DNA from: Herbidospora yilanensis
GTDB taxonomy: Bacteria; Actinomycetota; Actinomycetes; Streptosporangiales; Streptosporangiaceae
Reading direction: 5' to 3'
Length of the DNA: 61,673 nt
Assembly: GCF_001570565.1 (NCBI RefSeq)
Contig: NZ_BBXE01000037.1
Location: 24,913-86,585 of the forward strand
The first letter of the stretch is position 1, and the number at the start of each line of letters is the position of its first letter. The notes under the pieces are model-generated. The model made no database searches. It had not been told where the DNA came from and saw only the letters and a list, made by a program, of their open reading frames with translations. Below, in pieces: positions 1 to 61,673 of the stretch. The translations under genes and the position numbers were made by a program.

Positions 1-392
1 TCGCCGGAGGCGCGGGTGGCCAGGGTGGCGATCAGGTCGTCGGCCTCGAAGCCCGCCAGGGACAGGTGGGGCACCTTGAGGGTGTCGAGCAGCTCGTGGA
101 TCAGCAACATCTGGCCGCGGAAGTCTTCGGGCGTCTCCGACCGGTTGGCCTTGTAGTCGGCGTAGGCCTCATGGCGGAAGGTCGGCTCGCTGCGGTCGAA
201 GCAGACCACCAGGTGGGTGGGCGTCTCGTCGCGCATGATGTTGGTCAGCATCGACAGGAAGCCGTAGACCGCCTCGGTGTGCTGGCCGTCGGTCGTCATG
301 AGGTTGGCGTCCTTCAGCGCGTAGAACGCCCGGTAGGCCAGCGAGTGGCCGTCCAGCAGCAGCAAACGGGGGGTCTCTTCGGTCTTCGGCAC
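1..392 (-). CDS. polA: DNA polymerase I, N-terminal part (cut by window edge)
   Basis: Replicative and repair DNA polymerase I; only the first 130 codons are present, the rest lying beyond the left edge. The visible part is the start of the 5'-3' exonuclease (FEN-like) domain: the opening LLLLDGHSLAYRAFYAL segment with its metal-binding Asp, the FDRSEPTFRHEAYADYK stretch, and the GFEADDLIATLA motif. The GTG at 392 is chosen because an in-frame TAG lies only five codons upstream, so no earlier ATG, GTG or TTG start is possible. It is divergent from the thioesterase gene, 51 bases away. The family assignment is secure; nothing can be said about the polymerase domain. Confidence 0.95.
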   Translation of the reverse strand, partial: MPKTEETPRLLLLDGHSLAYRAFYALKDANLMTTDGQHTEAVYGFLSMLTNIMRDETPTHLVVCFDRSEPTFRHEAYADYKANRSETPEDFRGQMLLIHELLDTLKVPHLSLAGFEADDLIATLATRASG

Positions 393-443
393 GCTCAGAG
401 CCTAGTCTCCCCCTACGACAGAACCACCCGGAAAGGAAGAGCC

Positions 444-857
444 TTGACCCAAGAGCTCGTCGCGCTGATGAACGCCGCCGGAACGGGCCATCTGCCCGAC
501 CGGATGGGCATCGAGTTCCTGGAGGTGACCGCCGAGAAGGTGGTCGCCCGGATGCCGGTCGAGGGGAACACCCAGCCGTACGGGCTGCTGCACGGCGGCG
601 CCTCGGTGGTGCTGGCCGAGACGGTCGGCTCGATCGCGGCGATGTTCCAGGCCGGCGAGGGCCGGGCCGCGGTCGGCATCGAGATCAACGCGACCCACCA
701 CCGGTCGGCCAGGTCGGGCCACGTCACCGCCACCGCCGTCCCGCTGCACCGGGGGCGGACGCTGGCGACGTACCAGATCGAGGTGGTCGACGACGCGGGC
801 CGCACGGTGTGCACCTCACGCCTGACCTGCATGCTTCGCGATCACGCGGTTTCCTGA
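444..857 (+). CDS. Hot-dog fold PaaI-type acyl-CoA thioesterase
   Basis: Protein of 137 residues with the hot-dog thioesterase core: the helix-start motif QPYGLLHGGASVVLAETVGS followed by strands in which GIEINATHHRSARSG and VTATAVPLHRGRTLATYQIEV are typical of the PaaI / DHNA-CoA thioesterase group. It probably hydrolyses a small acyl-CoA; the substrate cannot be read from sequence. TTG at 444 is chosen because GGAAAGGAAGA sits just upstream and any longer reading would overlap the whole visible polA segment. From memory, a thioesterase divergent from polA is common in actinomycetes. Length fits the family. Confidence 0.88.
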   Translation: MTQELVALMNAAGTGHLPDRMGIEFLEVTAEKVVARMPVEGNTQPYGLLHGGASVVLAETVGSIAAMFQAGEGRAAVGIEINATHHRSARSGHVTATAVPLHRGRTLATYQIEVVDDAGRTVCTSRLTCMLRDHAVS

Positions 858-1205
858 CAACCGGGCATCACAAAGCGGCATCACCCTGCACAGGGGCCAC
901 CGCTGTCGCTACTGTCTTCGTCTGAGGGGCCCGTGGCGGGCTGAGTAGACAACGTGCAGCGCCGGGGAAGCTCTGCACGGCCCCAAAGGTCAGCCACGGG
1001 CCCTTCCCATTCCCCCGATTCGGCCACCCCGACCTGCGGGGACGATGCAAAACGCACACGACACAGCCAGGTCACCGATTGGTGACGAACTGCCCCTAAA
1101 CGGGCGTTCGGCTCTATGCTCCGGCCATTACACCGTGGACCTATCGCGGTGTCCCGTGTTCGGGATGGCGAGGCACAACCCCGTCATGACCTACGAGGAG
1201 CACCA
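858..1205. other. 348-base intergenic region upstream of livH
   Basis: No protein-coding gene is supported here. The region holds a nested inverted repeat (925-1005, listed separately), then a short hairpin near 1071-1085 (GGTCACC, loop GATT, GGTGAC), and ends with the GAGGAG ribosome-binding site of livH. It is presumably the leader and promoter region of the liv operon, although no convincing -35/-10 pair was identified. Confidence 0.6.
925..1005. other. Nested hairpin with possible pseudoknot, candidate structured RNA
   Basis: Arms 925-937 and 993-1005 are complementary over 13 bases (core GGGCCCGTGGC / GCCACGGGCCC). Inside them a second perfect stem, CGTGCAG 953-959 with CTGCACG 973-979, closes a 13-base loop. 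That loop contains GGGG (964-967), able to pair with CCCC (981-984) just 3' of the stem, which would make an H-type pseudoknot. The element lies about 200 bases before livH, in its likely leader. I cannot match it to a known riboswitch, and the strand is not proven. Confidence 0.4.
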
Positions 1206-2504
1206 TTGCGCAGAGCCGTGATCGCGTTCACGGCCTTCATGGGTGGACTCATCTTCGTCTTCTTGGCCGGAGCGTCCACAGCGTGGGCGGCCGAAGGCGA
1301 AGAAGTCAGAGGCACACTCAGAATCCAAGGCCAGCCTGTAGCAGGCGTGAAAATCACCGTGGCGACCGACGCTGACGCGCCCGTCGGAGAGGCCACGACC
1401 GGAGCGGACGGGGCCTGGAAAGTCGCCGTCGACAAGGCCGGTTCTTACAAGGTCACGCTGGACCAGGCCACCCTTCCCGCAGGGAAAGCGCTGCGAGACC
1501 CCGACCGCGGGACGCTGACCGTCCAGGTTTTCGAGGGTAACGCGCGTAACGTGCTGTTCGGATTGGTCGACGCCAACGCCCCTCCCCAGGGGCAGCAGGG
1601 TGACGGGGGCGGTGGCAGCTCCTACTGGACCCGTGTGGCCCAGCTCGTGTTCGAGGGCCTCAACCTCGGCCTGATCATCGCGCTCGGCGCGGTCGGGCTC
1701 TCCCTGATTTTCGGTACGACTGGTTTGACCAACTTCGCCCATGGTGAGCTGCTCACCATCGGCGCTTTCCTGGCGTTCTTCTTCAACACCGTCCTCGGCC
1801 TGCACCTGCTGATCGCGGCGCCGATCGCGCTCGTGCTCGCGGCGGGCCTCGGCTGGGGACAGGACCGGTTCTTCTGGGGCCAGTTGCGGCGCCGCAAGAC
1901 CGGCCTCATCTCGATGATGATCATCTCGATCGGCCTGGCCCTGTTCCTCCGGGCCCTGCTGCTGTTCCTGTTCGGCGGCGGCGGCGAGTCCTACCAGCAG
2001 TACGTCGCCCAGGCCGGCATCCAGATCGGCCCGATCGCGGCCACGCCCAAGAGCCTCATCGCCATGGGCATCGAGATCGTGGTGCTGATCGCGGTGGGCC
2101 TCGCGCTGACGTACACCCGGCTGGGCAAGGCGACCCGCGCGGTCGCCGACAACCCGGCGCTGGCCTCCTCGTCGGGCATCAACGTCGACCGGGTCATCCG
2201 GCTCGTCTGGGCGTCCGGCACCTGCATCGCGGCGCTGGCGGGCATCCTGCTCGGCACCACCCAGAACCTGAACTTCCAGATGGGCCAGCAGGTCCTGCTC
2301 CTGATGTTCGCCGGCGTCACCCTCGGCGGCCTGGGCACCGCGTTCGGCGCCCTCGTCGGCTCGCTGGTCGTCGGCATGTTCGTCCAGGTCTCCACGTTGT
2401 GGATCCCGCCGGAGATGAAGACCATCGGCGCGCTGGTCGTGCTGATCATCGTGCTCATGGTCCGGCCGCAGGGCATCCTCGGCCGTCGCGAGCGGATCGG
2501 CTAG
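1206..2504 (+). CDS. livH: Branched-chain amino-acid ABC transporter permease LivH with extra N-terminal secreted domain
   Basis: Inner-membrane permease of a HAAT-type importer. The second half is standard LivH: about eight hydrophobic helices with the hallmark GTTGLTNFAHGELLTIGAF. Unusually, residues 1-30 form a signal sequence ending near AWAAEG, and residues 31-120 form a beta-rich domain (VRGTLRIQGQPVAGVKITV, then an ATTGADGAWKV turn) resembling carboxypeptidase-regulatory or CnaB-like modules, followed by a Gly-rich linker before the first permease helix. TTG at 1206 follows GAGGAG at a good distance and gives the signal peptide its natural start. First gene of livHMGF, ending 9 bases before livM. 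The extra domain should face outside and might help binding-protein docking (inference). Confidence 0.9.
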   Translation: MRRAVIAFTAFMGGLIFVFLAGASTAWAAEGEEVRGTLRIQGQPVAGVKITVATDADAPVGEATTGADGAWKVAVDKAGSYKVTLDQATLPAGKALRDPDRGTLTVQVFEGNARNVLFGLVDANAPPQGQQGDGGGGSSYWTRVAQLVFEGLNLGLIIALGAVGLSLIFGTTGLTNFAHGELLTIGAFLAFFFNTVLGLHLLIAAPIALVLAAGLGWGQDRFFWGQLRRRKTGLISMMIISIGLALFLRALLLFLFGGGGESYQQYVAQAGIQIGPIAATPKSLIAMGIEIVVLIAVGLALTYTRLGKATRAVADNPALASSSGINVDRVIRLVWASGTCIAALAGILLGTTQNLNFQMGQQVLLLMFAGVTLGGLGTAFGALVGSLVVGMFVQVSTLWIPPEMKTIGALVVLIIVLMVRPQGILGRRERIG

Positions 2505-2513
2505 GAGGCACAC

Positions 2514-3503
2514 ATGGACTGGACACTCATCTTCAGCCGGGCCGTGGAAGCGGGCATCGGCTCCGAGGCCATCATCTACGCCCTCGCGGCGATCGGCCTC
2601 AACGTGCAGTTCGGCTACACCGGCCTGCTCAACTTCGGCCAGGCGGGCTTCCTGGCCATCGGCGCGTACGCCATCGCGGTGACCGTCGCCACCTTCGGGC
2701 TGCCCTTCTTCCTGGGCGTCGGCATCGGCCTGCTGATGGCCGTCGTGATGGCCCTGCTGCTGGGCATCCCGACCCTGCGGTTGCGGGCCGACTACCTGGC
2801 CATCGTGACCATCGCGGCGGCGGAGATCGTCCGCCTCGTCGTGCGGTCGGTCGCGCTGTCGGACACCTTCGGCGGCACCGACGGCCTCCAGGCCTTCTCG
2901 GGCGCGTTCTACGACCTCAACCCCTACCCGCCGGGTGAGTACGGCATCCCCCCGATCATCGGGTTCGACAACCGGTCGATGTGGGTGCTGACGGTCGGCT
3001 GGTCCCTGGTGGCGATCGCCTCGTTCATCCTGTTCATGGCGATGAAGAGCCCCTGGGGCCGCGTGCTCAAGGCGATCCGCGAGGACGAGGACGCCGTGCG
3101 CAGCCTCGGCAAGAACGTGTTCTCGTACAAGATGCAGGCGCTGGTCATCGGCGGCGTCATCGGTTCGATGGGCGGCTTCATCTTCGCCCTGAGCCGGTCG
3201 GCCGTGCAGCCCGACCTGTTCTCGACCGACCTGACGTTCTACGCGTACACCGTGCTGATCCTCGGTGGCGCGGCCCGGATCCTCGGCCCGATCGTCGGCT
3301 CGATGCTGTTCTGGTTGCTGCTCATCTTCATCGGCACCGGGATGGAAGAGGCCGTCAACACCGGCGCGATCACCTTCATCACGGTCAACCAGGTCGGCGC
3401 GATCCGCCTGATGCTCGTCGGCCTCGGCCTCATGCTGCTGCTGATCTACCGGCCGCAGGGCATCTTCGGGGACAAGAGGGAGATCTCAATCGATGCACGC
3501 TGA
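2514..3503 (+). CDS. livM: Branched-chain amino-acid ABC transporter permease LivM
   Basis: Second permease subunit, 329 residues, with the family pattern of around ten hydrophobic helices. Typical LivM landmarks are NVQFGYTGLLNFGQAGFLAI near residue 30 and the cytoplasmic EDEDAVRSLGKN loop that contacts the ATPases. ATG at 2514 follows GGAGG. Its last 11 bases overlap the start of livG, so translation is probably coupled. It forms the membrane pore with LivH and is energised by LivG and LivF. Confidence 0.95.
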   Translation: MDWTLIFSRAVEAGIGSEAIIYALAAIGLNVQFGYTGLLNFGQAGFLAIGAYAIAVTVATFGLPFFLGVGIGLLMAVVMALLLGIPTLRLRADYLAIVTIAAAEIVRLVVRSVALSDTFGGTDGLQAFSGAFYDLNPYPPGEYGIPPIIGFDNRSMWVLTVGWSLVAIASFILFMAMKSPWGRVLKAIREDEDAVRSLGKNVFSYKMQALVIGGVIGSMGGFIFALSRSAVQPDLFSTDLTFYAYTVLILGGAARILGPIVGSMLFWLLLIFIGTGMEEAVNTGAITFITVNQVGAIRLMLVGLGLMLLLIYRPQGIFGDKREISIDAR

Positions 3504-4412
3504 ATCGCGCCCGGCCGGAAAGGCGGCGGCCCTCAAGGCGTTCGAGGGCATGGCCGCCGAGCCCGGGGTCCCCAAGCCCGACCCGATCCTCGTCGTCGAC
3601 AACGTGGTGCGCCGCTTCGGCGGCCTGACCGCCGTGAACGTCAAGCACGTCGAGATCCAGCGGGGCAGCATCACCGCCCTGATCGGCCCCAACGGCGCGG
3701 GCAAGACGACGTTCTTCAACCAGCTCACCGGCTTCGACACCGCCGACGAGGGTCAGTGGACCTTCAACGGCCGGGCCATGAACGGGGTGTCGGCCTACAA
3801 GGTCGCCCGTCAGGGCATGGTCCGCACCTTCCAGCTCACCAAGGCGCTCTCGAAGCTCACCGTCATCGAGAACATGCGCCTCGGGGCCCAGTCGCAGAAG
3901 GGCGAGAACTTCTTCCGCGGCCTGGTCCCGGGCCTGTGGCGGGGTCAGGAAGACGAGATCACCGCCAAGGCCGAGGACCTGCTGCGGCGCTTCAAGCTCG
4001 ACGCCAAACGCGACGACTTCGCCGGCAGCCTGTCGGGCGGCCAGCGCAAGCTGCTGGAGATGGCCCGCGCCCTCATGGGCGACCCCCAGCTCGTCATGCT
4101 CGACGAGCCGATGGCGGGTGTGAACCCGGCCCTGACGCAGTCGCTGCTCGGCCACGTGAAGAACCTGCGCGAGCTCGGGATGAGCGTCCTGTTCGTCGAG
4201 CACGACATGGACATGGTCCGCGACATCTCCGACTGGGTCATCGTGATGGCCCAGGGCGAGGTGATCGCCGAGGGTCCGCCCGACAGCGTCATGTCGGACG
4301 AGCGGGTCGTGGACGCCTACCTCGGCGCCCACCACGACGCCCCGCTCTCGGCCGAGGAGGAGGAGCGGCAGCTCCACGAGGCCGAGGCCGAACTCGACAA
4401 GGAGAGCACGGA

Positions 4413-4416
<4 letters not shown>
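3493..4416 (+). CDS. livG: Branched-chain amino-acid ABC transporter ATPase LivG
   Basis: ATP-binding subunit of 307 residues. Visible motifs are Walker A GPNGAGKT, signature LSGGQRK, Walker B LVMLDEP and the LivG-typical EHDMDMVRDISDWVIVM tail. It has an N-terminal extension of about 35 residues before the ATPase fold and a charged Glu-rich C-terminus, both longer than in compact LivG proteins. The ATG at 3493 overlaps livM by 11 bases and the stop overlaps livF by 4 bases. Confidence 0.95.
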
Positions 4417-5192
<776 letters not shown>

Positions 5193-5206
5193 CGTCTCCC
5201 TCCTCG

Positions 5207-5239
5207 AAAAGGCCGCCGGGTTCCTCCCGGTGGCCTTTT
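5207..5239 (+). terminator. Terminator of the livHMGF operon
   Basis: A 14-base stem (AAAAGGCCGCCGGG, loop TTCCT, CCCGGTGGCCTTTT, one G-T wobble) begins 15 bases after the livF stop and ends in a T-run. This is a classic intrinsic terminator. Confidence 0.85.
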
Positions 5240-5267
5240 CTGGTTCCGTACCGGAAAGGGGTTTCTC

Positions 5268-5684
5268 ATGGCGCCCAGCCGCCTGCTCGCCCTCGCCGCC
5301 CTCGGGCTGCTCACCGCCTGCGCCTCCGCGCCGTCTCCGCCCGCCGCGGCCTCCACCGATCTGTACGTCACCGGCGCCGACCCCGCGGACGATCCGTGCC
5401 AGCGGGTGGTCTCGGCGCTCGGGTTCGCCGAACACGTCCTGAAGCCGGCGGGGCAGGAGGACACGCAGGAGTTCGGCGAGGGCGTGCGCGGACGCATCGC
5501 CTACGTGGAGGGCGTGATCCTCAGCTACGGCGAGCGGCTGCCGGCTGGGCTGGCGGAGCACACGGCGACCCTGAAGCGGACGATCCGGGTGCTCGTGCCC
5601 GCCGCGACACCCCGCGAGAAGGCGGTGGCGGCGCTGAGGGAATGGCGGGCGGCGGCCACGGCGATCGAGGAGAAGTGCTCCTAG
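5268..5684 (+). CDS. Small secreted lipoprotein of unknown function
   Basis: Protein of 138 residues with a clear lipoprotein signal: a short hydrophobic stretch ending in the lipobox LTAC, so Cys18 would be acylated. The mature part is mainly helical, with two cysteines (in DDPCQRVV and at the end in EEKCS) that could form a disulfide. ATG at 5268 follows GGAAAGGGG. It lies between the liv operon terminator and a convergent livK gene, which may hint at a role in the same transport process, but no family was recognised. Confidence 0.75.
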   Translation: MAPSRLLALAALGLLTACASAPSPPAAASTDLYVTGADPADDPCQRVVSALGFAEHVLKPAGQEDTQEFGEGVRGRIAYVEGVILSYGERLPAGLAEHTATLKRTIRVLVPAATPREKAVAALREWRAAATAIEEKCS

Positions 5685-5792
5685 GCGCGATGTGACATAT
5701 CATCCGCGCCCCTGGTTGCCCCCCTGGCGGCCCGCGACGGACGGTCCGGGGGGAAGACCCGATCCCGAAGCCGGAACCCGCAGAAAAGGACT

Positions 5793-5828
5793 GAGGCCCC
5801 CGCCGTTCTCCCGAACGGCGGGGGCCTC
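5793..5828. terminator. Bidirectional terminator between the lipoprotein gene and livK
   Basis: A perfect 15-base stem GAGGCCCCCGCCGTT with loop CTCCCG, placed between two convergent genes. On the minus strand it is followed by a T-rich run (TCCTTTTC), which suits the end of livK. Confidence 0.85.
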
Positions 5829-5855
5829 GATCACTTCAGGCTGAGCGGGGGAAGA

Positions 5856-7151
5856 TCAGCCGTCGACCTTACCGGCGAGGTAGGTCTCGTTGGTGTACTT
5901 GTTGTCCTTGCCGTACTTGTAGATGCCGATCGTGGCCTCGGACGGGTCGCCCGCGTCGGAGAACTCGACCGGGCCGCTGACGCCGTCGTAGTCGATGTCA
6001 GTGCCGGCCTTGAGCAGGTCGAGGCAGGCCTTGTAGTCGGTGCACTTGGTGCCGCCCTTGCTGACCGCGACCAGGTTCTTCGAGATGCCGGTGCCGGAGT
6101 CGTCCTTGCCCGCCTCGGCGGCCAGGGCGATCAGGATGGTGGCGTCGTAGGACTCGGGGGCGTAGCTGAAGTCCCGGAGGTCGGGGTTGGTCTTGAGCAG
6201 GTTCTCCTTGAACTTGCCCTCCGAGGCCGCGCCGGGCAGGGTGCCCTTGACGCCCTCGAGCAGGCCCTCGGGGAAGTCGGCCGAGTAGTCGGCCAGGTTG
6301 CCGTCGACGAAGTAGATCTTGACCTTGTCCGGGCCCAGACCCTGCTTCTCGAGCTCGGGGATGAGCTTCTTGGTCTCGTCGAACGAGATCAGCGCGATCG
6401 AGTCGGGGTTGGCTTCCTTGATCTTCGCGACGTCGGCCGAGAAGTCGGGAGCGGCCGGGTCGTAGGCGACCTCGCCGGCGATGGTGCCGCCGCCGCCCTC
6501 GACGGACTTCTTGACCTCGGCCGCGAGGCCGGTGCCGTAGGAGTCCTGGCGGTTCATGATGGCGATGTTCTCGCCGCCGTCCTGGATCATCAGGTCGCCG
6601 AGCACGCGGCCCTGGAGGACGTCGGACGGGGCGGTCCGGAAGTAGAAGCCCTTGTCGTTGTACGACGTGAACTCCGGCGAGGTGTTCGCGGGCGAGAACT
6701 GGACCACACCGGCGTTGACGATCTTGTCGATGACGGTGAGGGACACACCCGACGAAGCCGCACCGATGATCGCGTCGGCCTTCTGCTGCAGCAGCTTGTC
6801 GACGGACTGCGAAGCGATGTCGGTCTTCGCGTCACCGGAGTCGGCGTGGATCTTGGTCACCGGCTTCCCGAGGACACCGCCGGCAGCGTTGATCTCTTCC
6901 ACGGCCAGGTCGACGCCCGCGAACTCCGGCGGACCAAGGAAGGCCAGGTCACCAGTCTGGGGAAGGATCGAGCCGATGGTGAGGGTGCCGTCGCCCGCGG
7001 CCGCCGCCGTGGTGGCGGGAGCGGCGGCGGTCGTGGCCGGCGCCGAGGTGGCCGGCGCGGCCGTCTCCTCGCCACCACCACAGGCCGTCAGGGCAAGGCT
7101 GGCGGCCGCGGCGACTGCCAGCACCCGCCCCATGGGGGCAATGCGGATCAT
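5856..7151 (-). CDS. livK: Branched-chain amino-acid ABC transporter substrate-binding lipoprotein
   Basis: Periplasmic-type binding protein of 431 residues, type I fold, receptor family ligand-binding region (LivJ/LivK). A lipobox LTAC gives an acylated Cys at about residue 24, followed by a flexible Ala-Thr-Pro spacer. The mature start LTIGSILPQTGDLAFLGPPE and the EEINAAGGVLG motif are family hallmarks. ATG at 7151 follows AAGGAG. It is transcribed towards livHMGF on the other strand and has its own promoter region with an inverted repeat (7237-7262). It most likely delivers Leu/Ile/Val or a related amino acid to LivHMGF; ligand identity is inferred. Confidence 0.93.
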   Translation of the reverse strand: MIRIAPMGRVLAVAAAASLALTACGGGEETAAPATSAPATTAAAPATTAAAAGDGTLTIGSILPQTGDLAFLGPPEFAGVDLAVEEINAAGGVLGKPVTKIHADSGDAKTDIASQSVDKLLQQKADAIIGAASSGVSLTVIDKIVNAGVVQFSPANTSPEFTSYNDKGFYFRTAPSDVLQGRVLGDLMIQDGGENIAIMNRQDSYGTGLAAEVKKSVEGGGGTIAGEVAYDPAAPDFSADVAKIKEANPDSIALISFDETKKLIPELEKQGLGPDKVKIYFVDGNLADYSADFPEGLLEGVKGTLPGAASEGKFKENLLKTNPDLRDFSYAPESYDATILIALAAEAGKDDSGTGISKNLVAVSKGGTKCTDYKACLDLLKAGTDIDYDGVSGPVEFSDAGDPSEATIGIYKYGKDNKYTNETYLAGKVDG

Positions 7152-7236
7152 GAAGTGTCTCCTTCATCCATGCAACGGAACGCCGGGCTTAACCAGGACA
7201 CCGTCCCGTTCGAATGCTGGAAACGTACATAACTCG

Positions 7237-7262
7237 CAGACGCCTTGCCAGAAAAGCGTCTG
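7237..7262. promoter_or_regulatory. Inverted repeat in the livK upstream region
   Basis: CAGACGC (7237-7243) and GCGTCTG (7256-7262) form a perfect 7-base inverted repeat with a 12-base spacer, about 85-110 bases before the livK start. It could be an operator or a leader hairpin; no regulator can be named. Confidence 0.35.
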
Positions 7263-7312
7263 AACTGTGGACACTTGGATGCGGAGTCGTAATAAGTCCT
7301 CAACACACCGCG

Positions 7313-7350
7313 CCCTCCGGCCCTGACCTGCGCGGTCGCGGGCCGGAGGG
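7313..7350 (-). terminator. Terminator of the response regulator gene
   Basis: An 11-base perfect stem CCCTCCGGCCC / GGGCCGGAGGG begins 12 bases after the stop codon of the ANTAR regulator. It separates that gene from livK, which follows in the same direction. Confidence 0.75.
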
Positions 7351-7362
7351 ATCTTGGGCCGG

Positions 7363-7962
7363 TCAGGCCGACTTGTCGGGCGGACCCGCGGCCTCGGCGA
7401 CCACGATCTGGGCGACCTGACGCATGCTGAGACGGCGGTCCATCGAGGCCTTCTGGATCCACCGGAAGGCCTGCGGCTCCGACCATCCGTGCTGGGCCAT
7501 GAGCAGGCCCTTGGCCCGCTCGACCAGCTTGCGGGTCTCCAGCCGGTCGGAGAGGGTGGTGACCTCCTTCTCCAGGGCCGCGATCTCCTCGTGGCGGCTG
7601 ACCGCCATCTCGATGGCCGGCACCAGGTCGCCCTTGGTGAACGGCTTGACCAGGTAGGCCATCGCGCCGGCGTCTCTGGCCCGCTCGACCAGGTCGCGCT
7701 GCGAGAACGCCGTCAGGATCAGGCAGGGCGCGATGCGCTCCGACACGATCTGCTCGGCGGCCGAGATGCCGTCGAGGACGGGCATCTTCACATCGAGGAT
7801 CACCAGATCCGGCCGGAGCTCGGTGGCGAGCTTCACGGCGCTCTCCCCGTCACCGGCCTCGCCGACGACGGCGTAACCGTCTTCTTCCAGCATCTCCTTC
7901 AGGTCGAGGCGGATCAGGGCCTCGTCTTCCGCGATCACCACTCGCCGCTGCGTTCCACTCAC
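7363..7962 (-). CDS. pdtaR: ANTAR-domain response regulator (PdtaR type)
   Basis: Two-component response regulator of 199 residues that acts by binding RNA. The receiver domain carries the acidic pocket in AEDEA and the phospho-acceptor Asp57 in LVILDVKMP; the conserved TAFSQRDLVERARDAGAMAYLVKPF stretch follows. A coiled coil (EIAALEKEVTTLSDRLETRK) leads into the C-terminal ANTAR helices (VERAKGLLMAQHGWSEPQAFRWIQ). It is very close to mycobacterial PdtaR (Rv1626) over the whole length. GTG at 7962 is preferred: a longer reading would run into the tRNA gene and adds residues absent from the family. The partner kinase is not in the window. Confidence 0.93.
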   Translation of the reverse strand: MSGTQRRVVIAEDEALIRLDLKEMLEEDGYAVVGEAGDGESAVKLATELRPDLVILDVKMPVLDGISAAEQIVSERIAPCLILTAFSQRDLVERARDAGAMAYLVKPFTKGDLVPAIEMAVSRHEEIAALEKEVTTLSDRLETRKLVERAKGLLMAQHGWSEPQAFRWIQKASMDRRLSMRQVAQIVVAEAAGPPDKSA

Positions 7963-8004
7963 GCACAAGAGGTTACCGACGTCCGCTAGATTGGGACCAC
8001 GCAC

Positions 8005-8077
8005 GCCCCGATAGACCAACGGCAGAGTCAATGGCCTCAAAATCCATCAAGTGTGGGTTCGAATCCCACTCGGGGCA
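8005..8077 (+). tRNA. tRNA-Leu (anticodon CAA) with a short variable arm
   Basis: A 73-base cloverleaf. The acceptor stem GCCCCGA / TCGGGGC is perfect, the T arm is GTGGG TTCGAAT CCCAC, and the D arm carries GG. The anticodon loop CTCAAAA (8036-8042) gives anticodon CAA at 8038-8040. The discriminator is A and no CCA is encoded. The variable region is only five bases (CAAGT), whereas bacterial leucine tRNAs normally have a long arm, so isotype from the anticodon alone is provisional. The top anticodon-stem pair is a C-U mismatch. A T-run follows at 8079. It sits between pdtaR and pyk. Confidence 0.8.
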
Positions 8078-8121
8078 CTTTTTCGTCATGCCCTGATCCG
8101 CGCAGGCGGGGCCGAACGCCG

Positions 8122-8152
8122 AAAGGCCGCCACGTCGTACGTGACGGCCTTT
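8122..8152 (-). terminator. Terminator of pyruvate kinase gene
   Basis: Stem AAAGGCCG / CGGCCTTT continuing after one mismatch into CACGT / ACGTG with a three-base loop, 14 bases downstream of the pyk stop. Read on the minus strand it ends in CTTTC. Confidence 0.7.
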
Positions 8153-8165
8153 CCGGATGGGCGGG

Positions 8166-9602
8166 TCAGCTCAGGTTGGGGTGGGCCACGGCCGAACCGA
8201 TGGTGTGCACACGCAGGGCGTTGGTCGACCCGGGGTTGCCGGGGGGCGAGCCCGCCACGATGACGATCTTGTCGCCCTTCTCGAACGTGCCGAGGGCGAG
8301 CAGGGACGCCTCCACCTGACGCACCATGTCGTCGGTGTGGTGCACGAACGGCACCTCGAAGGTCTCCACGCCCCACGTCAGCGCGAGCTGGCCGCGGACC
8401 ACCGGGTTGCTGGTGAACGCGATCAGCGGGATCGGGCTGCGGTAGCGGGCCAGGCGGCGCGCGGTCTCGCCGGACATCGTGAAGGCGACCAGGGCCTTGG
8501 CCCCCACGATCGCGCCGACCTCGGCGGCGGCGCGCGCGATGGCGCCACCGGTCGACTCGGGGAGCCGGTCGAGGTTGTGGGTCGCGTGGAGGGTGGAGTC
8601 CTCGGCGGCGGTGGCGATGCGGGCCATCGTCGCGACCGACTCGATCGGGTAGTTGCCGACCGAGGTCTCGCCCGACAGCATGACCGCGTCGGCGCCGTCC
8701 ATGACGGCGTAGGCGACGTCGGAGGCCTCGGCGCGGGTCGGCCGGGGCGCGGCCATCATCGAGTCGAGCATCTGGGTCGCCACGATGACCGGGTGGGCCT
8801 TCTCGCGGCAGAGCTCGATGATCCGGCGCTGCACGATCGGCACCTGCTCCAGCGGGAGCTCGACGCCCAGGTCGCCGCGGGCGACCATGACGCCGTCGAA
8901 CCGGTCGACGATCGCCTCCAGGGCGTCGACGGCCTGCGGCTTCTCGATCTTGGCGATGATGGGCAGATGCACGCCCTCTTCGTCCATGATGCGGTGGACG
9001 ATGTCGGCGTCCTCCGGCGAACGCACGAACGACAACGCGATCATGTCGAAGCCGGTGCGAAGGGCCCAGCGGAGGTCCGCTTCGTCCTTCTCGGTCAGGG
9101 CCGGGGCGCTGACGGCGACGCCCGGGAGGTTGAGGCCCTTGTTGTCGGAGATCATGCCGCCGATGACGACCCGGGTGGTCACCCGGGGGCCCTCGACCTT
9201 GTCGACCTCCAGGTGGAGACGGCCGTCGTCGACGAGGACGGTGTCTCCCGGCTTCACATCGCCGGGCAGGCCATCGTAGGTGGTGGAGACGAGGTCGCGG
9301 TCTCCGGGGACGTCTTCGGTGGTGATCGTGATGATGTCACCGACGCCGAGGCGGACCGGGCCCGAGGCGAACTTGCCCACCCGGATCTTCGGCCCCTGGA
9401 GGTCGGCCAGCACGCCTACCGCGCGGCCGAGCTCCTCGGCCGCCTCCCGCACCCGGACGAAGACCTCTTTGTGCAGCTCGTGGCTGCCGTGGGAGAGGTT
9501 GAAGCGGGCGACGTCCATGCCCGCGCTGATCAGTTCCCGCAGCCGTTCAGGGGACGAGGTGGCGGGACCTAGGGTACAGACGATCTTTGCTCGACGGCTC
9601 AC
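8166..9602 (-). CDS. pyk: Pyruvate kinase
   Basis: Glycolytic enzyme converting phosphoenolpyruvate and ADP to pyruvate and ATP; 478 residues, usual for the family. Landmarks: the N-terminal RRAKIVCTLGPATSSPE, FNLSHGSHE, the catalytic Lys in IIAKIEKPQAVD, the RGDLGVELP metal and substrate site, and the ATQMLDSM and LSGETSVGNYP motifs, ahead of the C-terminal allosteric domain. GTG at 9602 places the start just before the conserved first strand (VSRRAKIV), as in mycobacterial PykA; an upstream ATG (MGAVTF) in frame is possible but would add residues unlike the family. Monocistronic, with its own terminator. Confidence 0.95.
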   Translation of the reverse strand: MSRRAKIVCTLGPATSSPERLRELISAGMDVARFNLSHGSHELHKEVFVRVREAAEELGRAVGVLADLQGPKIRVGKFASGPVRLGVGDIITITTEDVPGDRDLVSTTYDGLPGDVKPGDTVLVDDGRLHLEVDKVEGPRVTTRVVIGGMISDNKGLNLPGVAVSAPALTEKDEADLRWALRTGFDMIALSFVRSPEDADIVHRIMDEEGVHLPIIAKIEKPQAVDALEAIVDRFDGVMVARGDLGVELPLEQVPIVQRRIIELCREKAHPVIVATQMLDSMMAAPRPTRAEASDVAYAVMDGADAVMLSGETSVGNYPIESVATMARIATAAEDSTLHATHNLDRLPESTGGAIARAAAEVGAIVGAKALVAFTMSGETARRLARYRSPIPLIAFTSNPVVRGQLALTWGVETFEVPFVHHTDDMVRQVEASLLALGTFEKGDKIVIVAGSPPGNPGSTNALRVHTIGSAVAHPNLS

Positions 9603-9711
9603 GAGTCCTAGCCTAATTGGTCCAGACCACTTGAATGTGACGGCACCCATAGCTGTGGCCAAATTGTCAATGACTTCACGCGATAGCCGACGTGTCCTAG
9701 CCTGTCCCGCT

Positions 9712-10545
9712 ATGGGGTGGTACTGGAGGTTGGCTGCCGTCTTGACGCTGATGAGCGCCCTCGCGTGCGGTGGACAGGCTACCGAATCGACCGCGCCGCC
9801 TACCGGTGTTTCGGTCGCGTTGCAGCAGTGGCGTTCGGATGTCGCGGTCCATCGTGTCCAGGTCTCGGTGACCAACACCACCGAGACGCCTCTTCACATC
9901 ACCGACCTGCGGCTCGACTCCCAGTCGTTCGAGCCCTCCGCCCCCGTGAGGGTCGACACCACGCTGCCCAGGACGCCCCGGACCGACTTCCCGATCACGT
10001 ACGGCCGGGCCCGCTGCGACGCCGCCGCCATCCCGCCCGTGAAGCCGACCGACGTCGTCGCCACGATGGCGGTGGGCGACGCCCCGCCGAAGGAGGTCCG
10101 GTTCCCGATCCCGGTCACCGACGACCTGCTGACCCGGCTCGTGAAGTACGAGTGTGGCGAGTACATCCTGAAGCAGTCGGCCACGATCGCCTTCGGCCCG
10201 GACTTCCGCAGACGGGGCGACGACCTCGAAGGGGTCCTGACCGTCACCGCCACCCGTCCGGTGACCATCGACGACGTCGACGGCACGACCCACTACGTCC
10301 TGGAACCGGAGAAGAGGCGACCCGTCGCCGAGATCGCGCCGGGCACGACGGGCGTGCCGGTCACGATCCGGCCCACCCGCTGCGACCCGCACGCCTTCGC
10401 CGAGGCCAAGCAGGCCTACCTGTTCCAGGTCTGGGGACACACCGAGGGCGGGGAGACGTACCGGATGATCGTCACCCCGCCCAAGGAGATCCAGGAGAAG
10501 CTGCTCGACTACGCGATCGAGGTCTGCGACTTCCCCGCCACGTGA
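9712..10545 (+). CDS. Secreted lipoprotein, beta-rich, unknown function
   Basis: Protein of 277 residues with an N-terminal hydrophobic signal ending at ALACGG, where Cys could be acylated; the -3 residue is Ala rather than Leu, so the lipobox is imperfect. The mature region looks like two immunoglobulin-like beta domains (VHRVQVSVTNTTETPLHITDLRL suggests a DUF4352-like strand pattern) with paired cysteines at RARCDAA / YECGEY and PTRCDPH / EVCDFP. It is divergent from pyk (109 bases) and its 3' end overlaps the convergent DUF2784 gene by 37 bases. No specific function can be given. Confidence 0.75.
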   Translation: MGWYWRLAAVLTLMSALACGGQATESTAPPTGVSVALQQWRSDVAVHRVQVSVTNTTETPLHITDLRLDSQSFEPSAPVRVDTTLPRTPRTDFPITYGRARCDAAAIPPVKPTDVVATMAVGDAPPKEVRFPIPVTDDLLTRLVKYECGEYILKQSATIAFGPDFRRRGDDLEGVLTVTATRPVTIDDVDGTTHYVLEPEKRRPVAEIAPGTTGVPVTIRPTRCDPHAFAEAKQAYLFQVWGHTEGGETYRMIVTPPKEIQEKLLDYAIEVCDFPAT

Positions 10546-10898
10546 CGCCGGTGGCGGATGACCGCGAACCCGATCCAGGAGACCGCGACCACCACGATGA
10601 TCGCGACGCGGACCTCCGTGAGATAGCGCGTCGGATAGACCACGCCAGTGAGGTAGGTGTCGATGAACCCGCCGGGTTCCAGCAGCCGCGCGCCCGCCCG
10701 CTCGCGGGCCCAGTTCTCCAGGGCCGTCAGCGGGCACTCGACCACCCCGGTGAGCTGGATCGCGCCCCAGACGGCGAACCCCAGGCTGGGCCAGATCAGG
10801 CGGGGCCACCGCCACGCCAGGTAACCCCCCAGCGCGATGTACGCGATGACGAGAAAATGAACGACCATCACGGTTTGCCACAGAACGTGATAAATCAT
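10509..10898 (-). CDS. DUF2784-family membrane protein
   Basis: 129 residues with about four hydrophobic segments (VMVVHFLVIAYIALG, LIWPSLGFAVWGAIQL, VAIIVVVAVSWIGFAVI). The pattern WRWPRLIWPS, then QLTGVVECPLTALENWAR and the GFIDTYLTGVVYP segment is the DUF2784 signature. Function is unknown for the family. It overlaps the convergent lipoprotein gene at its end. ATG at 10898 opens directly into the first helix. Confidence 0.8.
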   Translation of the reverse strand: MIYHVLWQTVMVVHFLVIAYIALGGYLAWRWPRLIWPSLGFAVWGAIQLTGVVECPLTALENWARERAGARLLEPGGFIDTYLTGVVYPTRYLTEVRVAIIVVVAVSWIGFAVIRHRRHVAGKSQTSIA

Positions 10899-10925
10899 TT
10901 TTCGAACCTAGGAAGAGAACCGAAG

Positions 10926-10942
10926 GCCGGAATCCGTCCGGC
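10926..10942 (-). terminator. Possible terminator hairpin after the subtilase gene
   Basis: Short hairpin GCCGGA, loop ATCCG, TCCGGC in the 58-base gap between the subtilase stop and the DUF2784 start codon. It is flanked by weaker complementary sequence (CCTAGGAAGAGA and TCTCCTCTCTAGG), so a longer imperfect stem is possible. Confidence 0.4.
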
Positions 10943-10956
10943 TACTCATCTCCTCT

Positions 10957-12540
10957 CTAGGTACCCGGAATCGTGACCGCCTTCAGCGCGCTGACGATGC
11001 CGTTCCCGTAAAAGCCGTTCCGCGACGCGGAGCCCACGCAGACGTGGGTGGTGTCGGCCGAGTAGCGGTAGTTGCCCGAGGCCGGGCAACCGCGGTCGTA
11101 GGTGGAGGCGTAGAGCAGGCTCTCCAGCTTGGCCGGGTCGAGCTCCAGGCCGCCCCTGCCGGGCTTGCCGAACCGGGCCACCAGCAGCGCCGCGACCCCG
11201 GTGACGTGCGGGGCGGCCATCGAGGTGCCTTCGAGGTACTGGTAGTAGGAGCAGGTGCCGTTCTTGCACTCCCGGATGACCGAGGAGGTCAGCGGCTGCC
11301 CCTTGGCGTCGATCGCAGTCGAGGCCCGCAGCGCGTTCTTGGGGGCGGCGGCCAGGATCTCCCGGGCGGCGCCCTTCAGCGAGGTGCCGGTGTCCAGGGC
11401 GTCGCCGCCGGGGGCGGCCACGTCGGCCTGCTCGGCGCCGTAGTCGGAGTAGACGGCCTTGCGCTTGCTCGGGCCGACCGAGGTCACCGTGATCACGCCG
11501 GGCAGTTCGGCCGGGATGCTCAGGCAGGTGTTGTCGATCTTGCGGGACTTGGCGGCGCCCGACGGGTAGTCGGGGCTGCCGACGTCCTCGGCCGGGGCGC
11601 CCAGGTCGGTGGAGCCGTTGCCGATGGCGCCGATCAGGGTCACGCCCCGGGCGCGGGCGTAGGCGACCGCGCGGCTCATGCCCGCGATGATGGCCTTCTG
11701 CTCCGACTGCTGGGCCGGGGTGTCGGCCGGGTTGGCCGGGCAGTTGAAGTTCCACGGGTCGACGTAGAACGACATGTTGACCACGTCGATGCCGTTGTCG
11801 CCGGCGTACTTGAGGGCGTCCATGGTCGGTTTGAGGAAGAAGTAGCCCGAGTCGGTGCCGGCGCGCAGGTTGACCAGCGAGACGCCGGGCGCGACGCCGC
11901 CGACGCCGATGCCGTTCAGCGGCGAGGCGATCGTGCTGGCCACGTGGGTGCCGTGGCCGTCGTCGTCGACGTCGGCCGGGTCCTTGCAGCCCTTGTGCTC
12001 ACACGGGCCGTCGAGGTTCTTGCCCTTGGAGTCCTTCGGCCGGTCGACGACGAAGTTGCGCGACAACGTGCGGTTGAAGTTGGGCGCGATGTCCGGGTGC
12101 CTGCCGTCGATTCCGGTGTCGATGACCCCGACCAGCACCTTGTGGTTGCCGATCTCCTTCTTGTACGACCCCGACGGCGTCGCCCCGATCATCCGCATGT
12201 CCCACTGACGGCCGGAGAGCGGCTCGTCCTTCACCGCCGCCCGGCGGGGACCGGCGGCGGGCCTGGCGCGGGCCACCTCGCCGATCGGCCTGTCGGTCAT
12301 GACGCCCACGATCGCCGGCCCCGACGGGAGGCGGGCCGCGCGGGCCACGAGGTAACCGAGCTGGGCGTCGCCGGACAGCACGTCGCCGCCGGCGGCCTCG
12401 ACCGCGTCGGTCGCGGCGCCGCGCTGGCCGGGCGTGTAGAACACGAGGTAGTCCTGGGAGACGGCGGCCGTCTCCTGGGAGGCCGCGCAGGCCGTGGTCA
12501 GCAGGGTGAGCGTCAACCCCGCGATTACTGCCTTACGCAC
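10957..12540 (-). CDS. Secreted subtilisin-family (S8) serine protease, likely lipoprotein
   Basis: 527 residues. The complete catalytic triad is visible: Asp141 in GVIDTGIDGRHPD, His196 in DGHGTHVAS, Ser440 in EGTSMAAPHVTG, with oxyanion Asn308 in GAIGNGS. The first 18 residues form a signal ending at TTAC with Cys18 as probable lipidation site. Residues 30-100 look like an inhibitor-I9-type propeptide (DYLVFYTPGQRGAATDAVEAAGG), which would be removed on maturation. GTG at 12540 is chosen because AAGGAGG lies at ideal distance. Several extra cysteines in the catalytic domain suggest disulfides. It acts outside the membrane; substrate unknown. Confidence 0.92.
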   Translation of the reverse strand: MRKAVIAGLTLTLLTTACAASQETAAVSQDYLVFYTPGQRGAATDAVEAAGGDVLSGDAQLGYLVARAARLPSGPAIVGVMTDRPIGEVARARPAAGPRRAAVKDEPLSGRQWDMRMIGATPSGSYKKEIGNHKVLVGVIDTGIDGRHPDIAPNFNRTLSRNFVVDRPKDSKGKNLDGPCEHKGCKDPADVDDDGHGTHVASTIASPLNGIGVGGVAPGVSLVNLRAGTDSGYFFLKPTMDALKYAGDNGIDVVNMSFYVDPWNFNCPANPADTPAQQSEQKAIIAGMSRAVAYARARGVTLIGAIGNGSTDLGAPAEDVGSPDYPSGAAKSRKIDNTCLSIPAELPGVITVTSVGPSKRKAVYSDYGAEQADVAAPGGDALDTGTSLKGAAREILAAAPKNALRASTAIDAKGQPLTSSVIRECKNGTCSYYQYLEGTSMAAPHVTGVAALLVARFGKPGRGGLELDPAKLESLLYASTYDRGCPASGNYRYSADTTHVCVGSASRNGFYGNGIVSALKAVTIPGT

Positions 12541-12604
12541 CGGTCCTCCTTGGGTTCCGAATCTTTCCGATCCTCGCGAACCCATCCGGGCGTCCGCAAC
12601 TCAC

Positions 12605-12660
12605 CGCGCATTCCGCATAAGTAGATATTTCGGAATTGCCCTTGAGTCACTCGGGGAAAA
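12605..12660 (-). promoter_or_regulatory. AT-rich probable promoter of the subtilase gene
   Basis: An AT-rich pocket unusual for this window, lying between the gltD terminator and the subtilase start. On the minus strand it reads GTGACTC, then after a short spacer AATTCCGAAATATCTAC, giving a possible -35/-10 pair. TTCCG and CGGAA flank the AT-rich core as a small inverted repeat. Suggestive only. Confidence 0.3.
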
Positions 12661-12664
12661 CAAC

Positions 12665-12702
12665 AAAACGGTGCCCCCGGGAATACCAGGGGGCACCGTT
12701 TT
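12665..12702. terminator. Terminator of gltBD
   Basis: A perfect 14-base stem AAAACGGTGCCCCC / GGGGGCACCGTTTT with a 10-base loop, starting 6 bases after the gltD stop. It is symmetrical, with A and T runs on both sides. Confidence 0.88.
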
Positions 12703-12708
12703 GACGTA

Positions 12709-14175
<1,467 letters not shown>

Positions 14176-14187
14176 GTCGTTACCCCC

Positions 14188-17100
14188 TTATCCGTGAACC
14201 GCGGCCATGATGGCCTCGTCGATGTCGCGGCCCTCGGCCTCGGCCGTGGCCCTGGCGGTGAGCACCCGCTTGTAGTCGATCGGCATGATCTTGCCGAACC
14301 GGGCGGCGGCGGCCTCCCAGTCGGCGAGCAGGCCCTTGGCGACCGGCGAGCCGGTCTCGGCCAGGTGCTTCTCGACCAGCTCGCGCAGGATCTCGGAGTC
14401 CTCCGCGGTCAGCGCTTCGAGCTCGACCATCTCGCGGTTGACCCGCTCGGGCTTCAGGTCCAGCACGTAGGCCACGCCGCCGGACATGCCGGCCGCGAAG
14501 TTGCGCCCGGTCGGCCCGAGGACGACGGCCCGCCCGCCGGTCATGTACTCGCACCCGTGGTCGCCCACACCCTCGACGACGGCGGTGGCGCCGGAGTTGC
14601 GGACGCAGAACCGCTCGCCCACCACGCCCCGGATGAACGCCTCGCCGGAGGTCGCGCCGTAGAGGCCGACGTTGCCGGCGATGATCTGGCCGTCGAGCAG
14701 GTCGCTCGGCGGGGTGACCGTGATCCGGCCGCCCGACAGGCCCTTGCCGACGTAGTCGTTGGCGTCGCCGGTCAGCCGCAGCGTGACGCCCTTCGGCACG
14801 AACGCGCCGAAGGAGTTGCCGGCCGAGCCGGTGAAGGTCACGTCGATCGTGTTCTCCGGCAGGCCCGCCCCGCCCCACTTCTTGGTGACGTGGTGGCCGA
14901 GCATGGTGCCGACGGTCCGGTTGACGTTGCGGATCGGCAGCTCCAGCGTGACCTGCTGGCCGAACTCGATCGCGCCCTCGGCGAGCTGGATCAGCGTGTT
15001 GTCGAGCGCCTCGGCCAGGCCGTGGTCCTGCGCGACGACCCGCTTGCGCGGGGTGCCCTGCGGCAGCTCCGGCTGGTAGAGGATCGGCGACAGGTCGAGG
15101 CCCTGGGCCTTCCAGTGGGTGACGGCGGCCTCGGTGTCGAGCAGGTCGCTGCGGCCGATGACCTCGTCGAGCGAGCGGTAGCCCAGCTCGGCCAGGTATT
15201 CCCTGACCTCCTCGGCGATGAACTCGAAGTAGTTGACCACGAACTCCGGCTTGCCGGTGAAACGCTTGCGCAGCTCGGGGTTCTGGGTGGCCACGCCCAC
15301 CGGGCAGGTGTCGAGGTGGCACACGCGCATCATGACGCAGCCCGAGACCACCAGCGGAGCGGTGGCGAAGCCGTACTCCTCGGCGCCGAGCAGGGCGGCG
15401 ACGATGACGTCGCGGCCGGTCTTGAGCTGGCCGTCGGCCTGCACCACGATCCGGTCGCGCAGGCCGTTGAGCAGCAGGGTCTGCTGGGTCTCGGCCAGGC
15501 CGAGCTCCCAGGGAGTCCCCGCGTGCTTCAGGCTCGTGAGAGGCGAGGCGCCGGTGCCGCCGTCGTGACCGGAGATCAGCACGACGTCGGCGTGGGCCTT
15601 GGAGACGCCCGCCGCGACCGTGCCGACGCCGACCTCGGAGACCAGCTTCACGTGGATGCGGGCCTGCGGGTTGGCGTTCTTCAGGTCGTGGATGAGCTGC
15701 GCCAGGTCCTCGATCGAGTAGATGTCGTGGTGCGGCGGCGGCGAGATCAGGCCGACGCCCGGCGTGGAGTGCCGGGTCTTGGCGATCCACGGGTAGACCT
15801 TGTGGCCGGGGAGCTGGCCGCCCTCGCCGGGCTTGGCGCCCTGGGCCATCTTGATCTGCACGTCGTCGGCGTTGACCAGGTATTCCGAGGTCACGCCGAA
15901 GCGGCCGGAGGCCACCTGCTTGATCGCCGAACGGCGGGCCGGGTCGTAGAGGCGCTCGGGGTCCTCGCCGCCCTCGCCGGTGTTCGACTTGGCGCCGAGC
16001 CGGTTCATGGCGATGGCGAGGGTCTCGTGGGCCTCCATCGAGATGGAGCCGTAGGACATCGCGCCGGTGGAGAACCGCTTGACGATCTCGGAGACCGGCT
16101 CGACCTCGTCGATCGGGACGGGACCGCCGGCCGCCGGGCGCAGCTTGAACAGGCCGCGCAGCGTCATGAGGGTCTCGGCCTGACCGTCGATCAGGTCGGT
16201 GTACTCCTTGAAGATCTCGTAACGCCGGGTGCGGGTGGCGTGCTGGAGCTTGAAGACGGTCGTCGGGTTGAACAGGTGCGGCTCGCCCTCGCGCCGCCAC
16301 TGGTATTCGCCGCCGACCTCCAGGCGCCGGTGGGCGTTCTCGGCCCTCGGGTAGGCCCTGGTGTGCCGCTGCAGCGCCTCCTTGGCCAGCACGTCGAACC
16401 CGACGCCGCCCAGCCGCGAGGTGGTGCCGGTGAAGCACTCGTCGATGACCTCGGCCCCGAGGCCCAGGGCCTCGAAGATCTGCGCGCCCGTGTACGACGC
16501 CACCGTGGACACGCCCATCTTGGACATGACCTTGAGGACGCCCTTGCCGTACGCCTTGATGAGGTTCCGGACCGCCTTGCGGCCGTCGGGGAACAGCTCC
16601 TCGACGGTCTCGATCGCCAGGTAGGGGTTGATCGCGCTGGCGCCGTAACCGACGAGCAGGGCCATGTGGTGGCACTCGCGCGCCTCGCCGGTCTCGATGA
16701 CCAGGCCCACCCGGGTGCGGGACTTCTCCCGGATCAGGTGGTGGTGCACCGCGCCGGTGAGCAGCAGCGACGGGATCGGCGCCTTCTCGGCGTTGGAGCC
16801 GCGGTCGGACAACACGATGATGCGCGCGCCGTCGGCGATCGCCTGCGAGACCTCCTCGCGGATCTCCTGGAGCCGCCGGGTCAGCGCGTCGCCGCCCCCG
16901 CCGACGTGGAAGAGGCCGGAGACGACGTGGGGCTGGAAGCCCGGCAGGGCGCCCTCGTCGTTGATGTGGACGATCTTGGCGAGCTCGTCGTTGTCGATCA
17001 CCGGGTAGGGCAGCACCAGGCGGCGGCACGAGGCCGCGCCCGGCTCCAGCAGGTTGTGCTCGGGGCCGATGGTCGACTGCAGCGAGGTGACGAGCTCCTC

Positions 17101-18687
17101 GCGGATGGCGTCCAGCGGCGGGTTGGTGACCTGCGCGAAGAGCTGGCTGAAGTAGTCGAACAGCAGCCGGGGCTTGTCGCTGAGCGCGGCGACCGGGCTG
17201 TCGGTGCCCATCGAGCCGATCGGCTCGGCGCCGGTCGCGGCCATCGGGGTGAGGATGATCCGCAGCTCTTCCTCGGTGTAGCCGAAGGTCTGCTGGCGCT
17301 TGACCAGGGCCTCGTGGGTGGGGTGCTCGTGCTCGCGCTCGGGCAGCTCCTCGAACCGCACCAGACCGGCGTGCAGCCACTCCTCGTAGGGCTCGGCGGC
17401 GGCCAGTTCGGCCTTGATCTCGTCGTCCTCGATGATCCGGCCCTGGGCGGTGTCGACGAGGAACATCTTGCCGGGCTGGAGGCGGCCCTTGCGGACCACC
17501 CTCTCCTGCGGGATGTCGCTCAGCACGCCCGCCTCGGAGCCCAGGATGACCAGGCCGTCGTCGGTGACGTAGAACCGGCCGGGGCGCAGGCCGTTGCGGT
17601 CGAGCACGGCGCCGACGACGGTGCCGTCGGAGAAGGAGATCGACGCGGGGCCGTCCCAGGCCTCCATCAGCGTGGAGTGGAACTCGTAGAAGGCCCGGCG
17701 GGCCGGGTCCATCTCCGCGTGGTTCTCCCACGCCTCGGGGATCATCATCAGCACGGCGTGGGGCAGGGAGCGCCCGCCGAGGTGCAGCAGCTCCAGCGTC
17801 TCGTCGAACGAGGCGGTGTCGGAGCCGTCGGGGTCGCAGATGGGGAACAGCCGCTCCAGGTCACCGGGGATGAGGCCGGTCTCCAGCATCGCCTCGCGGG
17901 CGCGCATCCAGTTGCGGTTGCCCTTGACGGTGTTGATCTCGCCGTTGTGGGCCACGTAGCGGTAGGGGTGCGACAGCGGCCACGACGGGAAGGTGTTGGT
18001 GGAGAAGCGCGAGTGCACCAGCGCGATGGCGGTGACGTAGCGCTCGTCCGACAGGTCGGGGAAGAACGGCTCGACCTGCTGCGGGGTGAGCATGCCCTTG
18101 TAGACGGTGGTCCGGCTGGAGAGCGAGGCGAAGTAGACGTCGGCCTCGTGCTCGGCCCGCTTGCGGAAGGCGAAGGCGACCCGGTCGAGGTCGATGCCCG
18201 ACAGGTCGCCGGAGCTCACGAACAGCTGCATGAAGTGGGGCATCACGGCGCGCGCGGTCGGCCCGGCGTGCCGCGTGTCGACGGGCACGTCGCGCCAGCC
18301 GAGGACCTTGACGTTCTCCTCGGTCGCGATCTCGTCGATCATCCGCAGCGCGGTCGCCCTCGCCTGCGCGTCGATGGGCAGGAAGGCGATGCCGGCGGCG
18401 TACTTCCCGGCCTCCGGGAGGTCGAAGGGGACGACCGCGCGGAAGAACGCGTCCGGGATCTGCGTCAGGATGCCGGCGCCGTCACCGGTGTCCGGTTCGC
18501 TCCCCCGAGCACCCCGGTGATCGAGGTTGATGAGCGCGGTCAGAGCCTTCTCGACGATGTCGTAGCTACGGCGGCCGTGGACGTCGGCCACCATGGCGAC
18601 ACCACAGGCGTCATGCTCGTACGAGGGGTCGTAAAGGCCCTGAGGCTCGGGAAGGTCCCCAGGACGGCCATGGCGGGCAGCAGGCAT
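14188..18687 (-). CDS. gltB: Glutamate synthase large subunit
   Basis: 1499 residues, alpha subunit of GOGAT, making two glutamates from glutamine and 2-oxoglutarate. The catalytic Cys28 in [11 protein letters not shown] would become the N-terminus after removal of a 27-residue propeptide, as in the family. The class II glutaminase domain, the central domain, the FMN-binding synthase domain ([18 protein letters not shown]) with the 3Fe-4S cysteines ([15 protein letters not shown]), and the C-terminal GXGXG beta-helix appear in order. ATG at 18687 follows GGGAG. A long open frame on the opposite strand is a composition shadow. Confidence 0.97.
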
Positions 18688-18816
18688 GAAATCACTCCCG
18701 TCGTCATCTTCTGCGTGGTGACAGAGGGACGACGCTGGCCCTGCTGCAGTTGTGGTGAGTAGAGGTTACCCCACCGTTTCCGGATGGCACCTGCCGGGGC
18801 CACTAAGGTTTCGCGT

Positions 18817-20250
18817 ATGTCGATCGACGAGCTCTACGCGCGTGCCGGTGTGGACGGACGGCGGTTGCGAAAGGCTGTCTCTCTCCTGTCGGACGGACGC
18901 TGGTGGACGCTCGCCGATGTGGTCAGGGAGACGGCGACGTCCCGCAGGACGATCGAGGCGCTCATGCGCGTGCTCCCCCTTGAGCATCGCGACCAGCACG
19001 TCCGAATCCCAACTGAACAGGTCAAACTCTACAACATTTCGATATCGTCCTCTATTTCGGACCCGGTGTCTCACTTGGTGGACGCATCGGTGGTCGAGAG
19101 GATGGCCGGGATCATCGCCCGGGCGCCGCGCGGACGGTCGGCCCTCGACCACGTGTCGGCCACGCCCGAGACCGTGGTCAGGCGGGCCCTGCTGCTGGGC
19201 GCGCGGTTCTGGCTGCCCGGTTCGCGGCTGCTCTGCGTGGGCGACCACGACCTCACGTCGCTGGCGGTCCGTCTCATCCACCCCGAGGTCGAGGTCATGG
19301 TCGTCGACGTCGACGACCGGATCCTGGCCTACATCGACGAGCAGGACCTCGGGGTCACCACCCGCTGGGCCGACCTCCGGCTGGGCCTGCCCCCGTCGGC
19401 CCGGGGCTGGGGCGATCTGGCGATCACCGACCCGCCCTACACCCCCGACGGCGTCGGCCTCTTCGTCGCCCGGGGCCTGGAGGGCCTGCGCGACCGCGAC
19501 GAGGGCCGGGTCCTGCTCGCCTACGGCGCCTCCGAGCGCACCCCGATGCTGGCCCTGAAGGTCCAGCACGCCCTGGCCGACCTGCAACTCCTCAACGAGG
19601 CGATCTACCCCGACTTCAACCGCTACGACGGCGCCGAGGCGATCGGCAGCGCGGCCGACCTCTACGTCCTGCGGCCGACCACCAAGAGCTGGCCCGCCGT
19701 CGCCTCCCGCGTCGACCGCCTGGCCACCGCGATCTACACCCAGGGCCCGCAGGCAGTCGAATCGGCCAAGGCCGCGCCCCCCGACCTGGGCGACTACGCC
19801 CCCGACCTGCTCGTGGGCGACTGGCCCCGCGACCTGCTCCCGGGTGTGCCCCGGGTCCGCCTCTCGACCTGGCTGGCCAAGCCCTACGCCGCGCAGCTCT
19901 CCCGGGTGGCGATCCACGCCCCCGGCCTGGAGGCCGCCCTCCCGCGCCTGGTGCTCGCCGCCCGCGACGCCGAGGTCCGCGTCTTCGGCACGTCCTCTCC
20001 GGTACGGCTCCCGCCCGCCCCCGACGCCGTCACCCGCCGGATTTTCGCGGGCAGCCACGGCAAGGTCGCCAACGCCTGGCGCGAGGGCCTGGTCGCCGAG
20101 CTCGGCCTGACGAAGAACCAGGCCAGGGCGCGCGTCCCGGCCTGGGCCGGCGCGACGGCCCTCGAACTCCCGCTCCACCGCCTGACCGGCCTCGCCGCGG
20201 CGGTCGCCCGCAGCCTAGAGGGCGAGGATCCGGGCCTGGACGAAGCGTGA
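18817..20250 (+). CDS. DUF43 / bis-aminopropyl spermidine synthase family protein
   Basis: 477 residues. Residues 1-75 resemble a winged-helix domain (LRKAVSLLSDGRWWTLADVVRETATSRRTIEALM). The core is a Rossmann methyltransferase-like fold with motifs of the branched-polyamine synthase BpsA family: VGDHDLTSLA (142-150), the VVDVDDRILAYI strand and ITDPPYTPDG (203-212). Characterised archaeal and thermophile members transfer aminopropyl groups to spermidine to make branched polyamines; whether this protein does is unknown. ATG at 18817 is chosen; the ribosome site is weak (TAAGG). It is divergent from gltB and its end overlaps the convergent lipoprotein gene by 36 bases. A role as a DNA or RNA modifying enzyme is an alternative. 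Confidence 0.8.
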   Translation: MSIDELYARAGVDGRRLRKAVSLLSDGRWWTLADVVRETATSRRTIEALMRVLPLEHRDQHVRIPTEQVKLYNISISSSISDPVSHLVDASVVERMAGIIARAPRGRSALDHVSATPETVVRRALLLGARFWLPGSRLLCVGDHDLTSLAVRLIHPEVEVMVVDVDDRILAYIDEQDLGVTTRWADLRLGLPPSARGWGDLAITDPPYTPDGVGLFVARGLEGLRDRDEGRVLLAYGASERTPMLALKVQHALADLQLLNEAIYPDFNRYDGAEAIGSAADLYVLRPTTKSWPAVASRVDRLATAIYTQGPQAVESAKAAPPDLGDYAPDLLVGDWPRDLLPGVPRVRLSTWLAKPYAAQLSRVAIHAPGLEAALPRLVLAARDAEVRVFGTSSPVRLPPAPDAVTRRIFAGSHGKVANAWREGLVAELGLTKNQARARVPAWAGATALELPLHRLTGLAAAVARSLEGEDPGLDEA

Positions 20251-20799
20251 GGCCAGGTCGAGGGCGGCCAGCGGCTCGGCCAGGTCGGGCCTGACGTCTG
20301 GCTGGGCGTCTGGCTGGGCGTCGCCCTCGGCCGACACCCAGCTCACCGACACGAAGTGCCCCATCGCCCTGACCATCGCGGTGCCGGCCCGTTCGGAGCC
20401 CAGCGGCGTCAGGAACAGCTCCTCCCGGAACCGGTGGACCAGCGCGTCGGCCTGCGCCACGTCGCCCAGGTTGAACACCGCCACCTGCCCGACCAGCTCG
20501 GGCCCCCGGAACAACCCCCGCACCACCTGGGTGCACCCGTCGACGTCGGCGGCCACGGCCGCGCCGCAGTCGGCGGTCAGGGTGACCGACTCCTTCTTCA
20601 TGACGCCGAGAGCGGGAGCCGGGAAGACCTCCTGCTCGGTCAGCGGCGCGGCGTCGACCCGCTGCTGCGCGATCGGCGCGTAGATCGCCGAGCTGATCTC
20701 GGCCCGGACGGTCCCGGGCCGGGCGACGTCTTCGGCGCCGGAACACCCGGCCAGCGCCATCGCGAGCACCGGCGCCAGCATCGGCGCGGCCCGCATCAT
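20215..20799 (-). CDS. Lipoprotein, paralogue of the neighbouring membrane protein
   Basis: 194 residues with a clear lipobox ALAGC after a short signal. The mature part shares a pattern with the product of 20903-21709: an API..PLT.EEVF-like segment, two cysteines (LTADCGAAV and DGCTQVVRGLF), a VAVFNL strand, and an AMGHFVSVSWV near the end. The two look like tandem paralogues that differ in membrane anchor. ATG at 20799 (first of two) gives a normal lipoprotein signal. It lies 103 bases downstream of its paralogue in the same direction. Function unknown. Confidence 0.75.
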   Translation of the reverse strand: MMRAAPMLAPVLAMALAGCSGAEDVARPGTVRAEISSAIYAPIAQQRVDAAPLTEQEVFPAPALGVMKKESVTLTADCGAAVAADVDGCTQVVRGLFRGPELVGQVAVFNLGDVAQADALVHRFREELFLTPLGSERAGTAMVRAMGHFVSVSWVSAEGDAQPDAQPDVRPDLAEPLAALDLASRFVQARILAL

Positions 20800-20902
20800 C
20801 AGTCCCACCCTCACCGCACCATCATGACGGGGATCGGGGCGCGGGAGGGCGGACATCTCGAAAGGCGGACACCGAGCGTGGGCGGACGGTGCCATTGGGT
20901 GC

Positions 20903-21709
20903 TCAGCCGGCCGGGACCCCGGTCACCGCGACCACCCGCCGGTAGACGACCTTCTCCGCCTCGCGGACCGCCAGGCCGAGGGTCACCATGTCGTCGGTGT
21001 CTTCGGGACGTTCCCCGTCGGCGCGGCCGATCCAGACCAGGCCCAGGTAGTGGCCCATGGCGTGGCCGCTGGCCTCGGTGAAGCCGGTCAGCGCCGGCTC
21101 GGCCGACGGCAGCGGCAACAACCAGCCGCCCCGGTAGAGGTTGGAGATCTCCTGGACCAGTTCGCCGGAGGCGGTCGCCGACTCCAGGTTGAACAGGGCG
21201 TACTGGGCGACGTAGCGGCCGTCGGAGCTGGTGAACTGGGCGCGGGCGGCCTGGGTGCAGCCGGCCGTCGCCAGGGCCTCGGTCAGCGCCCGGCCCCAGA
21301 CGGCGCCGGCGCAGTCGGCGTCGAGCACCCGCTCGCCCAGCCTCAGCGTGATCTTGCCGGCCTTCAGGGTCTTGGTGGTGAAGACCTCTTCGACGGTCAG
21401 CGGCTTCGCGTCGGCGGCGCGGTCGGCGATCGGCGCGAACTGCTTCAGCGACGGCCACGCCCGGTAGGCCGACGGCCGGGCCTGGCCCAGCGGCGCACTC
21501 GACAGTTGCTCGGGCGTCGGGTCTTCGTCGAACGCCTCGACCACGAAAACCAGCACGAACGCCATGAGCAGGATGCCGACGACCGAGGCCAGGACCGCCA
21601 GGATCTTCTGCTGGCCGCCGGTGAGCCCCCATTCGGCCAGCTTGACGCTGCCCCAGGTGTCTTCGGGCGCCGGACGGCGTTTGGCGCGGGAGGACTTGGC
21701 GGGGGTCAC
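20903..21709 (-). CDS. Single-pass membrane protein, paralogue of the adjacent lipoprotein
   Basis: 268 residues: a basic cytoplasmic N-terminus (about 40 residues), one transmembrane helix (ILAVLASVVGILLMAFVLVFVV) and an extracytoplasmic domain with cysteines in DADCAGAVW and TAGCTQAAR and the AMGHYLGLVWIG motif that is also seen in the lipoprotein at 20215-20799. GTG at 21709 overlaps the stop of the VIT-family gene (GTGA), which fixes the start. Co-transcribed with lgt and the VIT-type gene. No named family recognised. Confidence 0.75.
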   Translation of the reverse strand: MTPAKSSRAKRRPAPEDTWGSVKLAEWGLTGGQQKILAVLASVVGILLMAFVLVFVVEAFDEDPTPEQLSSAPLGQARPSAYRAWPSLKQFAPIADRAADAKPLTVEEVFTTKTLKAGKITLRLGERVLDADCAGAVWGRALTEALATAGCTQAARAQFTSSDGRYVAQYALFNLESATASGELVQEISNLYRGGWLLPLPSAEPALTGFTEASGHAMGHYLGLVWIGRADGERPEDTDDMVTLGLAVREAEKVVYRRVVAVTGVPAG

Positions 21710-22422
21710 AGGCCGCTCGCTCCGATCAGCGACCCCAGTCCCCAGGTCAGCGCGGCGGCGATCCCGCCGACCAGAAGCTGGCGCAGGCCGGTGAACCACC
21801 AGCTCCGCGCGGTCACCCGGGCCACCAGCGCGCCCGCCCCGAAGAGCGCCACCATGGACAACACGGCCGACGACCAGAGGGAGGTCACCCCGGCCAGGTA
21901 GGGCACCAGCGGGATCACGGCGCCGACGGCGAACGACAGGAACGACGACAACGCGGCGGTCACCGGCGACGGCAGGTCGTCGGGCCGCACGCCCAGCTCG
22001 TTGAGGGTGTGCACTTCCAGGGCCTGTTCGGGGTCGCGGGAGATCTGCCGGGCCACCTCGGCGGCCAGTTCGGGGTCGACGCCGCGCCGTTCGTAGAGGG
22101 CGGCCAGCTCGGCCTGCTCCTCTTCGGGGTGGACGGCCATCTCGCGGCGTTCGACGGCGATCTCGGCCTGGGCCAGCTCACGCTGGCTCGCCACCGAGAC
22201 GTACTCTCCCCCGGCCATCGAGAACGCCCCCGCGGCCAGGCCCGCGGCGCCCGCGAGCGCGATCACGCGGGTGTCGGCCGTGCCGCCGGCCACGCCGGCG
22301 ATGAGCGCGAAGTTCGACACCAGGCCGTCCATCGCGCCGAACACCGCCGGACGCAGCCAGCCACCCGTGACGTCGCGGTGGTTGTGGTGGGAGGGGAGTT
22401 CCGGGCCGGCGGCGCCGGTCAT
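21706..22422 (-). CDS. VIT1/CCC1-family transporter
   Basis: 238 residues, integral membrane protein of the vacuolar iron transporter family. The N-terminal LRPAVFGAMDGLVSNFALIAGV and AAGAFSMAGGEYVSVASQ motifs are diagnostic. A charged cytoplasmic helical region (EEEQAELAALYERRGV), which binds metal in characterised members, is followed by three more hydrophobic helices. Probable Fe(II)/Mn(II) transport by family. ATG at 22422 overlaps the lgt stop (ATGA). Confidence 0.88.
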   Translation of the reverse strand: MTGAAGPELPSHHNHRDVTGGWLRPAVFGAMDGLVSNFALIAGVAGGTADTRVIALAGAAGLAAGAFSMAGGEYVSVASQRELAQAEIAVERREMAVHPEEEQAELAALYERRGVDPELAAEVARQISRDPEQALEVHTLNELGVRPDDLPSPVTAALSSFLSFAVGAVIPLVPYLAGVTSLWSSAVLSMVALFGAGALVARVTARSWWFTGLRQLLVGGIAAALTWGLGSLIGASGL

Positions 22423-23393
22423 CTCTGACCGGCCTCCTCGGCCTTCTCCGTCTTGTCGTCGGGGGCGGCGGTCTCATCCGGCTCGCCGCGGGTCTCGTTC
22501 TCGTGGTCGTCGGCCTGGTCGTGGAGGTGGGCCGGGTCGGCCTCGGCGCCCTCGGACACCGGCGAGAGCCCGCCCTCGGGCACGATGACCTCTTCGGTGG
22601 TCTTGTTCCTGGTCAGCCAGAAGTAGGCCAGCGCGCCGAGGAACAGCACGATGGAGGTCCACTGGTTGAGGCGCATGCCGAGGATCTCGTGGGCCGGGTC
22701 GACCCGCAGGCCCTCGATCCAGAAGCGGCCCAGGGTGTAGCCCATGACGTAGAGGGCGAACAGGCGGCCGTGGCGCAGCGTGAAGCGCGACCCGACCAGC
22801 AGGAGCAGGCCCGCCACCGCGAAGTTCCAGAGCAGCTCGTAGAGGAACGCCGGGTGGTAGGTCAGCGCGCCGGGCACGGTGCCGGGGCGGCCGGGTTCGA
22901 TCTCCAGGCACCAGGCGTAGTCGCAGGGACCGCCGAAGAGCTCCTGGTTGAAGTAGTTGCCCACCCGGCCGATGCCCTGGGCGATCAGGATGCCGGGTGC
23001 GACGGTGTCGGCGACGGCCGACAGGGAGATGCCGCGCCGGCGGCAGGCGATCCAGACGCCGACGGCGCCGAGCGCGACCGCCCCCCAGATGCCGAGGCCG
23101 CCCTTCCAGATGAAGAAGATGTGGTACCACTCGTTCTCCGCGTCAGCTCCGAAGTAGAGCTGATTGTCGGTGATGACGTGGTAGAGACGGCCGCCGACCA
23201 GGCCGAACGGGACCGCCCAGACGGCGAGGTCGGTGATCGTGCCGGGCAGGCCGCCACGGGCGCGCCAGCGGCGCTCGCCGAGCCAGACGGCGACGACGAC
23301 GCCCAGCACGATGCAGAGCGCATAGGCCCGGATGGGAAGGGGTCCGAGGTACCAGACACCCTGCGACGGGCTCGGGATCGAGGCGAGGGGCAT
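22419..23393 (-). CDS. lgt: Prolipoprotein diacylglyceryl transferase
   Basis: 324 residues, multi-pass membrane enzyme that attaches diacylglycerol to the lipobox Cys of the many lipoproteins in this genome. Hallmarks: IRAYALCIVLGV near the start, the GGRLYHVITD segment, the Lgt signature around GRVGNYFNQELFGGP, and GRFWIEGLRVDP. A hydrophilic acidic tail of about 60 residues follows the last helix. ATG at 23393 fits the family; an upstream in-frame start would add an unlikely basic leader. Confidence 0.95.
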   Translation of the reverse strand: MPLASIPSPSQGVWYLGPLPIRAYALCIVLGVVVAVWLGERRWRARGGLPGTITDLAVWAVPFGLVGGRLYHVITDNQLYFGADAENEWYHIFFIWKGGLGIWGAVALGAVGVWIACRRRGISLSAVADTVAPGILIAQGIGRVGNYFNQELFGGPCDYAWCLEIEPGRPGTVPGALTYHPAFLYELLWNFAVAGLLLLVGSRFTLRHGRLFALYVMGYTLGRFWIEGLRVDPAHEILGMRLNQWTSIVLFLGALAYFWLTRNKTTEEVIVPEGGLSPVSEGAEADPAHLHDQADDHENETRGEPDETAAPDDKTEKAEEAGQR

Positions 23394-23481
23394 GTCACAG
23401 GACGTTACCGCCTCCGAGGCGCACTCGCGCACCCTCGTCACCAATGAGCCCGTCTCAGGTTGATCACCCCATCCTCAAGCG

Positions 23482-24240
23482 TCACTTGCCGGCCGCGAGC
23501 ACGGCCTGCCGGAGCTTGTTCGGCACGAAGGCCACGTTGGAGTCGAGGTCCTTGCCGTTCAGCTTGAGCGTGGGCGTGCCGGTGATCTTCTGGGCGTGGA
23601 TCACCTTCTCGGACTGGGTGAGCTGGGTCTGGGCGTATTTCTGGGAGGTCACGCACTTCTCCCAGTCGGGCGCCGTGATGCCCGCCTCCTTGCCCCAGGC
23701 GACCAGGTCGGTCAGCGCGAAGCCCTCGACGGTCTCCGACGGCTGCTCCTTGAAGAGCCGGTCGTGGAAGGCCGGCCAGCGCGAGCCGTCGGTGACGCAG
23801 CGGGAGGCCGCCCCGGCGCGGACCGAGTTGGACTTGGTCGGCTCCATCGAGAAGATCGTGATCGGATGGAAGACGACCTTGGCCTTGCCCTCGGACGCCA
23901 GGTTCTTGATCGTCGGCCCCGACGACTCCTCCAGCGCCTTGCAGGCCGGGCACTGGAAGTCCTCGTAGACGTCGAGCACCGGCGCGGTCACCCCCGGCCG
24001 GGCCATGGTGACCGTTCCGTCGGCGTTGACGGTGGTCGGGGCGAGTTCGGCCGCCGCCGCCTGCTGCTCGGCGGTGTCCCGGGCGGCGGCGTACCAGGCG
24101 CCGCCGCCGATGGCCAGGACGGCGATGGTCCCGATGGTGACCATCGTGGCCAGGCGGCGGTGGCGGTCTTTCTTGCGGTCGGCCTGCCGCTGCGCGGCGA
24201 TCCGTTCCCGGGCCGTCGCCTCGCGTGCGCCTTTGCCCAT
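23482..24240 (-). CDS. Membrane-anchored DsbA-like thioredoxin-fold protein
   Basis: 252 residues: basic N-terminus, one transmembrane helix at about 31-52, then an extracytoplasmic thioredoxin-like domain with active-site Cys97-Pro-Ala-Cys100 in DFQCPACKALEE and a later cis-Pro loop TGTPTLKLNG. This is the DsbA / DsbG-like actinobacterial family that oxidises or isomerises disulfides. It is translationally coupled (ATGA) to the MauE-like gene just upstream, a frequent pairing suggesting a redox partnership. Confidence 0.9.
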   Translation of the reverse strand: MGKGAREATARERIAAQRQADRKKDRHRRLATMVTIGTIAVLAIGGGAWYAAARDTAEQQAAAAELAPTTVNADGTVTMARPGVTAPVLDVYEDFQCPACKALEESSGPTIKNLASEGKAKVVFHPITIFSMEPTKSNSVRAGAASRCVTDGSRWPAFHDRLFKEQPSETVEGFALTDLVAWGKEAGITAPDWEKCVTSQKYAQTQLTQSEKVIHAQKITGTPTLKLNGKDLDSNVAFVPNKLRQAVLAAGK

Positions 24241-24824
24241 CAGTGGTTCTCCTTCACTTCATCCAAGTGATCACTCACGCCGGGCTCGTGATCGCCGGAC
24301 TCCTCCTCGGCGTATGGGCGGGGGGCCAGGCCCAGGGGCGTGTCGAGCGCGAACCGGCCCGGTGTGAACCAGGCGATCCAGCCCGCCAGCACCACCAGCC
24401 CGAAGTCGCGGAGCAACTCCGGGAGATACGACGGCTCCTGTCCCTCGGCGAGCGGCCCGCCGCCGCCGAAGCAGCCGCAGTCGATGCGCAGCCCCCGCGC
24501 CCACGCCGAGGCGATGCCGATGACGAAGGCGACCATGAGCAGCCCCGCGCCGACCGCCGACAGGCGGGTGAGCAGGCCAAGGACAAGGAGCACTCCGACG
24601 ACGATCTCCAGCACGGGCAGGCCGTATCCGACGGCCGTGGCGATCCGGTCCGGCAGTAGTTCGTAGGCGCGCACGGCCTGCACCGACAGAGCGGGGGCGC
24701 CGACCTTCAGCCACCCCGCGACGATGAGCACGCCGGCGAGCACGAGCCGGGCGACGGTCGTCACCCAGGGTACAACGACGAATGCACTGAGTGACGAACT
24801 CTGGCCGCGACGATGCGTTGACAC
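24240..24824 (-). CDS. MauE/DoxX-family membrane protein
   Basis: 194 residues with four hydrophobic helices (LVLAGVLIVAGWLKV, LPVLEIVVGVLLVLGLL, AGLLMVAFVIGIAS, FGLVVLAGWIAWF) and a conserved RIDCGCFGGGG motif between helices 3 and 4. MauE proteins supply or receive electrons for disulfide-forming partners, and the next gene is a DsbA-like protein, so they may form a membrane-thioredoxin redox pair (inference). The start at 24824 is accepted; the first helix begins around residue 18. Confidence 0.85.
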   Translation of the reverse strand: MSTHRRGQSSSLSAFVVVPWVTTVARLVLAGVLIVAGWLKVGAPALSVQAVRAYELLPDRIATAVGYGLPVLEIVVGVLLVLGLLTRLSAVGAGLLMVAFVIGIASAWARGLRIDCGCFGGGGPLAEGQEPSYLPELLRDFGLVVLAGWIAWFTPGRFALDTPLGLAPRPYAEEESGDHEPGVSDHLDEVKENH

Positions 24825-24978
24825 GGAGACTCCTCCCAGGTCCCGGGGCCGCCTACACGGCCACCGGTCCCGAACTTATTGGAGTCCACCCCACCATGAC
24901 CTCGATAAACACCTGGTAAGGCGAAACCTGGGGGTGGGTATGGGGAGGCCTGACCGGGTAAATCCCACGGCTTTCCCC

Positions 24979-25195
24979 TCCGTTACGGCTCCGCCAGGCC
25001 GGCCCCGACCGCCGCCCTCCTCCTCGCCCCGACCGGCGCCGACCGGCCCCGCCCATGCCGCGTCGCCACGACCCGTCTCGGGCCGAACCCGGCCGGGTGC
25101 TCGTGGGGCGGCCCGGCGACGCGGCCGGTCGGCGCCGGATACGGCCGCGGGCCGTGGTCGGCGGTCGGCGCCGGGGTGGGCGGAGCCGTAACGGA
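24979..25195. repeat. 217-bp imperfect inverted repeat with 17-base perfect ends
   Basis: The ends TCCGTTACGGCTCCGCC (24979-24995) and GGCGGAGCCGTAACGGA (25179-25195) are perfect inverted copies. The interiors are partly complementary (for example GCGTCGCC near 25062 and GGCGACGCGG near 25113, and several GGCGCCGG blocks). A third copy, GGAGCCGTAACGGA, follows at 25199-25212. No open frame lies inside. It could be a MITE-like remnant or an extended hairpin. Confidence 0.5.
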
Positions 25196-25217
25196 AAAGG
25201 AGCCGTAACGGAGGAAA

Positions 25218-25244
25218 GGCCGGTCACCGCGAGGGTGACCGGCC
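25218..25244 (-). terminator. Terminator of the trpCBA operon
   Basis: Perfect 11-base stem GGCCGGTCACC / GGTGACCGGCC with a five-base loop, 17 bases after the trpA stop and followed on the minus strand by CTTTCC. Confidence 0.8.
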
Positions 25245-25261
25245 GTTCGAAACGGGAGAGG

Positions 25262-26056
25262 CTAGCGGCGGACGCCCTCCGCCAGTTCGGCGGCGAGTTC
25301 GCGGACGGCCCGGAGGCCCTCCTGCTCGTTCGGCGCGTCGAGGAGGCGGCGGATGAAGGCCGAGCCCACGATCACGCCGTCGGCGTAGGCGGCCACCTCG
25401 GCGGCCTGGCCGCCGGTGCCGACGCCCAGGCCCACGCAGACCGGGAGGGCCGTGTGGGGACGGGTGCGCTTGACCAGGCCCTCGGCCGCCGACCCGACCG
25501 ACTCGCGGGCGCCGGTGACGCCCATCAGCGAGGCGGCGTAGACGAAGCCGGTGCAGCAGTCGGCCACGATGCCGATGCGCTCCTCGGTGGAACTCGGCGC
25601 GACCAGGAAGACCGTGTCGATGCCGGCCGAGGCGCTGGCCTCCCGCCACGGGCCCGCCTCTTCGGGGGTGAGGTCGGGGGTGATGGTCCCGACTCCCCCG
25701 GCGTCGGCCAGGTCGCGGGCGAAGCGGTCGGCGCCGTAGCGGTCGATGGGGTTCCAGTAGGTCATGACGAGGGTCGCCGCGCCCGACTTGGCCACGCCCT
25801 CGACCGTGCGCATCACGTCGGCGATGCGGGTGCCGTTCTCCAGCGCCCGGTGTACGGCGTCTTGGATGGTCGGGCCGTCCATCAGCGGGTCGGAGTAGGG
25901 CAGGCCGATCTCGATCACGTCGCAGCCGGCCTCGACCATGGCGGTCGCGGCGGCGATGGCGCCGTCGATCGTGGGGAACCCGGCGGGCAGGTAGCCCACC
26001 AGCGCGGCGCGGTTCTCCGCGCGGGCCTTCTCGAAGACCGTGGCAAGTGTCGTCAT
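25262..26056 (-). CDS. trpA: Tryptophan synthase alpha subunit
   Basis: 264 residues, TIM barrel that cleaves indole-3-glycerol phosphate to indole. Family landmarks: ALVGYLPAGFPT, EIGLPYSDPLMDGPTIQ with the catalytic Glu, VMTYWNPIDRYG, and the C-terminal GLGVGTGGQAAEVAAYADGVIVGSAF region. It follows trpB by 13 bases and is the last gene of trpCBA before a terminator. Confidence 0.96.
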   Translation of the reverse strand: MTTLATVFEKARAENRAALVGYLPAGFPTIDGAIAAATAMVEAGCDVIEIGLPYSDPLMDGPTIQDAVHRALENGTRIADVMRTVEGVAKSGAATLVMTYWNPIDRYGADRFARDLADAGGVGTITPDLTPEEAGPWREASASAGIDTVFLVAPSSTEERIGIVADCCTGFVYAASLMGVTGARESVGSAAEGLVKRTRPHTALPVCVGLGVGTGGQAAEVAAYADGVIVGSAFIRRLLDAPNEQEGLRAVRELAAELAEGVRR

Positions 26057-26069
26057 GGCTGGCTTCCGG

Positions 26070-27325
<1,256 letters not shown>

Positions 27326-27329
<4 letters not shown>

Positions 27330-28138
27330 GACTGCCGTTCTTGGCGGGACGAAGGATGGGCGCCCGCGGTGACCAGGTCGTTCACCGCCGAACGCGGGTC
27401 TTTGCCGGTCACGAGGCTCTCGCCGACCAGCACCGCGTCGGCGCCGGCGCGGGCGTAGGCGAGCAGGTCGTGCGGGCCGCGCACACCCGACTCGGCGACC
27501 CGGATGACGCCCTCGGGCACCTTCGGGGCGAGCCTGGCGAAGACGTCGCGGTCGACCTCGAGCGTGCGCAGGTCGCGGGCGTTGATGCCGATGAGCTTGG
27601 CGCCCGCGTCGACCGCGCGCGCCAGCTCCTCTTCGGTGTGGACCTCGACCAGCGGGACCAGCCCGATCGACTCGGCCCGCTCGATCAGCGAGACCAGGGC
27701 GTTCTGGTCGAGCGACACCACCATCAGCAGGGCCAGGTCGGCGCCGTGGGCGCGGGCCTCCCAGAGCTGGTAGGCGGTGACGATGAAGTCTTTGCGCAGG
27801 ATCGGGATGTCGACGGCGGCGCGCACGGCCGCGAGGTCGTCGAGGCTCCCGCCGAAGCGCCGGCGCTCGGTCAGCACGCTGATGACGTGGGCGCCGCCGG
27901 CCTCGTAGTCGACGGCCAGCGCGGCCGGGTCGGCGATGGCGGCCAGCGCACCCTTGGACGGGCTCGACCGCTTGACCTCGGCGATGACCGAGACGCGGTC
28001 GCCCTTCAGGGCTCCGTAGACGTCACGCGGAGTGGGTGCGCGCCGGGCGCGCTCCTTGAGCTCATCGATCGACACGGCCTTCTGCCGCTCGGCGAGGTCT
28101 TCGCGGACGCCCTCGAGGATGTCGTCGAGAACCGTCAT
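27326..28138 (-). CDS. trpC: Indole-3-glycerol phosphate synthase
   Basis: 270 residues, TIM barrel. Motifs: [13 protein letters not shown] with the catalytic Lys, [36 protein letters not shown] and VAESGVRG. It is the first gene of trpCBA; the 115 bases upstream of it probably carry the operon promoter. No leader peptide rich in Trp codons was recognised there. Confidence 0.95.
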
Positions 28139-28253
28139 CGGACCTCACCGCCCTTGCTGGCTCGTTCGCTCACGTGCTCCGGATCCCTCCAGGTCGACTG
28201 CGTCCTGCCGATGGTATCGGCCTTGCCGACGTCGGCCCGCCATCGGGTGCCGG

Positions 28254-28658
28254 TCACGGAGCGAGGAAAGCGCCGTACGGCGTATTGCGGAAAACCCCGA
28301 ACAACAAGGCCAGTGCGACGAACGACCAGACGGCCACGGGTGCCGTCAGGCGGGTCCGCAGTGGCCTCTGCCGCCAGGCGGACGAGAGCCACTTCGCCCA
28401 CAGGTACACCAGGAACGGGGCGACCGCAACGAACAGCGGGTTGAACGACAACGCGCCGCCCACATCGAGGCGGGTCAGCGCGTGGACCGCGCGCAGCCCG
28501 CCGCACCCCGGGCAGTAGAAGCCGCTGACCAGCAGGAACGGGCACGGCGGAAAGTGGCCGGGCCGCGACGGGTCGACGACCGCGACGAAGACGGTCGCCG
28601 CCGCGAGCAGGCCGCCGACCGCGGCCGGGAGCACGACCGCGGCGGTTCTGGAGGTCAT
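28254..28658 (-). CDS. DUF2752 membrane protein
   Basis: 134 residues with about three hydrophobic helices and the DUF2752 signature FYCPGCGGLRAVHALTRLD, in which two cysteines and Gly-Gly sit at the membrane face. A second conserved stretch is ALSFNPLFV. Function unknown in the family. Such a gene next to trpC appears, from memory, in other actinomycetes. Confidence 0.82.
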   Translation of the reverse strand: MTSRTAAVVLPAAVGGLLAAATVFVAVVDPSRPGHFPPCPFLLVSGFYCPGCGGLRAVHALTRLDVGGALSFNPLFVAVAPFLVYLWAKWLSSAWRQRPLRTRLTAPVAVWSFVALALLFGVFRNTPYGAFLAP

Positions 28659-28686
28659 CGCCCCAGGGTAGGTCAGCCAGGGTGGC

Positions 28687-29289
28687 TCAGGAGGTGGGGA
28701 ACGCCGTGGGCCAGTCGCTGATCGTGTCGCCGTATTCCTGGGCCGCCCCGGCGATGCCCACCAGAGTGAGGATGGCGGCGCCGAAGACCAGCCAGAGGAT
28801 CACCCACAGGCCGATGGTGATGTAGGAGGTCACCAGACCGGCCACCGCGAGACCGTGGCCGTCTTCGCCGCTGCTCTTGATGCGGCTCAGCGACATGTGG
28901 CCGAAGATCACGCCCAGGATCGCGGTCACGCCGCAGAAGACCAGGCCGATCAGGCCCATGATGAGCGAGGCGACGGCCAGGCCGTTGGTGGGCCGGGGGG
29001 CGGCGTAGCCGTAGCCCGGCTGCGCGTAGCCCTGGTCGTAGCCGGGCTGCTGGTAGCCCTGCTGATAACCCTGCTGGTATTGCTGGCCGTAGCCGTAGTC
29101 GGGCTGGCCGTAGCCCCCCGCGGGCTGGGTGTTCTGCGTCCCATAGCCGGGCTGACCGTAGCCGGGCTGCTGGGGCTGGCCGGGTTGCTGCGGATAGCCG
29201 CCGCCCTGGCCGTAGTCCGGCTGCTGACCGTAACCCGGGTAGTCGTTACCCCGGTCCCCCGAGTCGCCGGGCTGGTTCCCGTAAGTCAT
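28687..29289 (-). CDS. DUF4190-type membrane protein with a long Gly/Tyr/Gln/Pro-rich tail
   Basis: 200 residues. Residues 1-95 are a low-complexity Tyr-Gly-Gln-Pro tail (repeats such as [17 protein letters not shown]) expected in the cytoplasm. Residues 100-185 hold two transmembrane helices joined by [24 protein letters not shown], the DUF4190 signature. Such tails may mediate protein clustering, but no function is known. ATG at 29289 is the first start after the upstream gap. Confidence 0.8.
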
Positions 29290-29355
29290 GCGACGACTGT
29301 AGCGACGGGGGCCGACATCCCCATCAAATCAGGGCAACCTGAGGACAAGTTGTAA

Positions 29356-29889
29356 TCAGGTGGGATCGTCTCCGCGATCGATGGCATCCCACATCGACCG
29401 CTCCGACGGAGGCTTGCCGCGATCGGCGCGGTCGTAGCGCGACGACATGCCCGGCCAGCTCTTCCCGGCGACCGCCGCCCACAGGCCGCTCACGACCAGC
29501 AGCAACCCGCCCAGGCCGGTGAGCCAGGGCCACACGGTGACGTTGACGGACGCGCCGGGCAGATCGGCCGCCTCCAGCAGCAGCATGTCGTCGAACACCC
29601 GCGTCATCCCGACCACGGCCGCGCCCCCGCAGATCGCCACCAGCACGCCGACGACCTGCCGGAAGACGCCCTTGGTCGCGAGCACGGCCACACACCCCGC
29701 CAGCGCCGCCAGCACGACCGGCGTGACCACCGGCGCGACGTCGGCGCCGGAGACGTCGTGGACGGTCTCGGGGCTGGCCGGCCCGGTGGGCGCGAGCAAC
29801 TGCGCCCACACCCGGCCGCCCGCGAACAGGGCGAGCGCCCCGGCGGCCACGCTGAGAACCAGCCAGGCGTAGAGCGCGCGGCGGTTCAT
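29356..29889 (-). CDS. Trp biosynthesis-associated membrane protein (TIGR02234 type)
   Basis: 177 residues with four hydrophobic helices ([70 protein letters not shown]) and a charged C-terminal tail with MSSRYDR. The composition and context match the actinobacterial family usually located next to trpE. Here it overlaps hisI directly (ATGA) and trpE is not between them. Function unproven. Confidence 0.83.
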
Positions 29890-30236
29890 GAACCCTCGAT
29901 CACCGGAAGCACGTCGTCATCGAAGCAGGTGCGGGTGCCGGTGTGGCAGGCGGGGCCACGCTGGTCGACCTTGAGCAGGATGGTGTCGCCGTCGCAGTCG
30001 AGCGCGGCGTGCCGGACGTACTGCACGTTGCCCGAGGTCTCGCCCTTGACCCAGTATTCGCCCCGGCTGCGCGACCAGTAGGTGGCCCGGCCGGTGGTGA
30101 GCGAGCGGTGCAGCGCCTCGTCGTCCATCCAGGCGAGCATCAGCACCTCACCGGTGTCGTGCTGCTGGACGACGGCGGGCACCAGCCCGTCGCCGGTCCG
30201 CTTGAGACGGTCTGCGATCTTCGGGTCCAGGGACAT
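29886..30236 (-). CDS. hisI: Phosphoribosyl-AMP cyclohydrolase
   Basis: 116 residues, third step of histidine synthesis, opening the adenine ring of PR-AMP. Metal and substrate ligands are in [13 protein letters not shown] and [31 protein letters not shown] is the classic core. It is the stand-alone cyclohydrolase (no HisE domain). ATG at 30236 gives the usual family N-terminus. It lies 58 bases after the ABC exporter genes and far (about 21 kb) from the remaining his genes. Confidence 0.95.
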
Positions 30237-30294
30237 ATGACCATTCTGCCGCAGCGACCAGCGACGACGGCAAATCCTTGATCGACGCGCGCGG

Positions 30295-32103
30295 CTAGCT
30301 CCGGGTGGCGCCGGCCCACGAGGCGTGCAGGTCGGCGTAGACGCCCGGCTCCTTGAGCAACTCGGCGTGGGGGCCGCGCTGCACGATCTCGCCACGGTCG
30401 AAGACGAGCACCTCGTCGGCCGCCTCGGCCGTCGACAGGCGGTGGGCGATCGAGACGGCCGTGCGGCCGCGGGTGACGCCGTCGAGGGCGCGGGCGATGC
30501 GGACCTCGGTGGCCGGGTCGACCGCCGAGGTCGCCTCGTCGAGCAGCAGCAGGTCGGGGTCGGCGAGGTAGGCCCTGGCCAGGGCGACAAGCTGGCGTTC
30601 GCCCGCCGACAGCGACTCGCCGCGCTGGCCGACCGCCGTCTGGAGGCCGCCCGGCAGGCCGTCGAGCCAGTCGGCCAGGCCGAGCTCGGCCAGCGCCCCG
30701 GCGATCTCGTCGTCGGTGGCGCCGGGACGGCCGAAGCGGATGTTCTCGGCCAGGGTCGAGTCGAACAGGAAGCCGTCCTGCGGCACCATCACGATGCGCT
30801 CGCGCAGCGACGCGAAGCGCAGGTCGCGCAGGTCGACGCCGTCGACCGTGACGCGGCCCTCGACCGGGTCCATCAGGCGGGTCAGCAGCTTGGCGAAGGT
30901 GGTCTTGCCCGAGCCGGTCTCGCCCACCACCGCGACCCGTCGGCGCGGCGGGATGACCACGTCGACGCCGCGCAGGACGGGCGGGCCGTCGGGGTAGGCG
31001 TAGCCGACGTTCTCGAACGCCACGGTGATCGGGCCGCGCGGCTGGGTGACGCCCTCTTCGCCCGGGTCGGCGACGTCGGCCGGGGTGTCGAGCACGCTCA
31101 GCACGCGGCGCCAGCCGGCGATGGCGTTCTGGGCCTCGTTGAGCACCTCGGTCGCGGTCTGCAGCGGCGCGATGAACAGCGTGATCAGGAACAGGAACGC
31201 CACCAGGCGGCCGGGGGTGATCGAGCCGCCGACGCCGAGCAGCACGCCCACGACGACCACCCCGGCGATGGCGATCGAGGCGACCAGCTCGGTGATCGGG
31301 AAGGTGAAGCCGATGATCTTCTGGGCGCGGGTCTGCGCGGCCCGCTGGGCGTCGACGGCGGCGTCGATGCGGGTGGCCGTGCGCTCCTCGGCGCCGTGGG
31401 CGCGGATCACCGCGCTGCCGACGACCGACTCGCTGATCGCGGCGAGGGTGTCGCCGGTGCGCTCGCGCACGGTCAGGTAGTTGCGGGCGACCATGCGCTG
31501 GAACTTCGGCAGCGCGAAGACCAGCGGCAGGAACAGCCCCCACACGAGCAGGGTGAGCTGCCAGGAGTAGACGGCCATCAGCACGGTCGCGATCACGAGC
31601 TGGCCGCTCGCCACGATGATCAGCAGGCCGCCCCACTGCATGAAGGTGCTGATCTGGTCGACGTCGCCGGTGACCCGCGACACCAGGGCGCCCCGGCGCT
31701 CGGTGTTCTGGGTCAGCACCGACAGGTCGTGGACGTGGCGGAACGCCTTGCCGCGCAGCGTCGCCAGGCCCGACTCGGTGGCCCGGTAGAGCCGCACGTT
31801 CATCGCGTAGCCCGCCAGCGCGGTCAGCAGGATCGCGGCCGCGCAGGCCAGCACGGCGTCGCGGATGAACGGCAGGTCGGGCGAGGAACCGCTAAGCCCC
31901 TGGTCGATGACCTGCTGGATGGCGATCGGGACGATCACCTTGCCCACGGTGGCCAGGATCGCCAGCACGAGGGTGACCCCGAGGCCGCGGCGGAACTCCG
32001 GCGACAACCGCATGCCGTGGCGGATGGTCTCGAGCGCGCCGCGCTCGACGTTCTGGAGCGTCTGGGTGGTCACTGTGTTGGTGGTCACTGTGTTGGTCGT
32101 CAC
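30295..32103 (-). CDS. ABC exporter half-transporter (second of a pair)
   Basis: 602 residues: six-helix membrane domain (about 40-320) followed by an ATPase domain with Walker A GETGSGKT, signature LSAGERQ (degenerate relative to LSGGQ), Walker B LLLLDEA and the H-loop SIAHRLST. With the partner gene it would form a heterodimeric multidrug or lipid exporter of the BmrCD/TmrAB kind. GTG at 32103 overlaps the partner's stop (GTGA). The first 15 codons are built of three near-identical 15-base repeats each beginning with GTG, so the exact start could be any of the three. Confidence 0.9.
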
Positions 32104-33896
32104 GGGGCCACGGCCTCCTCTTCGAGGGCCGCGTTCTCGGCCTCCTGACGTTCGTAGGCCGTCACGAGCTCGCGGTAGCCGGCGCAGCGGGCCAGCAGCG
32201 TCTCGTGGGGGCCGTGGTCGGCGACGGAGCCGTTCTCGACGTAGACGACGTCGTCGGCCAGGGAGATCGTGGCCATGCGGTAGGCGATCACGATGACGGT
32301 GGCGTGCTGGTCGCGCAGGCCGAACAGGATGCGCTTCTCGACCTGGGGATCGACGCTGGAGGTGGCGTCGTCGAGGATCAGCAGCCGGGGTTCGCGGGCC
32401 AGCGCGCGGGCCAGCGCGAGCCGCTGGCGCTGGCCGCCCGACAGGGTGGTGCCGCGCTCGCCGATCTTGGTGTCGAGGGCCTCGGGCAGGGCGCTGACGA
32501 ACCCGTCGGCCTGGGCCAGCCGCAGCGCGGCCCACACCTTCTCGTCGGGGACGTCGGCGCCGAGCGTGATGTTGCCCCGGACGGTGTCGTCGAACAGGAA
32601 CGTCTGCTGCGGCACGAGGGACACCGCGCCGCTCACGCCGTCGCGCTCGACCTCACGCAGGTCGACGCCGTCGATCGCGACCACGCCCTCGTCGGGGTCG
32701 ACCAGGCGGGCCAGCAACTGGGTCAGGGTGGACTTGCCCGAGCCGGTGGGGCCGACCACGGCGACCGTGCGGCCCGGCTCGACGGTGAAGCCGACGTCGC
32801 GCAGCACCGGCACGCCGGGCTCGTAGGCGAAGGAGACGCCGGTGACGGCCAGCTCCGCGGGGCGGTCGGCCGGGAGCCGGGCGGAGCCGTGGACCATGGC
32901 CCCCTCGGCGCGCAGCACCTCCTGCACCCGGGTCCAGCCCACGACGGAGCGGGGCAGTTCGCCCAGCACCCACCCGAGCGCCCGAACCGGGAAGGAGAGC
33001 AGCGTGAACAGGTAGGACACCTGGATCAGCTCACCGGCGGTGACGTCGCCGGAGGCGAGGCGGTAGGAGCCGAACAGCAGCACGGCCAGCACGCCGAGCG
33101 TCGGCAGCGCCTCCAGCAGCGGGTCGAACATGCCGCGCACCCGCCCGGCGGCGATGTTGGCGTCGCGCAGCGCGGCGGCCCTGTCGTCGAACCGGGCCGC
33201 CTCGGCGTCTTCGCGGCCGAGGGTCTTGACCACGAGCGCGCCCTCGAAGCTCTCGTGGGCGACCTCGGACACCGCCGCCCGCAACTCCTGCGCCCGCGTC
33301 GCGAGCGGGGTGAGTTTGCGCTGGTAGACGAGGTTCAGCAGGGCGATCGCCGGAAAGATCAGGAAGCCGACCACGGCGAGCACGGGATCGGTCAGCACGA
33401 TCGCGACGGCGGCGGCGACCAGCATGACGATCACGCCGACCGCCATCGGCAGCGGCGCGAGCGGCCCCCAGGCGGCCTCGGCGTCGGAGCTGGCGTTGGA
33501 CAGCAGTTGGCCGGTCGGGTGGCGGTGGTGCCACGACAGCGGCAGGCGGAGGAACTGCCGCCCCAGCGACCGCCGGAAATGCGCCTGCATGCGGTATTGG
33601 TGGATGCCGGCCATGATGCGCCGGCCCATCACCCCCAGCGCCTTGAACACCGCGACCCCGACGATCAGCGTGGCCGCCAGCGCCAGCGCTCCCCCGGTGG
33701 CGTCGCCGTCGCGGAAGGCCGGCAGCACGGCGTTCTCGGTCGCCCAGCCCAGGGCCCACGACGACAACACGGTCGTCACGCCGTAGACGGCGCTGGACAG
33801 GACCGCGCCCGTGAAGATCTTCGGTTCGGTCCGGACCGCGTGACCGATGACGCGGAACCCCTGGCGCATGACCGCGGATGACACCTTGTCGGGCAC
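32100..33896 (-). CDS. ABC exporter half-transporter (first of a pair)
   Basis: 598 residues: membrane domain with six helices, then ATPase domain with Walker A GPTGSGKS, signature LSGGQRQ, Walker B LLILDDATSSVD (Asp in place of the usual catalytic Glu) and IAYRMATIS in place of the usual H-loop His. So this subunit carries a degenerate catalytic site, as expected of the non-hydrolysing half of an asymmetric heterodimer. GTG at 33896 is chosen for the GGAAGGAAA site upstream. Divergent from the gene at 34080. Confidence 0.9.
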   Translation of the reverse strand: MPDKVSSAVMRQGFRVIGHAVRTEPKIFTGAVLSSAVYGVTTVLSSWALGWATENAVLPAFRDGDATGGALALAATLIVGVAVFKALGVMGRRIMAGIHQYRMQAHFRRSLGRQFLRLPLSWHHRHPTGQLLSNASSDAEAAWGPLAPLPMAVGVIVMLVAAAVAIVLTDPVLAVVGFLIFPAIALLNLVYQRKLTPLATRAQELRAAVSEVAHESFEGALVVKTLGREDAEAARFDDRAAALRDANIAAGRVRGMFDPLLEALPTLGVLAVLLFGSYRLASGDVTAGELIQVSYLFTLLSFPVRALGWVLGELPRSVVGWTRVQEVLRAEGAMVHGSARLPADRPAELAVTGVSFAYEPGVPVLRDVGFTVEPGRTVAVVGPTGSGKSTLTQLLARLVDPDEGVVAIDGVDLREVERDGVSGAVSLVPQQTFLFDDTVRGNITLGADVPDEKVWAALRLAQADGFVSALPEALDTKIGERGTTLSGGQRQRLALARALAREPRLLILDDATSSVDPQVEKRILFGLRDQHATVIVIAYRMATISLADDVVYVENGSVADHGPHETLLARCAGYRELVTAYERQEAENAALEEEAVAP

Positions 33897-34079
33897 TCGG
33901 GGTTTCCTTCCGTTCGGGTGGTTCAGGATCCGACCATACAAACGACGGCCGACAGTTCGGATCGGACCAAGGTCTGACCGGGGGGCGGGCCCATGGGCGT
34001 AGGGCCGGCAAAGCCCACGTGGGGAAATCACGACGATCACCGCTCTTATTCCCGGCGGCGGGGTGCTTAGGGTTGAGCC

Positions 34080-34715
34080 ATGAGTTACGCCCGCGCGGAA
34101 CGTGCCGCCATCACCGAACTGCTCGACGATCTGGGGCCGTTCGCGCCCACCCTGTGCGAGGGGTGGGAGACCGCCGACCTCGCCGCCCACCTGGTCGTGC
34201 GGGAGCGGCGGATCGACGCCGCCGCCGGGATCGCGGTCAAGTTCCTGGCGCCCTACACGCGGAACGTGCAGGCGCAGGTGCGGGCGCGTCCCTACGCCGA
34301 GGTGGTGAACGAGGTCCGGCAGGGCCCGCCCCTGTGGACGCCCTACGGCCTGATCCCCGGCCTCGACTCGGCGGTGAACACGATCGAGTTCTTCGTCCAC
34401 CATGAGGACGTGCGGCGTGCCCAGGCGGGCTGGGAGCCCAGGGAACTGCCCGCCGACCTCGACGACCTGCTGTGGAAGCGGGTCGCCGCCGGGGCCCGGG
34501 TGTTCTTCCGCAAGTCGCCGGTCGGGGTGGTGCTGCGCCGGGCCGGGACGGGCCAGAAGGCGGGGGCGAAGATGTCCGACCCGGCCGTGGTCGTGACGGG
34601 GCCGGCGCAGGAGCTGCTGCTGTTCGCGTTCGGGCGGCAGGACCACGCGCGGGTGGCGCTCGACGGGGAGCCGTGGGCGGTGGAGAAGCTGATGGGGGCC
34701 CGGCTGGGCATGTGA
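34080..34715 (+). CDS. TIGR03085-family metal-binding protein (DinB/mycothiol-transferase-like)
   Basis: 211 residues. The N-terminal helical bundle resembles the MDMPI/DinB fold used by mycothiol-dependent enzymes: LCEGWETADLAAHLVVRERR near residue 25 and NTIEFFVHHEDVRRAQ near 100 carry histidines that would bind a metal. A C-terminal beta-alpha region with LLLFAFGRQDHARVALDG completes the TIGR03085 pattern. No substrate known. ATG at 34080; monocistronic, divergent from the ABC exporter. Confidence 0.85.
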   Translation: MSYARAERAAITELLDDLGPFAPTLCEGWETADLAAHLVVRERRIDAAAGIAVKFLAPYTRNVQAQVRARPYAEVVNEVRQGPPLWTPYGLIPGLDSAVNTIEFFVHHEDVRRAQAGWEPRELPADLDDLLWKRVAAGARVFFRKSPVGVVLRRAGTGQKAGAKMSDPAVVVTGPAQELLLFAFGRQDHARVALDGEPWAVEKLMGARLGM

Positions 34716-34733
34716 GGAACGGGCCGGCTCCGG

Positions 34734-35891
34734 TCAGCGCAGCAGGTCGAGGACGGCCTGGCCCGCTTCGTGGTCGCGTTCCGCCGCCCGTGGTGTGACG
34801 GCGGCGCGGACCCCCGCCGTGATCTTCCGGTGCGCGGCGCCGACGACACGGTCGGTCGTGCCGGCCCTCTGGTAGGTCTCCGGGTCGCGGGCGAAGGCCA
34901 GGGCGGCCGACGCGAGCAGGGTGCGGACGTTCGACCGGGGATCGGGGGCCATGCGCAGGAGCAGCGCGCTCGCCTGGCGGTCGGCCAGGTCGCGGTCGAA
35001 GGTGAGGATCTCGTCCAGGCGACGGCCGCCCAGTTCCGGATAGGGGCCCGCGGTCAGCGCCCGCGCCACCTCGGCGGCCCGCGTCCTGACGGCGCCGCCG
35101 AGGACCGCCCTGACCACGTCGAGCCGGATCTCCGGGGGCGGGTACGCCCCCGCGCCCGTGCCGCCCGATCCGGTGTCGAGGAAGTCGGACAGGGCGCTGA
35201 GGTAGCCGGGGCCGGTGGCGAGGGTGGCGTACACGTCGGCGAAGACCTCTCCGAGCCATCGCTGCCAGTCGGGGCCCGATCCGGCGATCAGCCTCTGGAG
35301 CGTCGGGGTCAGGCCGAGGTCGGTCTCGACCAGGTGACCCACCTCGTGGGCGATGACCAGGGCGTCGGGGAGGTGGCGGAGGTGGAACCACGGGACGCCG
35401 ATCAGCGGGACGGGGAGTCGCTCCACGACCCGGCGGAGGGTGCCCTGGGGTTTGGCGATCAGCTCGGCGGCGTAGTCGGAGCCCCGGGCGATGGAGAAGG
35501 GTTCCGCCGACCGGTCGAGGAAGACGAACGGCGGTTCCCTCCACCGGGGGGCGTACGTCCGGACCGGTTCGTAACACTCCCAGGCGAGTTCGTCGGCGAC
35601 CGTCAGGTAGTCGGCGAAGACGTCGGCCAGGCGGAGGGCGAACTTGGCGCGGAAGTAGTCGAGAACGTCATGGGTGCGGATCAGGAGGTGTTCCGTCGCC
35701 GTCCACGGATCCCCCGAGTCGGCCCTGCCGGTGAGGTGGTCGACGGCGACCTGAAGGGCGGCCGTGATGGCCGCGATCTGGGTGTGGTGCTTCTCCAGAC
35801 GGGCGCCCGGGGCCGACAGGGAACGCCAGGCGGCGAGTTCGGCCGCCAGGCCGGCGATCTTGGCGTGCAGTTCGACCACGCGGCGGCTCAT
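34734..35891 (-). CDS. HEVGH zinc-metallopeptidase-like protein (fourth gene of the CHAT operon)
   Basis: 385 residues, no signal peptide or membrane helix, so probably cytoplasmic. Residues 1-60 are helical. The metallopeptidase signature is His182-Glu-Val-Gly-His186 in ALVIAHEVGHLVET, and a candidate third zinc ligand Glu215 follows in WLGEVFADVYATLA, the spacing expected for a gluzincin-type active site. The rest is helical and unassigned. ATG at 35891 overlaps the stop of the giant NTPase (ATGA), so it is made with it. It may be an effector or a processed target of the CHAT protease (inference). I know no named family. Confidence 0.75.
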   Translation of the reverse strand: MSRRVVELHAKIAGLAAELAAWRSLSAPGARLEKHHTQIAAITAALQVAVDHLTGRADSGDPWTATEHLLIRTHDVLDYFRAKFALRLADVFADYLTVADELAWECYEPVRTYAPRWREPPFVFLDRSAEPFSIARGSDYAAELIAKPQGTLRRVVERLPVPLIGVPWFHLRHLPDALVIAHEVGHLVETDLGLTPTLQRLIAGSGPDWQRWLGEVFADVYATLATGPGYLSALSDFLDTGSGGTGAGAYPPPEIRLDVVRAVLGGAVRTRAAEVARALTAGPYPELGGRRLDEILTFDRDLADRQASALLLRMAPDPRSNVRTLLASAALAFARDPETYQRAGTTDRVVGAAHRKITAGVRAAVTPRAAERDHEAGQAVLDLLR

Positions 35892-38800
35892 CGGAACCCG
35901 GGCATGTCGGCGGGGCGCACGTTGGAGAAGAGCGCCGTGGCGGCGAAGGCGTAGGCGTCGTCCTCCGAGGCGATCTCGTGGCTCTGGATCCGCTGCCACA
36001 GTCCCGCCGTCGCCGACCCCGCCGCCACGGAGAACGCCACGTCGGTGATCGCCACCGAACGGGTCAGGCCGGGCGCCGGGCCGAGGGCCAGCACCGTGAC
36101 GGGGAAGGTGACGCGCGTGATCTCCTGGGCGAACAGGTTGCGGAGCGAGAGCTGCCGCGGGAACTCGGCGCGGTTGGCCGGCGCCAGCACGTCGAGCACG
36201 ACGAGGGGCGGGCCGCCGCGCAGCCGCCGCAGCGCCTCGTGCAGGTCACCGGGTTCGATCCCGTCGTCTTCGCCGAGGAAGGACAGGGCCGGCACGCCCC
36301 GGGCGGTGTCCATCACACCGGCGAGGTGCAGCACGCCGATCTCCCGCCGGCCGAGCGCCTCCAGCGGGGTCCGCGTCCCGGTCGTGAGGTCGCGGTTCCG
36401 GTAGACCTCGGCGACCAGGAGCGAACCGGGCAGCCCGCGCGTCCTGGCCGCCCGGACCAGATCGGGCTGAACGATCTGTACGACCGGCTCCCGCCGCCCC
36501 GGCGGCTCCTCGACCGGCACGAGCCGGGCCGGCGTCCGGTAGACGCACCTGACGCCGGGATGACGGCCCAGCGTGCGGCCGTCCCAGCCGAGCAGTTCCC
36601 AGGGCGCGCCGCCGGCGTCGCCGTCGAGGCGGACGTCGACGGGTTCCCGGGAGTCCTCCAGCCGGTCCCGTAGCCCGGGGAGCAGTCGGTCGCCGAGACC
36701 GTCTCTGGCGTGGGGAGCCGTCCAGTCGTCGCCGACGGGCGGGAGCCCGCCGAGGGGCACGACGACTTCCGGTTCGCGATCAGGGGACCTGTCGGTGGCC
36801 GGCGGCTCTGAGGCGATGAACTCGCGCTCGATCGCCCGAAGCCTCGCCGACCGCCCCAGATCCCGCCACACCGACATGGCCCGTCGCCGGTGTTCGTGGT
36901 CGGGCCGGCCCTGCGAGGCGGCGAGATCGGCCTGGGTCTCCCAGAGGGTGCCGTGCCAGTCCATGGGACGGTCGCCGACGAGTTCGCGGGCCCGGTCGAG
37001 CCGGGAGGAGGTCTTCCACTCCGGGTCGATGGGCAGGCGGCGCCGGGCGAGCTCGGCGAGGAAGGCGCCCGTCAGGTCGGGGCCGCCCTGGATCTCCGGG
37101 GGTTCCCACTCCCCCGGGCTCGCGGGCCCGATGCGGTTCTTCGCCCGGATCCAGTCGAGCCATACGACGACGTCGGAGTTCGCGAGGCCGAAGACCGCGT
37201 CGTCGAGCAGCAGGGCGGCGTCCTCGACGCGGCCGGACACGCGCGCCACCTCCACCGCGAGCAGGTCGAGGCAGGCCCGGTCCTCCCGGTCCCAATCGGC
37301 CCTCTCGGCCAGCCACGGGTCGAGGACCACCGCCGACAGATCCACGGGGAGGGTGCATTTCCGCAGCTCCCGCAGCGATTCGAGGCGGAGGCCGAGATCG
37401 TCCGTCTGCCGGGCGTACCGGATGAGGTCGCGACCCACGGGCAGTCCGGCCTGGAGCCCGGTCACGGCCGCCCTCACCTGGGCGACGGGGTCGGACGATC
37501 CCTTCGCCATTCGCAGGGCGATGCGGACCGCGTCGGCCTCCCTCGCCTGCGCGAGCCGGACGTCCACCCACAGATGGTCCGGATTCAGGACCTCGTCGGA
37601 GTTCTCGCCGAGTATCCGCTCGGCGGCCTCGACGTCGCCGGCCACCTCCAGGTGAAGCCGGGCCGTCTCCCGGGTGAGGGCCTTCCGGTCGGCCCCGAGG
37701 GTGGCCAGGCGGCGGGCGTGCGTGAGGGCGTCGAGCGCGAGCTGGTACTCCATCAGGTCGCCCAGGGCGCGGGCCCGCACGATCGTCGAACCGGTGTGGT
37801 CGGCGGAGACGCGGCCGATCAGCAGGCGGTCGGCGGCGGCCGGCCGGCGAAGCACGATCATGGCCTCGGCGGTGGCGAGCAGCCGGTCGCGTTCCGCGCC
37901 GGTCGCGATCCCCGTCTGGGGTTCCCCCGGGAACATGCCGAGCGCGCTCCCGGGCCGGCCGTGCCGGATCAGGAGCCGGGCCAGCTCCGGCAGGTCGCCC
38001 GACTCCATCAGGTAGCGGGCCGCCTCGTCGAGGGAACCTCCTCGCGCGGCGATGTCCAGGCCGAGGGCGCGGGCCGTGAACTCGACGCCCCGGCGGTCGT
38101 CCCGCTCCTCGGCCCGCGCGTACACCTGCCGCAGTTCCTCCTGGTCGGCGGAGGCGGTCAGGGCCAGGTCGACCTCGGCGGCGGTGTCCTCGTCGAGGTC
38201 CTCATCGGCGATCACCAGCAGCTCCGCCTCGGCCTCCTCGTGGCGGCCACGGGCCAGGAGCACCATCGCGGTCAGGGCGTGGTGCATCGGGGACGGCTCC
38301 CCCAGCCGCCCCGCCGCCGCGAGGGCGCTCTCGGCCCGGTTCCAGTGGGCCCCGGAGGCGCCGGGCGAGAGGTCACGCCGGGCGGCCTCGATCGCGGCCC
38401 GCGCCTGCTCGATGAGGGCCGCGTAGCGGACGTCGTCGTCCCCGGCGTAGATCAGCAGGTCGTCGGCGAGTTCCCCGGCGTGGTCGGCACGGCCGGCGCC
38501 CCAGGCGTCGGCGACCAGGGCCCGCCACATCGGCAGGGCGGCCCTGCCCCGGTGCTGGAAGGCGTGGTAGACCGCCTCGGCCGACCAGCGGGCCCAGTGC
38601 TCCCGGGCGGCGCGGCGGGTGTAGTGGGCCTCCGCCGACGCGTGCAGGACGGCGAAGACGGGGTGCTCGCGGAGCAGGTCGCGGACCGGGTCGCGCAGGT
38701 TCTCGTGGAAGACCAGACGGCCGTCGCCGGTGGGCTGGACCCAGGAGGTCGCCCCCGCGTAGGTCGTCAGCTCCTCCCAGAGGGCCGCCGGGGCGGGCGG

Positions 38801-40804
38801 GGGCGGGCCGGGGAGGAAGATCTTGGTCTTGCGGTCGGGGCGGGCGTCTTCGGCCGGGTCGTCGAGCACCTTCTCGGCCCGCAGGCCCGCCTCCAGATGG
38901 GGCCACAACACGTCGGCGACGAACTCGGCGTCGAGGTGGCGGGGCAGCACCGCGTAGCGGAGCAGCCAGCGCAACCGGTCGTCGGGGATACGTTCCAGGA
39001 TGCGGTCGAGGCAGTAGAGCAGAGCGGGTTCGCGGGCCTCCTCCACCTCCCGGGCGGTCAGCCCGGGGTTGGCCTCGGCGAGGTCGCCGTACATGGCGAG
39101 GGCGAAGGGCAGGCCGCCGGCCCGGCGGACCATGGCGTCGATCAGGCCGGGTCGTGTCACGCCCCGGCGTTCGGTCAGATAACGGGCGGCCAGGTCGTCG
39201 TCGAACGGCGGCACCTCGACGGTTTCGGCGTCGGGGAAGGCGGCGGCGAAGCCGGGGAGACGGTCGCGGAGGTCGTACCGGCCGGAGAGGACGACCCGCC
39301 CGGACAGGCGCGCGAGCGTCTCGACGAAGGGACGCGGGTCGGCGGCGGGCCTGAGCACGATCTCTTCGAGGGTGTCGAACACGACCACGTGGGCGGGCAG
39401 GTCGGCGGCGAAGAAGCGGCGGGTGACGTCGGCCCCGTCGGCGGTCGCGGCGTCGACCTCGGAGAGCAGCGCGGTGTCGGGCACGGCGGCGCGGCTCAGC
39501 ACCCGCCGCCACCGGTCGTGGTCGCGCAGCAGGTCGAAGAACGGCGCGCCGGGGATCTGCGGCGACAACTGGGCGGCGATCTCCAGCAGCACCAGCCACG
39601 GATGGCGGACCGCGTTGACCGGGTCGACGGCGTCGAGGTCGATCCGCGCGATCGGCACGTGGGGCCACTGGGTGAGGCACCAGCGGGCCGTGAACCACCG
39701 CAGCAGCATCGTCTTGCCCATCCCGCCGGGCGCGTGCAGGTGGACCGCCGCGGCGTCACCGGTCAGCACGCGCTCAAGAGCGTCTCTGCTCAGGTAGCGG
39801 CCGGTCTGGCGGTATTCGGTGGCGTAGGCGGTGCGGGCCGCCAGCCGGGCCTGGAAGGTGGCGTGCGTCTCCGCGATGAGGGGGCTGAGGCCGATCAGGT
39901 CGGGCGCGGCGAGGACGTCGAGCGCGTCCTGGCAGGCGACCAGGTCGAAGGCCGAGTCGGCGCGCCGGTAGAGCACGCGGAAGGCGGCGACGGCCCCGCC
40001 GGGTGAGACCAGCGCGGTCAGGCGCAGCTCCTCCAGCTCGTCGTCCACCTCGTCGGCGATCCGGCGGGCCGTCTCGCGCATCGCGTCGGGCACTCCGTCT
40101 CCCATGACGCGCGCCTCGTCGATCCACCACCGCGACCAGGCCGTCTCCCGGAGCGCCGGGTCGAGCCGGTAGTGTCCCGAGCCGGGCAGCCGCCTGAGCC
40201 GCCCGGTCGCGGCCATCTCGGCCAGCGGCGGGCCGTCGCCGCGCAACACCGCGTCGTAGAGCGCCTCGTCGAACCGCTCCGGCAGCGCGCACCGCATCAG
40301 CGCACCCCGCACGCCGGACGGCAGCGCGGCGAACAACAACGTGGCGAGATCGGCCAGCCGCCCGACGATCGTGTTCTGCTGCCGGACCAGCTCCCTCAGC
40401 ACGCCCGGACGGTGGAGCGGCAGCGAGCGGGCGGTCTGGATCAGGATCGCGCAGCACTCCCGGCGCAGCCCGAAGTAGAACTCCGCCAGCGGCCCGGGCA
40501 GGTCCGCGGAGAGGTCGGGCAACCCTCGGTCGAGTTCGTCGGCGTCCTCGCCGGAGAGGGGCCCGCGCAGCGAGTCACGCACCCTGCCGACCGCCGCCAG
40601 GTGGCCGGGGGCCGGTTCCCGGGGCAGCGCCGGCTCGATCCGGCGGGCCACCGGTTCGGCCATCCGGCCGGCGAGCCGCCGGACGTAGCCCGCCGACAGC
40701 CCGCCCTCCTCCTTCCGGGCCGACGCCTCGACGTCGCCGCCGGCCCACAACTCCAGGGCGCCCGAGACCACGGCCTCGGCGAGCGCCTCCACCTCGGCGC
40801 TCAT
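35888..40804 (-). CDS. Giant STAND-like NTPase with helical repeats and an inactive C-terminal CHAT domain
   Basis: 1638 residues, no membrane helix. Order: helical N-terminus (1-330); NTPase with Walker A around APGGMGKT (Lys364, Thr365), Walker B VVVFDTLEE (Asp477) and a downstream winged-helix-like part; a long TPR-like helical region (about 750-1330); and a C-terminal CHAT-like domain (about 1380-1638). The CHAT part aligns with the upstream partner but its catalytic sites are replaced: HFVGHSG is HLAGVMD (second His to Val1497) and LNAC is LDVL (Cys to Leu1540). ATG at 40804 overlaps the partner's stop (ATGA). It probably senses a signal through the repeats and oligomerises with nucleotide, as STAND proteins do (inference). 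Confidence 0.8.
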   Translation of the reverse strand: MSAEVEALAEAVVSGALELWAGGDVEASARKEEGGLSAGYVRRLAGRMAEPVARRIEPALPREPAPGHLAAVGRVRDSLRGPLSGEDADELDRGLPDLSADLPGPLAEFYFGLRRECCAILIQTARSLPLHRPGVLRELVRQQNTIVGRLADLATLLFAALPSGVRGALMRCALPERFDEALYDAVLRGDGPPLAEMAATGRLRRLPGSGHYRLDPALRETAWSRWWIDEARVMGDGVPDAMRETARRIADEVDDELEELRLTALVSPGGAVAAFRVLYRRADSAFDLVACQDALDVLAAPDLIGLSPLIAETHATFQARLAARTAYATEYRQTGRYLSRDALERVLTGDAAAVHLHAPGGMGKTMLLRWFTARWCLTQWPHVPIARIDLDAVDPVNAVRHPWLVLLEIAAQLSPQIPGAPFFDLLRDHDRWRRVLSRAAVPDTALLSEVDAATADGADVTRRFFAADLPAHVVVFDTLEEIVLRPAADPRPFVETLARLSGRVVLSGRYDLRDRLPGFAAAFPDAETVEVPPFDDDLAARYLTERRGVTRPGLIDAMVRRAGGLPFALAMYGDLAEANPGLTAREVEEAREPALLYCLDRILERIPDDRLRWLLRYAVLPRHLDAEFVADVLWPHLEAGLRAEKVLDDPAEDARPDRKTKIFLPGPPPPAPAALWEELTTYAGATSWVQPTGDGRLVFHENLRDPVRDLLREHPVFAVLHASAEAHYTRRAAREHWARWSAEAVYHAFQHRGRAALPMWRALVADAWGAGRADHAGELADDLLIYAGDDDVRYAALIEQARAAIEAARRDLSPGASGAHWNRAESALAAAGRLGEPSPMHHALTAMVLLARGRHEEAEAELLVIADEDLDEDTAAEVDLALTASADQEELRQVYARAEERDDRRGVEFTARALGLDIAARGGSLDEAARYLMESGDLPELARLLIRHGRPGSALGMFPGEPQTGIATGAERDRLLATAEAMIVLRRPAAADRLLIGRVSADHTGSTIVRARALGDLMEYQLALDALTHARRLATLGADRKALTRETARLHLEVAGDVEAAERILGENSDEVLNPDHLWVDVRLAQAREADAVRIALRMAKGSSDPVAQVRAAVTGLQAGLPVGRDLIRYARQTDDLGLRLESLRELRKCTLPVDLSAVVLDPWLAERADWDREDRACLDLLAVEVARVSGRVEDAALLLDDAVFGLANSDVVVWLDWIRAKNRIGPASPGEWEPPEIQGGPDLTGAFLAELARRRLPIDPEWKTSSRLDRARELVGDRPMDWHGTLWETQADLAASQGRPDHEHRRRAMSVWRDLGRSARLRAIEREFIASEPPATDRSPDREPEVVVPLGGLPPVGDDWTAPHARDGLGDRLLPGLRDRLEDSREPVDVRLDGDAGGAPWELLGWDGRTLGRHPGVRCVYRTPARLVPVEEPPGRREPVVQIVQPDLVRAARTRGLPGSLLVAEVYRNRDLTTGTRTPLEALGRREIGVLHLAGVMDTARGVPALSFLGEDDGIEPGDLHEALRRLRGGPPLVVLDVLAPANRAEFPRQLSLRNLFAQEITRVTFPVTVLALGPAPGLTRSVAITDVAFSVAAGSATAGLWQRIQSHEIASEDDAYAFAATALFSNVRPADMPGFR

Positions 40805-42585
40805 GGCCGGCCAGCCGCGATCATGGTGTGGAACATGTGCAGGTGGGACGGCATGAACACCGGCGTGTTGTCCCGGGCCCACTCCGAGGCGTCCTTCCAG
40901 CCGCCCTGATAGGGCCGGTTGGCGCGGGCGCCGAACTCACGGAAGATCTCTTCGGTGCGGTCCCGGTCCCACGGCTCGACCGTGAGCCGCTGCGCGCCGT
41001 CGGCGAACGCGCCGAGCACCCGTTCGTCGTCCTCCGCGACGATCACGGAGACCCCGCTCAGCCGGCCCTCCGCGACCGGCAGGAGCAGGCCGGGCACCAG
41101 GGTGCCGGTCAGTTCCGGCACGAGCGCCAGATGGTCGAGGGCGATCGTCACCCGCCCGGCCTCGGCCAGCAGCCCGCGCAGCGCCTCGAACAGCGCCTCG
41201 CGCAGTTGCGGCTCCGCCTCGTTGGCGGCCTCCCACGGGCCCCGGTCGTCCGGCCGGAAGGGCCCCGGCGGAGGCCGCAGGCCGCGTCTCAGGTGGACGA
41301 GGTGGTGCCGGAACCTCTCGGCCCCGGCGAGCGGAGGCAGGGCGTCGGCCACCGCGCGGACCACGTCGAGCCACGGCACGTTGCGCCCGTCGCGGAGGGC
41401 TTCGGCGTCCACGTACAGGGCCGTGCAGCCGCGCAGCCGCCAGGTGAACACGCACGCCCGGACGAGCGACGACTTGCCCACCTCGGGCCCGCCGCCGACG
41501 AGCAGCGCCCGGTAGGGCGGCGCGTCGGAGTCGGCCCCGCCCCACAACCGCCATCGTTCGGCGGCCCGGTCGACCGCCATCGCCACCCCCGAATAGAGCT
41601 CGGCCAGGTGGCGCGCCGTGTCGGGGTCGACGCCGAGACTCCACGGCAGCACGTCCTCGGGGGCGTGCCCGACCACCAGCGACGGCGCCTCCCACTCGGG
41701 CAGGCCCTCCCTGAACATGACCACGCGGGCGGCCCGGACCGCGTCGCCGACCGTCGCCCCCGACGCGAGCGACTCGTAGAGGTTCTCGGCGAACACCACC
41801 GCCGGGGCGGACGCGACGTCGCCCCGCATCGTCACCACGGCGGCGGCGCCGAAGGCGTCGGCGAGGTCCCAGATCGAGGCGGCGGGACCGTAGGCGGTCC
41901 GGCAGGCGTTGAGCACGACCAGCCGGGGCGGCTCGGTGATCGCGTTGACGATCCTGTCGGCGGTCACGCCGACGGCGCCCGAGGGGCCGTTGAACTCCAG
42001 CATCGGCAGCCCTTCCAGCGGATCGATCCCGCTGTGGCCGACGAAGTGCAGGACGTGCGGCCGCATGTCGTCCATACGCTCGAAGAACTCCCGGGGGGTC
42101 GGCTGGTCGAGCACCTCGACGTGCCAGGCGCCGTGGCGGGCGCGCAGCGACCGTCTGATCGCGTCGGCCTCCTCGCGGGCGAGCAGCGCGGGATCGCCGG
42201 TGTCGCCGAGCACGATGAGCAGCCGGATCGGCACCAGCACCCCCGGACGGCTCGGCGTCCGCGGTCGCCCGCGCGCCCAGCAGGCCCCCTCGGCGAGGAA
42301 CGGCCGCCGCCCGTCGGGGGCGATCATCGACTCCCAGGGCAGCGCCCTCAGCTCCTCGTCAACGATGTCGAGGTAGACGGTCCGGGCGGCGTCCAGCGAC
42401 GGGTCATGGACCAGGTCGTGGAGCGCCCGGCCCAGGGAGCGCCGGCCCTGCGGGGACGCGTCGCCGCCGAGGGCGGACAACCGGGCCGGGTCGGCGTGCC
42501 GGAGCAGCCGTTCTCCGGCGTCGTCGACGAGCACGACCGGATGACCGGACGCGCTCCTCGGGCCGACCCGGACGACACTCATCAC
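40801..42585 (-). CDS. CHAT (caspase-like) protease fused to a P-loop NTPase
   Basis: 594 residues. The N-terminal CHAT domain (about 60-320) has ALPWESM, then HFVGHSG with catalytic His184 and VVLNACRT with catalytic Cys228, followed by the typical VVTMRGDV and AFAENLY-like region (VVFAENLYESL). Residues 340-594 hold an NTPase with Walker A GGPEVGKSS (Lys371) and a possible Walker B in VTIALDHL. Domain order (protease first, NTPase second) is the reverse of its giant partner. GTG at 42585 overlaps the preceding stop (GTGA); the next codon is ATG. It should be the active protease of the locus. Confidence 0.85.
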   Translation of the reverse strand: MMSVVRVGPRSASGHPVVLVDDAGERLLRHADPARLSALGGDASPQGRRSLGRALHDLVHDPSLDAARTVYLDIVDEELRALPWESMIAPDGRRPFLAEGACWARGRPRTPSRPGVLVPIRLLIVLGDTGDPALLAREEADAIRRSLRARHGAWHVEVLDQPTPREFFERMDDMRPHVLHFVGHSGIDPLEGLPMLEFNGPSGAVGVTADRIVNAITEPPRLVVLNACRTAYGPAASIWDLADAFGAAAVVTMRGDVASAPAVVFAENLYESLASGATVGDAVRAARVVMFREGLPEWEAPSLVVGHAPEDVLPWSLGVDPDTARHLAELYSGVAMAVDRAAERWRLWGGADSDAPPYRALLVGGGPEVGKSSLVRACVFTWRLRGCTALYVDAEALRDGRNVPWLDVVRAVADALPPLAGAERFRHHLVHLRRGLRPPPGPFRPDDRGPWEAANEAEPQLREALFEALRGLLAEAGRVTIALDHLALVPELTGTLVPGLLLPVAEGRLSGVSVIVAEDDERVLGAFADGAQRLTVEPWDRDRTEEIFREFGARANRPYQGGWKDASEWARDNTPVFMPSHLHMFHTMIAAGRP

Positions 42586-42980
42586 GCGTTAGGGAACAAC
42601 CTCCGCGCCAGCGCCGCAAGGTCCGACTCGGCCGCCATCGCCGGCTCCCGGCTGCCCCGCCGCGCGCTCTGCTCCTCGGACGCCAGCACCGCCGACGCCA
42701 GCGCCCGCCCGTTGGCCGCGTCGGTCTCCGCCACGGCCGCCCGGTCCTGCGCCTGGACGGCCTCCTGGACGGCGGCGGACGAGCGTCCGACGGCGGTCCC
42801 GAAGAGCACCCCGGCCGCCGCGAAGACCAGTGCTTCCAGCCCCTGGAGCAGGAAGACGAGCCGGTCCCACTGCGGGTCGTCGCGCATCAGCACGAGAACC
42901 ACGAGGGCGGCGACGAACAGGACGATGAGCCCCACACCTAACCAGACCTGCAGCTTGGTGGGCCCTTGGTTCTCCGGCAT
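42582..42980 (-). CDS. Small two-helix membrane protein (first gene of the CHAT operon)
   Basis: 132 residues from the ATG at 42980 (an in-frame GTG at 42998 is the alternative). Two hydrophobic helices, VWLGVGLIVLFVAALVVLVL and LVFLLQGLEALVFAAAGVLFG, are followed by an alanine-rich helical, coiled-coil-like cytoplasmic region (AAVQEAVQAQDRAAVAETDAA). Its stop overlaps the CHAT-NTPase start. It may anchor the system to the membrane or be the pore or target unit (inference). No family recognised. It begins 33 bases after the second methyltransferase gene, in the same direction. Confidence 0.75.
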   Translation of the reverse strand: MPENQGPTKLQVWLGVGLIVLFVAALVVLVLMRDDPQWDRLVFLLQGLEALVFAAAGVLFGTAVGRSSAAVQEAVQAQDRAAVAETDAANGRALASAVLASEEQSARRGSREPAMAAESDLAALARRLFPNA

Positions 42981-43013
42981 GTCATCTCGACGCGTCACGC
43001 ACGGGGCGGGTTG

Positions 43014-44186
43014 TCACGAAGGGCGGCCCAAGGTGATCTGGTGCACCGACATGCGCCCCGACTCGAAGGCCAGCCCGCCCCCCACCAGATAGAGCCGCCA
43101 CACCCGGGCGACCTCCTCCCCCACCAGGGCCACCGCCTCGTCGTAGCGGGACTCGAAGGTGTCGTACCAGGCCCGGACGGTCTTGGCGTAGTCCTCCCGC
43201 ATGCCCTCGACGTGGAGCACCTCGAAGCCGGCGTCCTCGAACATGGCGACGGTCCGGCCGACGGGGCGCATGTGCATGTCGGGCGCGATGTAGCGCTCGA
43301 TGAACGGGCCGCCGCCGGGGGCGTTGGCCCCGCGTGACATCTGCTGGACGACGACGCGGCCGCCGGGACGCACCAGAGCGAACAGGGCCGAGGCGTAGAC
43401 GGGATAGTTGTCCTCGCCGACGTGTTCGCCCATCTCGATGGAGGAGATCGCGTCGTAGGGGCCGTCGGAGACGTCGCGGTAGTCCTGCAGCCGGACCTCG
43501 CCGCCGCGGGCCCGGACGAACGCCTGCTGCTCGGCGGCGATCGTGACGCCGACCGACTCGGCGCCGTATCCGGCCGCGTGCAGCACCATCGACCCCCAGC
43601 CGCAGCCGACGTCGAGGTGCCGCGTCCCCGGCCCGAGGCCGAGTTTGGCGCACACGAGGTCGAGTTTGCGGCGCTGGGCCGAGGCGAGGTCGTCTCCGGG
43701 CGCCCACTTGGCGCACGAGTAGGCCATCGAGGGGTCGAGGATCAGCGAGTAGAAGTCGTTGGACAGGTCGTAGTGGTGGGCGATGGCGTCGCGGTCGCGG
43801 CCGCGGGTGTGCCGGCGGCCGCGCAGCCGCGCCTCGCTCACGGGGACGGGCGGGCGCGGGCCGGCGACGCCGAGCCCGAGGAGGGTACGCGCCCCGCGCG
43901 CCAGTTCGGCCATCCCGGGGCCGCCCGCGCCTGCGGCCCACACCCGGCGGAACCCCTCGGCCAGGTCGCCCTCGACGTCGAGATGGCCGCTGACGTAGGC
44001 CCGCGCGAGCCCGAGTTCCCCTGGCGCCCACAGCAGGTGCCGCAGCGCCATGGGCGATCTCAGCACCACGACGGGCGCGTCGGCGGGACCGGCGAAGCCG
44101 CCGTCCCACGTGCGCAGCCCGACGGGCAGTTCGCCCCCGAACAGCCCGGCTACCGTGTCGGCCAAACGGCCGGCGACGAGCGTCAC
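43014..44186 (-). CDS. Cyclopropane-fatty-acid-synthase-like methyltransferase 2
   Basis: 390 residues. The N-terminal domain of about 130 residues carries the SCP2-like pattern of the Cfa family, followed by a SAM methyltransferase domain with HHYDLSNDFYSLILDPSMAYSCA, SAM motif HLDVGCGWGSM and GVTIAAEQQAF, all typical of Cfa enzymes acting on phospholipid acyl chains. GTG at 44186 overlaps the first methyltransferase stop (GTGA). It would add a methylene or methyl group to unsaturated membrane lipids. Fourth gene of the lipid operon. Confidence 0.9.
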   Translation of the reverse strand: MTLVAGRLADTVAGLFGGELPVGLRTWDGGFAGPADAPVVVLRSPMALRHLLWAPGELGLARAYVSGHLDVEGDLAEGFRRVWAAGAGGPGMAELARGARTLLGLGVAGPRPPVPVSEARLRGRRHTRGRDRDAIAHHYDLSNDFYSLILDPSMAYSCAKWAPGDDLASAQRRKLDLVCAKLGLGPGTRHLDVGCGWGSMVLHAAGYGAESVGVTIAAEQQAFVRARGGEVRLQDYRDVSDGPYDAISSIEMGEHVGEDNYPVYASALFALVRPGGRVVVQQMSRGANAPGGGPFIERYIAPDMHMRPVGRTVAMFEDAGFEVLHVEGMREDYAKTVRAWYDTFESRYDEAVALVGEEVARVWRLYLVGGGLAFESGRMSVHQITLGRPS

Positions 44187-45379
44187 GACCCACCCCTCTC
44201 CAGAACGAACTGCCGCACGTTCAGATAGCCCGACCGGAAACCGGCCTCCGAATACGCCAGGTAGAAAGTCCACATCCGGTGGAAGACCTCGTCGAAGCCG
44301 AGCCGGGAGATCTCCGCCCGGCGCGAGCGGTAGCGCTCCCGCCACAGGCGCAGCGTCTCGGCGTAGTCGCCGCCCATCTCGTGGTGTCCGGCGATCCGCA
44401 GCGGCCCGAGGTTCCGCTCGATGGCCGGGACGCTCGGCAGCAGCCCGCCCGGGAAGATGTACTTCTGGATCCACGTGTACGTGTGCCGCGAGGCCACCAG
44501 ACGATCGTGCGGCATCGTGATCGCCTGGAGGCCCACCCGCCCGCCGGGGGCCAGCAGCCGGTCGAGCGTGGCGAAGAAGACCGGCCAGTAGCGCTCGCCC
44601 ACCGCCTCGATCATCTCCACGCTGAGCACCGCGTCGTACGACCCGGCCGCCTCCCGGTAGTCGCACAGCTCCACGGAGACCCGGCCGGACAACCCGGCGG
44701 CGGCCACCCGCTCCAGGGCGAACACGCGCTGCTCGGCCGAGACGGTGATCGTCCGGACCGTGGCGCCCCGCTCGGCGGCCCGGATCGCCAGCGCGCCCCA
44801 GCCGGTCCCGATCTCCATCACCGTGGAGCCCGGCCCGACCCGGGTCTCGTCGAGCAGCCGGTCGATCTTGGCGTGCTGGGCCGCCTCCAGGTTCTCCCAG
44901 GTGGCGTCCCCGCGGAACAGGGCGGCGGAGTAGGTCATAGACGGGTCGAGGAACTGCGCGAACAGGTCGTTCGACAGGTCGTAGTGGCGCTGGACGTTGC
45001 GCCGGGCGTTCTCCACGGTCCCCTCTTCCGAGCGGGGGTGCCGGCGTGCCCACACGCCGCGCAGCCGCTGCAGGGGCGCCGGGATCAGCGACGCCAGTTG
45101 CGTCGCCATCACGGTCAGCACCCCGGCGAGGTCGTCGGCCTCCCAGTCGCCCGCCATGTAGGCCTCGCCGAAGCCGATCAGCCCGTCGGCGCCCACCCGG
45201 GAGAAGAAGTCCTCCGCCCGCACCACCCGCATGAGGGGGCCGGAGGGGGCGCCGAGCAGCTCGCCGTCGGGCATCAGGACCCGCAACGGCAACCGCGCCA
45301 CCGCGTCGCGGAACAGGCGCCGGACCACCCGCACCCGCAGGGGCGACCGTGGGGGCGTGAGGGCGATGGCGTGCGTCAT
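44183..45379 (-). CDS. Cyclopropane-fatty-acid-synthase-like methyltransferase 1
   Basis: 398 residues. Same family as its neighbour: an N-terminal domain with LIGFGEAYMAGDWEADDL, then RHYDLSNDLFAQFLDPSMTYSAALF, a slightly altered SAM motif VMEIGTGWGAL, and TVSAEQRVFA with SVEMIEAVGERYW. ATG at 45379 overlaps the DUF1365 stop (ATGA). Two different Cfa-like enzymes in one operon suggest a modified-lipid pathway rather than plain cyclopropanation. Confidence 0.92.
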   Translation of the reverse strand: MTHAIALTPPRSPLRVRVVRRLFRDAVARLPLRVLMPDGELLGAPSGPLMRVVRAEDFFSRVGADGLIGFGEAYMAGDWEADDLAGVLTVMATQLASLIPAPLQRLRGVWARRHPRSEEGTVENARRNVQRHYDLSNDLFAQFLDPSMTYSAALFRGDATWENLEAAQHAKIDRLLDETRVGPGSTVMEIGTGWGALAIRAAERGATVRTITVSAEQRVFALERVAAAGLSGRVSVELCDYREAAGSYDAVLSVEMIEAVGERYWPVFFATLDRLLAPGGRVGLQAITMPHDRLVASRHTYTWIQKYIFPGGLLPSVPAIERNLGPLRIAGHHEMGGDYAETLRLWRERYRSRRAEISRLGFDEVFHRMWTFYLAYSEAGFRSGYLNVRQFVLERGGS

Positions 45380-45993
45380 CTCGTTTCTCTCTTTCGGGGT
45401 ACGACGGGCAGCCCGCGCAGGTAGAGGGCGATGCCCTGACGCCGGATCCGCGCCCCCACCAGCAGGGGCGCGAGCCGCAGCCGGTTGCGCGGCGTCGGCG
45501 CCACCCGCCGCCCGCGCACCGTCGCCACGAACGGCCTCCCCTCGGGACGGTGCAGCGTCACCGCCAGGTCGAGCCGCTCGCCGGGGCGCGGCAGCCGGAG
45601 CGTGTAGTGGCCGTCGACGGGGTGGAAGGGCGAGACGTAGAACTCCTTGTCCGTCTCGGCGCGGCCGTGGGCGTCGGGGCGGAGCAGGTAGCGGTGGCGT
45701 CCGCCGTAGGTGTTGCGCACCTCGGCGACCACGACGCCGGTGTCGCACCAGTAGACGGTCAGGGGGTTGAAGACGTAGCCGAGGGTGCGCCGCCCGGCGA
45801 GCATGACGACCCCGCCCGCGCGCTCGCCGTGTCCGGCGAGGAAGGCGTCGAGCCCGGCGCGGGCGTCCGGGTCGAAGCCGCGCGGCGGATCGTCGGGGTC
45901 CACCAGCCACAGGTAGCCGTCGTAGGTGAACGCGTGGCGCAGCGGCGAGGAACGCACGTGGGTGATGGAGCAGCGGTACAGGACGGGTGTCAC
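45376..45993 (-). CDS. DUF1365 protein
   Basis: 205 residues with the family signature VTPVLYRCSITHVRSSPLRH at the start (typical His-Val-Arg-x-x-Pro motif), FNPLTVYWCD, and VRNTYGGRHRYLL followed by DKEFYVSPFHPVDGHY. DUF1365 genes almost always accompany an FAD oxidoreductase and a Cfa-like methyltransferase, as here. GTG at 45993 overlaps the upstream stop (GTGA). Its biochemical role is unknown. Confidence 0.9.
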   Translation of the reverse strand: MTPVLYRCSITHVRSSPLRHAFTYDGYLWLVDPDDPPRGFDPDARAGLDAFLAGHGERAGGVVMLAGRRTLGYVFNPLTVYWCDTGVVVAEVRNTYGGRHRYLLRPDAHGRAETDKEFYVSPFHPVDGHYTLRLPRPGERLDLAVTLHRPEGRPFVATVRGRRVAPTPRNRLRLAPLLVGARIRRQGIALYLRGLPVVPRKRETR

Positions 45994-47207
45994 CAGCGTG
46001 CCCCCAGGTTCCCGGCGGCCGTCAGCCCGGACCGGCAGCCGTCCTCGTGGAAACCCCATCCGTGGTACGCCCCCGCGAACGCCACCCGGCCGTCCGACAG
46101 TCCCGGCAGCAGTCTCCGCAGAGCGACCGTCTCGGGGGTGTAGACGGGGTGCTCGTAGTCCATCCGGGCGATGACGTGTCCGGCGGGCACGTCGTCGCCG
46201 AGGGTGACCAGATACCGGGTTCCGGCCGGCAGCCGCTGGAGGCGGGTCATGTCGTAGGAGACGCGTACGGACGAGGGTTCGGCGGCGCAGCCGGACATGC
46301 GGTAGTTCCACGACGCCCGCGCGCCCCGGGCGCGGGGCAGCACGCTCGTGTCGGTGTGCAGCACCGCCGGGTTGCGGGAGTAGCGGAGGCCGCCCAGGAC
46401 GCGCCGCTCCAGGTCCGTGGGGGCCGCCAGGAGGGCGAGGGCCTGCCCGGGGTGGGTGGCGACGACCGCGGCGTCGTAGGAGGCGGTCTCGTCGCCGTCG
46501 TCGCGGATCTCGACCGCGTCGGCGTGCCGCCTCAGTTCCCGTACGGGGGTCGCGGTGCGCACCGCCGTGAGCCCCTTGGCCACCTTCTCGACGTAGGTGC
46601 GGCTGCCGCCCGTGACCGTCCGCCACACCGGGCTGCCCGAGACGCCGAGCATGCCGTGGTTGGCCAGGAAGGTGAACAGGTAGCGCGCCGGATAGCGCAG
46701 GGCGGTAGCGGGCGGGCACGACCACACGGCGGCCACCAGCGGGGTCACGAAGTGCCGGACGAAGTAGGCCGGGAAACGCCCGACGACCTCGCCGAGGGTG
46801 CGGTCGTCGTCGGTGGCGAGGAGCGCGCGGGCCATCCGGTGGAACCGGGGCACGTCGGCCAGCATGCGCAGGTAGGCCGCCGAGGGCCGGCGGGCCAGGA
46901 GCCCGGCGACGCCCTTGCCGCCGGCGTATTCCAGGCCGCAGCCGTCGCAGCGCACCGACATGCTCATGTCGGACTCCTGCGTGGCCACCCCCAGCTCCCG
47001 GAACAACCGCGTCAGAAGGGGATAGGTGCGGTCGTTGTGGACGATGAACCCGCTGTCGACCGCCAGCCCCGCCACGTCGTGGGTGTGGGCGTGCCCGCCG
47101 AGCCGGTCATCGGCCTCGTAGAGCGTCACGTCGTGCGTGGCACGCAGCACGTGCGCGGCGGTGAGCCCCGCCACGCCGCTGCCGATGATCGCTACCCTCC
47201 GGCGCAC
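45990..47207 (-). CDS. FAD-dependent amine-oxidase-type oxidoreductase of the lipid operon
   Basis: 405 residues with the dinucleotide-binding start VRRRVAIIGSGVAGLTAAHVL, the second FAD contact LYEADDRLGGHAHTHDV, and a C-terminal FAD-closing region (HPVYTPETVALRRLLPG). The family is grouped with flavin-containing amine oxidases and is commonly linked to DUF1365 and Cfa-like genes in fatty-acid modification clusters. GTG at 47207 follows AGGGAGGT. First gene of the four-gene lipid operon; divergent from the micro-protein gene at 47384. Confidence 0.9.
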   Translation of the reverse strand: MRRRVAIIGSGVAGLTAAHVLRATHDVTLYEADDRLGGHAHTHDVAGLAVDSGFIVHNDRTYPLLTRLFRELGVATQESDMSMSVRCDGCGLEYAGGKGVAGLLARRPSAAYLRMLADVPRFHRMARALLATDDDRTLGEVVGRFPAYFVRHFVTPLVAAVWSCPPATALRYPARYLFTFLANHGMLGVSGSPVWRTVTGGSRTYVEKVAKGLTAVRTATPVRELRRHADAVEIRDDGDETASYDAAVVATHPGQALALLAAPTDLERRVLGGLRYSRNPAVLHTDTSVLPRARGARASWNYRMSGCAAEPSSVRVSYDMTRLQRLPAGTRYLVTLGDDVPAGHVIARMDYEHPVYTPETVALRRLLPGLSDGRVAFAGAYHGWGFHEDGCRSGLTAAGNLGARW

Positions 47208-47383
47208 CCGACCTCCCTTTATGAGGTCCTTCGGAGCTAAGGGCCCTTCGGTTTGGGGTGAACCGGAGTTTTTCCCGGGGCGCGTGGGGGAAGCGGGCCG
47301 GAACCCGCGATCACGCCAAACCCCGCCCACGGCCGGGGCCGATGGGGCAGAGTGATGGCACTGCACACGGTTGGAGCACCGCC

Positions 47384-47545
47384 ATGAACGCCAAGAAGTT
47401 ACTCACGTACGCCGCCATCGCCTTCGTGATCTTCTATCTGTTCACCCAGCCGCAGGGGGCCGCCGGCGCCGTGCGCGGCGTGTTCGACGCCATCGGCGAC
47501 GGGGCCCAGTCGCTCGCCTTGTTCTTCAACTCACTCTTTGCCTGA
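47384..47545 (+). CDS. 53-residue single-helix membrane micro-protein A
   Basis: A short gene with GGAG upstream of ATG 47384. The protein has a basic start, one helix (LLTYAAIAFVIFYLFTQP), and an AAGAVRGVFDAIGDGAQSLALFFNSLF amphipathic tail. It is about 65 % identical, by eye, to the next gene, so both are likely real. Function unknown; possible lipid or membrane-stress role because of the divergent lipid operon (inference). Confidence 0.72.
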   Translation: MNAKKLLTYAAIAFVIFYLFTQPQGAAGAVRGVFDAIGDGAQSLALFFNSLFA

Positions 47546-47667
47546 ACCGGGGTGTGCGTTGACCGTGGTCGCGCGTGCCGGAAGGTCCTCCTCTCTATCC
47601 GGCTAGTTATGATCACTGGTGTCGCCGGGTAGAAAAATCCGGGACACATACCGCAGGAGGCCCCCCA

Positions 47668-47832
47668 ATGCAGGTCAAGAAAGTGCTCACGTACGCAGGC
47701 ATTGCGTTCGTGGCCTTCTACCTCTGGACTCAGCCGTCAGCCGCGGCCGGCGCTGTCAGGGGAGTGTTTGACGGTGTCACTTCCGGCGCCAACTCGCTGG
47801 CCACCTTCTTCAACGGCGTGCTCAACCAGTAG
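47668..47832 (+). CDS. 54-residue single-helix membrane micro-protein B (paralogue of A)
   Basis: ATG at 47668 preceded by GCAGGAGG. Shares with the previous protein a VLTYAGIAFVAFYLWTQP helix and an AAGAVRGVFDGVTSGANSL segment. A TATGAT box at 47608 could serve as its own -10 element. The conservation between the two against divergent flanks argues for selection. Confidence 0.75.
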   Translation: MQVKKVLTYAGIAFVAFYLWTQPSAAAGAVRGVFDGVTSGANSLATFFNGVLNQ

Positions 47833-47939
47833 CGCCGTCCGCGGTTCCCTCGTTTCCGGCGCCCACGGATGATCATCTAAAGGGGGGCTTCGGCGCGCGC
47901 TGACCGGGCGTCCGGACTCCCCCATGCGAAACTGGTCTG

Positions 47940-48776
47940 ATGAGTGACCTGATCGCGGTGACCGGGGCGACCGGCGGGCTCGGCGGGCGGATCGCCCGGC
48001 GACTGGCTCAGGCCGGAGTCCGGCAGCGGCTGGTCGTCCGCGACCCGTCCCGGGCTCCCCAGCTCGACGGCGCGGAGATCGCCCAGGCGTCCTACGAAGA
48101 CCCGGCCGCGTTCGCGGCGGCCCTCGACGGCGCCGGGGTCCTCATGTTGATCTCGGCGACCGAGAATCCCGACCGCGTCGCCCTCCACACGGCGGTGGTC
48201 GACGCGGCGGTGGCGGCGGGCGTTCCCCGCATCGTCTACACCTCGTTCCTCGGAGCGGGGCCCGAGTGCACGTTCACCTTCGGCCGGGACCACTGGCACA
48301 CCGAACGTCACATCGAAGAGACCGGAGTCGGTTTCACCTTCCTCCGGGACAGCCTCTACCTCGACTTCCTCGAGAACATGATCGGCGACGACGGCGTCAT
48401 CCGCGGCCCTGCCGGCGAGGGCCGCTTCGCCCCCGTGGCCCGCGACGACGTCGCGGCGGTGGCCGCCACGATCCTCCAGGACCCGGCCGACCACCAGGGC
48501 GTGACCTACGACCTCACCGGCCCCGAGCTCCTCACGATGACCGAGGTCGCCCGCATCCTGTCCGAGGCGAGGGGCACGCCGGTGACCTTCGCGAACGAGA
48601 CCCTCGACGAGGCCTACGCCTCGCGCGAGCGTTACGGCGCGCCCGAGTGGGCGGTGGCGGGCTGGGTGACGTCCTACGCGGCGGTGGGGGCGGGCGAGCT
48701 CGACGTGGTGACCGACCACGTCGAGAAGGTGACGGGGCACCCTCCGCTGAGCCTGGCCCAGGTTCTCCGCGCCTGA
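47940..48776 (+). CDS. NmrA-like NAD(P)-binding oxidoreductase
   Basis: 278 residues, atypical short-chain dehydrogenase with TGATGGLGGRIARRLAQAG for NAD(P) binding, LVVRDPSRAP for cofactor choice, and the IVYTSFLGA strand. No Tyr-x-x-x-Lys catalytic pair is obvious, matching the NmrA / quinone-oxidoreductase-2 (QOR2) group that reduces quinones or senses NADP. The ATG at 47940 lacks a clear ribosome site. Monocistronic or head of the small downstream cluster. Confidence 0.88.
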   Translation: MSDLIAVTGATGGLGGRIARRLAQAGVRQRLVVRDPSRAPQLDGAEIAQASYEDPAAFAAALDGAGVLMLISATENPDRVALHTAVVDAAVAAGVPRIVYTSFLGAGPECTFTFGRDHWHTERHIEETGVGFTFLRDSLYLDFLENMIGDDGVIRGPAGEGRFAPVARDDVAAVAATILQDPADHQGVTYDLTGPELLTMTEVARILSEARGTPVTFANETLDEAYASRERYGAPEWAVAGWVTSYAAVGAGELDVVTDHVEKVTGHPPLSLAQVLRA

Positions 48777-48835
48777 ACGTCGATTTCGGCATCGCCCGTT
48801 CGTGTAGGAGGCGAGACCGAAAGGGGCCGCCATCG

Positions 48836-49414
48836 ATGGGCGAGATCGTTGTGACCGAGAGTGTGACGCTGGACGGCGTGATGCAGGCGCCCGGCCGGGC
48901 CGATGAGGACACCAGGGACGGCTTCCGGCACGGCGGCTGGGCCGGGCCCTACGCCGACCCGGTGATGATGCGGGTGATGGGCGCGGGCATGGCCGCGACC
49001 GGGGCGATCCTGTTCGGGCGCCGGACCTATGAGGACTTCTTCGCCGTCTGGCACGGGCGGACCGACGGGAACCCGTTCACCGCGAAACTGGACGGTACCC
49101 GCAAATACGTCGTGTCCAGGACGATGGGCGAGCCGCCGGTCTGGGAGAACACCATCCTGCTCAAGGACGTTCCGGCCGTCCAGGCCCTCAAGAAGGAGCT
49201 CGACCACGACATCGCGGTGCTCGGCAGCGGGGAGCTGGTCCGGGCGCTGCTCGCGCACGGGCTCGTCGACCGGCTGGTGTTGTCGGTCCATCCGCTGGTA
49301 CTCGGGGCCGGACGGCGGTTGTTCCCCCCGGACGGGCGGCCGGCGACGTTCCGGCTGGCAGAGAGCGTGCCGACCGGCACCGGTGTGGTCATCGCGACGT
49401 ACGAGGTGGAGTGA
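48836..49414 (+). CDS. Dihydrofolate-reductase-family protein (RibD C-terminal type)
   Basis: 192 residues, with the opening VTESVTLDGVMQAPG, GRRTYEDFFAVW, VVSRTMGEP and the HDIAVLGSGELVRALLAHGLVDRLVL motif that binds NADPH in this family. These small DHFR-like proteins are not the housekeeping folate enzyme. ATG at 48836. It is followed by the DGPF gene after one base, so the two plus the sigma factor are probably one operon. Confidence 0.88.
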   Translation: MGEIVVTESVTLDGVMQAPGRADEDTRDGFRHGGWAGPYADPVMMRVMGAGMAATGAILFGRRTYEDFFAVWHGRTDGNPFTAKLDGTRKYVVSRTMGEPPVWENTILLKDVPAVQALKKELDHDIAVLGSGELVRALLAHGLVDRLVLSVHPLVLGAGRRLFPPDGRPATFRLAESVPTGTGVVIATYEVE

Positions 49415-49415
49415 C

Positions 49416-49769
49416 GTGAAGAACTACCTGCTCGGCATGTACCAGCCCGAGGGGCCCGTCCCCGGGCCGGAGATCATGGACAGGGTCATGGCCGAGGTCG
49501 GCGCCCTGCGCCGGGAGCTGGAGTCGGCCGGCTCGTGGGTCTTCGGCGACGGCCTGCACGACCCGGCCACCGCCACCGTGCTGCGGGCCTCGGGGAACGA
49601 GGTGCTGATGACCGACGGGCCGTTCGCCGAGGGCAAGGAGCACCTCGGCGGGATCGTGATCCTCCGAGCCGCCGACCTCGACGCCGCGCTGGAGTGGGGA
49701 CGCCGGTACGCCGAGGCCGTCGGCCTGCCCGTCGAGGTGCGGCCGTTCGCGACCGAGGCCGGCGACTGA
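49416..49769 (+). CDS. YCII/DGPF-family protein
   Basis: 117 residues with the YCII-fold signature including MTDGPFAEGKEHLGGIVILRAADLDAAL. DGPF proteins are regularly encoded just before ECF42-type sigma factors, as here, and may act with them. GTG at 49416 lies one base after the preceding stop. Start and size agree with the family. Confidence 0.9.
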   Translation: MKNYLLGMYQPEGPVPGPEIMDRVMAEVGALRRELESAGSWVFGDGLHDPATATVLRASGNEVLMTDGPFAEGKEHLGGIVILRAADLDAALEWGRRYAEAVGLPVEVRPFATEAGD

Positions 49770-50965
49770 GCGGGATCGAGCGGGCCTTCCGCGACGAGTA
49801 CGGCCGCGCGGTGGCCCTGCTCGTCCGGCTGGCCGGGGACGTCGACGTCGCCGAGGAGGCGGTCCAGGAGGCGTTCGCGGTGGCGGCCGAGCGGTGGCCG
49901 CGTGACGGCACGCCGCCGAGCCCGGCGGGCTGGCTCATCACCACGGCCCGCAACAAGCTGATCGACCGCAACCGCCGGGAGGCGGCCCGGCCCGGCCGGC
50001 ATGCCGAGGCGCTCCTCCTGCACGCCCCCGACGAGCCCGCCGAGGAGGGCGCCGTGCCCGACGACCGGCTGCGCCTGATCTTCACCTGCTGCCATCCCGC
50101 CCTGGGCGAGGGCGCGCGGATCGCGCTGACGCTGCGGCTGCTGGGCGGCCTGACCACCGGGGAGATCGCGCGGGCGTTCCTGGTCGGCGAGGCCACGGTG
50201 GCCCAGCGCATCGTGCGGGCCAAGGCCAAGATCCGGGACGCCCGGATCCCCTACCGGGTGCCGTCCGACGCCGATCTGCCGGGGCGGCTGAGCTCGGTGC
50301 TCGCCGTGGTGTACCTGATCTTCAACGAGGGCTACCTGAGCGGTTCCGGCGACCCGGTGCGCGACGACCTGTGCGCGGAGGCGATCCGGCTGGGGCGGCT
50401 GCTGGCCGAGCTCATGCCGGACGAACCCGAGGTCCTCGGGCTGCTGGCGCTGATGTTGCTGATCCACTCCCGGCGGGCCGCCCGCGTGACGCCCGGGGGT
50501 TCGCTGGTCCTGCTGGCCGACCAGGACCGCGTCCTGTGGGACCGTGACCTGATCGCCGAAGGTCAGGCCCTCGTCCGTCGCTGCCTGCGGCGCAACCGGC
50601 CGGGCCCCTACCAGATCCAGGCGGCGATCAACGCCGTGCACAGCGACGCCCCGACCGACTGGCGGCAGGTGGTGCGGCTCTACGACCAGCATTTGGCCCT
50701 GGCCCCCACGCCCGTGGTGGCCCTGCACCGCGCCGTCGCCGTGGCCGAGGTCGACGGCCCTGCCGCGGCCCTCGGCCTCCTCGACGACCTGGATCTCGAC
50801 AGTCACCACCTCTTCCACGCCGTCCGGGCCGACCTGCTACGCCGCCTGGGCCGCGACGAGGAGGCCGCGCACGCGTACGAGGCCGCCCTCGACCGCACGG
50901 AGAACCCGGCCGAGCAGGAGGTCCTGCGCGGACGGCTGGCCAAGCTTCACCCCCGGGAGAAGTAG
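49766..50965 (+). CDS. ECF42-type RNA polymerase sigma factor with C-terminal TPR-like domain
   Basis: About 399 residues: sigma region 2 (FRDEYGRAVALLVRLAGDVDVAEEAVQEAF), region 4 with RLLGGLTTGEIARAFLVGEATVAQRI, and a C-terminal helical domain of about 220 residues typical of ECF42 (LIFNEGY.. region, LHRAVAVAEVDGP). The family start would be near 49766, where the only in-frame option is CTG overlapping the DGPF stop (CTGA); ATG, GTG or TTG are absent there. GTG 49811 would delete part of region 2. No anti-sigma gene nearby, as usual for ECF42. Confidence 0.85.
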   Translation: MSGIERAFRDEYGRAVALLVRLAGDVDVAEEAVQEAFAVAAERWPRDGTPPSPAGWLITTARNKLIDRNRREAARPGRHAEALLLHAPDEPAEEGAVPDDRLRLIFTCCHPALGEGARIALTLRLLGGLTTGEIARAFLVGEATVAQRIVRAKAKIRDARIPYRVPSDADLPGRLSSVLAVVYLIFNEGYLSGSGDPVRDDLCAEAIRLGRLLAELMPDEPEVLGLLALMLLIHSRRAARVTPGGSLVLLADQDRVLWDRDLIAEGQALVRRCLRRNRPGPYQIQAAINAVHSDAPTDWRQVVRLYDQHLALAPTPVVALHRAVAVAEVDGPAAALGLLDDLDLDSHHLFHAVRADLLRRLGRDEEAAHAYEAALDRTENPAEQEVLRGRLAKLHPREK

Positions 50966-50995
50966 TCAGCCCCGCACACGGGAAGCGCGGCAAAA

Positions 50996-51025
50996 GGCCG
51001 GGCGTCGTCCATACGACGCCCGGCC
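50996..51025. terminator. Terminator between the convergent sigma factor and hisF
   Basis: Perfect 13-base stem GGCCGGGCGTCGT / ACGACGCCCGGCC with loop CCAT, preceded by AAAA, between two converging genes. Confidence 0.85.
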
Positions 51026-51037
51026 CCGCGACACGTC

Positions 51038-51808
51038 CTACCTGACGGGGTGGCCCGCCTCGCGGAGGGTGTGCTTCACCTCGCCGATCTTCAGTTCGCC
51101 GAAGTGGAAGACGCTCGCCGCCAGCACCGCGTCGGCCCCCGCGTCGATCGCCGGTGGGAAGTCCTCGAGCGTCCCTGCCCCGCCCGAGGCGATCACCGGC
51201 ACCGTCACGGCCGCCCGCACGGCCTTGATCATCTCGATGTCGTAGCCGTCTTTGGTGCCGTCGCCGTCCATCGAGTTCAGCAGGATCTCGCCCACGCCGA
51301 GTTCCTGGCCGCGCGCGGCCCATTCGACCGCGTCGATGCCGGTGCCCCTGCGGCCTCCGTGGGTGGTCACCTCGAAGCCCGACGGGGTCGGCGGGCCGTC
51401 GACGACGCGGCGGGCGTCGACGGACAGGACGATGCACTGCGAGCCGAACCGCCAGGCCGCCTCGCGGAGGAACTCCGGCCGGGCGATGGCGGCCGTGTTG
51501 ATGCCGACCTTGTCGGCGCCGGCCCGCAGGAGGCGGTCGACGTCGTCGTTGGTGCGGACTCCCCCGCCGACGGTCAGCGGGATGAAGACCTGTTCGGCGG
51601 TCCGCCGGACCACGTCGTACATGGTCGAGCGGTCGGAGCTGGAAGCGGTGATGTCGAGGAAGGTCAGTTCGTCGGCGCCTTCGGCGTCGTAGCGCCTGGC
51701 GAGTTCGACCGGGTCTCCGGCGTCGCGCAGGTTCTCGAAGTTGACGCCCTTGACGACCCGGCCCGCGTCGACGTCCAGGCACGGGATCACGCGCACGGCC
51801 ACGGTCAT
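51038..51808 (-). CDS. hisF: Imidazole glycerol phosphate synthase, cyclase subunit
   Basis: 256 residues, TIM barrel cyclase subunit that receives ammonia from HisH and makes IGP and AICAR. Motifs: [18 protein letters not shown] with catalytic Asp, [25 protein letters not shown], and the C-terminal [11 protein letters not shown] phosphate site. ATG at 51808 overlaps the ridA stop. Last gene of the his operon. Confidence 0.97.
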
Positions 51809-52188
51809 GACCGGTAGGCCTCCACTTCCACCTCGACCAGCATACGCGGGTCGATCAGGCCGGCCACGCGCACCGACGTGCAGGCCGGGCGGACCTCCCC
51901 GAACAGTTCGCCGTGGGCCTCGCCGACGGCGTCGAAGTCGTCCTGGCTCACCACGAACAGCCGGGTGCGGACCACGTCGGAGAGCTCGGCGCCGGCCTTC
52001 TCCAGGGCGTCGAGGGCGACGCCGAAGGCGGTCAGGGTCTGCTGGTAGGCGTCGCCGACGTGCTGGACCTCACCGCCGATGGTGGCGGTGCAGCCGGAGA
52101 CCAGGACGTGGTTCCCGGCGACGACGGCGCGCGAGTATCCGTAGCGTTCCTCCCACGGACCGCCCGAGGAGATGCGGGTGGGGGTCAT
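51805..52188 (-). CDS. RidA-family (YjgF/YER057c) enamine deaminase
   Basis: 127 residues, trimeric RidA fold, which hydrolyses reactive enamine/imine intermediates from amino-acid enzymes. Features: [26 protein letters not shown] and [21 protein letters not shown], and the substrate Arg in [23 protein letters not shown]. It is inserted in the his operon between priA and hisF with 4-base overlaps both sides, as in other actinomycetes. A housekeeping role protecting against intermediates is inferred. Confidence 0.9.
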
Positions 52189-52907
52189 GCTCTCACCGCC
52201 GCGAGTGCCTCTTCGAGCGTGAACGCCTGGGCGTAGAGGGCCTTGCCGACGATGGCGCCCTCGACGCCGAGGCCGACCAGGCCGTTCAGGGCGCGGAGGT
52301 CGTCGAGGCTGGAGACGCCGCCGCTGGCGATGACCGGCTTGTCGGTACGCGCGCACACCTCGCGCAGCAGGTCGAGGTTGGGGCCGCGGAGGGTGCCGTC
52401 CTTGGTCACGTCGGTGACGACGTAGCGGGGGCAGCCGTCGGCCTCCAGGCGGTCGAGGACCTCCCAGAGGTCGCCGCCCTCCTGGGTCCAGCCGCGGGCG
52501 GCCAGGGTGGTGCCGCGGACGTCGAGGCCGACGGCGATGCGGTCGCCGTACTCAGCGATGATCTTGGAGCACCACGACGGGTTCTCCAGGGCGGCGGTGC
52601 CGATGTTGACGCGGCGGCAACCGGTGGCAAGGGCGGCCTCCAGGGAGGCGTCGTCGCGGATGCCGCCGGAGAGCTCGACCTGGACGTCGAGCTTGGCGAC
52701 GACCTCGGCGAGCAGCTCACGGTTCGAGCCACGGCCGAAGGCGGCGTCGAGGTCCACCAGGTGGATCCATTCGGCCCCGGCGTCCTGCCAGGCGAGGGCG
52801 GCGGCGAGCGGATCGCCGTACGAGGTCTCCGAGCCCGCCTCGCCCTGCACCAGGCGGACCGCCTGGCCGTCGGCCACGTCCACGGCGGGCAGCAACACGA
52901 GTGACAT
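52185..52907 (-). CDS. priA: Phosphoribosyl isomerase A (HisA/TrpF bifunctional)
   Basis: 240 residues, TIM barrel with two phosphate sites. The actinobacterial isomerase serves both histidine (ProFAR) and tryptophan (PRA) pathways. Motifs: [39 protein letters not shown]-like [13 protein letters not shown] and [11 protein letters not shown]. No separate trpF was found in the window, consistent with that dual role. ATG at 52907; 4 bases separate it from the previous small gene. Confidence 0.93.
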
Positions 52908-52911
52908 CTGT

Positions 52912-53247
52912 TCAGGACCTCCGGTCGAAGAGAACGGTGACGAGCACCGGGACGATCAGGATGGACAGGCCCAGCACCGCGAGCCGCGCCATCATGTCGA
53001 GCGTGAGCCAGGCGATGACCTGGACCAGCAGGAACAGGACGAGCATGGCCGCGTTCTGGGCGCGGCGGCGCCGGGCCAGCACTCCGCCCTGCCGGGCCAC
53101 TCTGACCGGCTTGGGCAACACGGCCGTGATCCGGCCGCGCAGTTCCCGCCGCCTGGCCGTCCTGGCCTCGCGGCGGGCCCGTTCCTCCGCCAGGCGGGCC
53201 TTCTCGGCCTCCCTCTCGGCCCGGCGTCTGGCCCGCTCCTTGCTCAT
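52912..53247 (-). CDS. Small membrane protein with basic coiled-coil N-terminus in the his operon
   Basis: 111 residues: an Arg/Glu/Ala-rich coiled-coil-like N-terminus ([19 protein letters not shown]), a basic linker, and two hydrophobic helices ([32 protein letters not shown]). ATG at 53247 overlaps the hisH stop. Similar proteins lie between hisH and hisA in several actinomycetes, from memory. Function unknown. Confidence 0.8.
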
Positions 53248-53882
53248 GAGAGGGTGTTCAGCCAGTTCCGGAGCAGGGTGGCCCCCGCGTCGCCGGACTT
53301 CTCCGGGTGGAACTGGGTGGCCATGAGCGGGCCGTTCTCGGCGGCGGCGACGAAGGACACCCCGTGGGTGGCCCAGGTGACCAGCGGCGCCTTGAACCCC
53401 TCGTCGTGGGGGACGAGTTCCCACTCCCGCACCCCGTAGGAGTGGACGAAGTAGAAGCGGGTGTCGGCGTCGAGGCCGGCGAACAGGACCGAGTCGCCGG
53501 GCGCGGTGACCGTGTTCCACCCCATGTGGGGCAGCACGGGCGCGTCGAGGCGCTCGACCGTGCCGGGCCACTCGCCGCAACCCTCGGTGTGGACGCCGTG
53601 CTCGACGCCCTTCTCGAAGAGGATCTGCATGCCGACGCAGATCCCGAGCACCGGCCGGCCGCCGGCCAGCCGCCGGGCGACGATCTGCTCGCCGCGCACG
53701 CCCCGGAGCCCGGCCATGCAGGCCGCGAAGGCCCCCACGCCGGGCACCACGAGGCCGTCGCAGTTCAGCGCCTCGTCGAAGTCGGCGGTCACCGTCACGT
53801 CGGCGCCGACGCGCGCCACGGCGCGTTCGGCCGACCGCAGGTTGCCCGAGCCGTAGTCGAGGACGACGATGTTCTTCTTCAC
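53244..53882 (-). CDS. hisH: Imidazole glycerol phosphate synthase, glutaminase subunit
   Basis: 212 residues, class I glutaminase supplying ammonia to HisF. Catalytic Cys lies in [14 protein letters not shown], and His and Glu in [10 protein letters not shown]; the opening [12 protein letters not shown] is family-specific. GTG at 53882 overlaps the preceding stop (GTGA), which fixes the start over a longer reading. Confidence 0.96.
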
Positions 53883-54027
53883 TGCCACCACATCACTCCC
53901 GCCGTCAGGGCCAGCGCGGACAACGCGCCGGTCACCACCGCGGCCAGCTTCAGCTTCTGCTTGGCGAAGGAGACCACCCCGCCGATCATGAAGAGGCCGA
54001 TGAAGATCATGGCGCTGGAGGAGAAGT

Positions 54028-54031
<4 letters not shown>
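53879..54031 (-). CDS. 50-residue membrane protein hidden between hisB and hisH
   Basis: A tiny gene using GTG at 54031 (GTGA overlap with hisB) and ending in a TGA that overlaps hisH. The protein is hydrophobic, with two helices ([16 protein letters not shown] and [21 protein letters not shown]). The perfect 4-base coupling at both ends argues it is translated. Function unknown. Confidence 0.7.
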
Positions 54032-57089
<3,058 letters not shown>

Positions 57090-57110
57090 CTATCCTTTGC
57101 CATAAATAGG

Positions 57111-58691
57111 ATGAGGCGGGTGACGACGATCTCCCCACCCCTCCCGGTCCCGGCGCGCGACCGCCTCGTGCCGCCGCAGCCCGGCAGCGTGTTGTGGGGG
57201 TGGCTCGCCCCGTTGATCGTCACGGTGTTCGGCGGATTCCTGCGGTTCGTGAACCTCGGCAGGCCGCACGAGGTGATGTTCGACGAGACCTACTACGCCA
57301 AAGAGGCGCTGTCGCTGCTGCGGTTCGGCGTCGAGACCAAGAGCGTCGAGAAGCCCGACCCGGCCCTGCTGGCGGGCGGCGACGGCGTGTTCCGGACGTG
57401 CGCGCGGGTCGCCGAGTGCGGCGACTACGTGGTGCATCCGCCGCTCGGCAAGTGGATGATCGCGCTGGGCGAGTGGATGTGGGGCGTCAACCCGTTCGGC
57501 TGGCGCTTCATGGCGGCCGTGGCCGGGACGTTGTCGATCCTGATCCTGGCCCGCACCGCCCGCCGGATGACCCGCTCGACGCTGCTGGGCTGCTTCGCCG
57601 GCTTCCTGCTCGCCGTCGACGGCATGCACATGGTCATGTCACGGGCCGCGCTGCTCGACATCTTCATGGCGTTCTGGCTGGTGGCGGCGTTCGCCTGCCT
57701 GGTGACCGACCGCGACCACATGCGGACCAGGCTGGCCGAGTGGCACGCGCGGGCGATCCCCGGCGACTTCGGGCCCTATTTGGGCCGGCGGCCGTGGCGG
57801 CTGCTGGCCGGCCTGGCCCTGGGGGCGGCCACGGCGACCAAGTGGACGGGCGCGCTCTTCGTCATCGGGTTCCTGGTGCTGACGCTGTGCTGGGACGCGG
57901 GGGCGCGGCGGTCGATCGGGTTGCGCAGGCCCTATCGCGGGTCGTGGAAGCGGGACCTGCCGCTCGCCGTGGCCTGGATGTGGGTCGTGCCGGTGGTGGT
58001 CTACCTGGTGTCGTACACGGGATGGTTCGCGAGCGAGCGCGGGTGGGGGCGCGACTGGGCGCAGGCCACCGACCACGGCTGGGCGTTCTTCGTGTTCGAC
58101 TCGATCAGGTCGCTGGTGTCCTACCAGCTCCAGGCCCTGTCGTTCCACACCGGGCTGGCCGCCGGGCACAGTTACGCCACCGAGCCGTGGCAGTGGCCGC
58201 TGCAGTACCGGCCGGTGCTGCTCCACTACAGCTCGCCCAAGGGGTGCGGGGCCGACTCGTGCTCGTCGGCGATCTACGCGGCGGGCACCCCGATCCTGTG
58301 GTTCGCCGGGCTGGCGGCGATGGTCGCGATGTTGTCGTGGTACACCGCCACGCGCGACTGGCGGGCCGGGGCGGTGCTGCTCGGCTACGCCACCGGCTGG
58401 TTGCCGTGGTTCTACTACGCCATCGCCGACGACCGGACGATGTACCAGTTCTACGCGCTGCCGATGGTGCCGTTCATGATCCTGGCGCTGACCCTGGTGG
58501 CCGGCATGGCGCTCGGCAAACGCGACGCGAGCCCGGCCCGCCGGTCGCGGGGCGCGGTGGCGGTCGGCGTGTTCGGGCTGCTGGTGCTGGCCAACTTCGC
58601 CTGGCTGCAGCCGATCCTGACCGGCGACACGATCCCCTATGAGGGCTGGCGGTCGCGGCTGCTCTATTCGTCGTGGGTGCCGCCCCAGTAG
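57111..58691 (+). CDS. pmt: Dolichyl-phosphate-mannose protein mannosyltransferase (Pmt)
   Basis: 526 residues, GT39 integral membrane enzyme that O-mannosylates secreted proteins. A catalytic Asp-Glu pair follows in MFDETYYAKEALSLL, and HPPLGKWMIALGEW and AATATKWTGALF lie in the family's conserved places; about nine helices follow. ATG at 57111 is chosen; only AT-rich CATAAATAGG precedes it, so the transcript may be leaderless. GTG 57120 is an alternative start. Its 3' end overlaps the convergent gene at 58664 by 28 bases. Confidence 0.92.
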   Translation: MRRVTTISPPLPVPARDRLVPPQPGSVLWGWLAPLIVTVFGGFLRFVNLGRPHEVMFDETYYAKEALSLLRFGVETKSVEKPDPALLAGGDGVFRTCARVAECGDYVVHPPLGKWMIALGEWMWGVNPFGWRFMAAVAGTLSILILARTARRMTRSTLLGCFAGFLLAVDGMHMVMSRAALLDIFMAFWLVAAFACLVTDRDHMRTRLAEWHARAIPGDFGPYLGRRPWRLLAGLALGAATATKWTGALFVIGFLVLTLCWDAGARRSIGLRRPYRGSWKRDLPLAVAWMWVVPVVVYLVSYTGWFASERGWGRDWAQATDHGWAFFVFDSIRSLVSYQLQALSFHTGLAAGHSYATEPWQWPLQYRPVLLHYSSPKGCGADSCSSAIYAAGTPILWFAGLAAMVAMLSWYTATRDWRAGAVLLGYATGWLPWFYYAIADDRTMYQFYALPMVPFMILALTLVAGMALGKRDASPARRSRGAVAVGVFGLLVLANFAWLQPILTGDTIPYEGWRSRLLYSSWVPPQ

Positions 58692-59116
58692 ATCGGGGTG
58701 GTCACCACGTTCAGCCCGTTTCCCCGGAAGTGGAGCCGGAACCGGCCGGGCGGGATCGGGGAGATCCGGAACCCGCCCACCTCGTCGACCGGCAGGCCCG
58801 GCCCCGGCCCGGCGCCCGTGACGACGCGGACCTCTCCTTCGGCCGGCGGGTCGAGCTGGCCCAGCAGGGCGTCGCCGCTGACGCCGAGCTCGATCACCAG
58901 GCCCGACTCGGTCTGGAACGCCAGGTCGCGCAGCGCGGCCACCTCGTCGGCCCGGACCAGCGGCTCGGCCGCGCCCGGCGAGCTGAGCTCGGCCAGCTCG
59001 GCGTCGACCAGCCGCCAGGTGTAGATCGCCCACCCCATCTCGACCAGCCCGGGAGGCACCGGGTCGGCGGCCCGCAGCGCGGTCGCCAGCTCCTCCATGA
59101 GGGCGTCGTCACGCAT
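58664..59116 (-). CDS. 150-residue partner protein with C-terminal beta-sandwich pattern
   Basis: Residues 1-75 helical (MRDDALMEELATALRAADPVPPGLVEMG), residues 76-150 beta-rich (LLGQLDPPAEGEVRVVTG, FRISPIPPGRFRLHFRG). This layout resembles small proteins found near CHAT/TPR and protease genes in actinomycetes, which I recall as CATRA-type, but cannot verify. It has a good GGGAGGAG site for ATG 59116 and lies 55 bases after the subtilase gene, suggesting one operon. Confidence 0.75.
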   Translation of the reverse strand: MRDDALMEELATALRAADPVPPGLVEMGWAIYTWRLVDAELAELSSPGAAEPLVRADEVAALRDLAFQTESGLVIELGVSGDALLGQLDPPAEGEVRVVTGAGPGPGLPVDEVGGFRISPIPPGRFRLHFRGNGLNVVTTPIYWGGTHDE

Positions 59117-59171
59117 GGCAGTCTCCTCCCTCGTGCCCTACGGGGCCGCAGGCGGGCGGCCCGTCTGGACA

Positions 59172-60422
59172 CTACAGGGTGAGCTCGGCGAGCACCTCGT
59201 CGGCGGATTCGGCCACGATCAGGTCGGCCGCCGCGCGGGCCGAGATGTTCCGCGCGACCGAGCGGGCGGCGATCTCGCCGACCACGGCGGCGCACGCGAA
59301 GGAGGTGCCGCTCCAGGTGGCGTACCCGGTGAACCGCAGTTTGTCCTGTACGGCCACCTCGCCGGTCAGCAGCCGCTCCACCACGTCGACCTCGCCGGTG
59401 AGGTAGGTGCTGGTCACCGCCAGGCCGTCGGCCAGCACGTTGACCCACGGGACCTTCGGGCTGAACTCGGCGCCCCGCGCGCCCACGGCGACGACGTCGG
59501 CGCAGGCCGCGGGCCAGACCGGGGTGACCTCGGTGATCCCGGCCGCCCGCCGCCGCCGCGTGGGCCTGCCGTGGTTGCCGGCCGCCGCGACCAGCACGAT
59601 CGTGGGCGAGAGCCGCTGCACGGCCCGCTCCAGCACGGTCGGCGGCCGGTTGTCGTGGGTGGTGCAGCCGAACGACATGTTGAGCACCCGCACGTCGGTC
59701 TTCAGGAAGCCCACCATGGCCTTGGCCACCGACCACGACGAGACCTCGACGCCCCTGTTGTCGAGGATCGACCGCATGACCAGGACCGCGTCCGGGGCGT
59801 GCCTGAGGATCACGCCCGCGACGAAGGTGGCGTGGCCGACGGGCGAGGGGTGCGGGGCCGTGCCGGTGTAGATGTCATCGGCCGAGGCGAGGAAGCGGCC
59901 CTCCAGGTCGGGGTGCGGGACGATCTTGGAGTCGAGGATGCCGACGTGCGGCCCGACGCCGGGGGCGGTCAGCCGGGCCAGGTCGGCGTGGCCGGCCGGG
60001 GTCAGCTCGTCGGGCCGGCCGCCGCCGGTGTAGGGCGAGCCCTGGACGCCGTCGAGCAGCCGGTTCTTGGCCATCGGGGGCGACCAGCCATCGTAGTTCT
60101 CCTCGAAGGAGGTGCGGAGGGCGTACAGGACGAGGTCGAGGGCGGGGACCGGCTCGCCGGGGTCGTACTGCCCCTGCCGTGACCGGCGGACGCCCTCCAG
60201 GAAGCCCTCGGCCAGCGCCGTCTCGATGGCGGCCAGGTCGGGCAGCTCGCAGAGGGTGAGGCCGAGTTCGGGGCTGGTGTCGATCTCCCGCCAGGTGTGG
60301 CCGGTGAGGGCGGTGAGGCGGTTCAGGACCAGCGTCTGATATCGCCGGTCGACGACGAGCTGGTCGACCTTCCAGGCCTCGGTGTCACTTCGGTAGACGC
60401 CGCCCGGGTCGGTGAAAGGCAT
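59172..60422 (-). CDS. Cytoplasmic subtilase (S8) of a probable conflict locus
   Basis: 416 residues with no signal peptide. N-terminal 150 residues are not protease. Triad: Asp164 in GILDSKIVPHPD, His197 in VGHATFVAG, Ser374 in WSGTSFACAA; oxyanion Asn283 in AAAGNHG. The usual HGTHVAG and GTSMA are slightly altered, as in specialised subtilases. ATG at 60422 is preceded by GGGAGATCCC. It is divergent from a TPR gene and followed by the 150-residue partner. The N-terminal domain may link it to that partner (inference). Confidence 0.9.
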   Translation of the reverse strand: MPFTDPGGVYRSDTEAWKVDQLVVDRRYQTLVLNRLTALTGHTWREIDTSPELGLTLCELPDLAAIETALAEGFLEGVRRSRQGQYDPGEPVPALDLVLYALRTSFEENYDGWSPPMAKNRLLDGVQGSPYTGGGRPDELTPAGHADLARLTAPGVGPHVGILDSKIVPHPDLEGRFLASADDIYTGTAPHPSPVGHATFVAGVILRHAPDAVLVMRSILDNRGVEVSSWSVAKAMVGFLKTDVRVLNMSFGCTTHDNRPPTVLERAVQRLSPTIVLVAAAGNHGRPTRRRRAAGITEVTPVWPAACADVVAVGARGAEFSPKVPWVNVLADGLAVTSTYLTGEVDVVERLLTGEVAVQDKLRFTGYATWSGTSFACAAVVGEIAARSVARNISARAAADLIVAESADEVLAELTL

Positions 60423-60450
60423 GGGATCTCCCTCGCATGATTCGCCACTT

Positions 60451-60482
60451 CCGTTTGATGAGCGGGCACTCACCCGTTTGAT
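60451..60482. repeat. Direct repeat CCGTTTGAT in the divergent promoter
   Basis: CCGTTTGAT occurs at 60451-60459 and again at 60474-60482 in the 97-base gap between the divergent subtilase and TPR genes. The 23-base register is about two helix turns and could be a shared operator or promoter element. Confidence 0.35.
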
Positions 60483-60519
60483 ACATCCCGCGCGCAAATG
60501 GAGTGGAAAACTGCGACGG

Positions 60520-61673
60520 GTGACGACGACCCAGGATCCGGCGCGGGCTGTGCTCATGCTCGCCGAGGCCGATCCGGGCCGGGCGGTGCTCGTCGCGGCG
60601 GAAGTGGCCGCGCGCGCCCGGGACCGGGGTGACCTGGCGGCCCTGTCGCGGGCCGAGCGGGCGCTGGGCATCGCCGCCGTCCACCTCGACGACCTGGCGA
60701 CGGCGGCCCGGCACCTGCGGGCCGCGATCCGCACCGCGGGCCGGGCCGGGTCGCCCGAACTGGCCGCCGAGGCGCGGATCCGGATGGCGTTCGTGACCAG
60801 CATGCGGGGCCGCCCCCGGCAGGCGCTCGCCGACCTGGAGGCCCTGCTGCCCGGCCTGCACGGCGGGTTGCGGGCCCGCGCCGAGGCCCAGCGCGCCGCC
60901 GTCTTCAACCACCTCGGGCGGCACGCCGACGCGCTGGCCGCCTACCGCCAGGCCGTCCCCGTGCTGCGGCGGGCGCATGACCACGTGTGGCTCCAGCGGG
61001 TGTTGTCGAACCGCGGCATCGTGTACGGCTACCGCCACGAGTTCGCCGCCGCCGAAGCCGACTTCCACGAGGCCGAGGACCTGTGCGCGGCCCTCGGGCT
61101 CGACCTGTCGCTCGCCGTGGTGCGGCTGAACCTGGGCTGGGTGCGGGGGGTGCGCGGCGACGTGCCGGGGGCCCTGCGCTACCTCGACCTGGCCGAGAGC
61201 CGCTTCCGCGACCTCGGCACCCACCAGCTCGGCTGGTTGCTCAGCGACCGGTCGGAGCTGCTGCTGTCCGTCGGCCTGACCGCCGAGGCCCGCGCCGCCG
61301 CCGAGGAGGCGGTCGCGGAGCTGCGCCGCCGCCGCCGCGCGATCGTCCTCCCGGAGGTACGCCTGCTCCTGGCCCGCGCCGCCACCCTGGAGGGCGACCA
61401 CGAGCGCGCCGTCGAGGCGGCCCGGCGGGCGGCCCGCGAGTTCGGCGCCCAGCAACGCCCCGAGTGGCGCGCCCTGGCCGCGTTCGTGGTGCTGCGATCA
61501 CGCCTGGCGGCCGGGCACGCGGGCGTCTCGGCGGCCCGGTTCGCGGCCATCGCGGAGGAACTGGGCCGGGCGGGCTGGACGGCGGCGTCGGTGGAGGCGC
61601 GGCTGCTGGGCGCCCGCGTGGCGCTGGGCGCCGCGCCGGCGCGGCGGGCCCGCGCGCTCGACCTGCTCACCGT
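60520..61673 (+). CDS. TPR-repeat protein, truncated by the window edge
   Basis: Open through 384 codons from GTG 60520 to the right edge without a stop. Alanine-rich helical repeats with TPR register are seen throughout (for instance AVFNHLGRHADALAAYRQAV and NRGIVYGYRHEFAAAEADFHEAEDL). The start is weakly supported because no good ribosome site is present; CTG 60511 or the region further up could be used. In many actinomycete loci with a subtilase partner such TPR proteins end in a CHAT domain, so a C-terminal CHAT is expected beyond the window (inference). Confidence 0.75.
   Translation, partial: MTTTQDPARAVLMLAEADPGRAVLVAAEVAARARDRGDLAALSRAERALGIAAVHLDDLATAARHLRAAIRTAGRAGSPELAAEARIRMAFVTSMRGRPRQALADLEALLPGLHGGLRARAEAQRAAVFNHLGRHADALAAYRQAVPVLRRAHDHVWLQRVLSNRGIVYGYRHEFAAAEADFHEAEDLCAALGLDLSLAVVRLNLGWVRGVRGDVPGALRYLDLAESRFRDLGTHQLGWLLSDRSELLLSVGLTAEARAAAEEAVAELRRRRRAIVLPEVRLLLARAATLEGDHERAVEAARRAAREFGAQQRPEWRALAAFVVLRSRLAAGHAGVSAARFAAIAEELGRAGWTAASVEARLLGARVALGAAPARRARALDLLT

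Follow-up and report, generated by a model that had tools for sequence, protein, structure and literature searches.

A recurrent trio of CHAT protease, STAND-type NTPase and metallopeptidase genes from Herbidospora yilanensis, a possible two-protease switch

What might a CHAT protease, a STAND-type NTPase, a metallopeptidase (MEP) and a small membrane protein do together? The question is raised by four genes on the minus strand (42980-34734) of a 61,673-nucleotide stretch of Herbidospora yilanensis DNA (contig NZ_BBXE01000037.1), the whole of which is called here the window. The features are as follows.

42582..42980, minus strand: small membrane protein P0001, 132 aa from ATG (138 aa from GTG 42998)
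40801..42585, minus strand: CHAT protease-NTPase fusion P0002, 594 aa; Pfam CHAT, profile match to 8tl0
41656..42435, minus strand: CHAT domain of P0002, residues 51-310, with His184 and Cys228
40804..41550, minus strand: NTPase domain of P0002, residues 346-594 (K371, D484)
35888..40804, minus strand: large STAND-type NTPase P0003, 1638 aa
38885..39784, minus strand: NTPase of P0003, residues 341-640 (GGMGKT, D477)
36785..38569, minus strand: TPR-like helical repeats of P0003, residues 746-1340, from PDB profile matches and the model
35891..36634, minus strand: pseudo-CHAT domain of P0003, residues 1391-1638
34734..35891, minus strand: gluzincin-like metallopeptidase P0004 (MEP), 385 aa
35334..35348, minus strand: HEVGH of P0004, residues 182-186, in helix 173-191 of the model
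35235..35249, minus strand: ExxAD of P0004, residues 215-219, proposed third metal ligand, in helix 213-226 of the model
34716..43012, strand not given: block missing in two Herbidospora genomes, from the comparison with L117 and L118

The initial annotation had described a four-gene operon encoding a two-helix membrane protein, a CHAT-NTPase with intact His184/Cys228, a 1638-residue NTPase with helical repeats and a pseudo-CHAT domain, and an HEVGH metallopeptidase. That observation was confirmed, and its domain calls hold. It had matched the gene set to no named system; none appeared either in Pfam, NCBIfam and PADLOC or among the papers listed by the literature searches, and the data files of PMC7159879 may list the set.

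P0002 matches the Pfam CHAT family (PF12770) at 2.8e-21 with 76.6 bits, above the Pfam cut-off of 24, and in the alignment the catalytic pair is kept (H184 in 16/16 rows, C228 in 15/16). The alignment profile finds the SAVED-CHAT protease 8tl0 at 2.1e-18, unlike P0002 as a single query, which found nothing among PDB sequences. Pfam up to E 1 returned CHAT, AAA_16 and Peptidase_C25 and no SAVED domain; the PADLOC SAVED_CHAT model covers residues 119-191 only (8.6e-4). All PADLOC matches of P0002 are weak and partial, including BovA at 0.0047, a match shared by one of 16 relatives. The AAA_16 match (7.2e-6) lies under the Pfam cut-off, and K371 and D484 are kept in all nine rows with the window's gene order and lost in all five rows of the other order. 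Because the Walker residues are lost in these other-order CHAT proteins, the NTPase of P0002 is inessential to some versions of the cassette.

In P0003, the NTPase domain is the best-conserved region of the alignment; its AAA_16 match (7.4e-4) is also under the Pfam cut-off, and Walker A and Walker B are present in 9/9 rows. Pfam recognised no N-terminal effector domain. The repeat region has profile matches to TPR proteins in the PDB and forms a helical superhelix in the predicted model. These repeats are poorly conserved, with 59-62% identity to L018 and L019 vs 82-87% for the NTPase, and since the seven flanking genes are 86-99% identical in the genus comparison, the repeats diverge much faster. 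The C-terminal domain is an inactive CHAT, assigned by fold only: neither His at 1497 nor Cys at 1540 occurs in any of the nine rows. Its profile drew two chance-level matches from PDB sequences (0.2 and 0.38). With Foldseek, the C-terminal half matched chain B of 8eey at E 3.2e-4, with TM-scores of 0.15-0.18 that reflect general layout only; the entry holds Cas7-11, Csx29 and Csx30, and the length of chain B suggests that it is Csx29. The TPR/pseudo-CHAT part also matched DdvA, a transmembrane anti-sigma factor (E 3.0e-6, TM-scores 0.18-0.19).

P0004 has the sequence features of an HExxH metallopeptidase, gluzincin-like, with a downstream Glu. H182, E183, H186 and E215 of its HExGH/ExxAD motifs are invariant (17/17 rows), and E215 is presumed to be a metal ligand. 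Nothing in Pfam exceeds its cut-off, the Zn_peptidase family PF04228 reaching 14.7 bits vs the 23.2 required. The YpfJ/KPN_02809 zinc peptidases of that family resemble MEP through weak matches in the local HExGH...ExxAD motif region, whereas MEP falls below every cut-off and the remainder of the protein differs. The P0004 model (pLDDT 80.2, pTM 0.84) has no PDB match by Foldseek at E <= 0.001, which does not demonstrate a new fold; VIA-align of the model found mainly helical hairpins, in residues 1-86.

The two-helix P0001 is 93, 90 and 93% identical in L017, L018 and L019, respectively, and 44-49% in L028-L030. No gasdermin model is among its Pfam matches. Among the loci found, its gene is confined to the seven of the family that share the window's gene order; in other lineages, the place of the fourth gene is taken by a matrixin-like peptidase or a 320-aa protein. 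P0001 is an accessory part outside the recurrent core, and its role may be that of an anchor only.

The core itself consists of CHAT, STAND and MEP. When 200 family genomes were searched, 12 of the 15 with an MEP match, the window's own included, had CHAT and STAND genes beside it. Two genomes of Chloroflexota, L027 and L091, contain the trio as well, and L088, a Sinorhizobium plasmid, carries it too; it thus occurs in two gene orders and three phyla. A check of co-occurrence in distant genomes had been proposed for all four genes; what recurs there is the trio, not the complete set. CHAT was confirmed by Pfam in L032 and L033 and by blastp in L034 and L035; in L036 it was assigned from the locus profile and the alignment. 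It should be noted that the locus profiles were built from the very loci they then served to score, and that the NTPase profile also caught unrelated NTPases (L031, L110). Over 15 loci, the pairwise distances of the three proteins correlate at 0.915-0.942 (0/5000 permutations for each pair); this correlation indicates shared inheritance, not physical interaction, and is partly a two-clade effect. In a Chloroflexota class sample, most MEP relatives lack a CHAT partner (16 of the 19 genomes inspected), a point against the switch proposed below; several contigs there are short (3-11 kb), and a missing CHAT is weak evidence in them. In the phylum-wide sample, the P0004 search found MEP in at least one of 296 genomes (its own) and the MEP profile in at least 16. 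Besides the source genome itself, these comprise one with a match at 3.3e-10 and 14 with short weak matches, of which two were inspected and have HEVGHH and ELQAD; these counts are lower bounds, with mostly six candidates scored per genome.

Chance packing of unrelated genes was rejected in view of this recurrence and of loss of the block. A phage or prophage origin was likewise rejected: P0002 found a single unannotated record among phages (E 2e-8), and the four stretches of viral contigs that matched the one motif pattern scanned encoded no relative.

Several known systems share parts of this architecture. Csx29 (TPR-CHAT) of the type III-E CRISPR Craspase also has a TPR superhelix with a pseudo-CHAT and an active CHAT. 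According to PMC10028731, a pseudo-caspase CHAT1 stands beside an active CHAT2, the TPR part relays activation, and a single cut is made in Csx30. However, both CHATs there lie in one TPR protein, whereas here the active CHAT is in P0002 and the pseudo-CHAT in P0003; moreover, P0002 adds an NTPase, P0003 has a STAND NTPase before its TPRs, and the metallopeptidase is extra. By this analogy, the cassette is perhaps a separase/Csx29-like machine divided between two proteins. SAVED-CHAT (8tl0) differs in having a cyclic-nucleotide sensor in place of an NTPase and a STAND partner. Borvo (BovA), a CHAT defence protein according to PMC10952713, is also a CHAT protease, but the likeness is confined to part of the CHAT domain, and partner genes are present here. 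The Avs/bNACHT STAND proteins, as described in PMC10907252, likewise join a STAND NTPase to C-terminal repeats that are the likely sensor, whereas the effector is encoded here by separate genes. In the EACC1/caspase two-gene membrane system (System 4 in PMC7159879), a small membrane protein also precedes a caspase-superfamily protease; it has, however, one TM helix with alpha+beta ends vs the two helices of P0001, and lacks the STAND and MEP proteins.

Its return in three distant phyla makes it probable that the trio is a genuine system, as yet without a name, for molecular alarm or self-destruction. We put at somewhat under an even chance the view that the cassette would be a nucleotide-gated two-protease switch, most likely for conflict with invaders or regulated cell death. 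Such a role is suggested by the CHAT and STAND families themselves and by gain and loss of the block together with a fast-evolving repeat domain. Genomes of Herbidospora either have the whole cassette or lack it as a single block: in L118, 36 bases separate the cyclopropane-synthase gene on one flank from the 211-aa gene on the other, and in L117 the distance is about 430 bases, with a 102-aa ORF between the two. The site is without the cassette in the three sister genomes checked, one of which has the other gene order elsewhere (L035). Fast divergence and gain or loss are also compatible with non-defence accessory genes. A copy on a plasmid argues for conflict or death as well, as does the location of one MEP relative in what is predicted to be a conflict locus of the FtsH ternary kind. 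A search for defence neighbours of the Sinorhizobium copy covered 10 proteins, seven of them from this locus; one has WYL matches and one a weak DruK match.

The neighbours of the window copy and the silence of PADLOC on P0001, P0003 and P0004 count against this role. Of the seven flanking genes scanned with Pfam, six match amine oxidase, DUF1365, CMAS (two) and ABC exporter (two) families and one is unmatched; none is a MoxR, vWA, FtsH or Cas gene. With trp/his genes, recognised by eye, also near, the copy looks to lie in a core chromosomal region, and its surroundings were not recognised as a defence island. Such a site would suit stress or developmental signalling of mycelial bacteria, in which the CHAT protease would cut the membrane protein or another regulator according to the state of the envelope and the metallopeptidase would complete the processing. 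The cyclopropane-fatty-acid synthase gene precedes the cassette in the genus and in both L028 and L029 (of these two, L028 alone also has the 211-aa gene at the opposite end), P0001 varies least of the four within the genus (92-93%), and DdvA is among the Foldseek matches. Nevertheless, the neighbours differ in L030, L027, L088 and L091, and the empty sites of the sister genomes and the rapid evolution of the P0003 repeats, its fastest-evolving part, also speak against signalling, which we regard as unlikely while giving it real weight.

The ternary connection comes from L020, the one scanned of seven Streptomyces MEP loci, where bpMoxR, fvmX2, an FtsH-like AAA and a radical SAM gene lie nearby. 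PMC7159879 (Kaur et al., 2020) gives the MoxR-vWA FtsH ternary conflict systems the same make-up, and one of two unnamed L020 genes may be the NEFF1 effector described there; the window differs in having CHAT and STAND in place of MoxR, vWA and FtsH. In L020, the radical SAM gene stands next to the MEP homologue, as does a 73-aa ORF, and the same paper describes metallopeptidase-peptide pairs and radical SAM/peptide genes that are linked to ternary systems and for which processing of a small peptide is proposed. MEP could thus belong to a peptide-maturation module; however, neither a precursor peptide nor a radical SAM gene was recognised next to the window trio or at the other trio loci, where the neighbours were mostly judged from ORF lists rather than from domain scans, and we consider this module improbable. 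Same-strand packing is common by itself, but functionally unrelated neighbours held together by operon inertia would hardly account for a trio that occurs in two gene orders, in three phyla and on a plasmid and is lost as a block, and this already disfavoured explanation is very improbable.

For the two-protease switch, the following scheme can be proposed. P0003 would serve as both hub and receptor, detecting through its variable TPR superhelix a signal that is foreign or arises from damage; NTP binding would change its state. Its pseudo-CHAT would then dock onto P0002 and allosterically turn on the active CHAT, the two proteins mimicking in two chains the pairing of a pseudo-CHAT with an active CHAT seen in Csx29 or separase. 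The activated CHAT would perform a limited cut, for which candidate substrates are the metallopeptidase, as second step of a cascade, and P0001, carrying the response to the membrane. The fuller version, in which an inflammasome-like split separase/Csx29 has P0003 activate CHAT in trans, and CHAT unleash MEP and a lineage-specific output, with a constant core and exchangeable outputs over three phyla, is speculative and, taken as a whole, rather unlikely.

The trio is a well-defined unit open to experiment, with conserved residues that can be mutated. If the proposal is true, bacterial immunity or regulated death would gain a cascade in which an NTPase controls proteases of two classes, and STAND receptors would be tied to the combination of pseudo-CHAT and active CHAT that separase and Csx29 show. 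A metallopeptidase family so far without a name, which an FtsH ternary conflict locus also contains, would then have a function.

The four genes of the initial annotation are all present in the window, where they form a minus-strand cassette:

42980/42998-42582, minus strand: P0001, two-helix membrane protein
42585-40801, minus strand: P0002, CHAT protease-NTPase
40804-35888, minus strand: P0003, STAND-type NTPase with TPR-like repeats and a C-terminal pseudo-CHAT (the fold without the His/Cys pair)
35891-34734, minus strand: P0004, HExGH/ExxAD metallopeptidase (hereafter MEP)

The 4-base overlaps said to join them are found at P0002/P0003 and P0003/P0004; at P0001/P0002 the overlap is 4 bases with the GTG start and a single base with the next ATG. 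Since the Met of ATG 42980 is conserved across seven aligned P0001 copies, this codon is most likely the start.

With P0004 as query, matches were obtained in 15 of 200 Streptosporangiaceae genomes, its own included. Reading of the flanks gave the order membrane-CHAT-STAND-MEP in seven (the window's genome, three Herbidospora and three from other genera) and MEP-CHAT-STAND in five; the remaining three hold a MEP fragment alone, a MEP within another operon and a contig ending at MEP. The C-terminal MEP fragment at L031 9999-10379 appears to be left over from a cassette that was lost. Among rows other than the two from Bradyrhizobium, the NTPase of the CHAT protein lacks the Walker A lysine and Walker B aspartate in 5/5 with the MEP-CHAT-STAND order and in 0/9 with the window's order. 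In all four loci read downstream (L120-L123; five have this order), the MEP-CHAT-STAND operon ends with a conserved protein, about 320 aa long; the two examples tested gave no match in Pfam.

Outside the family, CHAT-STAND-MEP followed by a matrixin-like peptidase occurs in an Anaerolinea MAG (L027) and in another genome from the same class (L091). Anaerolinea belongs to Chloroflexota, and Herbidospora to Actinomycetota.

L027 9240-10052: matrixin/astacin-like metallopeptidase, directly 3' of the MEP gene
L091 11377-12108: matrixin/astacin-like metallopeptidase, directly 3' of the MEP gene

The trio is also present on a Sinorhizobium terangae plasmid. On a Bradyrhizobium plasmid, MEP is accompanied by phospholipase-like genes and a pair of CHAT genes; the same stretch holds another MEP-family gene, of greater distance, next to a dCTP deaminase gene (L089 3816-5204, minus strand). 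For the third plasmid match, from Paraburkholderia, the stretch read contains no CHAT. Thus, the recurrence in distant genomes proposed as a check holds for the trio (family, Chloroflexota, Sinorhizobium plasmid) and not for all four genes. In other lineages the place of the membrane protein is taken by the 320-aa protein or by a matrixin-like peptidase, so the fourth gene varies by lineage while the trio is constant.

The MEP profile matched 29 of 298 genomes of the Anaerolinea MAG's class. Among the 19 inspected, two have the trio and one a single CHAT gene adjoining MEP; CHAT is absent at MEP in the other 16 (some on short contigs), so MEP proteins are distributed more widely than the trio. 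In the class sample, all 11 loci L095-L105 have a large ORF (668-1008 aa, two cut by a contig end) tail-to-tail with a divergent MEP gene, with one ORF intervening in L097; that of L096, the one tested, has BTAD, NB-ARC and TPR domains. In an actinobacterium (L037, Pfam-tested) and on the Paraburkholderia plasmid (L090, judged by eye), MEP belongs to another operon, in which it is followed in order by a protein of about 170 aa, a large protein, a third of about 400 aa and an M20-like peptidase.

Over 15 trio loci, the pairwise distances of CHAT, STAND and MEP are correlated (0.915-0.942; 0/5000 permutations as high for each pair), which shows shared inheritance and is not evidence of interaction. 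The cassette is absent from the window's site in the three sister genomes tested. In L118, 36 bases separate the genes that flank the site; in L117 the distance is about 430 bases, with a 102-aa ORF between (2569-2877). L119 has a 153-aa ORF at this position (10200-10661), and its genome carries the MEP-CHAT-STAND order elsewhere (L035). Since L117 and L119 hold different small ORFs, this position is perhaps a small hotspot for insertions.

In comparisons with the three Herbidospora copies, seven tested flanking genes are 86-99% identical; the cassette values are 64-85% (STAND), 79-94% (CHAT), 84-89% (MEP) and 92-93% (membrane protein). Within P0003, in an alignment that includes L018 and L019 of these three copies, identity is 59-62% in the repeats and 82-87% in the NTPase. 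Fast-diverging repeats are the pattern expected of a diversifying sensor; relaxed constraint would give the same.

Two described systems offer comparisons. In L020, the one locus scanned of seven Streptomyces MEP loci (L020-L026), the MEP homologue lies near matches to bpMoxR (5e-73) and fvmX2 'FtsH ternary system domain X2' (6.5e-61), and near AAA ATPase and radical SAM genes. In PMC7159879, the simpler FtsH ternary systems have this gene content, a radical SAM enzyme and the unnamed effector NEFF1 included. NEFF1 may correspond to the L020 MEP or to the adjacent 293-aa protein. A protein of about 270-300 aa lies 5' of MEP in 7/7 Streptomyces loci; that of L020, the one tested, is without Pfam match. 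According to PMC10028731, Csx29 combines TPRs with two CHAT domains, of which CHAT1 is a pseudo-caspase and CHAT2 is active; it cuts Csx30 once, after RNA binding relayed via the TPR part.

Our data establish recurrence, conservation and folds. On this basis, it can be proposed that P0003 would act as an NTP-gated receptor whose pseudo-CHAT would pair in trans with the P0002 CHAT; once activated, the latter would cleave MEP and/or the membrane protein. Given the company these protein families keep, a role in death or defence is most likely. Signalling in development or at the envelope is a serious alternative: the window copy adjoins cyclopropane-synthase and exporter genes, and the fold matches include the anti-sigma factor DdvA. 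The CHAT-STAND-MEP module is real and recurrent, and apparently unnamed. It belongs, with a putative role, among the CHAT/STAND conflict-type systems rather than being categorically new.
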